Origin: Streptomyces tsukubensis
GTDB taxonomy: Bacteria; Actinomycetota; Actinomycetes; Streptomycetales; Streptomycetaceae
Reading direction: 5' to 3'
Assembly (NCBI RefSeq): GCF_003932715.1
Contig: NZ_CP020700.1
Location: 372,001 to 436,000 of the forward strand
Length of the DNA stretch: 64,000 nt
Shown here in pieces: positions 1 through 64,000 of the stretch. Positions within the stretch are counted from its first letter, which is position 1. Each line of letters starts with the position of its first letter. The notes under the pieces were generated by a model. That model was not told where the DNA came from, made no database searches, and saw only the letters and a list, made by a program, of their open reading frames with translations. Both the position numbers and the translations under genes were made by a program.

Positions 1-3000
1 ATGCCGCGGGGCAGGCAGAGGGCCACCACGGACTCCGGGCCGGCTCCGAGGCCGCGCAGATGGTGGGCGAGACGGGCGGCGCGGGCCGCGAGTTCGCCGT
101 AGCGGATCGTGGTGCCGTCGCTGCTCACCGCGGTGGCTTCGGGGGTGCGGGCGGCCTGGGCGGTGAAGAGTCCGGGGACTCCGGCCTCCGGCGCGGGTGT
201 CTTGGGTCCCTGTCCGGAGCGGGCGATCCGCAGGCTTACGGCCGGGTCCAGCACGCCGACCGCGGTGAACGGGGTCCCCGGGGCGTCGGCCAGGGCGTGG
301 GCCAGTTCTCCGAGGCAGGTGTCGAGCAGGGAGAGGATCAGCGCGGGGTCCGCGCCTGCGGTGGTGTCGGCGGTGATGTCGAAGGCGTCGCCTGTGTCCC
401 GGACGATGAGCGTCACGGGGTAGTTGGTGCGTTCCCGGGCGTGGAGCACCGCGATGCCGTCGAGTCCGAGGCCGGATTCGCTGATCATGCGGCCGTGCTG
501 GAAGTTGAGGATGGTGGTGAACAGGGGGGCGCCGCCGGGGACTCCGCTCGCCTTCTGGGCCAGGGCGAGGGGGGCGTGTTCGTGCTCCAGCAGCCCGGCG
601 AGCTGATGGCGGAGTCCTGCCAGGGCTCCGGCCACGCCGTCGGAGCCGACGCTGACCCGCATGGGCAGGGTGTTGAGGAAGAGGCCGGGCACCCGGTCGG
701 CGCCGGGTCCGGCGTTCATCCGGCCGGTGAGGACGGTGCCGAAGACGACGTCGTCGCGGCCCGCTGCAGCGGCGAGGACCCGGGCCCAGGCCAGATGGAA
801 GAGGGTGGCCGGACTGGTGCCCAGGTTCCGGGTCGTCTCCCGCAGCCGGCGGGCCCGGTCGCCGTCGACGGTGAGCGCGGCGCGGGCGGGCGGACCGCAG
901 TCGCCGGTGGCGCCGCCCGTTCCGAAGGCGGCGGTGGGTTCGGTGACATCGCCCAGCAGGGCGGCGAAGTGGCGTTCGTGATCGGCGGCGGAGGTGCCGA
1001 GCCGGGCCTGTGCCACCAGATTGCGGAACGGGAGGGGCGCCGGGAGCCGGTCGCCGCGGCCGGTCAGGAAGGCGCGGATCTCCGCCAGGAGGAGCCACAG
1101 GGTGGTCCGGTCACCGGCGATGTGGTGGATCCGGAGCAGTGCGAGCCGCCGCCCGGCACCGGGTTCGTCACCGGGTTCGTCACCGGCTGTGTCGAGGACG
1201 AGGACACCCAGCAGCGGGGCGCGGTCCAGGGCGAAGGGTGCGGCGCCCGCGGCGAGCAGCTGGGCCAGCGGGTCGCGGCCGGGGTCGGGTGCGGTCCGTT
1301 CGACGGGGATCCGGGCCGTGCGGCACACGACCTGGACGGGTTCGCGGAGCCCTTCGGAGACGATCGCGGTGCGGTAGATGTCGTGCCGGTCGACGACCTG
1401 TTGCAGGGCGCCGAGGAAGGCGTCCAGCCGGTCCGGGGTGTCGAACTCCAGCACCACGGAGCGCAGATAGACGTCGGGGTCGTCGTCGGCGCGCGCCAGA
1501 TGGTGGAAGAGCATGCCTTCCTGGAGCGGGGCCAGGGGGTAGACGTCGGCGATGTTGGCGGCTCCGCCGTCGACGCGGGCGACGACGGCGGCGATGTCGT
1601 CCTCGTCGAGTTCGGTGAGCGGCAGCATGGCGGGGGTGAGGGCGGTGGTGCCCTCCGGTATCCGGTTCTCCGGGATGTCGACGGGTGGCGGGCCGGCGAC
1701 GGCGGCCAGCCCGGCGGCGGTGGGGGTGAGGAAGAGCGCCCGTACGGACACGGACAGTCCGTGCGCCCGCAGGTCCTCCACCAGGCCGACGGCGATCAGC
1801 GAGTTCCCGCCGAGGGCGAAGAAGTCCTCGTCGGGTCCGACGGTGTCGAGGCCGAGGACGCGGGCGAAGGCGGCGCAGAGGATCTCTTCCTGGACGGTCC
1901 GCGGCCCGCGGCCCGCTTCCGTGCTCGCCGTGCGTTCGGGTGCGGGCAGGGCCGCGCGGTCGAGCTTTCCGCTCGGGGTCAGCGGCAGGGCGTCGAGGAC
2001 GACGACCGCCGCGGGGACCAGGTGCTCGGGCAGGCGGCGCGCCAGATGGTCCCGGACCCGGTCGGCGAGTCCGTGCTCGTCGGCGCGGTCGCCGGGGACG
2101 AGATAGGCGACGAGGCGGTGCTGCCCCGGGGTGTCCTGCCGGGCGGTGACGGCCGCCGTGGCGACCTCGGGATGGCCGGTGAGTACGGTTTCGATCTCGC
2201 CGGGCTCGATGCGGAAGCCGCGGATCTTGACCTGGTCGTCGGTGCGGCCCGCGAACAGGAGCCGTCCGTCGGCGCCCCACCGGGCCCGGTCCCCGGTCCG
2301 GTACATCCGGGCCCCGGGGGTGAAGGGGCAGGCGACGAACCGTTCTGCGGTGAGGCCCGGCCTGCGGACGTAGCCGCGGGCCAGTCCGGGGCCCGCGAGG
2401 TACAGCTCGCCGGGGACACCGGGGGGTACCGGGCGGAGCCGTTCGTCGAGGACGTAGGTGCGGGTGCCGCCGAGGGGTGTGCCGATGGGGATCCGGCCGT
2501 TCTCGGCGTCGTGGGCGGTGAGTTCGGTGGTGGTGGCGCCGATGGTGGCTTCGGTGGGGCCGTAGTGGTTGTGGATCGTACGGTTCCCGGCCGCGGCGAG
2601 GAGTTCCCCGACGAGGCCGGGCGGTGCCGCCTCGCCGCCGAGGACGAGTGAGCGGGCGGGCAGGACGCCGCCGGGGCCGGACCGGGCGGTCAGGGCCGCC
2701 AGATGGGAGGGGACGGCCTTGAGGTGGTCGATGCGGTGTTCGGTGAGGTAGGCGGAGACGACGGCGGGGTCGAGGACCGTGTCGGGGTCGAGGATGTGCA
2801 GTTCGCCGCCGGTGGCGAGGGAGCAGAAAAGCGTGGTGTTGCCGAGGTCGGTGGTCGGCGGCTGGAGCAGGGCGTACCGGGCGCCTTCGCCGCCGAAGCC
2901 GAGCCGTCCGGGGGCGGCGGCGACATAGTGGGCGAGGGCGTCGTGGGTGACGGCGACGCCCTTGGGCGTACCGGTGGAGCCGGAGGTGTAGACGACGTAC

Positions 3001-6000
3001 GCGAGCCGGTCCGGGCGCGGTTCGGGGACGACGGCCGGGTGGGTGGGTGCCGGGGTGTCGGGCCGCAGGACCTGCCCGGCCGGGACGATGCGGACCTTTC
3101 CGGCGGGGAGGTCTCCGATGGCGTCTTCTGGGGCGATGAGGAGGACGGCCCGGCTGTCGGTGAGCATGAACGCGGTCCGTTCGACGGGCTGCCGGGCGTC
3201 GACCGGGAGGTAGGCGGCGCCGGCCTGCCAGACGCCGAGGATCGCGGCGACGAGTTCGGGGCCGGGTGGCAGGCAGAGTCCGACGACGGACTCCGGTCCG
3301 ATGCCCGATCCGGTCAGGTAGCGGGCGACCGTTGCGGCGCGGGTGCGGAGTTCCGCGTACGGCACGGGGGTGCCGTGGTGGTGGACGGCGACGGCGTTCG
3401 GGGTTTGCCCGGCCCGGGCCAGGAACAGTTCGGGCACGGTCGGGTGGGGTGCGGGCGGGGTGCCGTCGCTCCAGGTGCCGAGGACCCGGGCGCGTTCGGC
3501 GGCGTCGAGGAGGTCGAGGTCGCCCGGCCGCAGGCGCGGGTTCTCGGTGACGGCCCGCAGTACGCGGATCCAGCGTTGGGCGAGCAGGGTGGCGAATCCG
3601 GCGTCGAAGAGATCGGCGGCCGCGGTCACCGAGCCGGTGAGCCCGGCGGGTGCGGCCCGTTCGGCCCCTTCGGCCCCTTCGGCCCCTTCGGCCCCTTCGT
3701 TGAAGGTTTCGACGACCATGACGTCGAGGTCGAACTTCACCCCGGGGCGGGCGCCGGGGACGGGCGTGACGTCGATACCGGGCAGGTCGAGTCCGGCGCC
3801 GGTGGTGTTCTGCATGGTGAGAACGGTCTGGAAGAGGGGGTTGCGGGCCACGGAGCGGGCCGGGGCGAGCTCTTCGACGAGTTTGTCGAAGGGCACGTCC
3901 TGGTGGGCGAAGGCGCCGAGGGTGGCGTCCCGGACCCGGGCGAGAACGTCGGTGAACGGCGGGTCGCCGGTCAGGTCGGTCCGGACGACCACGGTGTTGA
4001 CGAAACAGCCGACGAGGTCGTCCAGGGCTTCGTCGGTACGTCCGGCGATCGCGGAGCCGATCGGGATGTCGGTGCCCGCGCCCAGTCGGGACAGCAGGAC
4101 GGCGAGCGCGGCCTGGAGGACCATGAAGACCGTGACGCCCTCGGTCCTGGCCAGCCGGGTGAGGTCCGCGTGGAGGTCGGCGGGGACCTGGAGGGGGGCG
4201 TCGTGTCCCCGGTGGCCTGCGGTGTCGGGGCGCGGCCGGTCGAAGGGGAGGGCGAGCTCTTCGGGCAGCCGGGCCAGGGCGTCGCGCCAGTAGGCGATCT
4301 GGCCGGCCATCAGCCCCGCGGGATCGTCGGGGTCGCCGAGGAGTTCGCGCTGCCAGAGGGTGTAGTCGGCGTACTGGACGGGCAGTGGCCGCCAGTCGGG
4401 TGCCCGGCCCAGGCTGCGGGCGGTGTAGGCCTCGGACAGATCACGGGTGAGCGGGCCCATCGACCAGCCGTCGCCGGTGATGTGGTGGACCACCACGACC
4501 AGGACGTGCTCCTCGGGTCCGGTGGCGAACAGCCGGGCCCGGACCGGGGGTTCGGCCGTCAGGTCGAAGGCGTAGGCGGCGGCGCGGGCGACGGCGGCGT
4601 CCAGTTCCCCGGGCGCGACCGGTTCCGGGAAGGGTCCTGCGGCCGTCTCGTCGAGGTCCGCGATCCGCTGGTGGTGGCGGCCGTCCGTGACGGGGAAGCA
4701 GGTGCGCAGCGCCTCGTGGCGGCCGAGGACGTCGCGGAACGCGGCGGCCAGTGCGGCGTGGTCGAGCTTCCCGGTCAGGCGCAGGACGACGGGGGCGTTG
4801 TAGGTCGTGCCGCGGCCTTCGAGCCGGTCGAGGAAGAGGAGCCGCCGCTGGGCGAAGGACGGCGGCAGGTGCGCGGGCCGGTCCCGGGGGGCGAGCGGGG
4901 GCCGGGCGGGTGCGGGGGCCGCGGCGGCCGGGCCGAGCCGGGCGGCGAGCCCGGCGGCGGTCGGGTGGAGGAACAGGTCCCGCATCTCGGCTTCGGTGCC
5001 GAGGGCGGTGCGGATCCGGGCGACGACGCGGGTGGCGAGCAGCGAATGGCCGCCGAGTTCGAAGAAGCTCTCGTCGGGTCCGACGGCGTCGAGGCCGAGG
5101 ACTTCGGCGAAGACCCCGCAGAGGATCTCCTCCTGCGGGGTCGCCGCGCGGCCCGTCACCGCGGCCCGTTCGGGGGCGGGCAGGGCGTCCCGGTCGACCT
5201 TTCCGCTGTGGGTCAGCGGGAGTTCGGGGAGGACGACGATCGCGGCGGGCACCAGATGTCCGGGGAGCCGGGCGGTCAGGAAGGTACGGAGCCGTTCGGG
5301 CAGGGTGCCGTCGGGCGTTTCCCCGCCGGGGCGCCCGGGGCCGGTGGTGTAGGCCACCAGCTGCCGTTCCCCGGTTCCGGTTGCGCGGGCCGTGACGACG
5401 GCCCTGGTGACCTCGGGGTGGGCGGCGAGGGCCGTTTCGATCTCGCCGGGTTCGATGCGGAAGCCGCGGATCTTGAGCTGGTCGTCGGTGCGTCCGGCGA
5501 ACAGCAGGCCGGCGTCGGGGCTCCGGTGCACCCGGTCGCCGGTCCGGTAGAGCCGGCCGCCGCTGTCGAAGGGGTCGGCGACGAACCGTTCGGCGGTCAG
5601 GGCGGGGTTCCCGGTGTAGCCGCGGGCCAGGGCCGGACCGGCGACGTACAGTTCGCCGGTGGCGCCGGGGGGCACCGGTTCCAGGAAGTCGTCGAGGACA
5701 TGGACGCGGGTGCCGGTGACGGGGGTGCCGATCCCGGGGGCCGCGCCAGGGCGGAGCGCGCCGGAGAGGGTGGCGCAGACGGTGGTCTCGGTGGGGCCGT
5801 AGGCGTTGATCAGGTCGCGGCCCGGTGCCCACCGGTCCACCTGGTCGGGGGTGAGGGCCTCCCCCGCGGACACGAGGGTGTGTACGGGTGCGAGGTCGGC
5901 GGGGTCGAGTGCGGCGAGTACGGCGGGCGGCAGCGTCGCATGGGTGACGTCGTGCCGGGCGACGACACCGGCGAGTCCGGCGCCGGGCAGGAGTTCTTCG

Positions 6001-8027
6001 GCCGGGGCGAGGACCAGTGCGGCGCCGGTGCCCAGGGCCATCAGTACTTCCCAGGTGGCGGCGTCGAATCCGGGGGAGGCGAACTGGAGGATCCGGCTGC
6101 CGGGTCCGGCGCCGAGCCGGGCGGCCTGGGTGGCGACCAGGGCGGCCGTTCCGGCGTGGGTGAGGGCGACGCCCTTGGGCCGGCCGGTGGAACCCGAGGT
6201 GTAGATGACGTACGCGAGTCCGGCGAGTTCCGTGGCGGGTGCGGGCCGTTCGGCGGGCCGGGCGGCGATCTCGGCCCGTACCGCGGGATCGTCGAGGGCG
6301 ATCGCGGGCGGCCCCTGGACGGCGTCCACGGGCAGTTCGTCCAGGATGTCGGTGGTGGTGAGGAGGAGCGCGGCGCGACTGTCGGAGAGCAGGTACGCCA
6401 TCCGGTCCAGCGGCTGGCGGGGGTCGATCGGGAGATAGGCGGCGCCCGCCTTGGCCACGGCGAGCAGTGCGGTGACGAGTTCCGTGCCGCGGTGCATGAC
6501 GACGGCGACGACGGATTCGCGGCGGGCGCCCAGCCCGGTCAGCTGGTGGGCCAGCCGGTTGGCGCGGACGTCGAGTTCGGCGTAGGTGAGGTGTTCGCCG
6601 TCGGCGACGAGTGCGGGGGCGTCCGGGGTCCGGTCGGCCCGGGCGTGGAACAGTTCGGGGGTGGTGAGGGCAGGGACCCGGGCTGCCGTGGTGTCCCGGC
6701 CCTCCGGTCCGGGGTGCGGGCCGCCGGTACGGAGCCGGAGCCGGCCGACGGGTTCGCCGGGCGGGGCGGCCGCCAGCCGGTGGAGGACCCGCAGGAAGCC
6801 GGTGACCAGGTCGTCGGCGGTGCCCGGTGCGTACCGGTCGCCGTTGACGTCGGCGTCGATCCGGATCCGGGTGTCGGCGGACCGGTCGTAGACGTTGATC
6901 TGCCGGTCCTCCGTCGGCCCGTGGGTGAGGTTGTGCACGGTGGCCGTGGCCGGGCCGAAGCGGGGCGGATAGCCGTATCCGAGGAAGTTGACGTTGAGGT
7001 CGAAGAGGGCCGGGGCGCCCGCGGGCGTCACTTCGCGCAGCAGGTCCTCGTAGCGGTACCGCTGGTGCCTCAGTCCGCGGCCGATGGCCCGGACGGTGCG
7101 CCGGACGGCTTCGGCGACGGTCGTGCCGGGGGTGAGTTCCACTCTGATGGGCATGACGTTGGACGTCATTCCGGCGATGCGCTGTTCCCTGCGGCCGGTG
7201 CGGCCGAGGACGGGTACGCCCAGGACGATGTCCCGGGCTCCGGTGGTGCGGTGCTGGTGGACGGCGGCCGCGGTGACGACCAGTCCGGCGAGCCCGCAGC
7301 CGAGACTGCGGGCGGCGGCCCGCAGGCGTTCGGATTCGTCGGGCGCAAGTCGGGCGCTGCCCCGGGCGGGCGGCCCCGCGCGCAGCCCGTCCCGGCCGGT
7401 CCGCTCCGCGGCCCCGGCGAGGGTGTCCAGCCAGAAGGCACGGTCCCGTTCCCGGTCGGGCGAGGCGCGGTAGGCGTGTTCGGCGTCGACGAGCACGGTG
7501 GACGGTTCGGGCGCCTCCGCCGTGTACCGGCCGCCCGTGAGGAGGGCGCTGTAGGCGTCGGCGACCCGGGCCGCGATCAGGGCGCCGCCGTGTCCGTCCA
7601 GGATCAGATGGTGGGCCCGGTGGTACCAGAACAGGGTGTCGTCGCTCACGACGAGCACGGCGAGCGCGAAGAGCGGTCCGCTGCGCGGATCGACGGGGCG
7701 GCGCAGTTCCGTACGCATCCACGCCTCCGCGGCGGCCCGTGGTTCGGGCTCGGCGCTGACGTCGACGAGCTGGACGGGTACGTCCGCCGCGGGTTCGGTG
7801 TACTGCCGCGGCTCCCCGTCGGCGACGGTGAACCGGAGGCGGTAGGCGTCGACGTCCGCCACGGCGGCGCGGACCGCCCGGGCGAAGAGGCGGGGGTCGG
7901 CTCCGCCGTCGATCTCCAGATACTCGGCGACGTTGAGGACCGTGTCGTCGGGCGCGAGCTGCTGGGCGTACCAGATGCCGCGCTGGGCTGCGGTCAGCTC
8001 CCGGAGTCCGGTGTCGGCGGCGGTCAT
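1..8027 (-). CDS. Nonribosomal peptide synthetase, C-A-T-C-A-T-C-A... (3' end outside window)
   Basis: Multimodular enzyme assembling a peptide on carrier domains; the first 2675 codons are visible and the gene runs off the left edge inside the third A domain. Start ATG at 8027. Order: C1 (HHLILDG from residue 139), A1 (SGSTG core near 610), T1 (LGGHS, Ser995), C2 (HHITGDG near 1180), A2 (SGSTG near 1680), T2 (LGGNS, Ser2076), C3 (HHIAGDR near 2300; the usual DG is DR), then the start of A3. Hand alignment to the GrsA pocket gives A1 = D-A-W-T-V-A-A-V-C-K, close to the Phe code, and A2 = D-L-T-K-V-G-H-I-G-K, the textbook Asp code. No epimerisation or thioesterase domain is visible. An N-terminal C domain plus the divergent AMP-ligase/ACP operon suggests the first amino acid is N-acylated (inference). 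A GAE repeat fills the C2-A2 linker. Confidence 0.95.
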
Positions 8028-8418
8028 CGGGCCCCGCCCCCTGCCGCCGTGGGCCGGTGTCCGCCGTCGGAACCGTCGAATGGCATCGGCACGGGCCGTC
8101 CTCTCGGGTGGGTGAACGCTGTTCGTGACCGGTCGGGAGCCGGCCGCCGACGCGGCCGGGGCGCTCGATGCCGGGGGCCGCACGGTGCTCCCCCGACGCG
8201 GCGGGAGTGCGGCGCTCGCGCAGGTCTCCGGACGGCTGTGTGGTGGTTCCGGCGGTACGGGCGCGCGGCGCCGCGGACCGTGGTGCGACGAGGCCCGGTC
8301 CGGGAGTGCCGTGGCTGTCGTCGTGCGCCCGCCGGGAACGAGCGGGACAGCCCTTACGATCGGCCATCTTCGCCAGGGCCCCCGGGGGCGTCAACAAACC
8401 GTCCGGCGGGCGCGGTTC

Positions 8419-8455
8419 GCCTGTTCAACCGCGTCGCCGCCGCGTTTGAACAGGC
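8419..8455. promoter_or_regulatory. Long inverted repeat in the NRPS/P450 divergent region
   Basis: Arms GCCTGTTCAA (8419-8428) and TTGAACAGGC (8446-8455) are perfectly complementary. After one mismatch, four more pairs extend inward, leaving a 7-nt centre. It lies in the 570-nt gap (8028-8597) between the NRPS and P450 starts, in its most A/T-rich part. It could be a dimeric regulator operator or a hairpin. Apart from this and the repeat at 8548-8567, I see no gene or RNA in the gap. Confidence 0.5.
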
Positions 8456-8547
8456 TCCCGCGGTGCGTCGGTGTCAGGATCGGCGGAGCCTTTCTCCGCC
8501 CGGGAAGCTGCCGTACTGTCGGCGGCCGGCGGACCCCGGGGCTTCCC

Positions 8548-8567
8548 GTGGATCCGGCCTGATCCAC
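8548..8567. promoter_or_regulatory. Inverted repeat GTGGATC-N6-GATCCAC upstream of P450
   Basis: Perfect 7-bp arms (8548-8554 and 8561-8567), 30 nt before the P450 start codon. The same arm sequence and the adjoining GGCCT recur in the longer repeat at 11641-11682 inside this operon, which suggests a shared regulator or RNA element. Confidence 0.5.
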
Positions 8568-8597
8568 GAGGGACGACGGGACGGGGGGTGGATTCTC

Positions 8598-9899
8598 GTG
8601 AGGAGCGGACCCGCCGGAGGGGCCGGTGGAGGACCGGTGCCGCCGGACCCTCCCGCGCTGCCGGAGGAGATCGCCGAGCTGACCGATCCCGGCCACCGGG
8701 AGGACCCGTACCCGTACCTCGGCAAACTGCGTGAACGCTCCCCGTACCGGCCCTTCGACGGGCTGGTCGTGGTCGGGCGGCACGCCCAGGTGTCGGCCGT
8801 CCTGCGGGATCCGGCGATGAGCGCGGCGCGGGACCGGGCCGCGCTCTCGCCCACCCCGCAGGGGCCGCGGACCCGGAACTTCCTCCATCTCGACCCGCCC
8901 GAGCACACCCGCTACCGGCGGCTGGTCGCGGGCGCCTTCGCCCGCCGCCAGGTGGCGGGGCTCGCGCCGCGGATCCGGGAGATCGCGGCGGAGCTGGTGG
9001 GGGGTGCCGCCGGGCCCGGTGGTTTCGAGGTCGTCGACGGGCTGGCCTATCCGCTGCCGCTGCGGGTCATCTGCGAACTGCTGGGCGTTCCGTTCGAGGA
9101 CCGCGATCTGCTCCAGGACTGGTCGGCGAAGCTCTCCGAGGCGCTGGACCCGCCGATCGGGCCGGCCGCGGGGCGGATGACGACGGACGCGGCCCGGGCC
9201 AGGGCCGCGTTCGTGGCGTACTTCCGCAAGCTGATCGAACAGCGGCGCGACGCGCCCCGGGACGATCTCGTCTCCCATCTCCTCCAGGTCGAGGAGGACG
9301 GACAGCGGCTCGACGACCACGACATCCTGACGACCTGTGTGCTGCTCCTCAACGCCGGTCACGAGACGACCGTGAACCTGATCGCCAACGCCGTGCTGGC
9401 ACTGCTGCGGCACCCGGACCAGCTGGAGCGGCTGCGGGCCGATCCCTCGCTGGCGCCCGCCGCCGTCGAGGAGGTCCTGCGCTACGACGCGCCGGTACAG
9501 ATGACCACCCGGGTCGCCCGCCGGGCGGGGACGATCGGCGCCGCCGAGGTCCGCCCCGGGGACATGGTGCTGCTTCTGCTGGGGGCCGCGAACCGGGATC
9601 CCGGGGTCTTTCCCGATCCGGACCGGTTCGACATCGGCCGCGGTCCCGCGCCCGCCCATCTGTCGTTCTCCGCCGGACCGCATTTCTGTCTGGGGGCGGG
9701 GCTGGCGCGGCTGGAGGTCGCGATCGCCCTGGAACTCTTCGCGACGCTCCCGGTCCGGCCCCGGCTGCGGCCCGGCGGTGTCGTGTACAAGCGCAATCTG
9801 AATCTGCGGGGCCCGGACCGGCTGCTCATCGACACCGATGCCGTCCGCCCCGCCCCGCCCGCCGCCGAGGGACCACCACAGGGACCGCATCATGGCTGA
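8598..9899 (+). CDS. Cytochrome P450 (probable carrier-bound acyl or aminoacyl substrate)
   Basis: Heme monooxygenase, 433 aa, the usual length for soluble bacterial CYPs. Visible signatures: I-helix AGHETT (residues 253-258), the ExxR pair E292/R295, and heme loop FSAGPHFCLG with axial Cys364. The GTG start at 8598 follows a G-rich Shine-Dalgarno stretch; reading upstream of it is open but not coding-like. The stop overlaps the AMP-ligase start by 8 nt, so the two are translationally coupled. Being in one operon with an acyl-AMP ligase and a free carrier protein suggests it oxidises the substrate while tethered to that carrier, as BioI-like and NRPS-linked CYPs do; the exact reaction cannot be read from sequence. 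A ferredoxin gene is not present nearby. Confidence 0.93.
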   Translation: MRSGPAGGAGGGPVPPDPPALPEEIAELTDPGHREDPYPYLGKLRERSPYRPFDGLVVVGRHAQVSAVLRDPAMSAARDRAALSPTPQGPRTRNFLHLDPPEHTRYRRLVAGAFARRQVAGLAPRIREIAAELVGGAAGPGGFEVVDGLAYPLPLRVICELLGVPFEDRDLLQDWSAKLSEALDPPIGPAAGRMTTDAARARAAFVAYFRKLIEQRRDAPRDDLVSHLLQVEEDGQRLDDHDILTTCVLLLNAGHETTVNLIANAVLALLRHPDQLERLRADPSLAPAAVEEVLRYDAPVQMTTRVARRAGTIGAAEVRPGDMVLLLLGAANRDPGVFPDPDRFDIGRGPAPAHLSFSAGPHFCLGAGLARLEVAIALELFATLPVRPRLRPGGVVYKRNLNLRGPDRLLIDTDAVRPAPPAAEGPPQGPHHG

Positions 9900-11634
9900 C
9901 ACGCCTCATGATCTGACCGACGCACCGGATCTGGTGACGCTCTTCCGCGGATATGCGGCGGACCGGCCGGACGCCGAGGCCGTCGCCTTCGTCACCGATC
10001 CCGCGGATCCGCTGGGTTCGGCGGTGCGCTGGTCGTACGCCCGGCTCGACCGGGAGGCCCGGGCCCGCGCCGGCCGGCTGCGAGAGCGGTTGCCGCGCGG
10101 TTCGCGGGTCCTGCTGCTGCACCCCAACGGGCTGGAGTTCGCCGCCGCCCTGCTGGGCTGTCTGTACGCCGGGATGATCGCCGTCCCGGCGCCGCTGCCC
10201 GGCAGCCACCGGCACCACCGCAGACGCCTCGCCGCGATCGCCCACGACTCCGGTGCCGCTGCCGTCCTGACCACATCGGCCGATCTGGCGGAGGTACGGG
10301 GGTGGCTGGCCGACACGGTGAACGCGCCGGTCCCCGCCGAGGCGGGCGACGGGCCCGAAGGCCACGCCGACCCGGACGCATGGGAGCCGGTGCCGCTGGA
10401 CCGGTCGACGACGGCCGTGCTCCAGTACACCTCGGGCTCGACGGGCGACCCCAAGGGCGTGGTCCTCCGGCACGACCACATCCTCTTCAACTCCGCCGTC
10501 GGCACGGCCGCCCTCGGCTTCCGGGGCCGGGCGGGCGGCTGGCTGCCGCTCTACCACGACATGGGCCTGTTCACCCAGTTGCTCTGGCCGCTGCTGCGGG
10601 GCGAGAGCACCGTCCTGATGACGCCCACGGCGTTCGTCAGACGGCCGGTGCAGTGGCTGCGGATGATCGAGGCGCACGGCGTCAACTCGTCCTTCGCCCC
10701 CAACTTCGCCCTGGAGCTGAGCACCCGGAAGGTCCGCGACGAGGACGCGGCGGGCCTCGACCTGTCGAACTGGCACCTCGCGGGCTGCGGTTCGGAGCCC
10801 ATCGACCCCCGGGTGCTGTCCGCCTTCGCCGACAAGTTCGCCGTCTCCGGGCTGCGCCGCGAGGCCCTCGCCCCCTGCTACGGCATGGCGGAGTCGACGG
10901 TGTACATCTCGGGGCACACCGAAGGGCCCGCGGTGACCCGCCGGGTCGACGCCGGCGCGCTGGCCCGGGGCGAGTTCGCGCCCACCGCCGAGGGCGGAAC
11001 GGCCCGTGAGATCGTCGGCTGCGGACTGCCGGACGATTCGTTCGACCTCCGCATCGTCGATCCCGACACGGCGGAAGTCCTCCCGGAGGGCAGACTGGGC
11101 GAGATCTGGCTGCGGGGCCGGAGCATCTCCCCCGGCTATTGGCGTCGGACGGACAGCGCCGCCGTCTTCGACGCGGTCACCGCGGGCGGCGACGGCGGCT
11201 ATCTGCGCACCGGCGACCTCGGGGTGGTGGCCGGCGGACAGCTGTACGTCCACGGACGGCTCAAGGACCTGATCATCGTGCACGGCCGGAACGTCTACCC
11301 CCAGGACATCGAGTACGAGCTGCGCGCACAGCACCCCGAGCTGGGCCGGACGGGCGTCGTGTTCTCCGGCGACGGCGGCCGGCCCGGTGAACCCGGCGAG
11401 CCCACCGTCGTGGTCACCCACGAGGTGGCCGGGGTCCCGGCCGACCGGCTGCCCGCGCTCGCGGCCGAGATCCGGCGCACCGTGGGCCGCGAGTTCGGCG
11501 TCCGGGTCGGCACCGTCGCCCTGGTGAAGCCGGGCACCGTCCTGCGGACCACCAGCGGCAAGGTGCGCCGGTCGGCGATGCGGGAGCTGTTCCGCCAGGG
11601 CCGGCTGCCCTCCCTCCACCAAGACGTCCGCTAG
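9892..11634 (+). CDS. Fatty-acyl-AMP ligase-like adenylating enzyme
   Basis: Adenylate-forming enzyme of 580 aa expected to activate a carboxylic acid with ATP and load the neighbouring carrier protein. The phosphate loop YTSGSTGDPKG is at about residues 179-189, followed by the WLPLYHDMGL block, the YGMAEST motif and a C-terminal lysine in TSGKVRR. The LPLYHDMG-LF and GGxxRE(I)VGCG segments resemble the FAAL branch (DptE and mycobacterial FadD types) more than amino-acid A domains or acyl-CoA ligases. ATG 9892 lies inside the end of the P450 gene; the open frame upstream of it is not needed. The carrier gene follows after 117 nt. Inference: supplies the acyl starter for the adjacent NRPS. 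An aryl acid substrate is a possible alternative. Confidence 0.88.
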   Translation: MADTPHDLTDAPDLVTLFRGYAADRPDAEAVAFVTDPADPLGSAVRWSYARLDREARARAGRLRERLPRGSRVLLLHPNGLEFAAALLGCLYAGMIAVPAPLPGSHRHHRRRLAAIAHDSGAAAVLTTSADLAEVRGWLADTVNAPVPAEAGDGPEGHADPDAWEPVPLDRSTTAVLQYTSGSTGDPKGVVLRHDHILFNSAVGTAALGFRGRAGGWLPLYHDMGLFTQLLWPLLRGESTVLMTPTAFVRRPVQWLRMIEAHGVNSSFAPNFALELSTRKVRDEDAAGLDLSNWHLAGCGSEPIDPRVLSAFADKFAVSGLRREALAPCYGMAESTVYISGHTEGPAVTRRVDAGALARGEFAPTAEGGTAREIVGCGLPDDSFDLRIVDPDTAEVLPEGRLGEIWLRGRSISPGYWRRTDSAAVFDAVTAGGDGGYLRTGDLGVVAGGQLYVHGRLKDLIIVHGRNVYPQDIEYELRAQHPELGRTGVVFSGDGGRPGEPGEPTVVVTHEVAGVPADRLPALAAEIRRTVGREFGVRVGTVALVKPGTVLRTTSGKVRRSAMRELFRQGRLPSLHQDVR

Positions 11635-11640
11635 GTCGCT

Positions 11641-11682
11641 TCTTGTGGATCTTGCCGGGCTCGCATGGCCTGATCCACAAGA
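11641..11682. repeat. 11-bp inverted repeat between AMP ligase and carrier genes
   Basis: Perfect arms TCTTGTGGATC (11641-11651) and GATCCACAAGA (11672-11682) around a 20-nt centre, starting 6 nt after the ligase stop. It contains the GTGGATC/GATCCAC arms seen upstream of the P450 (8548-8567). It may be a weak terminator, an RNA-processing hairpin setting carrier-protein levels, or a second operator. Confidence 0.6.
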
Positions 11683-11751
11683 AACTCCCTAGCCCGGCCA
11701 CCCGGGCCGCGCCCGGGAGACCGCGCCGGCCCCCTGCTCCGAAGGAGTCCC

Positions 11752-12036
11752 ATGCACCACGCCACGACGGACGGCGTCCGGGCCGAGCTGCAGAAGTGGC
11801 TCTGCGGCTATCTGGCCGACGAACTCGGCGTACCGGCCGAGTCGATCGACCCCGAGGAGCCGATGTCCTCCTACGGCCTGGACTCCGTCCGGGCCATCAC
11901 CCTGCTCGCCGACGCGGAGGAGCACATCGGCCGCGAACTGGACCCCAACGCGCCCTGGGAGTACCCGACCGTTGCGGCCTTCGCGGGTCTCCTCGCCGAA
12001 CAGCCGGCCGCCGCCGGACCGGGCCCGCACGACTGA
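11752..12036 (+). CDS. Acyl/peptidyl carrier protein
   Basis: Free-standing carrier protein of 94 aa. The phosphopantetheine attachment site is Ser45 in YGLDS, in the typical position before helix II. A strong Shine-Dalgarno GAAGGAG precedes the ATG. It is the third gene of the P450-AMP ligase-carrier operon and should hold the acyl group as a thioester for the P450 and for transfer to the NRPS, like DptF-type carriers in lipopeptide clusters (inference from synteny). The hairpin at 12077-12107 closes the operon. Confidence 0.93.
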   Translation: MHHATTDGVRAELQKWLCGYLADELGVPAESIDPEEPMSSYGLDSVRAITLLADAEEHIGRELDPNAPWEYPTVAAFAGLLAEQPAAAGPGPHD

Positions 12037-12076
12037 CCGCCCGGGCCGGGCCGCGCACCGGCAGCGTATGCCCACG

Positions 12077-12107
12077 GGTACGGCCCCGGGCTGCCCGGGG
12101 CCGTACC
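12077..12107 (+). terminator. Terminator of the P450-ligase-carrier operon
   Basis: Two perfectly complementary 15-nt arms (12077-12091 and 12093-12107) with a single central base, so the inner pairs open to form the loop. It lies 40 nt after the carrier-protein stop. No T-tract, as usual in this GC range. Confidence 0.75.
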
Positions 12108-12133
12108 GTCCCCACCTGCTTCGGCGTGTCGCA

Positions 12134-12175
12134 TGTCACACGACGGGGTGTCACATTCCGGCGGTCCCGACCGTC
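12134..12175 (+). promoter_or_regulatory. ECF41-type promoter
   Basis: TGTCACA at 12149-12155 is followed by exactly 16 nt and then CGTC at 12172-12175, which is the published ECF41 consensus (TGTCACA-N16-CGTC). A second TGTCACA copy sits 15 bp upstream (12134-12140). It precedes the ECF41 gene by about 45 nt, so autoregulation is likely. Confidence 0.85.
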
Positions 12176-12221
12176 GTGTCCGTGACGTCCCCGTCGAGCG
12201 CACAGAAACAGGAGACACCCC

Positions 12222-13118
12222 ATGAGCCAGGACGGCCGTCCGGGCCCCGCGACCGAGGTCTTCGTCGCCCATCGCAAGCTGCTCTTCACCGTCGCGTACG
12301 AGATCCTCGGATCGGCGGCGGACGCGGAGGACGTCCTCCAGGAGACCTGGCTGCGCTGGGCGGACGTCGACCTCGCCACCGTACGCAACCAGCGTGCCTA
12401 TCTGGTGCGTATCACGGCCCGTCAGGCCCTCGGCAGACTGCGGACGCTGCGCCGCCGCCGGGAGTCGTACACCGGTCCCTGGCTGCCCGAACCGCTGCTC
12501 ACCGCGCCCGACGTGGCCGAGGACGCAGCGCTCGCGGAGAGCGTCTCGATGGCGATGCTGCTGGTGCTGGAGATGCTCACGCCCACCGAGCGGGCCGTGT
12601 TCGTCCTGCGCGAGGTGTTCGACCTGCCGTACGGCGAGATCGGCGAGGCCGTCGGGAAGACCCCGGCGGCGGCCCGCCAGATCGCCCACCGGGCCCGGGC
12701 CCGGGTCGCCGCCCGCCGCCCGCGCGCCGCGGTCTCCCCCGCGGAGGCCCGGGCCGCGCTCGCCGCCTTCCAGTACGCCGTCGAAACGGGTGAACTCCAG
12801 GGACTGTTCAACCTGCTGGCACCGGACGTCGTCGCCCTGAGCGACGGCGGCGGACTCGTGCCGTCCGTACCGCAGCCCGTGGCGGGGGCCGACCGGGTGG
12901 GCCGCCTGCTGACCGGCGGCCTAAAGACCTTCGCCAAGGGCCTGACCCTCGAACCCGCCTGGGTCAACGGCGGGCCGGCCCTGCTCGGGCGGCGCCACGG
13001 CCAGGTGGACTTGGTCCTCGCGGTCCGGATGGAAGGGGGCCTGGTCAGCGAGATGTACGCGGTGCGCAACCCCGAGAAACTGACCTGGTTGACACAGGAG
13101 ACGGCCGTCGGCCGCTGA
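12222..13118 (+). CDS. ECF41-family RNA polymerase sigma factor with SnoaL-like C-terminal domain
   Basis: Extracytoplasmic-function sigma factor, 298 aa. Sigma region 2 is at about residues 15-80 and region 4 at 105-165, followed by a C-terminal SnoaL-like extension of about 120 aa that in this family modulates activity in place of an anti-sigma factor. The three ECF41 hallmarks are present: WLPEPL in the linker, a DGGG motif, and NPEKL near the C-terminus (consensus NPDKL). The expected promoter lies directly upstream. ECF41 genes normally sit beside a carboxymuconolactone decarboxylase, oxidoreductase or epimerase target; none is here, so its targets are elsewhere or it is self-regulating only. 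The next gene is an independently transcribed PadR regulator. Confidence 0.95.
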   Translation: MSQDGRPGPATEVFVAHRKLLFTVAYEILGSAADAEDVLQETWLRWADVDLATVRNQRAYLVRITARQALGRLRTLRRRRESYTGPWLPEPLLTAPDVAEDAALAESVSMAMLLVLEMLTPTERAVFVLREVFDLPYGEIGEAVGKTPAAARQIAHRARARVAARRPRAAVSPAEARAALAAFQYAVETGELQGLFNLLAPDVVALSDGGGLVPSVPQPVAGADRVGRLLTGGLKTFAKGLTLEPAWVNGGPALLGRRHGQVDLVLAVRMEGGLVSEMYAVRNPEKLTWLTQETAVGR

Positions 13119-13177
13119 TCCGGCGCCCCTCGGATCCCGCCCGCCGCCGGGCCGCTCCAGCGGTCCCGGGCACGGAA

Positions 13178-13183
13178 TACCCT
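13178..13183 (+). promoter_or_regulatory. -10 element of a leaderless PadR transcript
   Basis: TACCCT, then 7 nt, then the ATG at 13191. This places the transcription start at or next to the start codon. Confidence 0.6.
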
Positions 13184-13190
13184 GGGGTGC

Positions 13191-13529
13191 ATGAGCGAAC
13201 GGGCGATGCAGGAACTGGCGCTGCTGGTGCTGACGGCCCTGGCGGACGAACCCCGGCACGGGTATGCGATCGCCCGGGAGATCAAAGGCATCACCGACGG
13301 GCGGGTGGTACCGCGGACCGGTGCCCTCTACGGGGCGCTGGACCGGCTGGTCACCGAGGGTCTGATCGAAGTACGGCAGGAGGAGATCGTGGACGGCCGG
13401 GCGCGCCGGGTCTTCGGGCTCACCACCGGCGGCCGGGAGCGGCTCGCGCTGGAGACCGAGCGGCTGGCCGTCGCCGTGCAGGAGGCCCGGCGGCGGCTGG
13501 GGCTGGGCGGAGCGCCCGCCACCGCCTGA
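13191..13529 (+). CDS. PadR-family transcriptional regulator
   Basis: Small winged-helix regulator, 112 aa. The fold is visible as an N-terminal helix (ALLVLTAL), the HGYAIAREI recognition region, and a wing ending VFGLTTGGRERL, typical of the short PadR class. ATG 13191 fits a leaderless promoter; an internal ATG at 13206 is the alternative. It faces the DUF4184 gene 230 nt downstream, which it might control, though no operator palindrome was clear. The effector is unknown. Confidence 0.9.
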   Translation: MSERAMQELALLVLTALADEPRHGYAIAREIKGITDGRVVPRTGALYGALDRLVTEGLIEVRQEEIVDGRARRVFGLTTGGRERLALETERLAVAVQEARRRLGLGGAPATA

Positions 13530-13760
13530 CCGAACAACGGTGCCGGTGGCGGCGGATGTCCGCACAGCCCCGGCACCGGGCCCCGCCCCTCCCCCGTGGA
13601 CAGGGAGCGGCCCCGCACATTCGACATAGTCACTTCAACGGAATACTCTCGATGACGTACCGTCCTTCGGTGCGTCCGGGCAGCCGTGGCCGACGCATGC
13701 CTGCGTCTCTCACCGCCCGCAGGCCGCACCGGGTCCGTCCGAGCGAAGGGGTGCCCCGCG

Positions 13761-14759
13761 GTGCCGTTCACCCTGGCCCATCCGGCCGCCGTCCTCCCGC
13801 TGCTGCGGCGCCCGTTCGTCCCCGCGGCCCTGGTCGCCGGCGCGATGGCGCCCGATGTCGCCTACTTCATCCAGACCCTGCCCTTCCGGCCCACCTCACA
13901 CGTCTGGTACGAGCCGTACTTCAACGCCACCGCGACGCACTCCCTCACCGACGCGCCGACCGTGGCCCTGCCCCTCGCCCTCGCCCTGGTCGCGCTCTAC
14001 TACCTGCTGCGCGGGCCGGTCTCCGCGCTGCTGCCGGCCCGCTGGGCCCCTTCGCCTCCCGAGCCGCCGGCGGCCGGCGCCGGGGAGCGGCTGCGCACCG
14101 GAGCCTGGCTCGTCCTGTCGGCGCTGATCGGCATCGCCACCCATGTGGCGTGGGACTCCTTCACCCACTTCGACGGATACGTGGTCGCCCGGGTGGACTT
14201 CCTCCGCGATCCGGTGCCGGGCGGGCTGACGGTGGCCCGGGTGCTCCAGCATCTGAGCACGGCGGCCGGTCTGGTGGCGCTGGCCGTCCATCTCGTCCGC
14301 AACAGGCGCCGCACCGGCACCGGGGGCTCCGCCGTCCGTACGCGGCCGCCGCGCGTCGTCCGCCGGGGAGCGGCCACCGCTCTCGCCCTGGCGGCCGGGG
14401 CGGGTGCCGTCGCGCAGACCGAGAGCCCCGGTTCGTACCTCCGGGAGGAGGTGGCCGACTACAGCCGTCCGATCGTCACCGACAACGGGAACAGCGTGGA
14501 CTATCCGGTCCGGACGGCCCGGGTTCCCTGGCCGGAGGCGGCCGAGGAGATGCTGACGCACGCGGCGAAGGGCGCGGGCACCGGACTCGGCGGCGGGCTG
14601 CTGCTGTACGGGGCGGCCTGGCACCTCCGCCTGCTGCCCCGGCGCGAACCCGTCCACGGAGGTGCGGCGGACACCCCGGGGCCGGCCGGAGACCGGCCCC
14701 GGGCGCAGAGGACACAGGGGACACAGGGGACGGGCAGCGGGGCTCAGTCGGGGATGTAG
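13761..14759 (+). CDS. DUF4184 family membrane protein
   Basis: Protein of 332 aa of unknown function. The N-terminus VPFTLAHPAAVLPLL is the hallmark start of DUF4184 and fixes the GTG at 13761 over an upstream in-frame ATG. Hydrophobic segments occur near residues 5-30, 70-85, 120-140, 170-185 and 215-230. Conserved polar motifs include PDVAYF, HS and HVAWDSFTH, reminiscent of metal-dependent membrane hydrolases (inference). A possible promoter is TTCGAC-N18-TACTCT ending at 13649. The C-terminus overlaps the convergent deacetylase gene by 16 nt. Confidence 0.85.
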   Translation: MPFTLAHPAAVLPLLRRPFVPAALVAGAMAPDVAYFIQTLPFRPTSHVWYEPYFNATATHSLTDAPTVALPLALALVALYYLLRGPVSALLPARWAPSPPEPPAAGAGERLRTGAWLVLSALIGIATHVAWDSFTHFDGYVVARVDFLRDPVPGGLTVARVLQHLSTAAGLVALAVHLVRNRRRTGTGGSAVRTRPPRVVRRGAATALALAAGAGAVAQTESPGSYLREEVADYSRPIVTDNGNSVDYPVRTARVPWPEAAEEMLTHAAKGAGTGLGGGLLLYGAAWHLRLLPRREPVHGGAADTPGPAGDRPRAQRTQGTQGTGSGAQSGM

Positions 14760-15415
14760 TCCCGCAGCCGCGCGGCCTTCAGACCCGCGCTGTCGGCCGC
14801 CGCCATCACCCGGGCCAGATCGGCGGCGAGGGACGGGGTGAAGTGGAGGAGCACGATGTCACCGGCCTTCAGCGCGGGCGGCGCCGGCGGGGTGCCCCAG
14901 GTCGTCTGGTCATGGGTCCAGGTGACCACGGCCTTGGAGCCACAGGCCCGGGCGGCGGTGCGGGTGCGCTCGTCGAAGGCGCCGTACGGGGGCCGGGTCA
15001 GCCGGGGCTCCTGACCGAAGGTGACCAGGTGACGGCTGCGCGCACCGCACAGTTCGGCCCGCTGCCCGGCCTCGTCGAGGCCGGTGAGGTCGGGGTGGGT
15101 CAGGCTGTGGTTCTCGATGCGGGACGGGCCGTTGTCGACGAGATTGCGGAAGTAGCCGGTGTCGTACGAGGTGGCGTCGGGCAGCAGGAACAGGGAGGCG
15201 GGGATCCGGCGGTCCAGGAGTATGCGGGCGGCGGCCGGATCGTGGTACCAGCCGTCGTCGATGGTCACGAAGAAGACCGGGTCCCGGGTCTCCACCCGGT
15301 CGACGACCGGTGCGGGCGGCGGCCACGGGGCCGGGGCCGCTTGAGCCGGGGTGCTGAGCCCCACGGCGGCCAGCAGGGAGACGAACACGGCGATCAGTGC
15401 ACGGGATCTCGGCAT
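14744..15415 (-). CDS. Secreted polysaccharide deacetylase (NodB domain)
   Basis: Carbohydrate esterase 4-type enzyme, 223 aa, removing acetyl groups from cell-wall or environmental polysaccharide. A Sec signal peptide ends near AQA (residue 26). The metal/catalytic motifs are TIDDG (Asp53-Asp54), HSLTH (His103, His107), RPPYG (141-145) and LLH (His191). It is short but has all NodB motifs, so it is probably active. Transcribed alone; its 3' end overlaps the convergent DUF4184 gene. Confidence 0.92.
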   Translation of the reverse strand: MPRSRALIAVFVSLLAAVGLSTPAQAAPAPWPPPAPVVDRVETRDPVFFVTIDDGWYHDPAAARILLDRRIPASLFLLPDATSYDTGYFRNLVDNGPSRIENHSLTHPDLTGLDEAGQRAELCGARSRHLVTFGQEPRLTRPPYGAFDERTRTAARACGSKAVVTWTHDQTTWGTPPAPPALKAGDIVLLHFTPSLAADLARVMAAADSAGLKAARLRDYIPD

Positions 15416-15509
15416 GGCACCGGAGAATGTCCCGGCTCCGCACCCCTGTCAATGGTCTGGACCAGAAAGCCGGAGGGGGCGGGTGGTACGGCTCCGGGAA
15501 CGGCGGCGG

Positions 15510-16331
15510 TCAGCCGCGGCGGCGGCCTCCGGTGCCGCCGCGCGGGGACTTCGCCGAGGGCCGGGCCGGCCGGCGCGCCTGACCGCCGCCCGCGGCCTTG
15601 CCGCTCCCGCCGGTCCTGCCCGTCTTGGCGCCCTTGCCGCCCTTGCTGTTCGCGGCGGGCTTCCCGGCCGTCTTCTTCTCTTCGGGGGCCGGGCGACGGC
15701 CCCTGCTGCTGTTGACCGTGCGCCCGCGGACGATCCCGATCAGATCCTCGACCAGGTCGGTGGTGGCGTCCTCGCGCCAGCAGAGGGCGACGGAGGACTG
15801 CGGGGCGTCCACGACGGGCCGGTACGTCAGGTCCCGGCGGTGGTGCAGCCGGGCCAGCGACTGCGGGACCACCAGCAGGCCCACGCCCGCCGCCACCAGC
15901 TCGACGGCGTCCGCCGTCGTCTCCGGCCGTTCGAGCGCGGGGCGGCCGGGCCGGGTCTCCCAGTCGAGCGCGTCGAGCGCGTCGTCGAGGGGGTGCAGCA
16001 CGGTCTCGTCAGCCAGCTCACCGGCGGACACCTCGTCCACCGCCGCCACCAGGTGGTCCTTCGGGACGACGACCACCGTGGTCTCGGTGTAGAGCGGGAT
16101 GGCGCTGAAGACGGTGCGGTCGACCGGCAGCCGCACCAGACCCGCGTCCGCTCCCCCGTCGCGCAGCAGGGCGGACGCCTCGTCCGTCGGCACCTGGACG
16201 AGTTCCAGCGGAACGTCCGGCAGCCGCTCCTGCCAGATCCGCACCCATTTGGCAGGCGTCGCCCCCGGAACACAGGCGAGCCGGAACACGGCGGGAGCAG
16301 AGGATGCAGAAGCTGTCTCCGAGGCTGTCAC
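15510..16331 (-). CDS. LysR-type substrate-binding domain protein lacking the HTH
   Basis: 273 aa. Residues about 14-205 match the periplasmic-binding-like effector domain of LysR regulators, but the N-terminal winged helix is absent: after about 12 residues the protein starts directly in the effector domain. The last 70 residues are a Lys/Arg/Gly/Pro-rich basic tail that could bind nucleic acid or a partner nonspecifically. It diverges from the DUF5997 gene with only 58 nt between start codons, a pairing that I recall as recurrent in streptomycetes, suggesting joint function. Cytoplasmic; ligand unknown. Confidence 0.85.
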   Translation of the reverse strand: MTASETASASSAPAVFRLACVPGATPAKWVRIWQERLPDVPLELVQVPTDEASALLRDGGADAGLVRLPVDRTVFSAIPLYTETTVVVVPKDHLVAAVDEVSAGELADETVLHPLDDALDALDWETRPGRPALERPETTADAVELVAAGVGLLVVPQSLARLHHRRDLTYRPVVDAPQSSVALCWREDATTDLVEDLIGIVRGRTVNSSRGRRPAPEEKKTAGKPAANSKGGKGAKTGRTGGSGKAAGGGQARRPARPSAKSPRGGTGGRRRG

Positions 16332-16376
16332 AAGGCCAGATTACCGTGCGTGGTCAGAGCCCCGGGCCGCACTCGA

Positions 16377-16382
16377 TATCCT
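16377..16382 (+). promoter_or_regulatory. -10 element of a leaderless DUF5997 transcript
   Basis: TATCCT followed by 7 nt and the ATG at 16390. Confidence 0.6.
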
Positions 16383-16389
16383 GGGCCCT

Positions 16390-16794
16390 ATGACGTCGCA
16401 CCAGAGCGCCCAGACCATGAAGCCCGCCACGGCGGCGAAGAAGCTGGGCGTGTACCTCGAAGCCACCCCCGCCGAGTTCCGGGAAGGGGTCGTTTCCCGC
16501 GACGAGCTGAACGCGCTCCAGGCCGACCCGCCCGCCTGGCTGCGGGACCTGCGCCGTGACGGTCCGCATCCGCGGCCGGTCGTCGCCGCCCGGCTCGGGA
16601 TCTCCATCTCCGGGCTCGCCCGCGGCGGGATCACCGACCCGCTCACGACCGAGCAGATCGACGCGCTGAAGGAGGACTCCCCGGAGTGGCTGGTGCGCGA
16701 GCGCGCCACGCAGGCGGAGGTCCGCAAGGAGGCGGTTCGCCTGAAGGACCGCCGCAAGGAGCAGGAGGCGGGCGGCGACTCGTCCCGCTCCTGA
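16390..16794 (+). CDS. DUF5997 family protein
   Basis: 134-aa cytoplasmic protein of unknown function. The N-terminal half (KPATAAKKLGVYLEATP) and the central ISGLARGGITDPLT segment look like small helical, possibly nucleic-acid-binding modules; the C-terminus is a charged helix rich in Arg/Lys/Glu. ATG 16390 is supported by the leaderless -10 box; an in-frame upstream ATG at 16099 would overlap the divergent LysR-like gene and is rejected. Ends at a strong terminator. Confidence 0.85.
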   Translation: MTSHQSAQTMKPATAAKKLGVYLEATPAEFREGVVSRDELNALQADPPAWLRDLRRDGPHPRPVVAARLGISISGLARGGITDPLTTEQIDALKEDSPEWLVRERATQAEVRKEAVRLKDRRKEQEAGGDSSRS

Positions 16795-16816
16795 CACTGC
16801 CGGGTCCCCCTCGCCG

Positions 16817-16860
16817 AAGCGGGCACCCCGACCGGGAACGCCCGGTCGGGGTGCCCGCTT
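16817..16860 (+). terminator. Strong hairpin terminator after DUF5997
   Basis: Perfect 20-bp stem (16817-16836 and 16841-16860) with an AACG loop, 22 nt after the DUF5997 stop. The longest perfect stem in the window. Confidence 0.85.
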
Positions 16861-17015
16861 CCGTACCGCCCCAGATTTCTGGGGTACGACGGGCCGGTCC
16901 TCTCTGAGAACCTCCTGCCTGGCCCGGACGGTATCCGCCGTCACCGGACGACGGACCCGGCACGCCCTGCGGTCCCGGCTCCGGGCGGCCGGTTCGGCGG
17001 ACCCCGGGGGGCGCA

Positions 17016-17684
17016 ATGGACGGCACAGCAGAGGTCACCGTTGTCGTCGTGGACGGTGATCCCGAATTCCGGATGGGGATGACGGCACTGCTCGGCTCCG
17101 TCTGCGGCCTGTCCGTGGTGGCCGAGGCGGCGACCACCGACGAGGCCGTCGCCGCGGTCCGCCGGTTCCGGCCCCGGGTGGTGCTGATGGGCCTGCGTCC
17201 GGGACCGGAGGGAGAGCCCGGGATCGACGCCGCGCGGCGGCTGCTGCGCCTGCGGCCGCAGCCGGCCGTCCTGGTGGTGTCCGTGACCGCCGACGACGAT
17301 TCCGTTCTCGCCTCGCTGCGGTCGGGCGCGCGCGGCTATCTCGTCAAGGGGTCGGGAGCGGCCGTGGTGGAGCGCGCGGTCAGGGCGGTCGCCAACGGCG
17401 AGACCCTGCTCGGTCCCGGTATCGGCCGGCGCGTCGCCGCCCGGCTGGCCGGGCCGGATCCGCGCCGCCCCGCCCCGGTCCTGTGCGGGCTGACGTTACG
17501 GGAGCACGACGTGCTGGACCTGATGGCCAGGAACCTCGACGACAGGGCGATCGCACGGCGGCTGGCGATGAGCCCGAAGACGGTGCGGAACCATGTGTCC
17601 ACGGTGCTCGCCAAGCTCCACGCCGCCGACCGGGCGGAGGCGATCGTCCGGGCCCGGGAGGCGGGTCTCGGCGGAGGGCTCTGA
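17016..17684 (+). CDS. Atypical NarL/FixJ-type response regulator (no phosphoacceptor Asp), TTA codon
   Basis: 222 aa: receiver domain (residues 7-120) plus LuxR helix-turn-helix (about 158-215, SPKTVRNHVSTVLAKL). The phosphoacceptor position, normally VLMD, reads VLMG (Gly59). The acidic pair is Asp13-Gly14-Asp15 rather than Asp-Asp; Thr/Ser91 and Lys111 remain. It therefore probably cannot be phosphorylated in the usual way and may bind a ligand or act constitutively. Leu161 is encoded by TTA (17496-17498), which in Streptomyces makes translation depend on the bldA tRNA and ties it to development. No sensor kinase gene lies nearby. Confidence 0.92.
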   Translation: MDGTAEVTVVVVDGDPEFRMGMTALLGSVCGLSVVAEAATTDEAVAAVRRFRPRVVLMGLRPGPEGEPGIDAARRLLRLRPQPAVLVVSVTADDDSVLASLRSGARGYLVKGSGAAVVERAVRAVANGETLLGPGIGRRVAARLAGPDPRRPAPVLCGLTLREHDVLDLMARNLDDRAIARRLAMSPKTVRNHVSTVLAKLHAADRAEAIVRAREAGLGGGL

Positions 17685-17715
17685 CGGGCGGGGGAAGCCT
17701 CCTCGGTCGGGTACG

Positions 17716-18939
17716 TCAGTGGTCGGCGGCCGTCGCGTCGTCGAGGACCCGCGGCGTGCTGTGCCGGGCGAAGAGGGTGGCCACCAGATCGCGGCGGCTG
17801 CGCACTCCGGTCTTGTCGAAGACCGAGGTCAGATGCTCCTGGACGGTGTACGGGGAGAGCCGGGTCAGCCGGCTGATGTCCGCCGTGGCATGGCCCTGCA
17901 GCACCAGGGCCGTGATCTCGGCCTCCCGGGCGGTGAGCCCGTGGGCCGCGGTGATCAGCGCGATGTGCTCCCCCGGGCCCGCCGCTTCGACGGCGACCGC
18001 GACCCGGGCGGGGCCCTGGCCGTCCAGACGCCAGGCGTGCAGCCGGACCCGGCCCCGGGTCCGGGTGTGCGCCCATGAGGCAAGGGACCCGGAGGCGCCG
18101 GGCGCGCGTACCGCCGCGGCGACTCCGTAGAGGGCGGGAGGCAGCCCGCCCTCCGTCCGACGCGCCGGGTCCCACCGTTCGGCGGTTCCGGTCCGGGCTG
18201 CGGGCTCGCCGGGTGCGGGCAGCTCGTCCAGCCAGAGCCCGGCGGTGGGGCTGAGCTGGACCGGGGCGTACGCGTCGTCCAGGAGGACGAGCGCAGGGGC
18301 CGGGACGCCCCCGCCGGGCAGCGCCAGGACGCTGCCGTCCGCGCCGTCGACGCCGTTGACGCCGTTGACGCCGTCTGTGCTGCCGTCGGCACCGGCCCGC
18401 CGGGCCAGATGGAGTCTGCGCAGGCTCTCCCCGAGCGGCCGGGCGATCGCCCGGGCCACGGCGGCCGCTTCGGGGCCGTACGGCGGGGTGTCCCGGCCGG
18501 TGCCGAGGATCAGGGCGCCCCAGACTCCGTACCGGTCGCTCAGCAGGATCCGTACCTCGTCGGTGAGACCCAGGGGCCGGATGATGTCGCGGTAGCGGGG
18601 GCTGCGGTCCCGCACACCGCCGACGGCCTCGCCGAGTACGCCCACCGGTACGGCGCCCCGGGCCAGTTGGGGCAGCCCGTTGACATCGCCTTCGCGGTAC
18701 TCGATGTCCAGCATGCGCGGGAGATAGCGGACCGGGACGGCGTGCCGGTAGTGGCCTCCGGTGTTCATCAGGGTGACCGGGTCGACGGTGATCCCGGCCC
18801 AGACGTCGGACCCGAGCACCGGGTGAACGGCCTGCATCACCCCGTCGAAGAACTCGTCCACGCCGTTCGCCTCGGCGGCCGCGCGCACCGCGGCGTCCCG
18901 GATCCGGCCGACACGTCCCGCTTCCCCGTAGCGCGTCAT
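17716..18939 (-). CDS. LuxR-family transcriptional regulator
   Basis: 407 aa, with a GAF-like sensory region in the N-terminal half and a LuxR helix-turn-helix at about residues 340-395 (LTAREAEITALVLQG...SPYTVQEHL). The middle is variable and holds a short Gly/Asn/Val repeat (VNG units near residues 185-195). ATG 18939 is chosen because TACGCT lies exactly 6 nt upstream, a leaderless arrangement; the frame is open further upstream but that segment is Pro/Arg-rich and not coding-like. Convergent with the atypical response regulator, 31 nt apart. Ligand and targets unknown. Confidence 0.88.
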   Translation of the reverse strand: MTRYGEAGRVGRIRDAAVRAAAEANGVDEFFDGVMQAVHPVLGSDVWAGITVDPVTLMNTGGHYRHAVPVRYLPRMLDIEYREGDVNGLPQLARGAVPVGVLGEAVGGVRDRSPRYRDIIRPLGLTDEVRILLSDRYGVWGALILGTGRDTPPYGPEAAAVARAIARPLGESLRRLHLARRAGADGSTDGVNGVNGVDGADGSVLALPGGGVPAPALVLLDDAYAPVQLSPTAGLWLDELPAPGEPAARTGTAERWDPARRTEGGLPPALYGVAAAVRAPGASGSLASWAHTRTRGRVRLHAWRLDGQGPARVAVAVEAAGPGEHIALITAAHGLTAREAEITALVLQGHATADISRLTRLSPYTVQEHLTSVFDKTGVRSRRDLVATLFARHSTPRVLDDATAADH

Positions 18940-18945
18940 GACCGC

Positions 18946-18951
18946 AGCGTA
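18946..18951 (-). promoter_or_regulatory. -10 element of a leaderless luxR-type transcript
   Basis: TACGCT on the minus strand, 6 nt before the ATG at 18939. Confidence 0.55.
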
Positions 18952-19090
18952 GAACTGGTGTCCACCGGACGCCGAAGCATTCGGCCGCGCGCCGCCCGGC
19001 GGGGAGTGCCGAGTCCAGGGCCGAGTCCAGGGCCCGCCGGAGCGCGGGGCCCGCGGCCTGCCTCCGGAGGCGGGCACGGGCCGCCGGCGG

Positions 19091-19768
19091 TCACCGGGCG
19101 AGGGCGTCCGCGGTGGGAGCGGCCGGTTCACCGAGGCAGGCGGCGGCCGTGCGCCAGGCGCCGGTGACGGCCGCGCGGGTCTGCGCCGTACCCCGGGCGG
19201 GGTCCCGGTCCGGTACGAACGGTGCTCCGATGTGGACGTGCAGCCGGGGGCGGCGCAGCGGTGCGGTGGCCAGGCCCGCGAGTTGCCGGGCCGGGGATCC
19301 GGAGGTGATGCGGCGGGCGCCCGCCTGGCCGACGGGGACGACGGCGGCCCCGGTCAGCGCGGCCAGCCGGGCCGGACCGGTGCGGAAGACGCCCGGGGGC
19401 TCCTCCCCGGCGCCGGGGCGGGCCGCGATGCCGCCCTCGGGGTAGACGAGGACCAGCCGGCCGCGTTCCAGTGCGGCGGCCGCGTCGTCGAGCGCCCGGG
19501 CGGCGCGGCGGTCGTGCCGGTGGACGCGGATATGTCCACCGCGGCGGAGGAGGCTGCCCAGGACGGGTATCCGCCACAGTCCGGCGGCGGCCAGCACCAC
19601 GGGCTCCGCGCCGTGGCGGCGCAGTGCGGCGAGCACCACGGCCGGGTCGGCGAGGGAGGTGTGGTTGGCGACGACGATGCTGCCGGGGGCCAGGACGGCG
19701 GCCGGGTCGGCGGTGACCGAGAGCCTGCCCACGGCGGGCAGCAGAGCACCTGACAGCGGACTGAGCAT
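19091..19768 (-). CDS. 1-acyl-sn-glycerol-3-phosphate acyltransferase-like (PlsC)
   Basis: 225 aa acyltransferase expected to transfer an acyl group to lysophosphatidate or a related lipid at the membrane. Block I NHTSLAD (His36, Asp41) and block III YPEGG (residues 109-113) are present. Short compared with housekeeping PlsC proteins, and without a clear N-terminal membrane anchor. Encoded alone; the GC-rich gap from the LuxR gene holds nothing recognisable. Confidence 0.9.
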   Translation of the reverse strand: MLSPLSGALLPAVGRLSVTADPAAVLAPGSIVVANHTSLADPAVVLAALRRHGAEPVVLAAAGLWRIPVLGSLLRRGGHIRVHRHDRRAARALDDAAAALERGRLVLVYPEGGIAARPGAGEEPPGVFRTGPARLAALTGAAVVPVGQAGARRITSGSPARQLAGLATAPLRRPRLHVHIGAPFVPDRDPARGTAQTRAAVTGAWRTAAACLGEPAAPTADALAR

Positions 19769-19952
19769 GACGGGGGCCTCCGGCCTCGGTGAACGGTGTG
19801 TCCCCCGATCATGCGCGGTGTGCCGGGGCCGCGGCCTGAGTGCGGATACTCAGGGCGGCGGGTGGTCCGTACCCGTATCTGTATCTGCTCTGCATCCCCC
19901 GCGCGGGCAATCCCGCTGCCGGGGTGGGGCGGTGTCCGGTACGGGCCGTCCG

Positions 19953-21167
19953 TCAGTGCGTCGCGATCTCCGCACGTCTGCGGTACAGCCAGAGTCCGGT
20001 GCCGAGGGCGACCACCGTCGCGCAGGCCGCGAAGATCAGTCCCGCGTCCCGTACTCCGAGCGCGACCGCCAGCGCCCCGACCCCGATGACGGGCAGTGAG
20101 ATGCCGGTGTAGGCGACGACGAAGAAGGAGGAGACGGTCGCGGCGCGATGGGCGGGGGGTGCCGCGGCGCTGACGGCCGCGAGTCCGGAACGGAACGCGA
20201 GGCCCTGCCCGAATCCTCCGCACAGCCCTCCGGCGACGAGCAGGGCGAGGGAGCGCACCGCCAGCGAGGCGCCCACCAGCAGCAGTCCGGCGACCAGCAC
20301 GGCGCAGCCCAGCGGCAGTGCGGTGCTCGCCGGGAACCGGCCGGTGACCGACTGCCCCGCGGTGGATGCCAGGAACACGCCGAACACCACGGTTCCGGTG
20401 ATCGCGAGGTTGTGCTCCCCCAGGGTTTCGGCGAGGAAGCTCGGTGCGACGGCGGTGAACAGTCCGAGGAGGGAGAAGCCCGCGAAGGCGGCGACCGCGG
20501 CGGGGACGAAGACGGCCCGCACCGCGGCGGGTACGTACAGGCCCTGCGGCCGGAGCCGGGACCGGGGCCGCGGATCCGCCACGGTCTCGGGCAGGGCGAG
20601 GACCACCGCGCCCGCGAGGGCCAGCAGGACGAGATGGACGAGGAACGGCAGGGTCAGCGGCGCGGGCGCGTACTCGGCGAGGAATCCGGCGATCAGGGGG
20701 CCGCAGCCGAGACCGCCCATATTGGCCGCGGTCGCGGCGAATCCGGCTCGGGAACGGTCCTCGGGGGCGGCCAGTTCCATGACGGTGACGGTGGCGGCTC
20801 CGCTCAGCAGTCCGGCCGAGAGGCCGGAGAACACCCGGCCCGTGTAGAGCAGCGGCAGCCCGTTCTCCAGGAGGAAGCAGACCGCGCTGGCGGCACCGCA
20901 CAGCAGGGCGACGAGCAGGACGGGCCGCCGGCCCGCCCGGTCGGAGTGGTTGCCCGCCAGGAGGAGGGTGAGGATCACACCGACCGCGTAGGTGGCGAAG
21001 ACGAGTGTGACCGTCAGTTCGGAGAAGCCGATCTCCTCGCGGTAGAGGCCGTAGAGCGGGGTGGGCAGGGTCGTCCCGGCCATGCCCACGGCGAAGACCG
21101 CGGCTGCGGCGAGATAGCCGGGGCGGTGCCGCGGAGCGGGCCGGTGACCGGGCGCACGAGGGCTCAT
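19953..21167 (-). CDS. MFS transporter (drug-efflux type)
   Basis: 404-aa inner-membrane protein with about 12 hydrophobic segments. The cytoplasmic loop between TM2 and TM3 carries GNHSDRAGRRPVLL, the DHA1-type motif A. N-terminal 15 residues are basic and cytoplasmic. TATGGT 6 nt before the ATG suggests leaderless transcription, and a CATATG-centred A/T-rich segment (21174-21185) overlaps the promoter. Substrate unknown; drug or metabolite efflux is typical of the family. Confidence 0.9.
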   Translation of the reverse strand: MSPRAPGHRPAPRHRPGYLAAAAVFAVGMAGTTLPTPLYGLYREEIGFSELTVTLVFATYAVGVILTLLLAGNHSDRAGRRPVLLVALLCGAASAVCFLLENGLPLLYTGRVFSGLSAGLLSGAATVTVMELAAPEDRSRAGFAATAANMGGLGCGPLIAGFLAEYAPAPLTLPFLVHLVLLALAGAVVLALPETVADPRPRSRLRPQGLYVPAAVRAVFVPAAVAAFAGFSLLGLFTAVAPSFLAETLGEHNLAITGTVVFGVFLASTAGQSVTGRFPASTALPLGCAVLVAGLLLVGASLAVRSLALLVAGGLCGGFGQGLAFRSGLAAVSAAAPPAHRAATVSSFFVVAYTGISLPVIGVGALAVALGVRDAGLIFAACATVVALGTGLWLYRRRAEIATH

Positions 21168-21173
21168 CCGACT

Positions 21174-21179
21174 ACCATA
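21174..21179 (-). promoter_or_regulatory. -10 element of a leaderless MFS transcript
   Basis: TATGGT on the minus strand, 6 nt before the ATG at 21167, embedded in an unusually A/T-rich patch (to about 21200). Confidence 0.55.
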
Positions 21180-21251
21180 TGATGATTTGTTGGGGTTTTC
21201 CGGGCTTGACGCCGGTCCGTCCGGGGTCGTCGGCCCTATCTCCCCGGGAGC

Positions 21252-22001
21252 CTAGGAGGGCTCCCGGGCCGCTTCGATCCAGCCGTACAGATCGTCCGTG
21301 ACGAATTCGCCGCGCTCCCCGATGTCGTTCGCGGCGTCGTCGGCCGGGAGCCGGTGGACCGTGGTGCGGTCCCGGCCGTGCCGGCGCATGAACAGCCCCG
21401 TACCGCGGCCGTCGTCACCGACGAGGACCCAGTGCGGCGCCCGGCGCTGCATCTCGTGGGCCTCGTTGCGGTCCTTGAGGAGAGCGGGCCCGTAGACGAC
21501 GGTTCCGTCGGGCAGGACGGCGCCGGGGGTCGTCCGCCAGAGCCGGGCGACCGAGGGGTTCGGTCCGTCCCCCAGACCGCAGGCGAGCGCCGTCCACACC
21601 GTCAGGAACCCGGCGAAGGAGTCGGCGAACCGCTCCTCTTCGCCGGTGAAGTGGTCGCGCCGGACGACCGGAAGCTCCGGGCCGTCGCCGGAGCCGAGTT
21701 CGAAGCCGTAGGTGTCGCCGCCGTCGCCCGCCCGGTGGAACCAGAGCCGGTCCCCGCCCTCCCACCCGTCGAGGACGTCGATCGCCCCGATCCAGTGGAG
21801 GGGCGCCACGGTCCCCACCCCGGCCCGGTGGAGACTGCCCTCGCCGTACTCCGCCAGCCACCAGCGGTAGGCCGGGCAGAGCGGTCCGACGACGGACTCC
21901 GCGGCCCGGATCGCGTCTTCCGTCTTGCCCCTGCCCGGCTCGACCGTGATGCCGGGGACCGTGGCGACCAGCTCCCGGAGGAGCGCGAAATCCGGTTGCA
22001 T
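21252..22001 (-). CDS. SMI1/KNR4 family protein
   Basis: 249 aa. The motifs CPAYRWWLAEYGEGSL, then I-DVLDGWEGGDRLWF and YGFEL, match the SMI1/KNR4 fold, widely used as immunity proteins against nuclease or deaminase toxins but also found as standalone scaffold proteins. No polymorphic toxin or secretion gene is adjacent, so an immunity role is only a possibility here. The C-terminal 70 residues are less conserved. Cytoplasmic. Confidence 0.82.
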   Translation of the reverse strand: MQPDFALLRELVATVPGITVEPGRGKTEDAIRAAESVVGPLCPAYRWWLAEYGEGSLHRAGVGTVAPLHWIGAIDVLDGWEGGDRLWFHRAGDGGDTYGFELGSGDGPELPVVRRDHFTGEEERFADSFAGFLTVWTALACGLGDGPNPSVARLWRTTPGAVLPDGTVVYGPALLKDRNEAHEMQRRAPHWVLVGDDGRGTGLFMRRHGRDRTTVHRLPADDAANDIGERGEFVTDDLYGWIEAAREPS

Positions 22002-22103
22002 GGGCGGGAGTCTGCCATACGGGTGATCCCGCCGGGCCCGGGTGCGGTACGGGCCGCGGGCAGGGCGGGCGGGTATTCCCCGGGGCCGGACGGCGCAGCG
22101 TGT

Positions 22104-22109
22104 TAGCGT
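22104..22109 (+). promoter_or_regulatory. Possible -10 element upstream of the GNAT gene
   Basis: TAGCGT preceded by TGT. It would give a leader of about 115 nt before ATG 22234. No good -35 was found. Confidence 0.35.
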
Positions 22110-22233
22110 GGCGGCGCTTCCGCCCGCGACGGCCCGGTCCGCCCCGAATCCACCCGGTTCCGCCGATGGCCCGCCGACCGGTCGCCGCGCATCCGCCCGT
22201 AAGCCCGTAAGCCCTGAGAACGGAATCCCCTAC

Positions 22234-22749
22234 ATGACCGCATGGACCACCCGCCCGGAGACCGCCGACGATATCGCGGCCGTCCGTGAGATCAACCTCG
22301 CCGCGTTCCCGACCGCCTTGGAGGCCGATCTCGTCGAGGCCCTGCGGGCCGATCCGGAGGCGTGGATCGACGGTCTCTCCCTGCTGTCGGTGGCGGAGGG
22401 CGGCCGGGTCGCCGGGCATGCCCTGCTCACCCGCTGCCGGGTCGGGACGGAACCGGCTCTCGCCCTCGCGCCCTGCGCGGTCAGCCCCTCGTACCAGCGG
22501 CAGGGCGCGGGGGCGGCGGCCGTCCGGGCCGCGCTGGACGCCGCCCGGGACCTCGGCGAGAACACCGTCGTGGTCCTCGGACACCCCTCGTACTATCCGC
22601 GGTTCGGCTTCGTCCCGGCCTCCACCCTCGGTATCCGCGCCCCGTTCGAGGTGCCGGACGAGGCGATGATGGCCCTGACCCTCGACCCGGGCCGCCCCGC
22701 GCCGGCCGGAACCGTCCACTACCCGCCGGCCTTCGGGATCGACGAGTAA
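22234..22749 (+). CDS. GNAT N-acetyltransferase
   Basis: 171 aa. The acetyl-CoA binding motif is V-SPSYQRQGAGAAAV (about residues 87-101), followed by VVVLGHPSYYPRFGF, a signature of the YhbS-like GNAT subfamily. Start ATG 22234 is at the N-terminus of the domain; the upstream open frame is not coding-like. Predicted cytoplasmic; acceptor substrate unknown. Stands alone. Confidence 0.9.
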   Translation: MTAWTTRPETADDIAAVREINLAAFPTALEADLVEALRADPEAWIDGLSLLSVAEGGRVAGHALLTRCRVGTEPALALAPCAVSPSYQRQGAGAAAVRAALDAARDLGENTVVVLGHPSYYPRFGFVPASTLGIRAPFEVPDEAMMALTLDPGRPAPAGTVHYPPAFGIDE

Positions 22750-22805
22750 CCAACGAGCAACCGCCGGGTGGTCGACGGGCAGCGCACGGTCCGGTGCCGG
22801 GCCGG

Positions 22806-24089
22806 TCAGCCGGGGGCGGCGGCCGGTACGGGGGCGGTGAGGCGTCCCGTACGGTGCAGGGTGTGCAGGGCCAGGGCACAGAGCAGGCCGAGCGCGGTCA
22901 GCACCGTCCACGGCAGGGCCGGGAGCCCCGCGTCGCGCGCCGTGTCCAAGGCCGCGCCGGTCAGCAGATTGCCTACGGTGATCCCGATTCCGCAGACGGT
23001 GTTGTAGAGACCGTAGTGGGTGGCGACGCGCCGCTCCCCGCCGAGCCGGACGACGGTGTCCATTTCGAAGGGGTACGCGATCATCGTGCCCAGGGCCAGC
23101 AGCAGTGCGGCCAGCACGGGCGGGACGACGGCGAGCGCGGTCCGCCCCGGGCCACCCTCGGGCAGGGGCAGCGCGGTCGCCGCCGCCAGGGGGACGAAGG
23201 CCGCGCCCATGACCAGCAGCCCCAGGACGAGCGCCCGGCCCGGCTCCGTACGCGCCCGGCACCAGTCGGTGACCCGGCGCTGGAACAGGATCGTCGAGAG
23301 CCCGGAGACGGCGAAGAGAAGTGCCACCGACACCGTGCCGGAGGTTCCGTCGCCGCCGAGTCGCCTCACTTCCAGCGGCAGCGCCAGATACACCTGGAAG
23401 GTCAGGACGTAGGAACCGGTCATGGCGGCCGAGAAGAGCAGGAAGGGCCGGTTGGTGAGCACCGTGCGCCATCCTCCGCCGGGATCCTTCCCGGTGGCGG
23501 GCTCGGCCGCGGCGCCCCGCCGGGCGGGCAGCGAGCGGATCTGCACCGCGCTCAGTACGGCGAACACTCCGGCTGCCACCAGGCAGGTCAGCTGGAAGTC
23601 GACGCCCGTCAGGACCATCCCGACCAGGGGGCCGAGCAGAATGCCCGCCTGGTAGAAGACGTTGAAGAGGGCGAACGCCTCCACCCTGCGCTCGCCCGCG
23701 TCCGCCGCGACATAGGCCCGTACCGCGGGGTTGAACAGGGCTCCGGCCAGCCCGGTCGCCGCGGAGGCCGCGAGCAGCGCGGGCAGTGAGTCGACGAATC
23801 CGAGGGCGGCGAAGCCCACGGTCCGCAGCAGACACCCCGCGACGATGAGCGGTTTGTAGCCGTAGCGGTCCGCGAGGGCGCCGCCGACGAGGAACATGCC
23901 CTGCTGGCTGAAGTTGCGGACGCCGAGGACCAGTCCGACGACCCAGCCCGCGAGCCCGAGGGAGCCGGAGAGGTGGACGGCCAGATAGGGCATCAGCATG
24001 TAGAAGCCCAGGTTGATGGTGAACTGGTTGACCATCAGCAGCCGGACGCTGCGTTCGTGGCTCCGGAAGGCACCGAGGGTGCCCGTCAC
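22806..24089 (-). CDS. MFS transporter coupled to a cysteine-synthase-like enzyme
   Basis: 427-aa inner-membrane protein with about 12 hydrophobic segments and a TM2-TM3 loop [15 protein letters not shown]. The GTG start (24089) overlaps the stop of the upstream PLP-enzyme gene in a GTGA junction, so the two are translationally coupled and probably act on one compound: synthesised by the enzyme and exported by this protein, or imported and then processed. No substrate can be named. Confidence 0.9.
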
Positions 24090-25210
24090 CGGTTCGCGCT
24101 CCCGCCGGTGAGGGCGAGCGGGTCGACGACCGTGCCGCAGCGGGTCCAGCGGGTGACCGGCTCGTCGGGCCGTGCCACGACGTCGGGTTCCGCGGCGGGC
24201 GGACTGCCGAGCAGCCCGTTCGCGGCGCAGTAGTCGTCGTCGTAGACGGTGCCGAGATAGCGCTGGGGCCCGTCGGGGAAGACGGCGGCGATCCGGGTGT
24301 GGGGCGACAGGGTGCGGGCCAGCCATCCGGCGACCAGGGCGACCGCGCCGACGCTCCAGCCGCCGGTGGCGTAGTGGGAGGCGGCCAGGGTGCGGCAGGC
24401 CCATACCGCCTCCGCGGGGTTCACCCAGTGGACTTCGGAGAAGTTCGCGTAGGCGACGTTGCGGGGGTAGATGCTGGAGCCCAGTCCGCGCATCAGCCGG
24501 GGTCCGGCCTGCTGTCCGAAGATGGTGGAGCCGACGGTGTCCACGCCGACCAGGCGCAGCCCGGGATAGAGCTGGCGCAGCACCCGGGAGATTCCGGCCG
24601 AATGGCCGCCGGTGCCGACGCTGCAGACCAGGACGTCGACCTGGCCGAGTTCGGCGGCGATCTCCAGGGCGAGGGGGGTGTAGGCGGTGGTGTTGTCGGG
24701 GTTGTTGTACTGGTCGGGGCACCAGGAGCCGGGGTGCTCACCGGTCAGCTGGGCGACCCGGTCGCGGCGGGCCTGCTGCCAGCCGCCGGTGGGGTGCGGT
24801 TCGCGGACCATGTCGACCTCGGCTCCGTAGGCGGTCAGCAGCCGGGTCATGGACGGTTCCAGACCGGGGTCGGTCACCAGGGTGACCGGGTGGCCGTAGA
24901 CGAGGCCGGCGAGGGCGAGTCCGAGACCGAGGGTGCCGCTGGTGGACTCGATGATCCGGCCGCCGGGGCGCAGCTCGCCCCGGGCATGTGCGCGTTCGAC
25001 CATGTAGAGCCCCGGCCGGTCCTTGATGCCGCCGGGGTTGAAGCCCTCCAGCTTGGCCCAGAAGCCGCGGTCGCCGGTGGTGAAGGGCTCGGTGACCCGC
25101 AGAAGAGGGGTGTTGCCGACCAGCCCGGAGAGTGCGGTGCGGGCGGCGGGGCCGGAGTGTGCAGCGGTACGGGTGGGGCGGCTGGTGCCGAAGGGCGGGG
25201 AGGTGGTCAT
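24086..25210 (-). CDS. PLP-dependent cysteine-synthase-family enzyme
   Basis: 374 aa, fold-type II PLP enzyme. The Schiff-base lysine is Lys63 in [10 protein letters not shown]; the substrate-binding loop reads STSGTLG rather than the TSGNTG of O-acetylserine sulfhydrylase, and the phosphate cup is VGTGGHSAG. These changes, and coupling to an exporter, suggest a beta-replacement or elimination enzyme making a special amino acid (such as diaminopropionate-type precursors) rather than housekeeping CysK. First gene of a two-gene operon. A desulfhydrase-type role is also possible. Confidence 0.87.
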
Positions 25211-25661
25211 CGTTGTGTGCTCTCGTTCGTCGAACCACGGGGGTTACGGGCGCTGCGGGCACCCCGGCGGGCCGGCGGCCGCGGGTGCATGCCGACCGGT
25301 GTTCGGGAAACCGGTGACGGGCATGCGGGAGCGGCAGGCGGAGACGGGCCGGGGAGACGCGAAACGGACGGGCTGCGCGGCGGCTGCCACCATGGGCAGC
25401 GCTTTCCGGCAGAGGAAACCGGCAGGGGGAATCACCGAGGAAAGGGAAGAGGTTTTTCCACCTGGCGGCGAATCTTTATCGGCAGTGGGCGGTTCGATAC
25501 TTCGGCAGTGCAATTCCCGTTGTTCGCCGGTGATTTCGGGCAGGGCCGAACCATCACGGTCGAAAGGGGAATCCGGGCGCGTTGCACCGTATCGCCGACT
25601 GCGCGAAAAGGGCGGAGGGAAAAGGAGGGCGGGCCGGGACGTCAGTGGGCCCGGACAAGTC
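25211..25661. other. Intergenic leader region, no gene recognised
   Basis: About 450 nt between the PLP-enzyme start and the DUF6153-like stop. Positions 25400-25620 are less G+C-rich than the surroundings and should hold the PLP-operon promoter. Short open frames exist but lack coding-like third positions; no riboswitch was recognised. Confidence 0.4.
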
Positions 25662-26141
25662 CTAGATCCGCAGGATGCCCGTCACGGGAGCGCAGCGGGG
25701 TGCGGCGGCGCGGTCGTCGATGCTGTCGCCTGCGACGGCGCGCGTGGTCCGGGCGGTGACGGCGCCGGGCGGCGGTGGGCCCGAACCAGGCCCGGCCGTA
25801 CCGCTGTTGAGCTGCGGCTGGCCGGGCATGCACCGCTCGGCGGGGTGGGCCGAACCGTCGGAATGCGCGGAGAGACCGGCGTGCGCACCGAAGGGGACCG
25901 CGGCCGGTCGGGGTGCCAGGGGGGCCGCAGTCGCGGCGCGTTCCACTGTCGCCGCGGGTGGGAAGTGGCCGGGGGTATCCGCCGTGGCGGCGGCACCGGC
26001 GATATGCGCGAAGGGGCTTTCCCGGTTCACTCCATGGGTGAACACCAGCCCGAGGACAAGGAGTGCGAGCCACACCAGATGCCACGGTCCCCGTAATTCC
26101 GAGGACCGCGGCATACCAATGGCGGGCCGCTCCGTAATCAT
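25662..26141 (-). CDS. Small membrane-anchored protein, DUF6153-like
   Basis: 159 aa. One hydrophobic segment (residues about 20-38, HLVWLALLVLGLVFTHGV) is followed by an Ala/Pro/His-rich extracytoplasmic region ending in a conserved-looking CMPGQPQ block. This layout resembles the DUF6153 family of streptomycetes; the assignment is from memory. No metal motif is certain. TATGAT 6 nt before the ATG gives a near-perfect leaderless promoter. Confidence 0.65.
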   Translation of the reverse strand: MITERPAIGMPRSSELRGPWHLVWLALLVLGLVFTHGVNRESPFAHIAGAAATADTPGHFPPAATVERAATAAPLAPRPAAVPFGAHAGLSAHSDGSAHPAERCMPGQPQLNSGTAGPGSGPPPPGAVTARTTRAVAGDSIDDRAAAPRCAPVTGILRI

Positions 26142-26147
26142 GCCGTG

Positions 26148-26153
26148 ATCATA
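26148..26153 (-). promoter_or_regulatory. -10 element TATGAT, leaderless
   Basis: Minus-strand TATGAT, 6 nt before ATG 26141; the best -10 match in the window. TTGCGC lies 19 nt further upstream as a possible -35. Confidence 0.65.
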
Positions 26154-26556
26154 ACCGCTTCTCCGGCGACAAGCGCAACTCGCACTTCCCGATCCGGCCG
26201 TGCATGGCCGTAATCATTCCCTGCGCGTCGGCGCGGCTTCACCATCGACGGAAACCCGGCCCGCCGGGTCCGGCAGGTCCGGCGGTGTCGGCGGAGTCGG
26301 TTCCGGGGCGGCGGGCGGACGCAACGTCGTCGCAACCTCCCGGTGGGTTCACTGGCCGCTCGTCCGGCAGCCGGTACCTGCCGGGGAAGGAACACGGCCC
26401 CGGCGGGCGCAGTTCCGCTCCGGGCGGACAGCGCCAGGGGATGGTGCGAGTCGGCGGCCGCCCACCACCTCCGGGCGGCCGCCGTCACCGGGCCGGGCTC
26501 CCGGAGCGGAGTCGGCGCCGCTCCGGGACCCGGTCCGGGCCCTGCCCACTGCCCTG
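26154..26556. other. Intergenic, nothing recognised
   Basis: About 400 nt of GC-rich sequence between two small minus-strand genes. Open frames on both strands have no coding-like codon bias; no hairpin or repeat stood out. Confidence 0.4.
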
Positions 26557-26751
26557 TTACGGCTGAAGGCCGCTCACGACCTCCGCCGTCGCCGCGACGC
26601 CCTCGTGGATCGTGGGCGCCATGCTGGTGCCCGCGAGGAAGAAGCCGAGCAGGGCGCAGACGATGGCGTGGGAGAACTTCAACCCGCCGTTGCGCAGGAA
26701 GACCACTGCCAGGATCACCAGAAGCAGCAGCACCGACATCGAGACGACCAT
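26557..26751 (-). CDS. Small two-helix membrane protein (hypothetical)
   Basis: 64 aa. Two hydrophobic helices: residues 4-20 (SMSVLLLLVILAVVFL) and about 28-46 (AIVCALLGFFLAGTSMAP), joined by a short basic turn. AGGAGG ends 6 nt before ATG 26751, which is why this start is preferred over the overlapping GTG and TTG. Similar small proteins are, from memory, common in Streptomyces chromosomes and near spread genes of conjugative elements, but no such element is present here. Function unknown. Confidence 0.7.
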   Translation of the reverse strand: MVVSMSVLLLLVILAVVFLRNGGLKFSHAIVCALLGFFLAGTSMAPTIHEGVAATAEVVSGLQP

Positions 26752-26883
26752 CACCAACCTCCTCCGCCGCGCCCAATTTGCGGCTTTCGTCGGCCAGTCT
26801 GGCGTAGCGAAGGGTCCGTACAGCCTTCCGGCGTGTCCGCCGGACGGGTGGTTGGGCGGCCGGAGCGGAGTTACCGGCGGAGT

Positions 26884-27579
26884 TCAGACGCCCGTCGGGC
26901 GCTGAGCACCGCGAGCGGCACCGGCCGGAGCCACCTCGTCCCAGTGCACGGTCCGGTCGCACCAGCGCTCCAGCAGCACCCTGTCGTGTCCGACGGCCAG
27001 CAGACCGGCACCGGTCCCGCGGCGGTAGGTTTCGACGACCGCCACCAGCGCGGCGGTGGTCGACGCGTCGAGCATCGCGGTCATCTCGTCGCAGACCAGC
27101 CACCGGGGGCGGAGCACGAGGGCGCGGGCCAGACACGCCCGCTGCAACTGTCCGTCGCTCACCTCGTGCGGACGGCGGCGCAGCAGATCGTCCGTCAGCC
27201 CCACCTCGGCGGCCAGTTCCGCGGTGCGGCCCGCCGCCTCGGCCCGGCGGCCGGTCGCCCGCAGCGGCTCAGCGATCAGGTCCTGGAGGGTCAGCCGGGG
27301 ATCGGCGGAGAGCCGGGGCTGCTGGAACACGACGCCGATCGCGGTGCGCAGTTCGCGCGGGGCGCCGTACCGCCAGCCCCGGACGGGCACGCCGTCGACG
27401 ACGACCCCGCCGGACCAGGGCCGGTGCAGCAGCGCGGCGACCCGGGCGAGGGTGGACTTTCCGCAGCCGCTCGGGCCCAGCAGCCCGACGGCCTCGCCGG
27501 GCGCGAGGGTGAGCGACACATCACGGACGACCGCGACACCCCGCTCGTACCCCGCGGTGACCGAGGTCAGTTCAAGCAC
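26884..27579 (-). CDS. Oligopeptide/nickel-type ABC transporter ATPase (F subunit)
   Basis: 231 aa nucleotide-binding subunit. Walker A GPSGCGKST (about residues 35-43), Walker B RWLVCDE, H-loop VGHD. The ABC signature, normally LSGGQ, reads VSDGQ, a notable divergence, and the protein lacks the C-terminal oligopeptide-specific extension, so it is short (DppF is usually over 300 aa). GTG start overlaps the D-subunit stop by 8 nt. Last gene of the operon 30721-26884. Confidence 0.9.
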   Translation of the reverse strand: MLELTSVTAGYERGVAVVRDVSLTLAPGEAVGLLGPSGCGKSTLARVAALLHRPWSGGVVVDGVPVRGWRYGAPRELRTAIGVVFQQPRLSADPRLTLQDLIAEPLRATGRRAEAAGRTAELAAEVGLTDDLLRRRPHEVSDGQLQRACLARALVLRPRWLVCDEMTAMLDASTTAALVAVVETYRRGTGAGLLAVGHDRVLLERWCDRTVHWDEVAPAGAARGAQRPTGV

Positions 27580-28828
27580 GGTGCACGTCCTTCGTCGAAG
27601 CGGCCCGGGCGGCCGCCGGCGTCACCGGGTGGTGGCAGGCGACACCGTCCGTGAACGCGGGCCGGACGGCACAGCGTTCCCCGGCCCGGTCGCAGCGGGC
27701 GGCGAAGGCGCAGCCCTCGGGCAGGTCACTCAGCTCGGGCGGCAGCCCCGGGACGGCGGTGAAGTCGCGCTCGGGCAGGGCGTTCAGCAGTCCACGGGCG
27801 TACGGATGGCGGGGCCCGGACTCACCGAAGAAACCACGGGCACCGGTCAGTTCGACGATCCGGCCCGCGTACATCACGGCGACCCGGTCAGCGATCCGCT
27901 CGGCCGCCGCCAGATCATGGGTGATCATCAGCAGGGCCCGGCCGTCGTCGGTGTGGCGGCGCAGTTCGTCCGCGGTCCGGTTGACCAGATCGCGGTCGAG
28001 GCCGGTGGTCGGCTCGTCAGCGAGCAGCAGAGGGGCGTCACCGATCAGGGCGAGCGCGGTGGCGGCGCGCTGAGCGAGCCCTCCGGACAGCTCATGGGGA
28101 TAGCGGTCCAGATGGTCCGCGGGGAACGCGGCGCGTTCGGCCGCAGCGACGGCGGCCGAACGGGCCGCCTTGCGGGAGAGACCGGTCAGCTCCCGCAGGG
28201 TCTCTTCGATCTGGGCGCCGACGGTCCGGACGGGGGTGAGGTGCGCGGCCGGTGACTGCGGTACGAGACCGACCAGCCGCCCCCGTACGGTAAGCGCCAG
28301 GGTGTGCTCGTCGGCACCGAGCAGCTCGGTCCCGGCGACGGTGGCGGTACCGGCGGTCTGCGCATTGCCCGGCAGCAGCCCCAGCAGCGCCGACGCCAGT
28401 ACGGACTTGCCGCAGCCGCTCTCACCGACCAGGGCCAGGCACTCCCCCGCCGCCAGGTCGAAACTCGCACCGCTGACGGCGGCGACATGACGGCCGCCGC
28501 GCATCCGGAACCGTACGGAGAGATCGCGTACGGAGAGCACCGGGGACGCCGTGCCCTCGCTGCCGGTCCGGGCGGCGGCCACGGACACCCGGGCGGCCGC
28601 GCGGGCATCGCCCAGGTCGGCCAGATCGCTCACGTCGCTCACAGCGCCCCTTCCGTTCGCTTCTCCGCCCCCGCGGCTCAGAGGTGCACCCATCGCCGCC
28701 GACTGCGACCCGGCGGCCGCGCGTGCGTCGCTCACAGCGCCCCTTCCGTTCGCTTCTCCGCCCCCGCGGCTCAGAGGTGCACCCATCGCCGCCGACTGCG
28801 ACCCGGCGGCCGCGCGTGCGTCGCTCAC
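27572..28828 (-). CDS. Oligopeptide/nickel-type ABC transporter ATPase (D subunit) with repeated N-terminus
   Basis: 418 aa. The ATPase proper begins near residue 100: Walker A GESGCGKS, signature LSGGL, Walker B LLLADEP, and the C-terminal Cys-rich oligopeptide motif (C-FAARCDRAGERC). About 100 extra N-terminal residues precede it, of which the first 62 are two perfect copies of a 31-aa unit encoded by a 93-bp tandem duplication. The GTG start (28828) overlaps the C-subunit stop as GTGA. The same GTG-AGC-GAC start context recurs in the duplicated unit and after it, so translation could begin at three places. Confidence 0.9.
   Translation of the reverse strand: MSDARAAAGSQSAAMGAPLSRGGGEANGRGAVSDARAAAGSQSAAMGAPLSRGGGEANGRGAVSDVSDLADLGDARAAARVSVAAARTGSEGTASPVLSVRDLSVRFRMRGGRHVAAVSGASFDLAAGECLALVGESGCGKSVLASALLGLLPGNAQTAGTATVAGTELLGADEHTLALTVRGRLVGLVPQSPAAHLTPVRTVGAQIEETLRELTGLSRKAARSAAVAAAERAAFPADHLDRYPHELSGGLAQRAATALALIGDAPLLLADEPTTGLDRDLVNRTADELRRHTDDGRALLMITHDLAAAERIADRVAVMYAGRIVELTGARGFFGESGPRHPYARGLLNALPERDFTAVPGLPPELSDLPEGCAFAARCDRAGERCAVRPAFTDGVACHHPVTPAAARAASTKDVHRA
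28633..28818. repeat. Perfect 93-bp tandem duplication
   Basis: Copies 28633-28725 and 28726-28818 are identical, and at least the first 12 nt of a third copy follow (28819-28830). In frame (31 codons) within the 5' end of the D-subunit ATPase gene. Identity implies recent origin. Confidence 0.95.
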
Positions 28829-29691
28829 AGCATCAACTCCGATCGGCGTCGCGGGTTCATCCGTTCCCGCCAGGCTCCGGCGAGGCCGGCGATGGCGAGC
28901 GTCGGGATGATCAGGAACAGGCCGGGGAAGAGCGTCGGCCACCAGTCGCCCGCCAGCAGCGAACCCCGCGCGGTCTGGATCAGATTGCCGAGGCTGGCCT
29001 GGTGGCTCGGCAGGCCCAGGCCCAGGAAGGAGAGCGCGGACTCGTGCCACATCGCATGCGGGACCATCAGCACGGCCGCCAGGCCCGCCTGCGGGAGTAC
29101 CGCGGGCACCAGATGGCGGCCGGTGACCCGCAGGCGGGAGGCTCCGCCGGAGATCGCCGCGTCGATGTACGGGCGCGAGCGCAGCGACAGCACCTCCGAG
29201 CGGACGATGCGTGCCGTCGACAGCCAGTGTGTGACGGCCACCGAGGCGATGACCGGCCAGACCCCGGGCCGGAACATGGCGACGACGAAGATGCCGAGCA
29301 GCAGGTGCGGTACGGACGAGAAGGTGTCGACCAGGCGCATCACGACCCGGTCCACCCAGCCGCCGAAGGTGGCCGCCGCTGCGCCCACCAGAGTTCCGAC
29401 GACCGTGGCCACCAGCGCGGCGACGAGTCCGACGAGCAGGGAGATCCTCAGGCCGTACACCGAGCGCAGCAGCAGGTCCCGGCCGACGTCGTCGGTGCCG
29501 AAGGGATGCGCGAGGGACGGCGGCTGGAGCTTCTGCGAGAGGTCGACCGCCTGTTCGTCGAGCTGGACGACCGGCGGCACGATCAGGACCGCCAGGACGA
29601 CGGCCGCGACGATCACCGCCGATACGGTGACCCGGACGGTGCGGGTGGAGCGGCGGGTGCGTCCACGGGAACGCCATACGACGTCAGCCAT
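28825..29691 (-). CDS. Oligopeptide/nickel-type ABC transporter permease (C subunit)
   Basis: 288 aa inner-membrane subunit with about six hydrophobic segments. The N-terminal loop carries HPFGTDDVGRDLLLR, the hallmark of DppC/OppC permeases. The coupling helix region (ISGGASRLRVTGRHLVP) carries the EAA-type loop. Start overlaps the upstream B-subunit stop by 8 nt, and its stop overlaps the D-subunit start. Confidence 0.95.
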   Translation of the reverse strand: MADVVWRSRGRTRRSTRTVRVTVSAVIVAAVVLAVLIVPPVVQLDEQAVDLSQKLQPPSLAHPFGTDDVGRDLLLRSVYGLRISLLVGLVAALVATVVGTLVGAAAATFGGWVDRVVMRLVDTFSSVPHLLLGIFVVAMFRPGVWPVIASVAVTHWLSTARIVRSEVLSLRSRPYIDAAISGGASRLRVTGRHLVPAVLPQAGLAAVLMVPHAMWHESALSFLGLGLPSHQASLGNLIQTARGSLLAGDWWPTLFPGLFLIIPTLAIAGLAGAWRERMNPRRRSELML

Positions 29692-30724
29692 CGAAGCCCA
29701 CTCTCGGGTCGGCCAGTCCGTACAGCAGATCGGAGAGGAGATTGCCGATCAGCACCGCTGCCGTCGCCAGCACGGTGAGCGCGGCCAGCAGCGGGAAGTC
29801 GACGGAGGTGGCCGCCGAGACGGTGGCGGCGGCGATCCCGGGCCAGCTGAAGACGGTCTCCACCAGCAGCGCCCCGGTGATCAGTTCGGGTACCCGGGAG
29901 CCGATCAGGGTGAGCATGGGCAGCATCCCGGAGCGCAGGGCGTGGTGCAGCAGCACGGTCCGTTCGCTGATGCCCCGGGCGCGGGCGCCGCGGACCGGGT
30001 CCTCGTCGAGGGCGTCGCCGACCCCCTGGCGTACGTAGAGGAAGAACCACGGCATCTGGGTGATGCCGAGGACCGTGGCGGGCAGCACGAGATGCGTGGC
30101 GACCTGGCCGAAGGTGACGGTGTCGCTTCCGGTGTCGGTGAGCCCGCCCGCGGGCAGTGCGCCGAGCCGGAGGGCGAAGACCCAGATGACGAGGAGGCCC
30201 AGCCAGAACGCGGGCGCGGCTTCCAGGGTGTAGGCGGCGGAGCTGACCGTGCGGTCCAGCAGACCGCCGCGGCTGCGGGCGGCGAGTACGCCGAGCACCG
30301 TACCGAGGACGACGGCGAGGGCGAAGGCGGTCACGGCGAGGAGGACGGACCAGCCGACGCGTTCACCGATGGCGTCGGCGACCGGCTGGCGGAGCACGCT
30401 GGAGTCCCCGAGGTCGCCCTGGAGCGCCGCGGTCAGCCAGTTCCACCAGCGGCTGACGAGCGGTTCGTCGACGCCGAGATTGGCGCGGATGCGGTCGAGA
30501 TCCTCCTGGGTCGCGGTCATTCCCGCGGTGCCGGTGTACGCCTTGACCGGGTCGAAGGGCGATGCCGCGGCGACGGCGAACACGCCGAAGGTGACGATCA
30601 GGAGGACCGGGAACGCGAAGAGGGCCCGGCGGCCCGCCATGCGGGCCATCGGGCCCCAGGGCAGGCGGCGCCCGGTGCGGGGCGCCGCCTTCTCCCCGGT
30701 CCCCTCGGTGAGGGCGCCGGTCAC
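29684..30724 (-). CDS. Oligopeptide/nickel-type ABC transporter permease (B subunit)
   Basis: 346 aa inner-membrane subunit, about six hydrophobic segments and the DppB-type DLGDSS and EDPVRGARARGI segments. GTG 30724 overlaps the SBP stop as GTGA and is preferred for coupling; an in-frame ATG about 30 codons further in (MARMAGRR) is the alternative. The first 30 residues are then a cytoplasmic extension. Confidence 0.93.
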   Translation of the reverse strand: MTGALTEGTGEKAAPRTGRRLPWGPMARMAGRRALFAFPVLLIVTFGVFAVAAASPFDPVKAYTGTAGMTATQEDLDRIRANLGVDEPLVSRWWNWLTAALQGDLGDSSVLRQPVADAIGERVGWSVLLAVTAFALAVVLGTVLGVLAARSRGGLLDRTVSSAAYTLEAAPAFWLGLLVIWVFALRLGALPAGGLTDTGSDTVTFGQVATHLVLPATVLGITQMPWFFLYVRQGVGDALDEDPVRGARARGISERTVLLHHALRSGMLPMLTLIGSRVPELITGALLVETVFSWPGIAAATVSAATSVDFPLLAALTVLATAAVLIGNLLSDLLYGLADPRVGFDG

Positions 30725-32340
30725 TTCTTCGGCGTCCAGTCCTCGACGTTCCACCAGGGGCCGGAGGCCAGACCGTGCTCGTGCGGCTCGACCTGGGTGC
30801 TCAGTCCGTCCCACTTGTCGTTGACGACGTACAGATGGTCGATGTGGGTGAGGAAGGTGTAGCCGGGGTTCTTCACGAGTTCGCGCTGGACGGTCTCGTA
30901 CGCGGACTTGCGGACGGCCTTGTCGCCGCTCTGCCGCCCCTTGACCAGGGCCTGGTCCACCGCCGGGTTGTCGTACCAGGCCATGTTGTTGAAGCCGTCG
31001 CCCGCGAGGGAGGAGGTGAGCAGCAGGTACTGGTCGAAGTCGGGGTCGCCGGGCGAGCCGCCGCCGGCCAGGACCGCGTCCTGCTTCATCCGCGGTTCGA
31101 TGACCTCCCAGGTGCCGGCCTGGGTCTTGACGGAGATGCCCGCCTTCTTCGCGTCGGAGGCGTAGGCGAGGGCGTGGTCCTGGCGGAGCTTGTCGCCGGA
31201 GGGGTACCAGAGCGGGAACTCGGCGCGGACGCCGTCCTTCACCCGGATCCCGTCGCCGCCCGGCTTCCAGCCCGCTTCGTCGAGGATCTGCTTCGCCCGG
31301 TCGAGGTCGTGGGTGCGTTCGGTGCCCTTGGCGAACCACTCGCTGTCGGTGGGGACGGGGCCGTAGGCGGGCTTCCCGGCGCCTTCGAGGATCTTGTCGA
31401 CCATGGCCTTGCGGTCGACGGCGACGTCGAGCGCCCGGCGGACGGCGAGGTCGCCGGTGACCTTGTTGCCGGTGGGCAGGGTCACGGTGCGGTAGTCGTA
31501 CGTGGTGGCCGCGTGCGTCTTCCTGGACTTGTCGCCCTTGAAGCCCTCGGCCAGGTTGGGCGGGAGGATGGCGCCGTCGAGGTCGCCGGCGCGCAGCCGG
31601 GTGGCCCGGACGTCGTCGTCCTTGATGACCGCCATGGTGAACTTCTTCACCGCGGGCGCGCCGCCCCAGTAGGAGGGGTTCGCCTTGAAGGTGAGCTTCT
31701 CGCCCTTGGACCAGGAGCTGAGGAGGTACGGGCCGGTGCCCACGGGCCGGGTGGTGAAGGGGCCGGTGTTCACGTCCTGTCCGACGAGCACGTGCCGGGG
31801 CACGATCGGGTGGACGGTGCGCTGGGCGAAGGGCGCGTAGGGGTACTTGAGGGTGAAGACGACCGTGTCGCCGCCGGGAGCCGTGACGTCCTTGACGGCG
31901 TCCAGCTCGGACCGGGAGGCGTTGTTGGTCTTCGGGTCGAGGACGGTCTTGTAGGTGAAGACGACGTCCTCGGCGGTGAACGGCTTGCCGTCGCTGAAGG
32001 TGACGCCCTTGCGCAGGGTGTAGGTGTACGTCAGCCCGTCGGGGCTCACCTTCGGGAGGGCGGCGGCGAGCGCGGGCTTCAGCTGCATGTCGGGGCCCAT
32101 GGCGAGCAGCCCGTCGAAGATCTTGGAGTTGCCGTCCTTGCCGAAGCCGAGGAGGGGGCTGAGGCTCTCGGGCTCGGTGGCGATGCCGACGACGGCCGAA
32201 TCCTTGGCGCCGCCCGCGGAGCCGCTGCCCGGATTCGAGCAGGCGGTGGCTCCCGCGGTGAGCGCAGCCGCCAGGGCGACGGCCGCCGCCCGGTGTATCC
32301 GGTGGCCGGAACGGGCCACGCGGGCCGATGGAGCGGACAC
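30721..32340 (-). CDS. Peptide/nickel ABC transporter substrate-binding lipoprotein
   Basis: 539 aa, SBP_bac_5 family. A signal peptide ends in a lipobox-like ATAC with lipidated Cys34. The EPESLSPL segment and the PVGTGPYLLSSW motif are typical. GTG 32340 is preceded by AGGGGTG at good spacing; the frame continues upstream only through non-coding-like codons. First gene of the coupled five-gene importer operon. Ligand (peptide, nickel chelate or siderophore) cannot be told from sequence. Confidence 0.94.
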   Translation of the reverse strand: MSAPSARVARSGHRIHRAAAVALAAALTAGATACSNPGSGSAGGAKDSAVVGIATEPESLSPLLGFGKDGNSKIFDGLLAMGPDMQLKPALAAALPKVSPDGLTYTYTLRKGVTFSDGKPFTAEDVVFTYKTVLDPKTNNASRSELDAVKDVTAPGGDTVVFTLKYPYAPFAQRTVHPIVPRHVLVGQDVNTGPFTTRPVGTGPYLLSSWSKGEKLTFKANPSYWGGAPAVKKFTMAVIKDDDVRATRLRAGDLDGAILPPNLAEGFKGDKSRKTHAATTYDYRTVTLPTGNKVTGDLAVRRALDVAVDRKAMVDKILEGAGKPAYGPVPTDSEWFAKGTERTHDLDRAKQILDEAGWKPGGDGIRVKDGVRAEFPLWYPSGDKLRQDHALAYASDAKKAGISVKTQAGTWEVIEPRMKQDAVLAGGGSPGDPDFDQYLLLTSSLAGDGFNNMAWYDNPAVDQALVKGRQSGDKAVRKSAYETVQRELVKNPGYTFLTHIDHLYVVNDKWDGLSTQVEPHEHGLASGPWWNVEDWTPKK

Positions 32341-32373
32341 GGTACCCACACCCCTAATGAAGATCAACCGTTG

Positions 32374-32390
32374 TTGCGAATTCCTCGCAA
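32374..32390. promoter_or_regulatory. Palindrome TTGCGA-N5-TCGCAA in the importer promoter region
   Basis: Perfect 6-bp arms in an A/T-rich patch (32355-32405) 34 nt upstream of the SBP start, in the divergent region with the gene at 32615. A likely operator or part of the promoter. Confidence 0.5.
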
Positions 32391-32614
32391 TTAAACATCA
32401 TGTACAGGCCACGGGGCACCGGGGCCTCCTGAAACCGGGACACCCCTCCCGCGGCGTTGTGACCGGGGCCACACGCCTGGCCCGCGCACCCGGCGCGCGC
32501 CGCCTCGGACCCGGTACGGGTGCCCCGTACCCTGTGCCGGTCCCGGGGCGGGAGGTCCCGCTCCGGTGCGGGCACGGGCGGACGGTCCGGCCGTTGACGA
32601 CAGGGGGTGGACAG

Positions 32615-33691
32615 GTGCGACGGGCGATACGGATGCCACAGCCGGTCTGGGGCAAGGTGGTTCCATGGACCGTGGCGGTGCTGGTACCGGTGCTCGTGGC
32701 GGGCTGGATCTGGTGGCGGGAGAGCGACACCGGCGCCCGCTGGCGGTTCGAGGACGCGATGGACTCCTTCTGCGGTGGACTGCTCGCCCATCGGGAGGGC
32801 CCGCTGTTCGAGGGACTGCCGGTGGGCACGATGCTGGAGAACGACCGTCGACTGCGTCAGGACGCCTGGGCCTGCGGACTGCAGTCCCGGAGGCTGCAGG
32901 TGGTCGTGGCGCGACTGCGCGAAGGCGAGGAGGAGCGTGTCGCGCGGGTCGTTCCCGACTTCCGCGGCAAGCGGTCGCCCGCTCCGGTCGGCGGCGGCTG
33001 GCAGGGGTCGTCGGACGGCGACCTCACGGTGATCGTGGTCGGCTGCCGGAACAGCGAGGACCGGATCGCGGTCTCGGTGAACTCCTACCGATCCCGTGAG
33101 GAACAGGACGAGCACCGGCTCGGCGGCTGGGCGGATTCCGATCTGTTCTGGGCCCGGTTCGCGACCGCGACGGCTGTCGAGGCCGCCGGGCGATGGGACT
33201 GCGAGCCACGCGCGGGCGAGGCGCTGACCGCGCTTCCCCCCGTACCCGCCGCGGAACCGGTCGGGCAGGCGGACGGGGCGTGCGCCGGGCTGCCCTTCGC
33301 CCGCGACCGACGGCTGGACACCGTCCACGAGACCCCACCGGGCGGGGGCGGCCTGATGGAGGGGTGCACCGTCACATCCGCGGACTTCGACGGCGCCTAT
33401 GTCTTCCGGGCCCGCTTCGGCCTCGCCGCGGCGCAGCGGAGCGGCGGGGACTTCACCGGTCGCTCCGGAGATGCCGGAGCGGACGGCTCATGGCTGTGGG
33501 GCAGCGCCCGGTGCCCCGGGGACGCGGTGCGGAGCACGTTCACCGGATATCTGCCGCCGGAGGCACGGACGGCGCCGGACGGCCGGGCGACCGGCGAACG
33601 TTTCGGCCCGCCCGCCTTCCGGGCGTTCGCGGAGCGCGCGGTCGCACGGCACGGCTGCACGGATCTCAAGCTGCCCCCGACCGGGCGCTGA
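32615..33691 (+). CDS. Membrane-anchored hypothetical protein
   Basis: 358 aa of unknown function. One transmembrane helix (about residues 15-32, VVPWTVAVLVPVLVAGWIWW) near the N-terminus, with the remaining 320 residues outside. Several Cys (in DSFCGG, WACGL, VVGCRN, WDCEP, DGACAGL, EGCTV, ARCPGD, RHGCTD) suggest disulfides, and the outer part looks like two related half-domains. GTG 32615 follows a GGGGGTGG ribosome site; the frame is open further upstream but not coding-like. I do not recognise the family. Confidence 0.75.
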   Translation: MRRAIRMPQPVWGKVVPWTVAVLVPVLVAGWIWWRESDTGARWRFEDAMDSFCGGLLAHREGPLFEGLPVGTMLENDRRLRQDAWACGLQSRRLQVVVARLREGEEERVARVVPDFRGKRSPAPVGGGWQGSSDGDLTVIVVGCRNSEDRIAVSVNSYRSREEQDEHRLGGWADSDLFWARFATATAVEAAGRWDCEPRAGEALTALPPVPAAEPVGQADGACAGLPFARDRRLDTVHETPPGGGGLMEGCTVTSADFDGAYVFRARFGLAAAQRSGGDFTGRSGDAGADGSWLWGSARCPGDAVRSTFTGYLPPEARTAPDGRATGERFGPPAFRAFAERAVARHGCTDLKLPPTGR

Positions 33692-33698
33692 CCGGGCC

Positions 33699-34334
33699 TC
33701 ACTCCCCCCGGCGGGGCCGGGCGCGGACGTGCATGCGTTCGCCCTGGGGGCCGAAGAGGCTCAGGAACTCCACAGGGGCGTCGCCCGCCGTGCCGAACCA
33801 GTGGGGGACGCGGGTGTCGAACTCCGCCGCCTCCCCCGGGCCCAGTTCGATGTCGTGGTCACCGAGGACGAGCCTGAGCCGGCCGGAGAGGACGTACAGC
33901 CACTCGTAGCCCTCGTGGGTCCGGGGGTCCGGTTCGCCGGGGCCCGGCTGCTGGATCAGTTTGTACGCCTGGAGGCCGCCGGGCCTGCGGGTCAGCGGCA
34001 GCATCGTCCGGCCGTCGCGGACGATCGGCTGCGTACGCACCCGGGGGTCACCGACCGGCGGCGCCCCGACCAGTTCGTCCAGCGGCAGCTTGTGGGCACG
34101 GGCGAGCGGCAGCAGGAGCTCCAGGCTCGGCCGGCGCTGCCCGGACTCCAGCCGCGAGAGGGTGGAGACGGAGATGCCGGTGGCCTCGGAGAGCGCTTCG
34201 AGGGTGGCGCCGCGCTCCCGCCGGATCCGCCGCAGCCTCGGGCCCACCTCGTCGAGTACGGCACCGATCCCGTCCGTCCCGCCATCGTCGTCCGCCGCCG
34301 TGCTCCGGTCCCCGTGCCGCTGTCCATCTGTCAT
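33699..34334 (-). CDS. XRE-family regulator with cupin sensor domain
   Basis: 211 aa. HTH at about residues 30-85 (GATLEALSEATGISVSTLSRLESGQRRPS), then a cupin barrel (about 120-200) with HEGYEWLYVLSGRLRL and PGEAAEFDTRVPHWF. XRE-cupin proteins sense small molecules and often control the adjacent divergent gene. Here the divergent unit is the Cys-leader/sulfite-oxidase pair, 100 nt away, so control of sulfur metabolism is a reasonable guess. Confidence 0.92.
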   Translation of the reverse strand: MTDGQRHGDRSTAADDDGGTDGIGAVLDEVGPRLRRIRRERGATLEALSEATGISVSTLSRLESGQRRPSLELLLPLARAHKLPLDELVGAPPVGDPRVRTQPIVRDGRTMLPLTRRPGGLQAYKLIQQPGPGEPDPRTHEGYEWLYVLSGRLRLVLGDHDIELGPGEAAEFDTRVPHWFGTAGDAPVEFLSLFGPQGERMHVRARPRRGE

Positions 34335-34422
34335 GAGTCCATTGCAGAAGCAGCAAGGCCGTTTGTCAATCCGGCAGATCGGTCCGGGCGGGCGGGGGTA
34401 CCGTACGGCGCCGGATGCGGTC

Positions 34423-34428
34423 TAGGAT
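34423..34428 (+). promoter_or_regulatory. -10 element of the Cys leader peptide transcript
   Basis: TAGGAT, 6 nt before the leader-peptide ATG (34435): a leaderless leader peptide. Confidence 0.6.
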
Positions 34429-34434
34429 CCGGGC

Positions 34435-34509
34435 ATGGTCGTCGCGCCGGAGCCCCCCAGAGCCCAGGACACCGCCCTGTGCCGCTCGCGGCTCTGTTGT
34501 CGCAGCTGA
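34435..34509 (+). CDS. Cysteine-rich leader peptide (24 aa) upstream of sulfite oxidase
   Basis: A 24-codon frame starting MVVAPEPPRAQDTALC and ending C-R-S-R-L-C-C-R-S then TGA: three Cys in the last nine residues, two adjacent. Cys-ending leader peptides precede sulfur genes in actinobacteria and act by ribosome stalling when cysteinyl-tRNA is short. Here it ends 113 nt before the Tat-exported sulfite-oxidase-like gene. The -10 TAGGAT is 6 nt upstream. Length, position and composition fit; the mechanism is inferred. Confidence 0.78.
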   Translation: MVVAPEPPRAQDTALCRSRLCCRS

Positions 34510-34611
34510 CGAGAACCATCACTGCGAAGCCCCTCTGTGTCTTCGCTGCTTTCCGCGCACCCGCCCCGTTCCCGGGGTGTCTCCGTGCGCTCTTCGCCGT
34601 CCAAAGCCGTC

Positions 34612-34623
34612 CGGAGGCCTCCG
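34612..34623 (+). promoter_or_regulatory. 12-bp palindrome over the sulfite-oxidase ribosome binding site
   Basis: CGGAGGCCTCCG contains the Shine-Dalgarno GGAGG (34613-34617) and its complement, and touches the GTG start (34623). It could pair between or within mRNAs and hide the ribosome site, fitting control by the upstream leader peptide. Confidence 0.5.
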
Positions 34624-35804
34624 TGTCCCCTGCTCTCCACCGCCGTGATCTCCTCAGGCTGCTCGCCGCCGCACCGCTCTCCGCGCCCTTGGCCCTGGGG
34701 TCCGCCGCCCCGGCTGCCGCCGCGCCGGGGATCGTCAAACCGCTGCCGCCCGAAGTGTTCACCCTGCGGGGAACGAACGCCGAAACCCGTCAGGATGCCT
34801 TACGCGGCACCGGGACGCTCACCCCCGCCGACCGCTTCTTCGTCCGCAACCACACCTCCACGCCCGTCATCGACGAACGGGACTGGAAGCTGACGCTCTG
34901 GGGCAGTGGGCTGCGCGGCGGGCGGCCGGTGGACTTCGGCTACGGGCAGTTGCGTTCCCTGCCCTCCGTGACCAGGACCGCCGTGGTGGAGTGCGCGGGC
35001 AACGGCCGCAGCTTCTTCACCAGCCAGCAGGGCGAGCGGGTGAGCGGTACGCCGTGGACGCTCGGCGCGGTGGGGGCGGCACGCTGGCGCGGGGCGCGGC
35101 TGCGGGACGTACTGGAACTGGCCGGGGTGTCGCCGTCGGCGGTATCGGTGATGCCGCGCGGACTCGACGACCCGTTCGCCGTCGACGGGGTGGACCTGGG
35201 CCGGGTGCGGCGCCCGCTGCCGATCGCGAAGGCCGTCGACGACGTGATCCTCGCGTACGAAATGAACGGGGAGCCGCTCCCCCCTGACCACGGATTCCCG
35301 GTGCGGCTGATCGTGCCGTCGTGGATCGGTATCGCGTCGGTGAAGTGGGTCGGCGACATCGAGGTCGCCGAGGCGCCGCAGTCCTCGCCGTGGGATACCC
35401 GCTTCTACCGGCTGTTCGGGGCGGCCCATCCGGTGGAGGGGTCGCCGCCGCTGTCCCGGCAGACCGTGAAGAGCCTGGTGGAGCTGGAGTCCGGGGCGGC
35501 CCTGGAGGCGGGGCGGCGGCACCGGATCACGGGGCGGGCCTGGTCCGCCCACGCCCCCGTGCACCGGGTGGAGGTGAGCACCGACTCCGGAGCCACCTGG
35601 GCGGCGGCGCGGCTCTGCGATCCGCCCGCCCGGGGCGGTCTGACGCGCTGGACGTTTCCCTGGCGGCCGGAGCGGACGGGCCCGGGAGCGGTGCTGGCGC
35701 GGACCACCGACCGGGCCGGGAACACCCAGCCCGACCGGACGGTCCACAACACCCAGGGGTATCTCTTCGACGCCGTGGTACGGCATCCGGTGACCGTCGT
35801 CTGA
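34623..35804 (+). CDS. Tat-exported sulfite-oxidase-like molybdopterin oxidoreductase
   Basis: 393 aa. Twin-arginine signal at residues 7-13 (RRDLLRL) followed by a hydrophobic stretch to AAA near 34. Moco-binding domain with the ligand Cys124 in VECAGNGRS, then a dimerisation/Ig-like C-terminal domain (AHAPVHRVEVSTDSGATW). No heme domain and no transmembrane segments, so it resembles YedY/SorA-type or plant-like sulfite oxidases and would act outside the membrane. GTG 34623 has GGAGG at the right distance. Preceded by the Cys leader peptide, which points to oxidised sulfur as substrate. Confidence 0.92.
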   Translation: MSPALHRRDLLRLLAAAPLSAPLALGSAAPAAAAPGIVKPLPPEVFTLRGTNAETRQDALRGTGTLTPADRFFVRNHTSTPVIDERDWKLTLWGSGLRGGRPVDFGYGQLRSLPSVTRTAVVECAGNGRSFFTSQQGERVSGTPWTLGAVGAARWRGARLRDVLELAGVSPSAVSVMPRGLDDPFAVDGVDLGRVRRPLPIAKAVDDVILAYEMNGEPLPPDHGFPVRLIVPSWIGIASVKWVGDIEVAEAPQSSPWDTRFYRLFGAAHPVEGSPPLSRQTVKSLVELESGAALEAGRRHRITGRAWSAHAPVHRVEVSTDSGATWAAARLCDPPARGGLTRWTFPWRPERTGPGAVLARTTDRAGNTQPDRTVHNTQGYLFDAVVRHPVTVV

Positions 35805-35844
35805 CCGGTGCAGGCGCCCGGCGGCTCGCGGTCGCCGGGCGGGG

Positions 35845-36597
35845 TCAGCGGGAGAAGAGTTCGAAGGCGACGGCCGGGCGGCCGCCGAAGCGGGCGGCCG
35901 TGGTCTCGGCGATCCCGGTGAGGAAGCCGCGGCAGTACTCCTCCGGGTTCTGGTCGGTGAGCACCTCGATATAGGTGCGGTGCTCCAGCAGGGAGGCGAC
36001 GGAGCGTTCGAGGCCGGGGCCCGCGTCCACCGCGTGCGTGGGACTGGTGGAACCGGCGACGGCGACCCAGCGGACGCCGTCCCACGGTTCGAGGCCCTGC
36101 TCCTCGACGAGTTCGGGGAAGATCCACCGGTTGCCCGCGTCGGCCGCGGCGTCGAGGGTGGCCCGGCCGACCGCCCGGTGGTCGGGGGTGTTCCACACCG
36201 TGCCGCCCCAGGTGTCCCGGTGGTTGAGCGTGATGACCAGCTCGGGCCGGTGGCGGCGGATGGCGGCGGCGATGTCGCGGCGCAGCGCGGTGCCGTACTC
36301 GACGACACCGTCGCGGTGGTCGAGGAACTCGACGGCCGTCACCCCGACGACCGCGGCGCTCGCCCGCTGCTCGCGTTCGCGCAGCGGGGCGGCTTCGGCG
36401 GGCGGCAGGGTGTCGATGCCGGCCTCCCCGCGGGTGGCGAGGAGGTAGGCGATCTCACGGCCGCCGTCGGTCCATCCGGCGATCGCGGCGGCACAGCCGT
36501 ATTCGAGGTCGTCGGGGTGGGCGACGACCGCCAGGGCCCGCTGCCAGTCGTCGGGCATCGGCGCGAGCTGTGTGGGGTGGTCCGTGGCGTCGGTCAT
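35845..36597 (-). CDS. PIG-L family deacetylase (LmbE-like)
   Basis: 250 aa zinc-dependent N-deacetylase fold. Motif AHPDD at residues 26-30 supplies metal ligands; a second motif LNHRDTWGG and an NTPDHRAVG histidine complete the site. The actinobacterial relatives act on mycothiol precursors, N-acetylglucosaminyl groups or natural products. The substrate here is unknown; it is separate from the sulfite oxidase on the other strand. Confidence 0.92.
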   Translation of the reverse strand: MTDATDHPTQLAPMPDDWQRALAVVAHPDDLEYGCAAAIAGWTDGGREIAYLLATRGEAGIDTLPPAEAAPLREREQRASAAVVGVTAVEFLDHRDGVVEYGTALRRDIAAAIRRHRPELVITLNHRDTWGGTVWNTPDHRAVGRATLDAAADAGNRWIFPELVEEQGLEPWDGVRWVAVAGSTSPTHAVDAGPGLERSVASLLEHRTYIEVLTDQNPEEYCRGFLTGIAETTAARFGGRPAVAFELFSR

Positions 36598-36649
36598 GAT
36601 CGCAGGATACGTCGCCGGGCCCGCCCCGCCCGGGCCTGCGGGGTACGGC

Positions 36650-37948
36650 TCAGATCTCGCCGCGGACCAGGCCGATCAGCCGGTCGAGTACGGCCGGTCC
36701 GGTCCGCAGGCCGTCGTGCTCGTACTCGTCGGTCACCCAGGTGCGCAGCCCGCGGACGGCACGCGCCGTCTCCAGGGAGTGGGCGGTGTCGACGTACATG
36801 TCGTCGTGGTAGACGACGGCCGCGACGGGGACCTCGTTGGCGGCGAGCCGGGCGGGGTCGAAGAGCGCGGGCCAGTCGGCGCGGTGGGCGAGCAGTTCGG
36901 CGGCCTCGCGCAGGGGGCTCAGGGCGGGGTCGGTCTCGAAGTGCCAGGGGTGGATGGTCTCGCCCGTGAACAGCAGGGGCGTATCGCCGTCGAGGGCCGT
37001 ACGGGCGTCGAACTGCGGGAACTCGGCGCGGACCCGTTCGGCGCCCCAGGCGGTGGGGCGGCCGCCCTGGCCCCCGTAGCAGGCCTCGTGGAGCAGTGCA
37101 TAGAGGGGGTGGCCCGCGAAGGAGAGGGCGGCGAGGGCCGACTCCTGGAAGGCGTCGGAGAGTTCGAAGCGGTCACCGGCCCGGATGAAGGCGTCCTCCA
37201 GCAGATAGTGGAGGCGGTGGCTGCCGTCGGACGTGCCGAGCATCAGACCGAGGGACTGGAAGGCCTCCGGGGTCAGGACGTAGCCGCCGGGCAGTACGGT
37301 GCGGTGCTCGGCGAGATGGGCCGCGATACGGCGGGCCCGGTCCACGTCCATCGGGTAGCGGTCGTAGTGGGCCTCCACCTTGCGCTGAACGCGCGAGTAG
37401 GCGGCCCGGTAGACGTCGTCCACATGGTGGTGGAGGGACGGCAGTCCACCGGTGATGAACACCTCCCGGAGTCCTTCCGGGGCGGTGCCGAGGTAGTGGG
37501 TGGCACAGAAACCGCCGAAGCTCTGGCCGAGGACGCTCCAGGGGGCGCCGCCGGTGAGCCGGGTGCGTACCGTCTCGCAGTCGCGCACGATGCTGTCGGC
37601 GCGGAAGAGGGCGAGGTGGTCGGCCTGGGCCGAGGGGGAGCCGAGGGCGGCGAGCGACTGCCGGTTCCGCGGGCTGGAGGCGCCGGTTCCGCGCTGGTCG
37701 AGAAGGAGGACGCGGTACTCCTCCAGGGCCCGGCCCAGCCAGGCCTGGCGGCCCCAGAGACGGCGGGCGCCGAAACCGGGCCCGCCTTCGAGATAGACCA
37801 GCCAGGGCAGCTCGTCACCGGCGCGCCCGGGGGCGACGATCTCCCGGCCGAAGAGCTCCAGTTGCGCCCCGTCCGGGTCCGTGTGGTCCAGAGGGACGAG
37901 GAACCGGTGGTCCGTGAGGACGGCGCCGGGCTGGTGGTAGCGGGTCAC
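36650..37948 (-). CDS. Alpha/beta hydrolase, proline iminopeptidase-like (S33)
   Basis: 432 aa. Oxyanion motif LEGGPGFGA, nucleophile elbow GQSFGG (Ser143), and a C-terminal cap typical of S33 prolyl aminopeptidases. No signal peptide, so cytoplasmic. GTG 37948 is preceded by GGCAGGAGCC. A terminator (37979-38023) separates it from the GH5 gene upstream on the same strand. Likely cleaves N-terminal Pro or other residues from small peptides. Confidence 0.92.
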   Translation of the reverse strand: MTRYHQPGAVLTDHRFLVPLDHTDPDGAQLELFGREIVAPGRAGDELPWLVYLEGGPGFGARRLWGRQAWLGRALEEYRVLLLDQRGTGASSPRNRQSLAALGSPSAQADHLALFRADSIVRDCETVRTRLTGGAPWSVLGQSFGGFCATHYLGTAPEGLREVFITGGLPSLHHHVDDVYRAAYSRVQRKVEAHYDRYPMDVDRARRIAAHLAEHRTVLPGGYVLTPEAFQSLGLMLGTSDGSHRLHYLLEDAFIRAGDRFELSDAFQESALAALSFAGHPLYALLHEACYGGQGGRPTAWGAERVRAEFPQFDARTALDGDTPLLFTGETIHPWHFETDPALSPLREAAELLAHRADWPALFDPARLAANEVPVAAVVYHDDMYVDTAHSLETARAVRGLRTWVTDEYEHDGLRTGPAVLDRLIGLVRGEI

Positions 37949-37978
37949 TGGGGCTCCTGCCGTGTGTTCTTCCGAGGT

Positions 37979-38023
37979 CACGCCCGCCCATGGGATCACA
38001 CGGGTCTCCCATGGGCGGGCGTG
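37979..38023 (-). terminator. Terminator between GH5 and the hydrolase gene
   Basis: 17-bp perfect stem (37979-37995 and 38007-38023) with an 11-nt loop, 66 nt after the GH5 stop on the minus strand. Confidence 0.85.
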
Positions 38024-38088
38024 GGTCGCCCGCGGCGGAGCAGCGGCGGCCTCGGCCGTACGGAGGGGGCCGGTCGGCGGAGCGGGGG

Positions 38089-39228
38089 TCAGGAGGTGCC
38101 GAAGTCGTCCGGGGTCCTCATCCGGCTGCGGATCCACTTCCCGGCCTCTTTGAGGGACGACGTCCCGGCCCAGGGCCCGCCGCGGTCGCAGGTGCCCTGT
38201 TTGAACACGGCTCCGGAGCGGTGGTCGTCGGAGTAGTTCCAGTTGATCCAGCTGATCTTCTTCTCGGCCAGCAGGTCGAGGTAGCGCCCGGCCATGGCGA
38301 AGTCGTCGGCGCCCTCGCCCGCGTAGTTCTGGGTGCCGAACTCGGTGACGAACAGCGGGATCCGGTTCGCGGCGCGCGACAGGGCCGCGTAGTACTCCTC
38401 CCGGTGCGAGGCGGCGTAGAAGTGGAAGGTGTACATGATGTTCGCGGCGTTCACGGGGTCGGCGACGACCTCGGACTCGTCGGAGCTCTCGGAGACGCCG
38501 AGGGACGACCAGGCCCGGGTGCCGATGAGCACGGGGGTCTCGGCGTCCACCCGCCGGATGACCGGGATCAGCTGCTCGGCGTAGCTCTTGATACGGGGCC
38601 AGGAGACTCCGCTGGGCTCGTTCGCGATCTCGTAGAGCAGGTTCTCGCGGTGGCCGTGGCGGCGGGCGATCTCGGTGAAGAAGGTCTTCGCCCGGGCGAG
38701 GTTGTAGTGGGGGTCCCCGGGGGTGAGCATGTGCCAGTCGACGACGGCGTACAGTCCGCGCTCCGAGGCCTGGTCGATCAGTCCGCTGACGAGGTCGGTG
38801 AAGCGGCGCGGGTCGGTCTCGTAGCCGCCTTCCTGGACGTACAGGGAGAGGCGTACGACATCGGCCTTCCAGTCCCGGGCCAGGGCGTCGAGCGCTCCGC
38901 CGGTGGCGCACTGGGGATACCACTGGAGTCCGTGGGTGGACATGCCGCGCAACTGGACCGGCCTGCCGCGCTCGTTGCAGAGCTTGGTGCCGCAGACCCT
39001 GAGCTGTCCGTTGACCGCGGCGGGTGTGCCCGCGGGCGGTTCGGCGGCCTTCGCCGGGCGGGTGTCCGCCGGGCGTTCGGCGGAGGCGGCGTTCCCGGCC
39101 TCGGCGGCGACCGCGGTGTCCGGTCCGCCGGCGGTGCCCGAAGGGGCGGCCGCGAGACCGAGGAGCAGGGCGGCGGTGACCGCCCCGATACAGCCCAGAC
39201 TGCGCCAGGAGTGGCCCGAGGGTTTCAT
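38089..39228 (-). CDS. Secreted GH5 endoglucanase
   Basis: 379 aa glycoside hydrolase family 5, expected to hydrolyse beta-1,4-glucan (or mannan) outside the cell. A Sec signal with Ala-rich cleavage region and a 45-residue Pro/Ala-rich linker precede the catalytic domain (about residue 73 on). Catalytic acid/base Glu204 in IANEP; nucleophile Glu296 in VTEFG. No carbohydrate-binding module. The palindrome at 39278-39298 lies in its promoter region, suggesting sugar-responsive repression. Two Cys pairs may form disulfides. Confidence 0.93.
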   Translation of the reverse strand: MKPSGHSWRSLGCIGAVTAALLLGLAAAPSGTAGGPDTAVAAEAGNAASAERPADTRPAKAAEPPAGTPAAVNGQLRVCGTKLCNERGRPVQLRGMSTHGLQWYPQCATGGALDALARDWKADVVRLSLYVQEGGYETDPRRFTDLVSGLIDQASERGLYAVVDWHMLTPGDPHYNLARAKTFFTEIARRHGHRENLLYEIANEPSGVSWPRIKSYAEQLIPVIRRVDAETPVLIGTRAWSSLGVSESSDESEVVADPVNAANIMYTFHFYAASHREEYYAALSRAANRIPLFVTEFGTQNYAGEGADDFAMAGRYLDLLAEKKISWINWNYSDDHRSGAVFKQGTCDRGGPWAGTSSLKEAGKWIRSRMRTPDDFGTS

Positions 39229-39277
39229 GGTGTCTCCCGTGTTCCTGCTTCGTGGGGGTTCGTGGGGATCCCGGGAT

Positions 39278-39298
39278 GGTTAGGAAAGTTTCCTAACC
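39278..39298. promoter_or_regulatory. Perfect 21-bp palindrome upstream of the GH5 gene
   Basis: GGTTAGGAAA-G-TTTCCTAACC: two perfect 10-bp arms around one base, 50 nt before the GH5 start. From memory it resembles the pal operators of ROK-family repressors (CsnR type) upstream of Streptomyces polysaccharide hydrolases. Confidence 0.7.
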
Positions 39299-39463
39299 CG
39301 GATGGAAGCAGCACCGCGCCACCCTTGCAAGGGTCATGACAAAAATGGCGGGTGGCTGCGCCCCCGGGGCACCGGGTGCCCTGTGGTGCGGGCGGTGCAC
39401 GGTGCCCACCGGCGGCCGCCCCCGGACGGTCGCCGACCGTGTGCGGGCCCCCGGTCCCCCTTC

Positions 39464-39469
39464 TAGCGT
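39464..39469 (+). promoter_or_regulatory. -10 element of a leaderless opuCA transcript
   Basis: TAGCGT, 6 nt before ATG 39476. Confidence 0.6.
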
Positions 39470-39475
39470 GAGGGC

Positions 39476-40639
39476 ATGATCCGGTTCGAGCAGGTCGCCA
39501 AGGTGTACCCGGACGGCACGACCGCCGTCGACGGCCTCTCGTTCGAGGTGGCCGAGGGCGAACTCGTCACCCTCGTGGGCCCGTCGGGCTGCGGGAAGAC
39601 GACCACGATGATGATGGTCAACCGGCTCATCGAGCCCACGTCAGGCCGAATCACCGTCGGCGGCGAGGACATTTCGACCGTCGACCCGGTGCGGCTGCGC
39701 CGCCGGATCGGCTACGTCATCCAGCAGGCCGGGCTCTTCCCCCACCGTACGGTCCTCGACAACACCGCCACCGTCCCCGCGCTCCTCGGCTGGAAGAAGG
39801 CCCGGGCCCGGGCCCGGGCGGCGGAACTGCTCGACCTGGTCGGGCTCGACCCCGAGGTCTACGGCTCCCGCTATCCGGCCCAGCTCTCCGGCGGTCAGCG
39901 CCAGCGGGTCGGGGTGGCCCGCGCGCTCGCCGCCGATCCCCCGGTGCTGCTGATGGACGAGCCGTTCGGCGCGGTCGACCCGGTGGTCCGCGAACGCCTC
40001 CAGAACGAGTTCCTGTCCCTGCAGGCGACGGTGCGCAAGACGGTCCTCCTGGTCACGCACGATATCGAGGAGGCGGTCCGGATGGGTGACCGGATCGCGG
40101 TCTACGGGCAGGGGCATATCGCCCAGTACGACACCCCGGCGGCGGTGCTCGGCGCTCCCGCCACCGACGAGGTGGCCCGGTTCGTCGGCGCGGACCGGGG
40201 GCTGAAGCGGCTCTCGGTCACCCGTATCGAAGCCGGTGACCTCGAACAGCCTCCCGTGGCCCGGCTCGACGAGCGGGCGGACACGGCCGCCGCCCGGCTG
40301 CGTACCGAGGGCGCGCGCTGGGCCGTGGTGCTGGGCCCCGGCGGTGAACTGCGCGGCTGGGTCGCCGCGGACGCCCTCTCCATCGCCGGGGACGGCGGCA
40401 CGGTCGGCGAACTGACCCGGCGGATGGAGGCCTGGGTTCCGCTGGGTGCCCCGCTGAAGAAGGCGTTCGGGGAGATGCTCCAGCACGACGCGGGCTGGGT
40501 CGCGGTCCTGGACGGCGACCTCTTCGCCGGTGTGCTGACCCCGGCCAAGCTCCACGAGGCGCTGCGCCGTTCGGTGGACGCGGAGGCGAAGGGCGTGGCG
40601 CGGGAGGACGTCGACTTCGACTCGGTGGCGGACGCCTGA
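39476..40639 (+). CDS. Osmoprotectant (betaine/choline) ABC transporter ATPase, OpuCA-like
   Basis: 387 aa. Walker A GPSGCGKTT (35-43), signature LSGGQ (137-141), Walker B VLLMDE (157-162), and a C-terminal pair of CBS-type modules (about 265-375) that in the OpuA/OpuC family sense ionic strength. It energises uptake of quaternary amines. The cognate permeases and binding protein are on the opposite strand (41896-44215), separated by an unrelated gene, so expression is split between two promoters. Leaderless start. Confidence 0.92.
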   Translation: MIRFEQVAKVYPDGTTAVDGLSFEVAEGELVTLVGPSGCGKTTTMMMVNRLIEPTSGRITVGGEDISTVDPVRLRRRIGYVIQQAGLFPHRTVLDNTATVPALLGWKKARARARAAELLDLVGLDPEVYGSRYPAQLSGGQRQRVGVARALAADPPVLLMDEPFGAVDPVVRERLQNEFLSLQATVRKTVLLVTHDIEEAVRMGDRIAVYGQGHIAQYDTPAAVLGAPATDEVARFVGADRGLKRLSVTRIEAGDLEQPPVARLDERADTAAARLRTEGARWAVVLGPGGELRGWVAADALSIAGDGGTVGELTRRMEAWVPLGAPLKKAFGEMLQHDAGWVAVLDGDLFAGVLTPAKLHEALRRSVDAEAKGVAREDVDFDSVADA

Positions 40640-40715
40640 CGCATGCGGCGAGGCGGACCCGGGCGGCGGGCCGCCCGTGGTGGCGGACCGGGACGAGGGG
40701 GTCACCGGTTTGGGC

Positions 40716-40721
40716 TACGGT
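40716..40721 (+). promoter_or_regulatory. -10 element of a leaderless transcript
   Basis: TACGGT, 6 nt before GTG 40728. Confidence 0.5.
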
Positions 40722-40727
40722 GCTGGT

Positions 40728-41882
40728 GTGCTGATCACGGGTGGGGAAACGACCGCGCCGGGGACCGCGCTGCTCATCGCGGCGGCGCCGGTCGGGAAGG
40801 GGCGTCTGGTGGACGCCGGGGCGGTGCTGCCCGCGCTGGCCGCGGTGCCGCCGAGCGCGCTGACGGGGACACGGGCGGCCACGGTCGTCGAGCTGGCGGA
40901 CCCGCTGGACCCGCAGACGGTACTGACGCGCATCCGGGCCGCCGCGACGGCGGAGGGCCCGCTGTTCCTGTACGTCGCCGGGCAGCTCCAGCTCGACCGC
41001 CGACAGCACCTGCCGCATCTGGCGCTCGCCCGGACGACGCCCCACACGCTGCGCTACACAGCGCTGCCGTGGCACTGGCTGGCCTCCGAACTGACGATCC
41101 GCCGCCCCGGGACGACGACCGTCGTCGTCGACCTCGTCACCGCCCCCGAAGTCTGGCGGCGGCTGACCGACGAGGGGCCCCGGCTGCTGGCGCTGGGTTC
41201 CGCGATCCGGCTCTACGGGCGGGTGGCACCGCCCCCGGACCGCCGGGAGGCGGCCGTACCGTCGTATCTGGCGGCGTGTGCCGCGATCTGGCGCAGCGGC
41301 GCGCGGCCGGATCCCGCCGCGCTGCACGAGCAGGCGGCGCTGCAGTCGGATGCGGCGGGTGCGCTGTTCCTGGCCCCGGCCCCGGCGATGCCCTTCCCCG
41401 CGGCCGTACCCCCGCAGGCCGCTCCGGCTCCGGCGCCCGTGGAGGACCCGCATCCGGCGATTCTGGCGGCGGCGCAGGCGGGACGGCACGGCGAGGCGGC
41501 GGCCGTCGCCGCGGCCTGGGAGCAGCGTGAGCTGCGCGCGTACGGCCCCGGTTCCCTCCAGGCGGTGCACTGGCTGGAGGTCCGCGCCGATCTGGCCCGG
41601 CTCGCGGGCGATCCGGCGCTGAGCTGCGAGCTGTGGATGGCCGCGGCCGAGGCCCGGCTCACCCGGCAGCAGACGGCTGACGACCCCGATGTGGAGGGCG
41701 CGGTCGACCGGGCGCACCACCAGTGGGAGCAGATCGCGGACGCGGAGCGGGCCCGGGCCGCCGCGCCGCGGCTGGTCGCCCTGCGGCAGCGGGTGCCGGG
41801 CCGTCAGCGGGGCGCGCTGCGGGTGCTCCGGCGGCGGCTCGAACAGCTCCATGCGACTCCTGCTCCCCCGGTCGCGGGGTAA
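40728..41882 (+). CDS. Hypothetical protein (cytoplasmic)
   Basis: 384 aa of unrecognised family. The first 170 residues look like a Rossmann-like or caspase-like alpha/beta domain (VLITGGETTAPGTALLIAAAP..., then PLFLYVAGQLQL); the rest is Ala-rich and helical, with TPR-like spacing near the C-terminus (QAVHWLEVRADLARLAGDP). GTG 40728 is chosen from the leaderless -10; GTG 40677 in the same frame is the alternative. Sits between the two halves of the OpuC-like system and ends 13 nt before the convergent SBP gene. Confidence 0.7.
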   Translation: MLITGGETTAPGTALLIAAAPVGKGRLVDAGAVLPALAAVPPSALTGTRAATVVELADPLDPQTVLTRIRAAATAEGPLFLYVAGQLQLDRRQHLPHLALARTTPHTLRYTALPWHWLASELTIRRPGTTTVVVDLVTAPEVWRRLTDEGPRLLALGSAIRLYGRVAPPPDRREAAVPSYLAACAAIWRSGARPDPAALHEQAALQSDAAGALFLAPAPAMPFPAAVPPQAAPAPAPVEDPHPAILAAAQAGRHGEAAAVAAAWEQRELRAYGPGSLQAVHWLEVRADLARLAGDPALSCELWMAAAEARLTRQQTADDPDVEGAVDRAHHQWEQIADAERARAAAPRLVALRQRVPGRQRGALRVLRRRLEQLHATPAPPVAG

Positions 41883-41895
41883 GCACGCCTCCGGT

Positions 41896-42837
41896 TCACA
41901 GGAGGCCCTTCGACTGCAGATAGGCGCGGGCCACGTCCTCGGGGAGCCGGCGCCAGCTGTCGACCTGTTTGTTCATCGACGCCAGATCGGCGGTGGTCAG
42001 GACGGTGTTGAGGGGGTCGAGGGCCCGGACGACACCGGGGCCGCCCGCGCGGGCGCGGTTGACGACAGGCACGATGTAGTCGGCGTTCTGGAGGTGCCGG
42101 TCGTCGGCGAGCAGGACCAGTCCGAACTGGTCGAGCGTAGCGTCGGTGGTCGTGGTGAGCACCATCTGGTCGCGGCCGCTCTCGACCGCCTGTTTGGCCT
42201 GGGTGGTGCCGACTCCCTTGGGGTCGACGGCGACGATGTCGATGCCGTACGTCTTGCGCAGCCCGGGTTCGCAGTAGGGTCGCCGGACGCATTCGTCGCC
42301 CGCGGCGAGCCGTACCGGGAGCCCCGAGCGCCCCAGGTCGCTGAGGGTTTTGAGGTGGTGCTCGGCGGCGTAGGCGCGGGTCACGGCGAAGGCGTTCTGG
42401 TCGACGGCGCGGCCGGGGTCGAGGACGGTCAGTCCGCGGGGTGCGGCCAGTCGGCGCAGCTCGGTCATGGTCTTCGTCAGGTCGGGTGAGCCGACGGTGG
42501 GTGCGTCGGGTCCGTTGGTCTTGGCGTTCAGCCAGTCGGCGAAGGTCGCCGCGTATTCGGGTACGACGTCGATGCGGCCGCTCTCCAGTGCCGGTTCGTA
42601 CAGCTCCCGGTTGGTGACGGAGAGGACGGTGGCCCGGTAGCCGGCGTGCCGGAGGAGCAGTGCGTACATCTGGGCGAGCAGGTCGCTCTCGGTGAAGCCG
42701 GCCGAGCCGACGGTCAGGTCGCGGCTGTTGCCGGGGGGTGCGGTGATGTCTCCCCGGTGTTCCAGCGACGGTCCGGTGGTGCAGCCGGTGAGCACTGTCA
42801 GCAGGAGGAGGGCGGTGGCGAAGGGGCGGCGGTTCAT
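41896..42837 (-). CDS. Osmoprotectant ABC transporter substrate-binding lipoprotein (OpuCC/OsmF-like)
   Basis: 313 aa. Lipobox LTGC with Cys19. The mature part matches the glycine-betaine/choline binding fold: VGSAGFTESDLLAQMYALLL and DVVPEYAATFADW. Binds quaternary amines outside the membrane and feeds the two permeases encoded just upstream. ATG overlaps the preceding permease stop (ATGA). Confidence 0.93.
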   Translation of the reverse strand: MNRRPFATALLLLTVLTGCTTGPSLEHRGDITAPPGNSRDLTVGSAGFTESDLLAQMYALLLRHAGYRATVLSVTNRELYEPALESGRIDVVPEYAATFADWLNAKTNGPDAPTVGSPDLTKTMTELRRLAAPRGLTVLDPGRAVDQNAFAVTRAYAAEHHLKTLSDLGRSGLPVRLAAGDECVRRPYCEPGLRKTYGIDIVAVDPKGVGTTQAKQAVESGRDQMVLTTTTDATLDQFGLVLLADDRHLQNADYIVPVVNRARAGGPGVVRALDPLNTVLTTADLASMNKQVDSWRRLPEDVARAYLQSKGLL

Positions 42838-43511
42838 CGGTGCTCCGCCTGTCGTGCACCGGCCGGGACGAGCCGCTCTCCGAGCACGCAGACGCCCTCC
42901 ACCAGCAGGGCGAGCGCGGCGACCAGGACGGCGCCCGCGACGACCTGCGGGGTGGAGGCCAGATTGAAGCCCGCGGTGATGATCCGGCCCAGTCCGCCGC
43001 CGCCCGCGAGGGCGGCGATGGTCGCGGTGGCCACGAGCTGTACGGCGGCGATCCGCACACCGGTGAGGATCAGCGGCAGCGCGAGGGGCAGCTCGACGCC
43101 GCGCAGCAGCTGGCTGCCCGTCATGCCCATGCCGCGGGCGGCCGCGACGACGTCCCGGTCGACGCCGCGCATGCCGACGTACGCGTTGGTGAGCAGCGGT
43201 GGCACGGCGAACAGGACGAGGGCGATGACCGTGGGCCCCTCGCCGAAGTTGCCGACCGGGCTGAGCAGCAGCAGTACGAGGACGGCGAAGGTGGGCACGG
43301 CACGCCCGGCGTTGGCGATATTGACGGCGAGCGCGCCCCCGCGCCCGAGGTGGCCGAGGACGAGGGCGACCGGGAGGGCGATCAGACAGCTCAGGACGAG
43401 GCAGACGACGGTGAGGACGATGTGCTCGGTCAGCCGCTGGGTGATGCCGCCGTCGCCGGACCAGTTGTCGGCGCTGGTCAGCCAGGACCAGGCCTGGGAG
43501 AGGGTGTTCAC
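42834..43511 (-). CDS. Osmoprotectant ABC transporter permease
   Basis: 225 aa, five to six hydrophobic segments; motif NIANAGRAVPTFAVLVLLLL is the typical OpuCB/CD first block, and the EAA loop is AARGMGMTGSQLLRGVELPLALPLI. GTG 43511 overlaps the other permease stop as GTGA. Second of three genes in this coupled operon. Confidence 0.93.
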   Translation of the reverse strand: MNTLSQAWSWLTSADNWSGDGGITQRLTEHIVLTVVCLVLSCLIALPVALVLGHLGRGGALAVNIANAGRAVPTFAVLVLLLLSPVGNFGEGPTVIALVLFAVPPLLTNAYVGMRGVDRDVVAAARGMGMTGSQLLRGVELPLALPLILTGVRIAAVQLVATATIAALAGGGGLGRIITAGFNLASTPQVVAGAVLVAALALLVEGVCVLGERLVPAGARQAEHR

Positions 43512-44215
43512 TCGGCTCCGCCCTGGTGCTTGGCCCAGGGGGTGGCGAGTCGCTGGGCGAGGAGGAGCAGCAGATCGGCGGCGACGGCGATGACGACGCA
43601 GAGTACGGACGCGGTGAGGACCTGGGCCTTGAAGTAGGTGTTCATCCCGGCGTAGATGAGGTTGCCGAGACCTCCGTAGCCGACGATCGCGCCGATGGTG
43701 ACCAGGGAGATCGCGGAGACGGTGGCGATCCGCAGTCCGGCCATGGCGGCGGGCAGCGCGAGCGGGAGTTCGACGGTGAGAAGGAGTCTGAGCGGTCCGT
43801 AGCCCAGGCCCCGCGCGGCCTGCCGGGTCTCTTCGGGGACGGCGCGCAGCCCGGCGAGGATGTTCCGTACCAGCAGGGTCAGCGAGTACAGCACCAGCCC
43901 GGCGATGACCAGGGAGGCGGAGAGCCCGTACACCGGGAGCAGCAGGGAGAACATGGCGAGGGACGGGATGGTGTAGAGGATCGTGGTGAGGGCGAGGACC
44001 GGTCCCGCGGCCCAGCGCGCGGTGCGGGCGGCGACGGCGAGCGGTACGGCGACGACGACGGCCAGCGCCACGGAGACGGCGGTGAGCTGGAGGTGCTGGA
44101 GTACGGCGTCCTGGAGGATCTCGCGGCGGGTGGAGAGATAGGCGCCGCAGATCCACTCGTTGCGGGCGAGGCAGTCGTCCGGCGGGGCGCCGGGCGCGGT
44201 CCACTTCCCGGGCAC
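43508..44215 (-). CDS. Osmoprotectant ABC transporter permease
   Basis: 235 aa, about five hydrophobic segments with the same family motifs (ILYTIPSLAMFSLLLPV; EAA loop AARGLGYGPLRLLLTVELPLALP). GTG 44215 follows GGGAGGTGG; upstream frame is Pro/Arg-rich and not coding-like. First gene of the permease-permease-SBP operon, whose ATPase lies separately at 39476. Confidence 0.92.
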   Translation of the reverse strand: MPGKWTAPGAPPDDCLARNEWICGAYLSTRREILQDAVLQHLQLTAVSVALAVVVAVPLAVAARTARWAAGPVLALTTILYTIPSLAMFSLLLPVYGLSASLVIAGLVLYSLTLLVRNILAGLRAVPEETRQAARGLGYGPLRLLLTVELPLALPAAMAGLRIATVSAISLVTIGAIVGYGGLGNLIYAGMNTYFKAQVLTASVLCVVIAVAADLLLLLAQRLATPWAKHQGGAE

Positions 44216-44528
44216 GGTCCACCTCCCGAACGCGGTCGTCTGCCCATTCGAGCGCGGGGGCGGCCGGGCCGCGCGCCGCCGGGGCCGAACGGGCGACGCC
44301 GCGGGCCGGGAACACGGCCGGGACGTCGGGGGGCCGGGCAGATCATGCGGCGGCCCGGACCGGACCGGCCGGACCGGCCGGGGCGCCCGGACGGACGGAT
44401 GGCCCGGCGGGACCGGGACGGTCCGCCCCCGGGGCCGTACGGCCACCCGCTGTCAACCGACCGCCGGAGCGGCACTAGGTTGAACCGCGCAGAACGAGAT
44501 CGCACGACGAGCCGGGAGGTTCACCTCT
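44216..44528. other. Divergent intergenic region
   Basis: 313 nt of very GC-rich sequence between the permease and methyltransferase genes. It includes a short ACCGG/CCGG-rich iteration near 44360-44400 and, at 44474-44479, TAGGTT as a probable -10 for the methyltransferase. No gene recognised. Confidence 0.45.
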
Positions 44529-45347
44529 ATGACAGCCGATACGCCGGACAGTGGGACGGACAGGTCGCGGCATCCCGAGTTCGACACCGGGGCCCCGCAT
44601 TCGGCCCGGGTCTGGAACTACTGGCTGGGCGGCAAGGACAACTACCCCGTCGACCAGGAGGTCGGGGAGGAGTTCCGGCAGTCGTTCCCCGGGATCGTGG
44701 ACCTGGCGCGGGACTCCCGGGCGTTCCTCGCCCGTACGGTGACCTATCTCGCGCGCGAGGTGGGGATCCGTCAGTTCCTCGACATCGGCACCGGTCTGCC
44801 GACGGCCGACAACACCCATCAGATAGCCCAGCGGGCCGCGCCCTCGTCCCGGATCGTGTACGTGGACAACGACCCGCTGGTCCTGGCGCACGCCCGGGCG
44901 CTGCTGGTGAGCACCCCCGAGGGCGCCACGGACTACATCGACGCCGATCTGCACGATCCGGTGGCGATCCTCGGCAAGGCCAGGGACATTCTGGACCTCA
45001 GCCGTCCGGTGGCGCTGACGCTGATGCAGGTGATCGGCCACGTCTCCACGTACGAGGAGGCCCGGTCGATCGTGGGGACGCTGATGGACGCCCTGCCGTC
45101 GGGGAGCTATCTGGTCTTCAACGACAGTGTGAACACCCATGCGGGCAACGCCGAGGCCACCCGGCAGTACAACGCCAGCGGGGCCGCGCCGTACTTCCTG
45201 CGGAGCCCGGCGGAGGTGGCCGGGTTCTTCGAGGAGCTGGAGCTGCTGGAGCCGGGTGTCGTACCGCTGTCGCAGTGGCGCCCGGCGCCGGACACGGTCA
45301 CCGACGGCGAGGTCATCGCGCTGGGCGGGGTCGGCCGCAAGGCGTGA
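44529..45347 (+). CDS. SAM-dependent methyltransferase, DUF574 (Methyltransf_19)
   Basis: 272 aa. The SAM motif FLDIGTGLPT (about residues 84-93) and the family start HSARVWNYWLGGKDNYPVD mark the actinomycete-expanded DUF574 group. Motif post-I is VYVDNDPLVLAHA. No substrate is established for most members. ATG with GGGAGG 8 nt upstream. Ends at a bidirectional hairpin. Confidence 0.94.
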   Translation: MTADTPDSGTDRSRHPEFDTGAPHSARVWNYWLGGKDNYPVDQEVGEEFRQSFPGIVDLARDSRAFLARTVTYLAREVGIRQFLDIGTGLPTADNTHQIAQRAAPSSRIVYVDNDPLVLAHARALLVSTPEGATDYIDADLHDPVAILGKARDILDLSRPVALTLMQVIGHVSTYEEARSIVGTLMDALPSGSYLVFNDSVNTHAGNAEATRQYNASGAAPYFLRSPAEVAGFFEELELLEPGVVPLSQWRPAPDTVTDGEVIALGGVGRKA

Positions 45348-45405
45348 CGCCCGCGCTCCGCACCCGTACCCGTACGGCACGGAACGGGGGTACGGAGCGG
45401 TGACT

Positions 45406-45435
45406 GCCGCCGGGGCGGGCCCACGCCCCGGCGGC
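45406..45435. terminator. Bidirectional terminator between methyltransferase and DinB
   Basis: 12-bp perfect stem (45406-45417 and 45424-45435), 6-nt loop, between two convergent genes. Confidence 0.75.
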
Positions 45436-45484
45436 GGGCCGGGCTTTTCCGGACACCGGTGGAGACGCCCCGGAAGCGGAGCCG

Positions 45485-46039
45485 CTACCGCGCCGGGGCG
45501 TTCCCGCCGTCACCCGCGCGCAGCACCTCTCCGAGGTCGTGGGCGATGTCGTGGAGCAGATGGCGGGTGAAGAAGTCCACGGTGAGCCGCTCGCCGGGGA
45601 ACCGGGGATCGTCGTGGTCCCAGTCGGCGGCGGTGAGCGCGGCCAGCCTCAGGGCCAGCGCCCGGGCGGCCCGGCCCAGTTCGCCGGCGACCCGCCGCGG
45701 ATCCTCGTCGCGGTAGAGCCCGGGCAGATGCCCGCCGGAGACCGCGGGATCCGGCAGCGGTCCGCGGCCGGTCCCGAGCGTCGCGTCGAGCCGCTGATGG
45801 AAGAGCAGGCACATGTCCCGTACGTGGCAGGCGTGTTCCAGCGGGGACCAGGCGAGCGCCCCGACGGGACGGGACGTCGTCCGCGGGTCGGCCAGTACGC
45901 GCTGCCAGCGGGCCGCGTACGCCCGCAGTACCGCACCGGCGGTCTCCCGCTCGAAGGGCCGGTCGGCGAAGTCGCAGCGGCGGCACCGCGGCAGGGGCAG
46001 GGAGTCCGGGATCGCCCGCGTCAGGGGGGTCGCGCTCAT
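45485..46039 (-). CDS. DinB-superfamily (mycothiol transferase-like) protein
   Basis: 184 aa four-helix bundle. Likely metal triad His69 (in WSPLEHACH), His163 and His167 (HDIAHDLGE); an N-terminal Cys19-x2-Cys22 (PRCRRC) is an added feature. Relatives use mycothiol or act on small molecules; none assigned. Start ATG 46039; an upstream in-frame ATG lacks a ribosome site. Diverges from the MocR gene across direct repeats that may regulate both. Confidence 0.85.
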   Translation of the reverse strand: MSATPLTRAIPDSLPLPRCRRCDFADRPFERETAGAVLRAYAARWQRVLADPRTTSRPVGALAWSPLEHACHVRDMCLLFHQRLDATLGTGRGPLPDPAVSGGHLPGLYRDEDPRRVAGELGRAARALALRLAALTAADWDHDDPRFPGERLTVDFFTRHLLHDIAHDLGEVLRAGDGGNAPAR

Positions 46040-46170
46040 GGAAACCACGGGTTCCTTCCTCATGGCCACGCCGCCCGCCCCGCGGCCGGGTCCCCACCCG
46101 GCACGGTCGCGAGCCCCGCCGTCCCGTGTACGGGACACCGGACGCAGCCGAGTCTAGGACGCCCAGCCAA

Positions 46171-46205
46171 TCGGTGCAATCTCCGGCATTGCCCTCGGTG
46201 CAATC
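46171..46205. promoter_or_regulatory. Direct repeats (TCGGTGCAATC x2), MocR operator candidate
   Basis: Identical 11-bp copies at 46171-46181 and 46195-46205, 24 bp apart start to start, in the 244-nt DinB-MocR intergenic region. MocR-type regulators are known to bind direct repeats, so this is a strong candidate site. Confidence 0.7.
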
Positions 46206-46283
46206 ACGTGATTGGATGCGGACAAAGACCATCTTGCCCGCGCCCCTCCGGCCCGGTACACATCGCACGGAAGGGAGCGGGAG

Positions 46284-47621
46284 TTGACGGACTATCAGAG
46301 CGTCGCGGATACGGTGACCGAGGAGATCAGGGCGGGCGGGCTGCGGCCGGGCGACCGGCTTCCGCCGCTGCGGGACTTCGCCCGGCAGCGCGGTATCGCC
46401 GCCTCCACCGCGGGCCGCGTCTACCGGGAACTGGCCCGGCGCGGGCTGACCGTGGGCGAGGTGGGCCGCGGCACGTTCGTACGCGCCGCGCCCGATACGG
46501 CCTCCCCCGCGCTGACCGAGGGCGGCCGCAGCCCGGTCGACATGGGGCTGAACTATCCGGTGGTGCCGGAGCAGTCGGATCTGCTGGCGCGGGGGCTGGG
46601 GACGATGGTCCGGCCGGGGGCGCTGGACTCCGCGCTGCGGCCGTGCGGTGCCGCCGGGACCGAGTCCGCCCGGGAGGCCGCCGCCGATCTGCTGGTCCGG
46701 GGCGGCTGGCGGCCCGATCCGGCACGGGTGCTGTTCGCGGGCAACGGACGTCAGGCGATCGCCGCCGTACTGGCCGCGCTGGTGCCGCCTGGCGGCCGGC
46801 TGGGGGTGGAGGAGGTGACGTATCCGGCCGTGAAGTCCCTGGCGGCCCGGGTCGGCGCCACCGTCGTCCCGCTCGCCGTGGACGAGGACGGGCTGGTGCC
46901 GGAGGCGGTCGAACAGGCCCGGCGCGGCGGGCCGCTGCACGCCGTCTACACGCAGCCGACGCTCCACAATCCGCTCAGTCTGACCATGTCGCCGCAGCGC
47001 CGCGCCGCACTCGCCGAGGTGGTGGTCCGGCTGGGGATCCCGGTACTGGAGGACACCGTCTGGGCCTTTCTCCGCGACGACGTTCCGCCGCTGGCCGCGC
47101 TCGCGCCCGAGGTGACCGTTCTGGTCGACAGCCTCTCCAAGCGGATCGCGCCGGGTCTCAACCTGGGCTACGCGGTGGTGCCTCCCGCGCTGCAGGCCGA
47201 TGTGGCGGTCGCCCTGCGCTCGGGCGGCAGCCTGCCCATGGGGTTCGCCCTGGAGGCGGCCTCCCGCTGGCAGCGGGACGGCACGGTACGGGCGCTGGTG
47301 CTGGCGAAGCAGCGGCAGGCCGTGGAGCGGCAGGAGATCGCCCGCCGCGAGCTGGCGGGCTTCACCCTCCGTACCGAACCGCGCTCCTACCACTGCTGGT
47401 GGGAGCTGCCGGGCAGCTGGCGATCGGACGTCTTCGTCGCCGCCGCGGCGCTGCAGGGCATCGGAGTGGTCCCGGCTTCGGCGTTCGCGGTCGCCGGGCA
47501 CCGCGCGGTGAACGCGGTACGCATCGGGCTCGCCTCGCCCCCGGCGCAGATCCTGCCGCGGGCCCTGGCAACCCTCGCCCGGCTGGCGCGCTCGGCGCCG
47601 GACGATCTCGTCGGCGACTGA
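46284..47621 (+). CDS. MocR-family regulator (GntR HTH plus aminotransferase domain)
   Basis: 445 aa. GntR winged helix (about residues 1-68, LRPGDRLPPLRDFARQRGIAASTAGRVYREL) followed by a fold-type I aminotransferase-like domain; PLP lysine Lys286 in DSLSKR. Regulates transcription with PLP as cofactor, often of vitamin B6, GABA or amino-acid metabolism. TTG 46284 is preferred: AAGGGAGCGGGAG lies immediately upstream; the other start, TTG 46212, lacks one. Convergent with an amino-acid permease gene that may be in its regulon. Confidence 0.93.
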   Translation: MTDYQSVADTVTEEIRAGGLRPGDRLPPLRDFARQRGIAASTAGRVYRELARRGLTVGEVGRGTFVRAAPDTASPALTEGGRSPVDMGLNYPVVPEQSDLLARGLGTMVRPGALDSALRPCGAAGTESAREAAADLLVRGGWRPDPARVLFAGNGRQAIAAVLAALVPPGGRLGVEEVTYPAVKSLAARVGATVVPLAVDEDGLVPEAVEQARRGGPLHAVYTQPTLHNPLSLTMSPQRRAALAEVVVRLGIPVLEDTVWAFLRDDVPPLAALAPEVTVLVDSLSKRIAPGLNLGYAVVPPALQADVAVALRSGGSLPMGFALEAASRWQRDGTVRALVLAKQRQAVERQEIARRELAGFTLRTEPRSYHCWWELPGSWRSDVFVAAAALQGIGVVPASAFAVAGHRAVNAVRIGLASPPAQILPRALATLARLARSAPDDLVGD

Positions 47622-47679
47622 ACTCCGCTGCGGCCTTGCGGCGGTGTCCGGTGCACGGGAGCGCCGGGCGGTCCCCCGG

Positions 47680-49323
47680 TCAGTGCTCCGGGACCACCTC
47701 GACCGAGCCGATGTACTCCTGGGTCTCCTCCGCGGGCAGCCTGACCGCCTGGGCCCAGTAGTAGATCCCCAGACTGAAGGCGGCCACGACGGCGATGTCC
47801 CACCAGAGCGGAATCGCGCCGGTGGCACCGCAGACGGCCGTCGAAGCCGGTCCCGTACTGCAGAAGCCGCCCTGCCAGGAGATCACCCCCAGACCGAGCA
47901 GATAGACCGGCAGCCACTGGGCCGGCCACCAGTCCGGGTGCGGGCTGCGGGGGTTGAGCTTGAGGGCGGCCGACGCGCCGAGCAGGACATAGCCGATGAC
48001 GATCGCCACGCCGAGCCGCCACAGCGTGTCCCAGCCCGACCAGTAGATGATCAGATTGGCGACGACGAAGGCGACCGGCGACCAGAAGTGCCCGGCGGGC
48101 AGCCGGTAGGGGCGGTGCCGGTCCGGGTCCTGTCGGCGCAGACACCCCAGGGCCAGCGGTGCGCCCGCGTACATCAGCACACTCGCCGAGGTGACGAAGC
48201 CGACCAGCTTCTGCCAGGTGGGGAAGGGCAGAAAGACGATCAGCCCGACGATGAACGCGAACAGCAGGCTGAACCAGGGCACCCCGCGCCGGGTCGTGCG
48301 CTCGAAGAGGACCGGGACGTAGCCGTTGCGGGAGAGTCCGTACGAGACCCGGGAAGCGGCGGTCGTGTAGATCAGGCCCGTACCGGTCGGGGAGATCACC
48401 GCGTCGATGTAGATCAGCGCGGCCAGCCAGCTCAGCCCGACGGAGGCGGCGAGCCCGGCGAAGGGGCCCGCCTTGTCGGCGAAGGCCAGATCCCCCCAGC
48501 CGTGGACGAAGGCGTCCGGCGGCAGCGCTCCGATGAACACCACCTGGAGCGCCACATAGATCAGCACGCCGAGGAAGATGGAGCCGATGACCGCCAGCGG
48601 GATGTCACGGGCCGGATTGCGGCTCTCCCCCGCCAACTGGTCGGCCTGCTCGAAGCCGAGGAACGCGAAGATGATGCCGCTGGTACTGATGGCGGAGAGG
48701 ACGCCCTGGGCACCGAAGGGGGCGAAGCCTCCGTGGCCGAAGTTCTCGCCGTGGAAGGCGGTCGCCGCCAGAGCGGCGATCGTCAGTACCGGAATGGCCA
48801 CTTTCCACCAGGTCGCCACGCTGTTGGTATGGGCCAGCCAGCGGATGCCGAAGAAGTTGACGACGACGAAGAAGGCCATGAAGGCGACCGCCAGGCCGTA
48901 GCCCGCGGCGGTGAGCTGGTTCTCGCCCTTCTGCACCCAGTCCGCGTGGACGCTCAGATAGTTGAGGGACGCCATCACCTCGATGGGGGCGGTGGCCACC
49001 GCCTGGAGCCAGGAGAACCAGCCGAAGGAGGCGCCCGCCGCGCTGCCGAAGGCATAGTGCGGAAAGCGTGCGGTACCGCCCGCGACGGGGTAGGCGGCGC
49101 CGAGTTCGGCATGGACGAAGGCCAGGATGATGATGGCGACGGCGCCGATCACCCAGGACAGCAGCGCCGCGGTCCCGGCGGCCTGGGCCGCGAAGAGGGC
49201 GCCGAACAGCCAGCCGGAGCCGATGATGGACCCTTCGGACGTCCAGATCAGACCGATCAGCCCGATGTCCCGGCGCAGCCCCGGATTGCCGGATGACTGC
49301 GCGGCGTCGCGCTGCTTCACCAT
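47680..49323 (-). CDS. APC-family amino acid permease
   Basis: 547 aa with about 12 hydrophobic segments; TM1 contains the helix break GSIIGSGWLFG typical of the amino-acid/polyamine/organocation superfamily. A large extracellular loop near residues 480-500 has two Cys (FCSTG-, AVCGA). ATG 49323 follows GAGGGCG. Substrate unknown; the neighbouring MocR gene hints at an amino acid or amine. Confidence 0.92.
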   Translation of the reverse strand: MVKQRDAAQSSGNPGLRRDIGLIGLIWTSEGSIIGSGWLFGALFAAQAAGTAALLSWVIGAVAIIILAFVHAELGAAYPVAGGTARFPHYAFGSAAGASFGWFSWLQAVATAPIEVMASLNYLSVHADWVQKGENQLTAAGYGLAVAFMAFFVVVNFFGIRWLAHTNSVATWWKVAIPVLTIAALAATAFHGENFGHGGFAPFGAQGVLSAISTSGIIFAFLGFEQADQLAGESRNPARDIPLAVIGSIFLGVLIYVALQVVFIGALPPDAFVHGWGDLAFADKAGPFAGLAASVGLSWLAALIYIDAVISPTGTGLIYTTAASRVSYGLSRNGYVPVLFERTTRRGVPWFSLLFAFIVGLIVFLPFPTWQKLVGFVTSASVLMYAGAPLALGCLRRQDPDRHRPYRLPAGHFWSPVAFVVANLIIYWSGWDTLWRLGVAIVIGYVLLGASAALKLNPRSPHPDWWPAQWLPVYLLGLGVISWQGGFCSTGPASTAVCGATGAIPLWWDIAVVAAFSLGIYYWAQAVRLPAEETQEYIGSVEVVPEH

Positions 49324-49526
49324 GGTGCGCCCTCGTGCTTCCGGGACGGGGGCGCGCCGGGCCGGGGTCGTCTCTCGGGTGCGCGGCCACGGGGTGACGG
49401 GAAGTGCCGCTGCCACTTTAGGAATCCGGGGCCGGATTGCCGTGCGCCGCGCCGGGGCCGCCGCCGCGTCCGGGCCCGGCGTCGACCGGTCGGGTCAACG
49501 GCGCCGGGGCCGCGGCGGGAACGGGA

Positions 49527-49555
49527 GGGGCGTACGGCGGCCCGCCGTACGCCCC
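49527..49555 (-). terminator. Hairpin after the small secreted protein gene
   Basis: 14-bp stem (49527-49540 and 49542-49555) with one central base, starting 6 nt after the stop of the 49561-50037 gene on the minus strand. Confidence 0.7.
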
Positions 49556-49560
49556 CGGCG

Positions 49561-50037
49561 TCAGATGCCCGCCGACGCCATCTCGATGATGGAGCGGTAG
49601 TAGGCCGCGGTCGACACCACGCAGGCCTTGTACTGGCGGTCGCCGCGCACCGCCAGGAAGTAGTCCCGGATGTTCTTCCAGTACGAGACGAGATAGCCGA
49701 GGCCGGGGCGGAAGCCGGGGGGCTTGGGCACCAGGGCGTAGGCGGCGGAACACTGGATGATGCGGTCGGTCGCCTGCGAGAGGACATCGGCCACGTCGGC
49801 GTTCATGTTCCACCCGGCGGCCAGCTCCGGGGTCCAGATGGAGGCCGCGATCTCCCGCAGCTTCTGCTGCTCGTCCGGCGTGGGGTCGGCCTGCGCCGCG
49901 AGGACGGTGGCCGTTGATGCCGGTGCGCCGGACGGGGCGGCCTGCGCCTGGCCGACGGCACCGGCGGCGAGGAGCGCCCCGGAGACGGTGAGCGCGACCG
50001 CCGTAACGATCCCCGGTCTGCGGATACGAGTGCTCAT
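49561..50037 (-). CDS. Small secreted protein, unknown function
   Basis: 158 aa. A Sec signal (basic MSTRIRRPG, hydrophobic core, AQA-AP cleavage near residue 30), then a helical, Trp/Tyr-containing domain of about 110 aa with two Cys likely forming one disulfide. ATG 50037 with GGAGGG upstream; longer frame rejected. Divergent from the LPMO gene. Possibly coregulated through the shared region; I do not recognise the family. Confidence 0.75.
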   Translation of the reverse strand: MSTRIRRPGIVTAVALTVSGALLAAGAVGQAQAAPSGAPASTATVLAAQADPTPDEQQKLREIAASIWTPELAAGWNMNADVADVLSQATDRIIQCSAAYALVPKPPGFRPGLGYLVSYWKNIRDYFLAVRGDRQYKACVVSTAAYYRSIIEMASAGI

Positions 50038-50212
50038 GACGGACCCTCCCTGTTGCCCGCCGTGTCGACGGGACTCCGTACGGTTAGTTGTGTCGTGCAC
50101 GTTGACATGCGTGCCAGGGGTCGTCAACGGCGCCTGATCGGCCGCCGGGAGCGTCGTCCGCTATCCGAGCGCCGGACGGTGGACACGCCCAACGGAGAGC
50201 GCTACTCTCCGA

Positions 50213-50228
50213 GTTGGTCTAGACCTAG
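50213..50228. promoter_or_regulatory. DasR-type operator (dre) upstream of the LPMO gene
   Basis: The 11-bp core TGGTCTAGACC (50215-50225) matches the centre of the Streptomyces DasR site (ACTGGTCTAGACCAGT-like); the outer bases deviate. Lies about 190 nt before the chitin-active LPMO gene, the expected target. The rest of the 376-nt gap (50038-50413) holds no gene. Confidence 0.8.
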
Positions 50229-50413
50229 TTCTCTCCATGATTGCCCCGCGCACTGTTCCCGGCGGGACCGGGACACCCGGCAGCGCGCCCGGCATCGCCC
50301 CGGGGAGTCCGCTGCGGCGCCGGAGGCACCAGAACCCGGCAGCACCCGCAGCAGACGACCCGACCGCATGCGGCACCCCCACCCACTCCATCCCCCCACT
50401 CATGGAGCACAGC

Positions 50414-51004
50414 ATGCGCAACAGATTCACCGCGTCGCTGCTCGCCGTCGGACTGGCGGGCGTCACCCTGTTCACCGCCTCGGGCAGCGCCCAGGGCCAC
50501 GGCTATGTCGACTCCCCCGTCAGCCGCCAGCAGCTCTGCGGTATCGGTACGGTGCTCGACTGCGGCCAGATCGAATGGGAGCCGTGGAGCGTCGAGGGCC
50601 TCAAGGGCTTCCCGCAGCGCGGGCCCGCCGACGGCACGATCTGCGCCGGTGGCAACGGACGCTTCTCCGAACTGGACGATCCGCGCGGCGGCGCCTGGCC
50701 CACCACCCGGCTGACGGCCGGCCGGGAGCACACCTTCGTCTGGCGGATCACCGCCAAGCACGCCACCACGGACTTCCGGTACTTCGTCACCAAGGACGGC
50801 TACAACCCCACGAAGAAGCTGACCCGGGCCGATCTGGAGCCGCAGCCGTTCCTGACCGTGCCCTTCGGCGGCGCACGCCCCGGAGCGACGGTCACCCACT
50901 CCGGCGTGCTCCCCCAGAAGTCGGGCCGCCATCTGATCGTCGGCGTCTGGACCGTCGCCGATACCGACAACGCCTTCTACACCTGCTCCGACGTCCAGTT
51001 CTGA
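50414..51004 (+). CDS. Secreted AA10 lytic polysaccharide monooxygenase (chitin-binding)
   Basis: 196 aa. Signal peptide ends SAQG, leaving His29 as the mature N-terminus (HGYVDSPVSRQQLC), which is the copper ligand; the second is His116 (mature His88, in KHATTD), with Phe188 (DNAFYTC) as axial residue. This is the complete AA10 copper brace; the protein oxidises chitin chains. Single domain, no extra binding module. ATG 50414 has GGAG 6 nt upstream; ATG 50402 is less well placed. A DasR-type site upstream fits induction by chitin breakdown. Confidence 0.95.
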   Translation: MRNRFTASLLAVGLAGVTLFTASGSAQGHGYVDSPVSRQQLCGIGTVLDCGQIEWEPWSVEGLKGFPQRGPADGTICAGGNGRFSELDDPRGGAWPTTRLTAGREHTFVWRITAKHATTDFRYFVTKDGYNPTKKLTRADLEPQPFLTVPFGGARPGATVTHSGVLPQKSGRHLIVGVWTVADTDNAFYTCSDVQF

Positions 51005-51025
51005 CCGCTCCGAAACCCGGGCGGC

Positions 51026-51059
51026 GGCTGCCGGGCGCCTGCCGAGGCGCCCGGCAGCC
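51026..51059. terminator. Bidirectional terminator between LPMO and FGGY kinase
   Basis: 15-bp perfect stem (51026-51040 and 51045-51059), GCCG loop, 22 nt after the LPMO stop and 15 nt from the kinase stop. Confidence 0.85.
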
Positions 51060-51073
51060 ACCCGGGACGGAGA

Positions 51074-52531
51074 TCAGGCGCCGTCCAGCCAGCCGCGGCG
51101 GCCCAGTTCGGTGACGAACCGGCCGTAGGCATCGTCCAGGGCAGCCCGTTCGGCCGGGACCGGTTCGGTCACGGCCGGTGCCCCGGGGCCGCCGGTCATG
51201 GCGGCGGCGCAGGCGGCGAGGGAGGCATGGAGGGTGCCCGAAGCGGCCAGGAGCGCGGCGCCGAATGCCGTCTCCGCCCGTTCGGCGACCCGGACCGGCC
51301 GGTCGAGGACGGTGGCCCGGATCGCGTTCCACACCGGGCTGCGGCTGCCGCCGCCCGCCGCGAAGAGCGGGCCGGAGACCGGGACGCCCAGGTCCCGGAC
51401 CCGTTCGACCGCCAGCCGTTCGACGAAGGCGACTCCTTCCAGCGCGGCACGGTGGGCGTCGGCCTCGTCCTCGGGCGTACCCAGCGCGAATCCCCGCGCG
51501 GCGGGCGCGACAAAGGGGAACCGCTCCCCTTCCCGGCGCAGCGGATAGCGGACGTACGAGGCCGGGCCCCGCTTCCGGGCCGCCCGGTCCAGGGCCGCGA
51601 TCCGCGGCGCGGGCAGCGGGGCGATGGCCTCGCCGCCGGTGTTCGACGCCCCGCCGGGCAGCCACCAGCCGTCGGGGTGGCGGTGGCTGTAGAGGGCACC
51701 GGCCGGATCGCGGACCAGGGCGGTGGACACCCCCTTGAGGACGTACGTCGTGCCCAGGACGCCGACGAACTGGCCCGGTTCGACCGCCCCGGTGGCGAGC
51801 TGCCCCGCGCAGCCGTCGGTCATCCCGAGCCGTACGGAGCAGCCCACGGGCAGTCCGGTGGCCTCGGCCGCGGCCCGGCCGACCGTCCCCGCCTCGGTCC
51901 CCGGCGCGCCCACCTCGGGCAGCAGGGCGAGCGGGAAGCCGAGCGCGGCGAAGACCTCGTCGGCCCACTGCCCGGAGCGCGGGTCGTAGCCGGTCTTGAG
52001 GGCGTGGCTCCAGTCCGCCGGGACGGGACCGCCGGTCAGGGCACGGCCGATGACCTCGGGTGTGTGCAGCACCCGGCGCAGAGCCGGGCCGTGGGTGTGG
52101 AGACATCCGACGGCCCGGCCGAGGGCGGCAGTCGGCCCCACGGTCAGGCCCAGGGCGTCCCAGCGGGCGGCGCCGAGCCGCTGCGCCTCGGCGTTGGTCG
52201 CGGCGGCGCGCCGGTCGTCGTACATCAGGGCGGGGCCGATGAGCCGGCCGCCGGGACCGGCGGGGACGATCGTGCCGGAGGTGGCGGAGACCGCGACCGC
52301 GGCCACTTCCCGGCCGTGCGCGGGCAGTCCGTGCGTGATGCGGCGGAGCGCGGCCTCGACGGCGGGCCACCAGGCGCGGGCGTCCTGTTCGCTGGTGCCG
52401 CCCGGTCCGCGTACCGGCGGCGGCAGCGGCTCCCGGGCCTCGCCGTGCACCCGGCCCCGTCCGTCGACGCAGAGCGCCCGGACCGCCGCGGTGGCCACGT
52501 CGACGCCGATCACGACCGGGGAACTGCTCAT
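51074..52531 (-). CDS. FGGY-family sugar/polyol kinase 1
   Basis: 485 aa ATP-dependent kinase of the FGGY superfamily (xylulose, ribulose, gluconate, glycerol and polyol kinases). N-lobe phosphate loop GVDVATAAVRAL (deviating from DIGTT), mid motif MYDDRRA, C-lobe VLGTTYVLKG and GGGSRSPVWNAI. Substrate uncertain. ATG 52531 with GAAAGGA upstream. Downstream of the DeoR gene and probably controlled by it together with phosphatase, dehydrogenase and kinase 2. Confidence 0.9.
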   Translation of the reverse strand: MSSSPVVIGVDVATAAVRALCVDGRGRVHGEAREPLPPPVRGPGGTSEQDARAWWPAVEAALRRITHGLPAHGREVAAVAVSATSGTIVPAGPGGRLIGPALMYDDRRAAATNAEAQRLGAARWDALGLTVGPTAALGRAVGCLHTHGPALRRVLHTPEVIGRALTGGPVPADWSHALKTGYDPRSGQWADEVFAALGFPLALLPEVGAPGTEAGTVGRAAAEATGLPVGCSVRLGMTDGCAGQLATGAVEPGQFVGVLGTTYVLKGVSTALVRDPAGALYSHRHPDGWWLPGGASNTGGEAIAPLPAPRIAALDRAARKRGPASYVRYPLRREGERFPFVAPAARGFALGTPEDEADAHRAALEGVAFVERLAVERVRDLGVPVSGPLFAAGGGSRSPVWNAIRATVLDRPVRVAERAETAFGAALLAASGTLHASLAACAAAMTGGPGAPAVTEPVPAERAALDDAYGRFVTELGRRGWLDGA

Positions 52532-52700
52532 GGGTACGGGGGTCCTTTCGGCGCACGGCGGAACGGCGGACCGCGACACTGCCGCGGTCGAGGTCCGGTC
52601 CGGTCCGGTCCCGTGCCGCAACACGCCCGGACCAGGACATGTTCCCTGCCGTGTGGAATTCACACCCGGCCGAACATCGAAGGGGTCCCGTCAGGGCGGT

Positions 52701-53537
52701 TCAGCCCGCGACGGGTGCGACCGTCACCCGGGTGTGCTCACGGAGCCCGGCCAGTAGTTCGCCGTCGACCCCGTCGTCGACGATCAGCTCGTCGAGAGCG
52801 GCCACCGGGCCGACCCGGTGAAGTGCGGTGCGCGCCGTCTTGGTGTGGTCCACGAGCATCATCTTCCGGGCGGCCGAGTTGAGCATGGCGCGTTTGACCA
52901 GCACCACGTCCTGTTCCTGGTGGTAGGCCATCCGGGCGTCCAGGGCCGAGGCGGAGACGGCGACCAGGTCCACCGAGAGGGCTTCTATCGCCTCGACGCA
53001 CGGTATGCCGAGGAAGGCGTCGTGGGTACGGGAGTACTCGCCGCCCAGGGCGATCAGCCGGACGTCCTCCGCCTCGGTGAAGACGTCCACCACCCGGCGG
53101 GCGTTGGTGACCACCGTCAGCGGTACGCGGCCGGCCAGCAGCCGGGCCATGGCGAGGACGGTGGTCGAATCGTCGAGCATCACCGACATCCCGGGCTCGA
53201 CGCGGGCGGCCGCGGCCCTGGCCACGGCCTCCTTCTCGGCCGTGTTGACCCCGAGCCGGTAGCCGAGACCGGCTGCGAGGACCGTGGCAGGACGGGCCGA
53301 CGCGCCGCCCCGGATACGCCTCAGCAGCCCGCGGCGTTCGAGTTCGTCGAGGTCGCGGTGGACGGTCATCAGGCTCACGCCCGTCAGCGCGGCGAGGTCG
53401 GCGCCGGTCGCGGTGCCGTGCTCCGTCACATGGCCGGCGATGAACCGCCGACGCTCTTCGGCGGAGTTCCCGGCCATGGGTCTCTTCGTCACAGGTCTCT
53501 CGGTCATGGGTCTCCGGGTCATGGGTCTCTCGGTCAT
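52701..53537 (-). CDS. DeoR-family repressor with repeated start codons
   Basis: 278 aa from the farthest start. Winged helix (about residues 32-85, VSLMTVHRDLDELERRGLLRRIRGGA) and the DeoR C-terminal sugar-phosphate sensor (SVMLDDSTTVLAMARLL, then NARRVVDVF, TVVTN). Five in-frame starts (ATG, ATG, ATG, GTG, ATG at 53537, 53522, 53507, 53492, 53477) are spaced exactly 15 bp; the last (M-A-G-N) is the most domain-like. Represses sugar-phosphate genes until bound by a phosphorylated intermediate; probable operator 54399-54414. Second gene of phosphatase-DeoR-kinase. Confidence 0.9.
   Translation of the reverse strand: MTERPMTRRPMTERPVTKRPMAGNSAEERRRFIAGHVTEHGTATGADLAALTGVSLMTVHRDLDELERRGLLRRIRGGASARPATVLAAGLGYRLGVNTAEKEAVARAAAARVEPGMSVMLDDSTTVLAMARLLAGRVPLTVVTNARRVVDVFTEAEDVRLIALGGEYSRTHDAFLGIPCVEAIEALSVDLVAVSASALDARMAYHQEQDVVLVKRAMLNSAARKMMLVDHTKTARTALHRVGPVAALDELIVDDGVDGELLAGLREHTRVTVAPVAG
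53477..53537 (-). repeat. 15-bp tandem repeats, each with a start codon
   Basis: Units of the form ATGACC-GAGAGACCC repeat about four times (M-T-x-R-P pentapeptide), each ending in a GAGACC purine stretch and beginning with ATG (one GTG). They give a ladder of potential initiation sites 15 bp apart. Confidence 0.85.
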
Positions 53538-53597
53538 GGGCGGGCGGCCTCCGTCGGGCGGGTGCCGGAGCCGGTCACGCCCCGGCCGGCGGGACGT

Positions 53598-54209
53598 TCA
53601 GGGCGTGGTGGGGACGTTGAGCGAGTAGAGCGCCGCGCCGGCGCCGGTGAACCGGATCTCGGTGACGGCGCCGTTGTCGAGGCGGGGGAAGAGCTGCCGG
53701 TACTGCCCGAGGGGCAGTCCCAGCAGAGCGCAGAGGGCGATCCTCAGCAGGGTGCTGTGGGCCACGACCAGGACCGTGCGCCCGGGGTGGCGCTCCGTCA
53801 GGGCGCGCAGCGCGGCGGTGGCGCGGGCGGCCGCGGCGGGCAGGGGTTCCGAACCGGGGAAGCCGCCCGTTCCGGCGTCCTCGCGGAAGCGCCGTACCGC
53901 TTCCGGGTCCTCGGTGGCCATCTCCGCGATGGTCCGGCCCTCGCCCCAGCCGAAGTCGATCTCCCGCAGCTCTGCCACGATCTCCGTACGGAGCCCGAGG
54001 GCGTCGGCGGCGGGCTCCGCGGTGAGCCGGGCGCGGCCGAGCGGGGAGGCGGCGACGGCGTCCACCCCGGCCCGTACCGCCCACCGGCCGAGGGCGGCCC
54101 CCTGGGCCCGGCCCTTCGGGGTGAGGGCGACGTCCGAGGTTCCGGCGTAACGGTTCTCCGCGTGCCACTCGGTCTCGCCGTGCCGGACGAGGAGGAGGCG
54201 GGAGGTCAT
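53598..54209 (-). CDS. Histidine phosphatase family protein
   Basis: 203 aa. Catalytic motif RHGETEW near the N-terminus (His10), partner Arg/Glu (SPLGRAR; E-IDFGWGEG) and the second His in VVAHST. Phosphoglycerate-mutase fold; more likely a small-molecule or sugar-phosphate phosphatase. AAGGAG before the ATG. Heads the minus-strand unit phosphatase-DeoR-FGGY kinase. Confidence 0.92.
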   Translation of the reverse strand: MTSRLLLVRHGETEWHAENRYAGTSDVALTPKGRAQGAALGRWAVRAGVDAVAASPLGRARLTAEPAADALGLRTEIVAELREIDFGWGEGRTIAEMATEDPEAVRRFREDAGTGGFPGSEPLPAAAARATAALRALTERHPGRTVLVVAHSTLLRIALCALLGLPLGQYRQLFPRLDNGAVTEIRFTGAGAALYSLNVPTTP

Positions 54210-54398
54210 CGGGGCTCCTTACCCAGGGGCGGACCGGCGGCCGGATCCGGAAAACACCACAGGAAACAACAAGAACAACAAGAACAATAAAAACCCGGCA
54301 GATCTGAGGACTCGTCGGGGGACGCACGACAGCGGGAAGGAGACGGCGACCGCCACGGGCAGCGGCGGGCGAAGGGTCGTTGCCGCTCCACATCACCG

Positions 54399-54414
54399 CT
54401 GTTAAATTTAACAG
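54399..54414. promoter_or_regulatory. Palindrome CTGTTAAATTTAACAG, DeoR operator candidate
   Basis: Perfect 16-bp palindrome, strikingly A/T-rich, in the 336-nt divergent region between phosphatase (start 54209) and dehydrogenase (start 54546). Its TGTTA/TAACA ends resemble DeoR-family operators. A second A/T-rich, A-run patch lies at 54250-54300. No other gene in the gap. Confidence 0.8.
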
Positions 54415-54545
54415 ACGATCTCTCAAACGGGCCCGGGTCCCCGGGACGGAGCCGGCCCGGTCCTCAAGAGGGCCCCGGCCGGGCCGGGGTCATGGCTTCT
54501 CCGCTCTCGTTCTGCTCCGCCTGCCCCGCAGAAGGAACGGTGTTC

Positions 54546-55601
54546 ATGCGCATCCTCGCCGCCGGTGACCATTTCGTCCGCCCCGATCTGATCCGTACCG
54601 CCCTCTCCCGGGAACTGCCGGGGACCGGCGGCGAGAGCCCGGAGGTCACCGAGCTGACCCTGCCCTGGCCGTATGAGCCCTTCGGTTCCGTCGGCGGTGT
54701 CCAGGAGGCGAGCGGCACGGAGGAGGAGCTGATCGGGGCCCTGTCCGGGGTGTCGGTCTGTGTCACGCAGATGGCGCCGTTCACCGGGCGGGTGTTCGCG
54801 GCGGCTCCCGGGCTGCGGCTGGTCGCGGTCTCCCGGGGCGGTCCGGTCAACGTCGACCTCGCCGCCGCCACCCGGCACGGTGTCGCGGTCAGCTTCGCCC
54901 CCGGCCGCAACGCCGCCGCGGCGGCCGAGTTCGCCGTGGGGCTGATGCTCGCCGCGATGCGCCGGATCGGCACGGCGGACGCCGAGCTGAAGGCCGGCCG
55001 GTGGCGTGGCGATCTGTACGCGTACGAGGAGGGCGGCACCGAACTCGCCGGTGCCACGGTGGGTCTGGTCGGCTACGGCGCCATCGGCCGGATCGTGGCC
55101 CGGGTCCTGCTGGCCTTCGGCGCCCGGGTGCTGGTCGCCGACCCGTACACGGATCCGGTCGCCGCGGCGGCCGACGGTGTGGAGCCGGTCGAGCTGGACG
55201 CGCTGCTGCGCCGCAGTTCGGTGGTGAGTCTGCACGCCCGGCTCACCGAGGAGACCCGCGGTCTGATCGACGCCCGGCGGCTCGGTCTGCTGCCGCGCGG
55301 CGCGGTCCTGGTCAACTCGGCGCGCGGCGGGCTGCTCGACCACGCCCCGCTGCCGGACCTGTTGCGCAGCGGCGCGCTCGGCGCCCTCGCCCTCGATGTG
55401 TACGACGTCGAGCCGCCGCCCGGCGACTGGCCGCTGCGGGACGCCCCGAACGTCATCACGACCCCTCATCTGGCGGGCGCCACCCGGCAGACGGCCCATC
55501 GGGCGGCGGCGATCACGGCGGCCGAGGTGGGGCGTTTCGCCCGCGGCGAGCCACTGGCCCATCCGGCCAACCCGGAGGTCCTCGTGGCGGACCGGTCATG
55601 A
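54546..55601 (+). CDS. D-2-hydroxyacid dehydrogenase (phosphoglycerate dehydrogenase-like)
   Basis: 351 aa NAD(P)-dependent oxidoreductase. Dinucleotide site GLVGYGAIGRIVARVL (173-188); catalytic residues Arg260 (NSARGG), Glu289 (DVEP) and His308 (TPHLAGAT). ATG 54546 with GAAGGA upstream. First gene of the plus-strand unit facing the DeoR operator; coupled with FGGY kinase 2 downstream. Not a SerA: it lacks the C-terminal ACT domain and sits with sugar genes. Likely oxidises or reduces a sugar-acid-like substrate. Confidence 0.9.
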   Translation: MRILAAGDHFVRPDLIRTALSRELPGTGGESPEVTELTLPWPYEPFGSVGGVQEASGTEEELIGALSGVSVCVTQMAPFTGRVFAAAPGLRLVAVSRGGPVNVDLAAATRHGVAVSFAPGRNAAAAAEFAVGLMLAAMRRIGTADAELKAGRWRGDLYAYEEGGTELAGATVGLVGYGAIGRIVARVLLAFGARVLVADPYTDPVAAAADGVEPVELDALLRRSSVVSLHARLTEETRGLIDARRLGLLPRGAVLVNSARGGLLDHAPLPDLLRSGALGALALDVYDVEPPPGDWPLRDAPNVITTPHLAGATRQTAHRAAAITAAEVGRFARGEPLAHPANPEVLVADRS

Positions 55602-55689
55602 CCGCGGCCGCCGGACCGGGCGCGCCCCGGGGGCCGCGGACCGGACGGTTCCGTCGTCCCGCGCGGCCGGGCGGGGAAGGGGGCCGGCC

Positions 55690-57174
55690 GTGAGTACGGT
55701 CCTCGGAGTCGACATCGGCACGTCGGTCACCAAGGCCGTCCTCTTCGACGAGGAGGGGACGCCGCTGGCGTCGGCGGCCCGGCCCTCACGGCTGGACCGG
55801 CTGCCCGGCGGCCGGGTGGAGCAGGACCCCGACGACGTCGTGGCGAGCGTCCGGTCGGTGGTGCGCCAGGTGGTGTCGGCGGCCGGACGCCCCCCGGAGG
55901 CGCTGGCCCTGACCGGCCAGGGCGACGGGCTGTGGCTGCGGGACGGGGCCGGGCGGCCGGTGCGGCCCGCGATCTCCTGGCTGGACGCGCGCGCTTCGGA
56001 GCTGGTGACCCGCTGGCTGACGGACGGCACGATCCGTCGGGCGTACGCGTCCACCGGATCCGGGATGTTCCCCGGCTGCCACGGCCCCCTGCTGCACTGG
56101 CTCCAGGAGCACGAGCCGGAGAGCCTCGCCCGGGCCGCCACCGCCGGATACTGCGTGGACACCGTCGCGGAGCGGCTGACGGGCCGGGTCTGTCTGGACG
56201 CCTCCGACGCCACGCTCCCGTTCCTCGACCCCCGCACCCGGACGTACGCCCCCGACGCGCTGGCCGCCTGCGGGATCGCCGAGCGGGCCGGGCTGCTGCC
56301 GGAGCCCGCCGCCCCGGGGACGGTCCTCGGTCTCGACGCGCGGGGCGCCTCGCTGCTCGGCCTCGCCGAGGGCCTGCCCGTGGTCGCGGGCCCGTACGAC
56401 CTGCCGGCCTGTGCCGTGGGCAGCGGGGTACGGGAGCCGGGCGACGGGCTGCTGATCCTCGGGACGACCCTGGCCTGCCAGGTGCTGACGGACCGGGTCG
56501 ACCTCGACCCGGCGGCGGAGCCCGCCGGAATGTGGCTCTGCACCCCGGCGCCCGGACGGTGGCTGCGGGCCATGCCCGCGATGGTCGGCACCGCGGCGCT
56601 GGAGTGGGTGCTCGCGCTGGTCGGCGCGGGTACGGACGCGGTGGACACGCTGCTCGCCGCGAGCCCGCCCGGGGCGCGGGGGGTCCGTGCCCTGCCGTTC
56701 CTGTCCGAAGCGGGCGAGCGGGCCCCGTTCGTGGAGCCCGCGGCGCACGGCAGGCTCGACGGGCTGAGCTTGGCCACCGGTCCGGCCGACGCCGTCCGCG
56801 CGGTGTGCGAGGCCATCGCGTACGCCGCCCGGCACTGTCTGGAGACCGCGGGACTCAGCGGCACCCTGGCGCTGTGCGGCGGGGGCACCCGCTCGGTGAT
56901 GTGGGCCCGGCTGATCGCCGATGTGCTCGGCAGGCCGGTCCGGATCCCGCTGGCCGAACAGGTCGGCGCGCTGGGCGTGGCGGCGGTCGCGCGCAGTGCG
57001 CTGGACACCTCCTCCCCGTCCCCGGTCTTCTCCGGCGCGCCGCCGTCGGCCCACCGGACCGTCGAGCCGGACCCCGGGAACGCCGCCCGGTACGAAGAGG
57101 GGTACGCCCGCTACCGCGCCGAACTCGCCCGGGTCCGGGCGCGGTGGAGCGAAGCCGGTCCCCCGGGGCGCTGA
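55690..57174 (+). CDS. FGGY-family sugar/polyol kinase 2
   Basis: 494 aa. N-lobe GVDIGTSVTKAVLFD; substrate region GQGDGLWLRD and WLDARASELV; C-lobe ILGTTLACQVL, GGGTRSVMWARLIADVLG. The GDGxWL...WLDARA combination resembles erythritol/polyol (EryA-like) kinases, tentative. GTG 55690, GGGGAAGGGGG upstream. It lies 88 nt after the dehydrogenase. Opposite strand holds FGGY kinase 1, so the locus has two different kinases. Confidence 0.9.
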   Translation: MSTVLGVDIGTSVTKAVLFDEEGTPLASAARPSRLDRLPGGRVEQDPDDVVASVRSVVRQVVSAAGRPPEALALTGQGDGLWLRDGAGRPVRPAISWLDARASELVTRWLTDGTIRRAYASTGSGMFPGCHGPLLHWLQEHEPESLARAATAGYCVDTVAERLTGRVCLDASDATLPFLDPRTRTYAPDALAACGIAERAGLLPEPAAPGTVLGLDARGASLLGLAEGLPVVAGPYDLPACAVGSGVREPGDGLLILGTTLACQVLTDRVDLDPAAEPAGMWLCTPAPGRWLRAMPAMVGTAALEWVLALVGAGTDAVDTLLAASPPGARGVRALPFLSEAGERAPFVEPAAHGRLDGLSLATGPADAVRAVCEAIAYAARHCLETAGLSGTLALCGGGTRSVMWARLIADVLGRPVRIPLAEQVGALGVAAVARSALDTSSPSPVFSGAPPSAHRTVEPDPGNAARYEEGYARYRAELARVRARWSEAGPPGR

Positions 57175-57316
57175 TCACCGCCCCGGCCCAGCAGCCGGTG
57201 CGGGTTCCGGAGCCCTGATGGACCCTCGACACACAGGCGTTCCGGTATCCCCCTTCGTCCGCCCCTTCGTCCCTCTGCCGGTTCGTCCGTTCGAGAGCCA
57301 CGATTCCGGAGGATTC

Positions 57317-58510
57317 ATGCGGCTGTACGTACGCTTGCGACTCCCCGCCCTGCTGGCCGTCACCGTCCTCACCTCGGCGCTGCTGACCGGCCGGGGTACG
57401 GCAGGGGACCTGGGACCGGCCGCCGCCCCGGCCGGGCGGGCGCAGCCGCTGCCCGCGGTGATCGACGGCGGTGCCTGGCGGTCCGGCCATCTCCAGGGGA
57501 TGGCCCTGGACCGGGCCCGTGGCGCGATGTACTTCTCGTACACCGACCGGCTGGTGAAGACGGATCTCGGCGGGCGGCCGACCGGCTCGGTCACCGGCAT
57601 CTCCGGCCATCTGGGGGACCTCGACCTCCACCCCGGCGACGGGCGGGTGTACGGATCCCTGGAGCACAAGGCGGGGAACGCCTTCTACATCGCCGTCTTC
57701 GACCCCGGCCGGATCACCCGGATGAACATGGACGCCCGGACCTCCGGGGTGATGACGACCGTCCATCTCCAGCAGGTCGCCGACGACTACACCGCCGATA
57801 TGAACGGTGACGGGGTCTTCGACGGCAACACCGGCAATACGCCCGACCACCGGTACGGGACGAGCGGTATCGACGGGGTCGCCTTCGGTCCCGCCCTCGG
57901 ACCGGGCGACGGCCTGCGGCTGACCGTGGCGTACGGGATCTACTCCAACACGGCCCGGTCGGACAACGACCACCAGATCCTGCTCCAGTACGACACCACC
58001 GACTGGGCCCGGTACGAGCGGCCGCCGGGCGGGGCCGATCCGCACCGCAGCGGCCCGGACTCGTACACCGGCCGCTACTTCGTCCACACCGGCAATACGA
58101 CGTACGGGGTGCAGAACCTGGCCTGGGATCCGGCGACCCGGAACTGGCTGCTGGCGGTCTACAAGGGGAAGAAGCCGGCCTTCCCGAACTACACCCTCTT
58201 CGTCGTCGACGGCGCCGTGCCCGCCCGGCCAGGGCTGATCCGCGGTCAGGCCGTGCCCCGGCCGGGGAATCTGCTGAGGCTGGAGCCGACGGGGCTGCTC
58301 CATCTCCCCAGCGGGATCCACGGCCGGCGGGGCGGGGGCCAGTACGGCCTCGTCCCCGTCGGCGACGGGACCCACTATGTCGCCGAGACGGGGACGGAGA
58401 CCTCGGGCGGCGTCACGCTTCAGAAGGGACGCGCGGTGCTGCATCGCTGGACGGGAGCGGCGGATCCGTTCGAGCCGGTGGTTCCGCGGGCTGCGGCCGC
58501 CCGGCGCTGA
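57317..58510 (+). CDS. Secreted protein of beta-propeller type, unknown function
   Basis: 397 aa. Signal peptide (residues 1-30, hydrophobic ALLAVTVLTSALL) followed by repeated blade-like segments: LQGMALDRARGAMYFSY, LGDLDLHPGDGRVYGSL, VAYGIYSNT, GVQNLAWDPATRNWLLAVY. A calcium-binding-like loop DMNGDGVFDGNTG lies near residue 160. GGAGG precedes ATG 57317. It may bind or cleave a polymer; I do not recognise the family. Its end overlaps the convergent gene by 98 nt. Confidence 0.78.
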   Translation: MRLYVRLRLPALLAVTVLTSALLTGRGTAGDLGPAAAPAGRAQPLPAVIDGGAWRSGHLQGMALDRARGAMYFSYTDRLVKTDLGGRPTGSVTGISGHLGDLDLHPGDGRVYGSLEHKAGNAFYIAVFDPGRITRMNMDARTSGVMTTVHLQQVADDYTADMNGDGVFDGNTGNTPDHRYGTSGIDGVAFGPALGPGDGLRLTVAYGIYSNTARSDNDHQILLQYDTTDWARYERPPGGADPHRSGPDSYTGRYFVHTGNTTYGVQNLAWDPATRNWLLAVYKGKKPAFPNYTLFVVDGAVPARPGLIRGQAVPRPGNLLRLEPTGLLHLPSGIHGRRGGGQYGLVPVGDGTHYVAETGTETSGGVTLQKGRAVLHRWTGAADPFEPVVPRAAAARR

Positions 58511-59842
58511 CCGGCGGGACATGCCGCAGCAGGACCCGGACCAGTCCCGCGGACGCGTTGGCGGCGGCGGGCCGCGACGAGCCCGCGGCGCTGCTGCTGG
58601 GCTGCGCGGACGCGGCCCGGACGGCGACGGGTGCGCCGTGACGACCGGCGCGTGGCCGATGCGGATGCCGTAGTCCGGGGAGACCCGGTCGGTCCCGCTG
58701 CTGCCGCGGTCGTTCTTTCCGGTGACGGCGACGAAGCCGCTGACGATCACCGGCGGATGCGGGGCGGTCGCCTCGCCCAGGACCCGCAGTCCGGCGGACT
58801 TGTTGGCGGTGTCGCCGTACCGTCCGTCGCGGCGGGCGTAGCAGCCGGAGAACAGCACGGGCCGGTTGGCGGCGCCCTTGGCGGTCAGATGCCAGCCGTC
58901 GCCGCCGTTGCGGTCGGTGGAGCAGGCGTTGTAGACGATGCCGTCGCTGTACCGCTGGAGGCGGAAGCCGTGGAGACGATTGAAGACGCTGCGGCAGTTG
59001 GTGTACGTGGTGTCGCCGGGGGCGACGTGGTAGTAGCCCGTGTTGCACTCCCCGGCCAGACAGTCGGTCAGCTGCGCGTCGGTGAGGCTGTCTAGGTGGA
59101 AGCCGTAACTGGGGGTGGCCGCGTCGGCGTCCTTGATGTTCCAGCAGGTGACCTCGTTGAGCCGCCAGCCCTTGGAGAAGTAGGTGTTGCCGTCGGCGCG
59201 GACATGGGGCTTGGTGTGGACGGCGTGCCCGTAGAACTGCCAGAAGGTGCAGCGGTCGATCCGCAGGTCGCGGACGACGCCTTCAGCGAGGAGCCCGCCG
59301 ACTCCCGGCGCGGAGACTCCGTTGAACGCCAGGTCGACCAGCCGGATGCCGTCGGGGTCGGCGGCGAGCGCGGGGCGGCCCGGGACGCCCTTCTCCTTGT
59401 CCGGTATGCGGATGAGGACATCGCCGGTGAACTGGCCCGAGAAGGGCTTGATGCAGGAGGGCGCCGCGGTTTCGTAGGGCCACCGGCCCGCGTGGGCGCC
59501 GCGGACGGTGACATTGGCCGTGGAGAGGACCAGGGTCCGCTTCGTCTTGTACTTCCCGCGCGGCAGATAGACCGTGTCGCCCTCCTCCGCGGCGTCGAAG
59601 GCCGCCTGGAGCGCGGGCCCGTCGTCGGCGGCGTCGTCGCCCAGGGCGTTGTACGGTGCCTCGGTCACGTCGATCCAGCCGCGCCCGCTGCCGGGGGCCC
59701 CGGCGGGGTTCGCGGCGTGTGCGGTGCCCGCGCCCAGGGCGACCGTGGGGACGGCAGCGGCGGCGGTCCCGGCGAACAGTGCCGCGCGGCGGCTGAGCCC
59801 GCCGTCCCGGCCGCGGGGGTCCGTCCGGTTGTTCTGAGACAT
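58413..59842 (-). CDS. Tat-exported pectate-lyase-fold protein, probable frameshift near the 3' end
   Basis: Right-handed beta-helix protein, about 475 aa if the frame is corrected. A Tat signal (LSRRAALFAG; AHA cleavage near residue 42) precedes a Pectate_lyase_3-type start (YNALGDDAADDGPALQAAFDAA) and repeated beta strands. From ATG 59842 the reading is coding-like until about 58640, then loses third-position bias and never meets a stop until 56855, antisense to two genes. Reading continues coding-like in another frame to TGA at 58413; one missing base near 58630-58640 would explain it. Function: polysaccharide binding or cleavage. Confidence 0.65.
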
Positions 59843-59998
59843 CTGCCGTTCTCCTTCTGGTTCCGTGTCGGCGATGCGCGGACCGGCCGGGCGCGGGCCC
59901 GGGCGGGCGGGGCGCCGGACCGCCCGGCTTCCCGTGCATGATCATCCGATACGGCGGGAGGAGAACGACAGCTATCCCGTGATGGCCCGCCCCGGACG

Positions 59999-60032
59999 GC
60001 GACGGCCGGAGGCGGGTGCCTCCGGCCGTCGC
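59999..60032 (-). terminator. Terminator after the subtilisin gene
   Basis: 15-bp perfect stem (59999-60013 and 60018-60032), GGGT loop, 88 nt after the protease stop on the minus strand. Confidence 0.8.
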
Positions 60033-60119
60033 GTTCGGGTGGGGCGGTGATCGGCGGCCGTCCCGGAGGACGGCCGGGCGACCACGGTCGCGGGTCGGTT
60101 CACCCGCGGCCGTGACGGG

Positions 60120-61355
60120 TCAGTTCACCCGCAGCAGCCGGTTGGGCGAGCCCGGGCCCGGGTTGATGACCACTCCGGGAGTGGCCGCCGCCACCAGGGC
60201 GTTGCCGACCTGCGCGGGCGGCGCGGTCGGGTTGTTGCCGAGGTGGAGCGCCGCGGCGCCCGCGACGTGGGGCGCGGCCATCGACGTACCCGAGATGGTG
60301 TTGACGGCCGTGTCGCTGGTGTGCCAGGCGGAGGTGATGTTGGTGCCGGGCGCGAAGAGGTCGAGTATCGCGCCGTAGTTGGAGAAGCCGGAGCGGGCAT
60401 CCGTGATGGTCGTCGAGCCGACCGTGAGCGCCTCACCGACACGTGCCGGGGAGAAGTTGATCGCGTCGAGGTTGCTGTTGCCCGCGGCGACCGCGACGGT
60501 GACTCCGGCGTTGACGACTCCGCGGACGGCGTTGTCGAGGGTGGTGTTCGCCCCGCCGCCGAGGCTCAGGTTCGCCACGGCGGGCTTGACGGCGTTGCGG
60601 GCGACCCAGTCGACCCCTGCGACGACGCCCGCGATGGTGCCGGACCCGGCGTTGTTGAGCACGCGAACGGCGACGATCCGGGCCCGCTTGGCGACACCGT
60701 GGGCGGTGCCTGCGACCGTGCCGGCGACGTGCGTGCCGTGGCCGTTGCCGTCCTGGGCGACGTTGTCGTTGTCCACGGCGTCGTAGCCGTTGACGGCGCG
60801 GCCGCCGAAGTCGCTGTGGGAGATCCGGACCCCGGTGTCGATGATGTAGGCGCTGACGCCCGCACCGGCCGAGTCCGGATAGGTGTAGCGCTGGTTCAGC
60901 GGCAGCCTGGGCTGGTCGATCCGGTCGAGACCCCATGAGGGCGGGTTGACCTGGGTGGCCTGGATGCTGACGGTCTGGTCCTGGGCGACGGACGCCACCC
61001 GGGGGTCGGCGGCCAGTCTCTTCGCCTGCCGCTCGGAGAGGTTGACCGCGTAACCGTTGATGGCCTTGGTGTAGGTGCGCTTGACGACCGCGCCGTACTG
61101 CTTCGCGAGCGCGCGGCCCTCGGCGGAGGCCGAACGGACCCGGCTGTCGCGGAGGGTGACGATATAGCTGTCCTTGACCGCGTTGGGCGTTCCGGCGTCG
61201 ACGATCCTGCCCTCGCGCGGTTCGGGTGCCGCGGCTGCGGGCAGCGCGGTCACGAAACCGAGGGTCAGGGCGGCCGCGAGGGCGGCGCCGAGGGGAGAGA
61301 ACGTCCGCCGGGAACGGCCGGTGTCACGTCGGCCGTGGTACTGCGTCACTGCCAT
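60120..61355 (-). CDS. Secreted subtilisin-like serine protease (S8)
   Basis: 411 aa. Signal peptide (residues 1-43), Inhibitor_I9 propeptide (about 55-135, ending VEQ-like region VASVAQDQ), then the peptidase: Asp173 (IIDTG), His206 (HGTHVAG), oxyanion Asn293 (AAGN) and Ser358 (GTSMAAPHVAG). Proteinase-K-like layout with no C-terminal extra domain. ATG 61355 with GAGGA upstream. A TTGACA box lies at 61459-61464 on the minus strand. Confidence 0.95.
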   Translation of the reverse strand: MAVTQYHGRRDTGRSRRTFSPLGAALAAALTLGFVTALPAAAAPEPREGRIVDAGTPNAVKDSYIVTLRDSRVRSASAEGRALAKQYGAVVKRTYTKAINGYAVNLSERQAKRLAADPRVASVAQDQTVSIQATQVNPPSWGLDRIDQPRLPLNQRYTYPDSAGAGVSAYIIDTGVRISHSDFGGRAVNGYDAVDNDNVAQDGNGHGTHVAGTVAGTAHGVAKRARIVAVRVLNNAGSGTIAGVVAGVDWVARNAVKPAVANLSLGGGANTTLDNAVRGVVNAGVTVAVAAGNSNLDAINFSPARVGEALTVGSTTITDARSGFSNYGAILDLFAPGTNITSAWHTSDTAVNTISGTSMAAPHVAGAAALHLGNNPTAPPAQVGNALVAAATPGVVINPGPGSPNRLLRVN

Positions 61356-61813
61356 CAGAGGGATCCTCCTCGTCGGTGGTGCGCTGGTGGGGGGTGGTGC
61401 GGGTGGATCGTTGTGCGGCTCCACGGATGTGTCACACACCCAGAGACGGTCAGGAACATGTCAACTCCTGCCGTCAGCACCACACCCTGGCGCGACGGCG
61501 GCGATTGCACAAGAGGGGACCGCCCCGAACTCCCCCGGACCGCCTGGGAACGGCGTGCCGGGGCGCGCACCGGGCGGACGATCACCGCAGGCAGACAGGC
61601 GTACGCGGTGGTACCGGTGGCGGAGTGTTACAGGCGTATGGCGTTTTCGTACGGCGCCTCCGCCGCCGGCCCCGCCGGGGCGCCCGGACCGGGTGCCGAA
61701 GGTGAACACCCCGCCCCCGGGAGCGCGTCGGGGGTCCCGGGGTGGCGGTGCACGGCGTTGCTCCGTCCGGCCCGGCGTCCGGAACCGGCGTTGCCGGTTC
61801 CGGACGGCGGACG
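61356..61813. other. Intergenic region upstream of the protease
   Basis: About 460 nt. The minus strand has TTGACA at 61459-61464, the only perfect -35 box noticed in the window, about 105 nt before the protease start. The rest is GC-rich without recognised genes. Confidence 0.5.
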
Positions 61814-61859
61814 GGCCGTCGCCGGGGGCGCGCATCGGTGCGCACCCCCGGCGACGGCC
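61814..61859 (-). terminator. Terminator after the transglycosylase gene
   Basis: 21-nt arms (61814-61834 and 61839-61859) with 20 of 21 pairs and a TCGG loop, 17 nt after the stop on the minus strand. Very strong. Confidence 0.85.
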
Positions 61860-61875
61860 GGTCCTGCCCTCCGGC

Positions 61876-62367
61876 TCAGTAGGGGCCGAAGACGTTGTCG
61901 ATGGAGCCGTAGCGGTCGGCCGCGTAGTTGGCGGCGGCGACGATGTTGGCGACCGGGTGGAAGGGGTCGTTCGGGGTGCCCGCGACCCAGTAGGCGCGGA
62001 ACGTCGGGTCGATCACCTGGAGCAGCCCCTTGGACGGGGTGCCGTTGACCGCGTTGATGTCCCAGTTGTTGACGGCCAGCGGGTTGCCGCTGGACTCGCG
62101 CATGATGTTGCGGTGCAGTCCCTCGTACGTACCGGGGATGCCGTTGAGGCGCATCACGTCGAGCGCCTCGATGATCCAGCCGTTGAGGGTGCCGGCGTAG
62201 GCGGCGGGAGCGGCCTGCGGCGCCGCCGCGGGAGCGGAGGCAGGGGCGGCGGAGGCGGTGCCGGGGACGGCGAGGGCGAGCGTGACGGCCAGGGTGCCGG
62301 CGGCGGTGAGCCCTCCGGCCCAGGCCCGGCGGCGGGGCCGGGTGGTGCGCGTGCTGAGTACGGACAT
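61876..62367 (-). CDS. Secreted transglycosylase-like (SLT) protein
   Basis: 163 aa. Signal peptide with AQ/ASA cleavage near 40, an Ala/Pro-rich linker, then a lysozyme-like SLT core: catalytic Glu91 in IMRESSGNP, GLLQVIDPTFRAYW, and a C-terminal YAADRYGS block. Probably cuts peptidoglycan during growth or germination. A structured leader precedes it. No LysM domain. Confidence 0.9.
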   Translation of the reverse strand: MSVLSTRTTRPRRRAWAGGLTAAGTLAVTLALAVPGTASAAPASAPAAAPQAAPAAYAGTLNGWIIEALDVMRLNGIPGTYEGLHRNIMRESSGNPLAVNNWDINAVNGTPSKGLLQVIDPTFRAYWVAGTPNDPFHPVANIVAAANYAADRYGSIDNVFGPY

Positions 62368-62639
62368 ACCGGGGAGCCCTTCGGATGGGGAAGCCGCACA
62401 CGGGGACGGGAGCGGAGCGCTCCGGTGGCGGCGTGGGCAGATTCTTAGCGGTGACGGGGAGCGCTAGCAACGAGCTCGCTGCTAAGCCGGATAGTGGAAG
62501 AGCTCCCGGCGCCGGGCGCCGCATCGCACCCGCAGGGCAACCCACAGGGAAACCTCAGTGGCGGAAAACCACTAAGAGGCGTCGTATGTGATGTACGTCC
62601 CAGAACAAAACGCCCGGGGGATATGAGGAATATTCAATG
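62368..62639 (-). promoter_or_regulatory. Structured leader of the transglycosylase gene
   Basis: Contains a 9-bp hairpin with a 2-nt bulge (62553-62579), a dyad centred on GAGCTC (62463-62487) and CTTAGC (62444-62449), which can pair alternatively with GCTAAG at 62481-62486 (plus-strand coordinates). Such alternative pairings suggest RNA regulation. I looked for the c-di-AMP (ydaO) riboswitch that controls some Streptomyces cell-wall hydrolases and did not find its conserved blocks. Confidence 0.45.
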
Positions 62640-63023
62640 ACATGTCCGGAATGCCCCTAGGGGGTAGTGGGGCCCGGATCGCGGTCCGCGCCTCCGCCCT
62701 CTCGGCCCGCGCCCGCCGCCCTTCCCAGGGGCCGGGCCCGCAGGGACCCCCACCGCGCCCCGCCACGCGGGAGGGCACCCTCCCGCGCCGGGGCGCGCAC
62801 GGACCCGCGGAGCACGGACCTCGTGGAGCACGCGGGCCCGCCGCCGTACACGGAAACAGCCGGGCGTGGGACGGGGGACGTATCGGGCGGAATGCGGGCG
62901 CGCGGTACGGATCCCGGGCGCCGGGCGCGAAGTGCGTCCGCCGATGCCCGGGTTGGCGCGGAGAGCGGAACAACTCGCCGCGCGGAGCGCGCCGCCGTCC
63001 CGCCGACGGCCCCCCGACGGAAC

Positions 63024-63058
63024 AGCCGAGGGGCCCACCCCCGTAGGGCCCCTCGGCT
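63024..63058 (+). terminator. Terminator with no gene immediately upstream
   Basis: 13-bp perfect stem (63024-63036 and 63046-63058), 9-nt loop. The preceding 380 nt (62640-63023) have no convincing gene on either strand; open frames there are Arg/Gly/Pro-rich. Confidence 0.7.
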
Positions 63059-63200
63059 CCGTTCACCTGCTCACGGCCGGGCCTGCGGCCCGTTTCCCGA
63101 CAGCGTGAACGTGGCCATACAAAGCCTTGCGCGCGTAGATTGCAAGCGACAAGGTATGCACTGGCCGCAGATTGCGGGAAGTGTCGACGGGGAGGTGCGC

Positions 63201-64000
63201 ATGGCCCGGGAGCGATCCGGCCGGACCGTGGCGCACCTCGTGCTGGCCACCCGGCTGACGGTGCTGCGCGAGGCCGCGGGGCTCTCCAGGGAGCAGGCGG
63301 CCCGGGCGCTCGGGGCCCATCCCGCGACGGTCCGCCGGATCGAACAGGCGCAGACCTCCCTCGACGACGGGCAGGTCCGCACCCTGCTGACGGCCTACGG
63401 CGCGACCCCGGCCGAGACCCGGGAGATCCTCGGGCAGCTGGCCGCCGCCAACCGGCCCGGCTGGTGGCATCCCTGGCGGTCCGTCATGGACCCCTGGCAG
63501 TTGGATCTGATGAGCGTGGAGTCGGCGGCCCGGATCGTCCGGAGCTGGGATCCGGCGCTGGTGCCGGCCCTGCTGCGCACTCCGGCGTACGCCCGTGCCG
63601 TCGACGACGTCCTGCGCCCCGATCTCTCCCCCGCCCAGCGGGACCGGCGGGCGGAGCTGCTGGTCGAGCGCCGGGAGAGGCTGCGGGAGCAGCGGACCCG
63701 GGTCTGGGCGCTGATGACGGCCGCCGCGCTCCGGACGGAGGTCGGCGGCAGCGGGGTGATGACCGAGCAGCTCGCGGCCCTGCGGGCCGCCGCCGACCAG
63801 CCGGACGTGACGCTCCAGGTCCATCCGCTCGACCGGCCGCCGCACGCCCTGACCGGGATTCCCGCGCTGACGTTCTTCCGGGTCGAGGTGCCGGGGATCC
63901 CCGACCACGTGGTCCGCGAGGGCGGGCTCCCCGGCACCGCCGACGTCTGGAAGGCCGACCCGGCCGTGGTGACCTACCGCCGACTGCTCGACTACTCCTG
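63201..64000 (+). CDS. XRE-family regulator with DUF5753 domain (Scr1 type), 3' end outside window
   Basis: The first 266 codons are visible. HTH at about residues 15-55 (LREAAGLSREQAARALGAHPATVRRIE), then the DUF5753 region (LVPALLRTPAYARAV, then EQLAALRAAADQPDVTLQVHPL). ATG 63201 with GGAGG 5 nt upstream. In streptomycetes such genes pair with a DUF397 partner, expected just beyond the edge. An imperfect CTTGC/GCAAG motif upstream (63126-63150) may be an operator. Abundant family with few known functions. Confidence 0.93.
   Translation, partial: MARERSGRTVAHLVLATRLTVLREAAGLSREQAARALGAHPATVRRIEQAQTSLDDGQVRTLLTAYGATPAETREILGQLAAANRPGWWHPWRSVMDPWQLDLMSVESAARIVRSWDPALVPALLRTPAYARAVDDVLRPDLSPAQRDRRAELLVERRERLREQRTRVWALMTAAALRTEVGGSGVMTEQLAALRAAADQPDVTLQVHPLDRPPHALTGIPALTFFRVEVPGIPDHVVREGGLPGTADVWKADPAVVTYRRLLDYS

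Follow-up and report, generated by a model that had tools for sequence, protein, structure and literature searches.

A cytochrome P450 gene coupled to a fatty acyl-AMP ligase gene in the putative lipid starter of a 22-module NRPS line

Locus and operon organization

The 64-kb stretch of DNA analysed here (the window; G000:C1:372001-436000 of an 8.02 Mb genome, probably from a Streptomyces judging by its size, GC content, and named relatives) catches only the edge of an NRPS cluster that spans ~100,000 bases (Table 1). An operon encoding a cytochrome P450, a fatty acyl-AMP ligase (FAAL), and a free-standing acyl carrier protein (ACP; window 8598-12036, forward strand) is divergent from the reverse-strand gene for NRPS1 across a gap of 570 bases, with the start of NRPS1 taken at the ATG at 8027 (there is also a GTG in frame, at 8183). 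Pfam domains were identified in both (E values from 1e-15 to 1e-171), including Condensation, AMP-binding, and PP-binding in NRPS1 and, for the operon, p450 in 8598-9899, AMP-binding in 9838-11634, and PP-binding in 11752-12036. The open reading frames, Pfam domains, and pocket residues confirm the arrangement proposed in an earlier note on this DNA, in which a P450-FAAL-ACP operon is divergent from an NRPS with an N-terminal C domain and with Phe and then Asp codes. The same note described coupled starts throughout the operon, which holds for the first two genes but not for the third. As the P450 stop (9897-9899) and the FAAL start (ATG 9892) share eight bases in ATGGCTGA, these two genes are coupled, while the ACP starts 117 bases past the FAAL, behind a hairpin.

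Inverted repeats of the form GTGGATC...GATCCAC were found at two operon sites, compared to an expectation of 0.01 in the window based on shuffling. There are six such sites genome-wide, only the two operon sites in 194 kb, and none in 63 kb of a related genome (G237, see below), a distribution that speaks against a role as cluster-wide operators; the two repeats may be candidates for an operator or an attenuator. Beyond the ACP, window 12222-14759 encodes a sigma-70-family factor, a PadR regulator, and a DUF4184 protein. None of these has a match listed in the G237 stretch, and thus the cluster probably ends at the ACP.

Table 1. Features of the P450-FAAL-ACP operon and the NRPS line (window positions unless prefixed with G000:C1)
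Feature	Position	Strand	Basis or remark
NRPS1, 3 modules, Cs-A-T-C-A-T-C-A-T	1..8027, on to G000:C1:370344 (370344-380027)	-	ORF, Pfam
C domain, module 3	264..1646	-	dual E/C-like, long linker; predicts D-Asp at residue 2
A domain, module 2	2214..3416 (approximate)	-	code DLTKVGHIG (Asp)
A domain, module 1	5616..6650	-	code DAWTVAAVC (Phe)
Starter condensation (Cs) domain, module 1	6639..7928 (approximate)	-	HHLILDG motif; Cs-type solved matches
Inverted repeat GTGGATC-N6-GATCCAC	8548..8567		5' of P450
Cytochrome P450	8598..9899	+	GTG start; AGHETT and FSAGPHFCLG motifs intact
Fatty acyl-AMP ligase (FAAL)	9892..11634	+	ATG inside P450 end; Pfam, solved-structure matches
Inverted repeat TTCTTGTGGATC...GATCCACAAGAA	11640..11683		between FAAL and ACP; 12-bp arms
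Acyl carrier protein (ACP), free-standing	11752..12036	+	GLDS motif; Pfam PP-binding
NRPS2, 11 modules	G000:C1:324340-359733	-	same genome
NRPS3, 8 modules and Thioesterase domain	G000:C1:297827-324343	-	same genome

The NRPS line and its predicted peptide

The three synthetases add up to 22 modules (3 + 11 + 8), with the thioesterase last. The pocket codes read, in order, Phe, Asp, and Asp in NRPS1 (the A domain of the third module sits left of the window), Asn, Asp, Ser, X, X, Tyr, X, X, Asp, Gly, and Asp in NRPS2, and Phe, Y, X, Tyr, Phe, Asp, Tyr, and Asp in NRPS3, where code X is DALSLGTVM (5 occurrences in the line) and code Y is DALFLGLVL (one occurrence); the residue names for all codes other than Phe follow general code tables. 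With nine residues extracted per code, the first two A domains gave the Phe-like and Asp codes that the earlier note had read, and its Phe-Asp NRPS stands as the first two residues of the peptide though not as its extent, as NRPS1 itself has a third module (Asp) and the line corresponds to about 22 residues.

The probable residues for codes X and Y are Dpg and Hpg, given the genes beside the line for DpgA, DpgB, and DpgC, an HPPD-like protein, and an aminotransferase; solved structures and passages of two papers returned no result for the identity of DALSLGTVM as Dpg or Hpg. The three Dpg proteins scored above curated cut-offs (653.8 of 425, 318.5 of 140, and 663 of 530 bits, respectively), and the HPPD-like protein, at 235.1 of 277 bits, fell below its cut-off and is taken for a putative HmaS. 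An FMN_dh protein (hydroxymandelate oxidase type) had no match inside the cluster and two strong matches elsewhere in the genome. An enduracidin-type cluster was rejected, based on the differing codes and an aminotransferase that reached only 118.4 of 540 bits against MppQ. The genes between NRPS1 and NRPS2 encode a TauD-type oxygenase, an MbtH protein, a CmlA_N-type protein, an alpha/beta hydrolase, an ABC exporter, and a MacB/FtsX-type export set. Modules 7, 8, 10, 11, and 17 (G000:C1:297827-359733) share the same A code and a near-identical pocket-region sequence, which suggests recent duplication.

In six C domains (modules 3, 7, 8, 11, 16, and 18), the linker is long, the HHxxxD motif is altered, and an FHHL motif is present. 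Based on the linker and the FHHL signature these look like dual E/C domains, from which D-residues would be predicted at positions 2, 6, 7, 10, 15, and 17. The published dual E/C motif is HH[IL]xxxxGD, to which none of the six has a letter-for-letter match, and a solved-structure search with the C domain of module 3 returned C domains, McyB and PvdL best, which does not settle the dual type. E domains and dehydrating C domains were also considered and set aside: the spacing from carrier serine to the A3 motif (658–711 residues inside subunits) fits one domain only, and the linker and FHHL signature point to the dual type.

Assuming colinearity and residues as assigned by code, the predicted product is an acylated 22-mer that is rich in Asp (7) and arylglycines and has no basic residue. 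There are three Asp-X-Asp stretches by code (Asp-Asn-Asp, Asp-Gly-Asp, and Asp-Tyr-Asp), and the exact Asp-X-Asp-Gly, the calcium motif of daptomycin-type cyclic lipopeptides, is absent from the 22 codes. The 319 residues that follow the last carrier serine of NRPS3 hold the Thioesterase domain and leave no room for the X domain by which glycopeptide-type lines recruit P450s, and a glycopeptide-like system was rejected on these grounds. Feglymycin, ramoplanin, and enduracidin are Hpg- and/or Dpg-containing peptides of 13–17 residues with other residue orders (feglymycin has been described as a Dpg-containing 13-mer), compared to 22 modules and 7 Asp codes here.

A FAAL:ACP:Cs lipid starter

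The closest solved relatives of the ligase place it in the FAAL type. The 15 best matches include FadD23, FadD32, FadD28, 3pbk (‘Fatty Acyl-Adenylate Ligase’), and several chains labelled ‘Acyl-CoA synthase’, along with 7r7e-g (labelled polyketide synthase) and 3kxw (labelled saframycin synthetase), both of which we take to be FAALs despite their labels. Matches to the NCBIfam FAAL models were all below cut-off (380.7 of 775 bits for the best, a fatty-acid--AMP ligase model). The best solved match of the ACP is 2n98, a free ACP that is presumably friulimicin LipD. The first C domain of NRPS1 keeps the HHxxxDG motif and is no more than 25–30% identical to the remaining C domains of the line (alignments of at least 316 residues); its best solved matches are 7c1k, 7c1h, and 7c1p, followed by CDA synthetase I (5du9, 4jn3). 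The entry 7C1H is RzmA-Cs, and 4JN3, 4JN5, and 5DU9 are CdaPS1-Cs (PMC7804268). These Cs-type matches rule out an ordinary LCL domain, and the domain sits at the start of the protein, such that the configuration named in the earlier note as evidence against its reading, an LCL-type C domain with an upstream module, was not found.

With a lipoinitiating Cs domain in first place, the starter is a FAAL:ACP:Cs system of the daptomycin/friulimicin kind, and, by homology, the P450-FAAL-ACP operon is a lipid starter device of this class, with a stand-alone FAAL, an adjoining free ACP, and a Cs domain that opens the first NRPS without an upstream module. The earlier proposal that an AMP ligase and an ACP load an acyl starter is supported by the FAAL-type matches and by the resemblance of the ACP and Cs domain to lipoinitiation proteins. 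Initiation by FAAL:ACP:C-III has been described, with ACAD (acyl-CoA-dehydrogenase) genes between the FAAL and ACP genes of several clusters, and daptomycin, friulimicin, taromycin, malacidin, and enduracidin share with this locus the stand-alone FAAL, the stand-alone ACP, and the Cs domain on the first module (PMC9113097). Unlike those systems, the locus has a P450 coupled to the FAAL and no ACAD match within 15 kb, and there are 22 modules with a Thioesterase that ends the 8-module NRPS3 rather than a dimodular CAT-CATTe subunit, a trait of the daptomycin type.

Relatives carrying the same P450 clade

A FAAL scan of named genome contigs kept at least 80 loci, the best of which was 49% identical among the matches listed. 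All of the 295 genus genomes matched the FAAL query at E 0.001, a threshold that is not selective, and G237 stands out amongst them at 66% identity. In G237 the genes for the P450 (77%), FAAL (66%), and ACP (58%) keep this order and point away from an NRPS gene that likewise begins with a Cs domain (55%); of the three operon proteins, the P450 is the best conserved. The same contig encodes homologues of CmlA (90%), the response regulator (89%), DpgA (80%), HtpG (79%), the TE (65%), and HmaS (61%).

P450 searches scored at most four candidates per genome in genus, class, and family genome draws that overlap. Matches at E 1e-100 or better were found in four of 392 genus genomes (its own genome, G237, G037, and G101); at 1e-120, only its own genome matched out of 394 from the class, and its own genome and G993 out of 394 from the family. 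In both G037 and G993, the P450 (66% and 63%, respectively) is directly before an ACP, the sole ACP match there, and the FAAL occurs with a Cs-like NRPS start ~13 kb from the P450-ACP pair. Both have an HmaS homologue, and the presence of methyltransferase, prephenate dehydrogenase, and TauD genes near the pair makes it conceivable that the P450 has a role in amino acid tailoring in these two genomes. The P450 of G101 is ~50% identical, adjoins a ferredoxin gene, and is ~19 kb from the nearest strong FAAL match, with no ACP match at the threshold used.

ACADs and P450s in FAAL loci

The distribution of ACADs was explored in 20 comparison loci picked by FAAL similarity, 16 from the genus (one locus per genome, from the top FAAL matches below G237) and the best four of the 80 named loci kept (L098, left out of the 20, is counted among the 80). 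Seventeen of the 20 have ACAD homologues at most 15 kb from the FAAL, and the remaining three (L142, L020, and L022) have neither an ACAD nor a P450 match; Pfam confirmed the ACAD domains in six genes from three comparison loci. Matches to the FAAL, ACP, and Cs domain are combined in 11 comparison loci, ten of which have ACADs. The four P450-clade clusters (own, G237, G037, and G993) have none within 15 kb of the FAAL, with the G037 contig ending 1.8 kb past the FAAL, in contrast to friulimicin/ramoplanin-like cassettes, in which ACAD genes accompany the FAAL and ACP genes. In all four clusters, including those with the FAAL ~13 kb off, no more than 2 kb separates the P450 from the ACP.

Six of the 20 comparison loci (L019, L143, L144, L145, L147, and L148) hold ACADs together with other P450s (31–41% identical), and in these the nearest P450 is within 400 bases of the ACP. 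P450s beside starter ACPs therefore recur, and the replacement of ACADs by a P450 is not a rule. Three of the six (L019, L145, and L148) have another starter layout, FAAL-ACAD-ACAD-ACP followed by two P450s. Across all 80 named FAAL loci kept, there were ACAD matches in two, P450 matches in two (L019 and L098, the latter 7.7 kb from the FAAL and with no ACP or ACAD match), and a Cs match in one. Because most named FAAL loci have neither ACP nor Cs matches and rarely have ACADs, the absence of ACADs carries weight only among FAAL-ACP-Cs loci.

A proposed role for the P450

We consider it fairly probable that the P450 oxidises the FAAL-loaded, ACP-bound acyl chain before the Cs domain transfers it into the 22-module line. 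The FAAL would adenylate a fatty acid and hand the acyl group to the free ACP, where the P450 would oxidise the chain, most likely by hydroxylation, in a cassette that, unlike the usual starters related to it, has no ACAD-type desaturases. Condensation of the oxidised chain with Phe1 would fall to the Cs domain of NRPS1, and NRPS1, NRPS2, and NRPS3 would carry the extension to about 22 residues, with release, and presumably any cyclisation, at the thioesterase. The reading of the P450 as an acyl-ACP oxidase draws on its persistence beside the ACP, the distribution of ACADs (none of four P450-clade clusters as opposed to ten of 11 comparison loci), and its relatedness to P450BioI, a bacterial P450 of biotin biosynthesis that works on acyl-ACP. 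P450BioI (3ejb) is the fifth best solved match at 244 bits, a moderate similarity that is a likeness of sequence alone, behind CYP164A2 (292 bits), two CYP125MRCA sequences, and 8yhn, none of them an acyl-ACP oxidase as far as this analysis shows. The NCBIfam P450 families all stayed below their cut-offs (best, 214.8 of 343 bits), and there is no redox partner gene in the operon. Together the comparative data favour on-carrier oxidation, which the earlier note had suggested, short of proof.

A rather unlikely alternative is that the target of the P450 is an aromatic or acidic residue, hydroxylated on an NRPS carrier domain in the manner of OxyD or P450sky, or else the released peptide, so that the place of the P450 in the FAAL operon reflects co-expression only. 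Phe, Tyr, and arylglycines, typical targets of P450s, are abundant in the peptide by code, and the P450-ACP pairs of G037 and G993 occur among genes for amino acid supply and tailoring. Yet in those same genomes the P450 remains beside the ACP even without the FAAL, and the cluster already has a CmlA_N-type diiron hydroxylase and the TauD-type oxygenase for the hydroxylation of residues. Further, OxyD and P450sky entries, judged by entry code, were not spotted among the 60 best solved relatives listed for the P450, with at most a few entries per row. Oxidation of the free fatty acid prior to FAAL loading is improbable. It has a precedent in YbdT, a P450 that supplies 3-hydroxy fatty acids to surfactin and thus, as proposed here, hydroxy fatty acids to a lipopeptide, though YbdT is a peroxidase-type enzyme and acts before CoA ligation (PMC3111633). 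The P450 has no match to that family, with a score against the CypC peroxygenase model (26.7 bits, cut-off 600) that rules out a CYP152 fatty acid peroxygenase, and its position adjacent to the ACP favours a carrier-bound over a free substrate. It also keeps the AGHETT motif, which we take to be usual in monooxygenases. That the FAAL loads a non-fatty (e.g., aromatic) carboxylic acid, and that the product is not a lipopeptide, is very improbable given the fatty acyl ligases nearest to it and the lipoinitiation matches of the ACP and Cs domain, even though its substrate is unreadable from sequence, no FAAL model reached its cut-off, and the cluster makes aromatic precursors.

Several known systems share parts of the acyl-ACP oxidation route. 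The rotihibin rth cluster has a FAAL (RthH), an ACP (RthK), and an NRPS, and some related clusters have a P450 (RthO), but rth differs in its two acyl-CoA dehydrogenases and pentamodular NRPS (PMC8552735). In the jamaicamide starter (JamA), a FAAL likewise loads an ACP before an oxidative enzyme alters the chain, though that enzyme is a desaturase in a PKS/NRPS line (PMC11837247). The term P450 does not occur in the main text of this FAAL review, which extends to 2024, and the literature searched on P450s, FAALs, and lipopeptides held no P450 acting on a FAAL-loaded ACP, as judged by titles and the starts of abstracts. Even for the ACADs of lipoinitiation cassettes, no mechanistic study is reported in the account of PMC9113097. 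The FAAL:ACP:Cs starter is itself already known, and the new part would be its P450 variant; the size and composition of the 22-module acidic, arylglycine-rich line are as notable as the P450.

If the P450 acts on acyl-ACP, the operon would represent a genetically portable means for the on-carrier oxidation of lipopeptide tails, whereas dehydrogenase-type desaturases serve in the related starters of the comparison. The lipopeptide predicted from the cluster is acidic and unusually long, with a composition unlike the families compared. A broader reading, offered tentatively, is that a dedicated P450 has taken the place of the two ACADs and that the resulting lipopeptides, with 22 residues, seven Asp, many arylglycines, three Asp-X-Asp stretches, and no basic residue, form a new class (large, acidic, polyphenolic, and possibly calcium-binding) that may have its own HtpG chaperone.

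Chaperone and other genes

A full HtpG/Hsp90 gene is located between the Dpg genes and NRPS3 (G000:C1:293826-295715; L010:11826-13715) and may encode a chaperone that serves the giant synthetases. No other strong Hsp90 match occurs in its genome, which has two further matches of at most 28 bits; in G237, too, the homologue in the cluster is the sole strong match. Strong Hsp90 matches occur in 16 of 30 hand-picked genus genomes, and in G037 and G993 they are far from the P450. A second NRPS region at G000:C1:30000-70000 has HmaS-like and FMN_dh genes, with one of the two FMN_dh genes found elsewhere in the genome adjoining the second HmaS-like gene at 34–36 kb, and might supply the oxidase step for which the cluster gave no match. 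At G000:C1:288758-289927, there is a 389-aa beta-lactamase-fold protein whose resemblance to the CmlA homologue of G237 (49%) is confined to the C-terminal part of that homologue.
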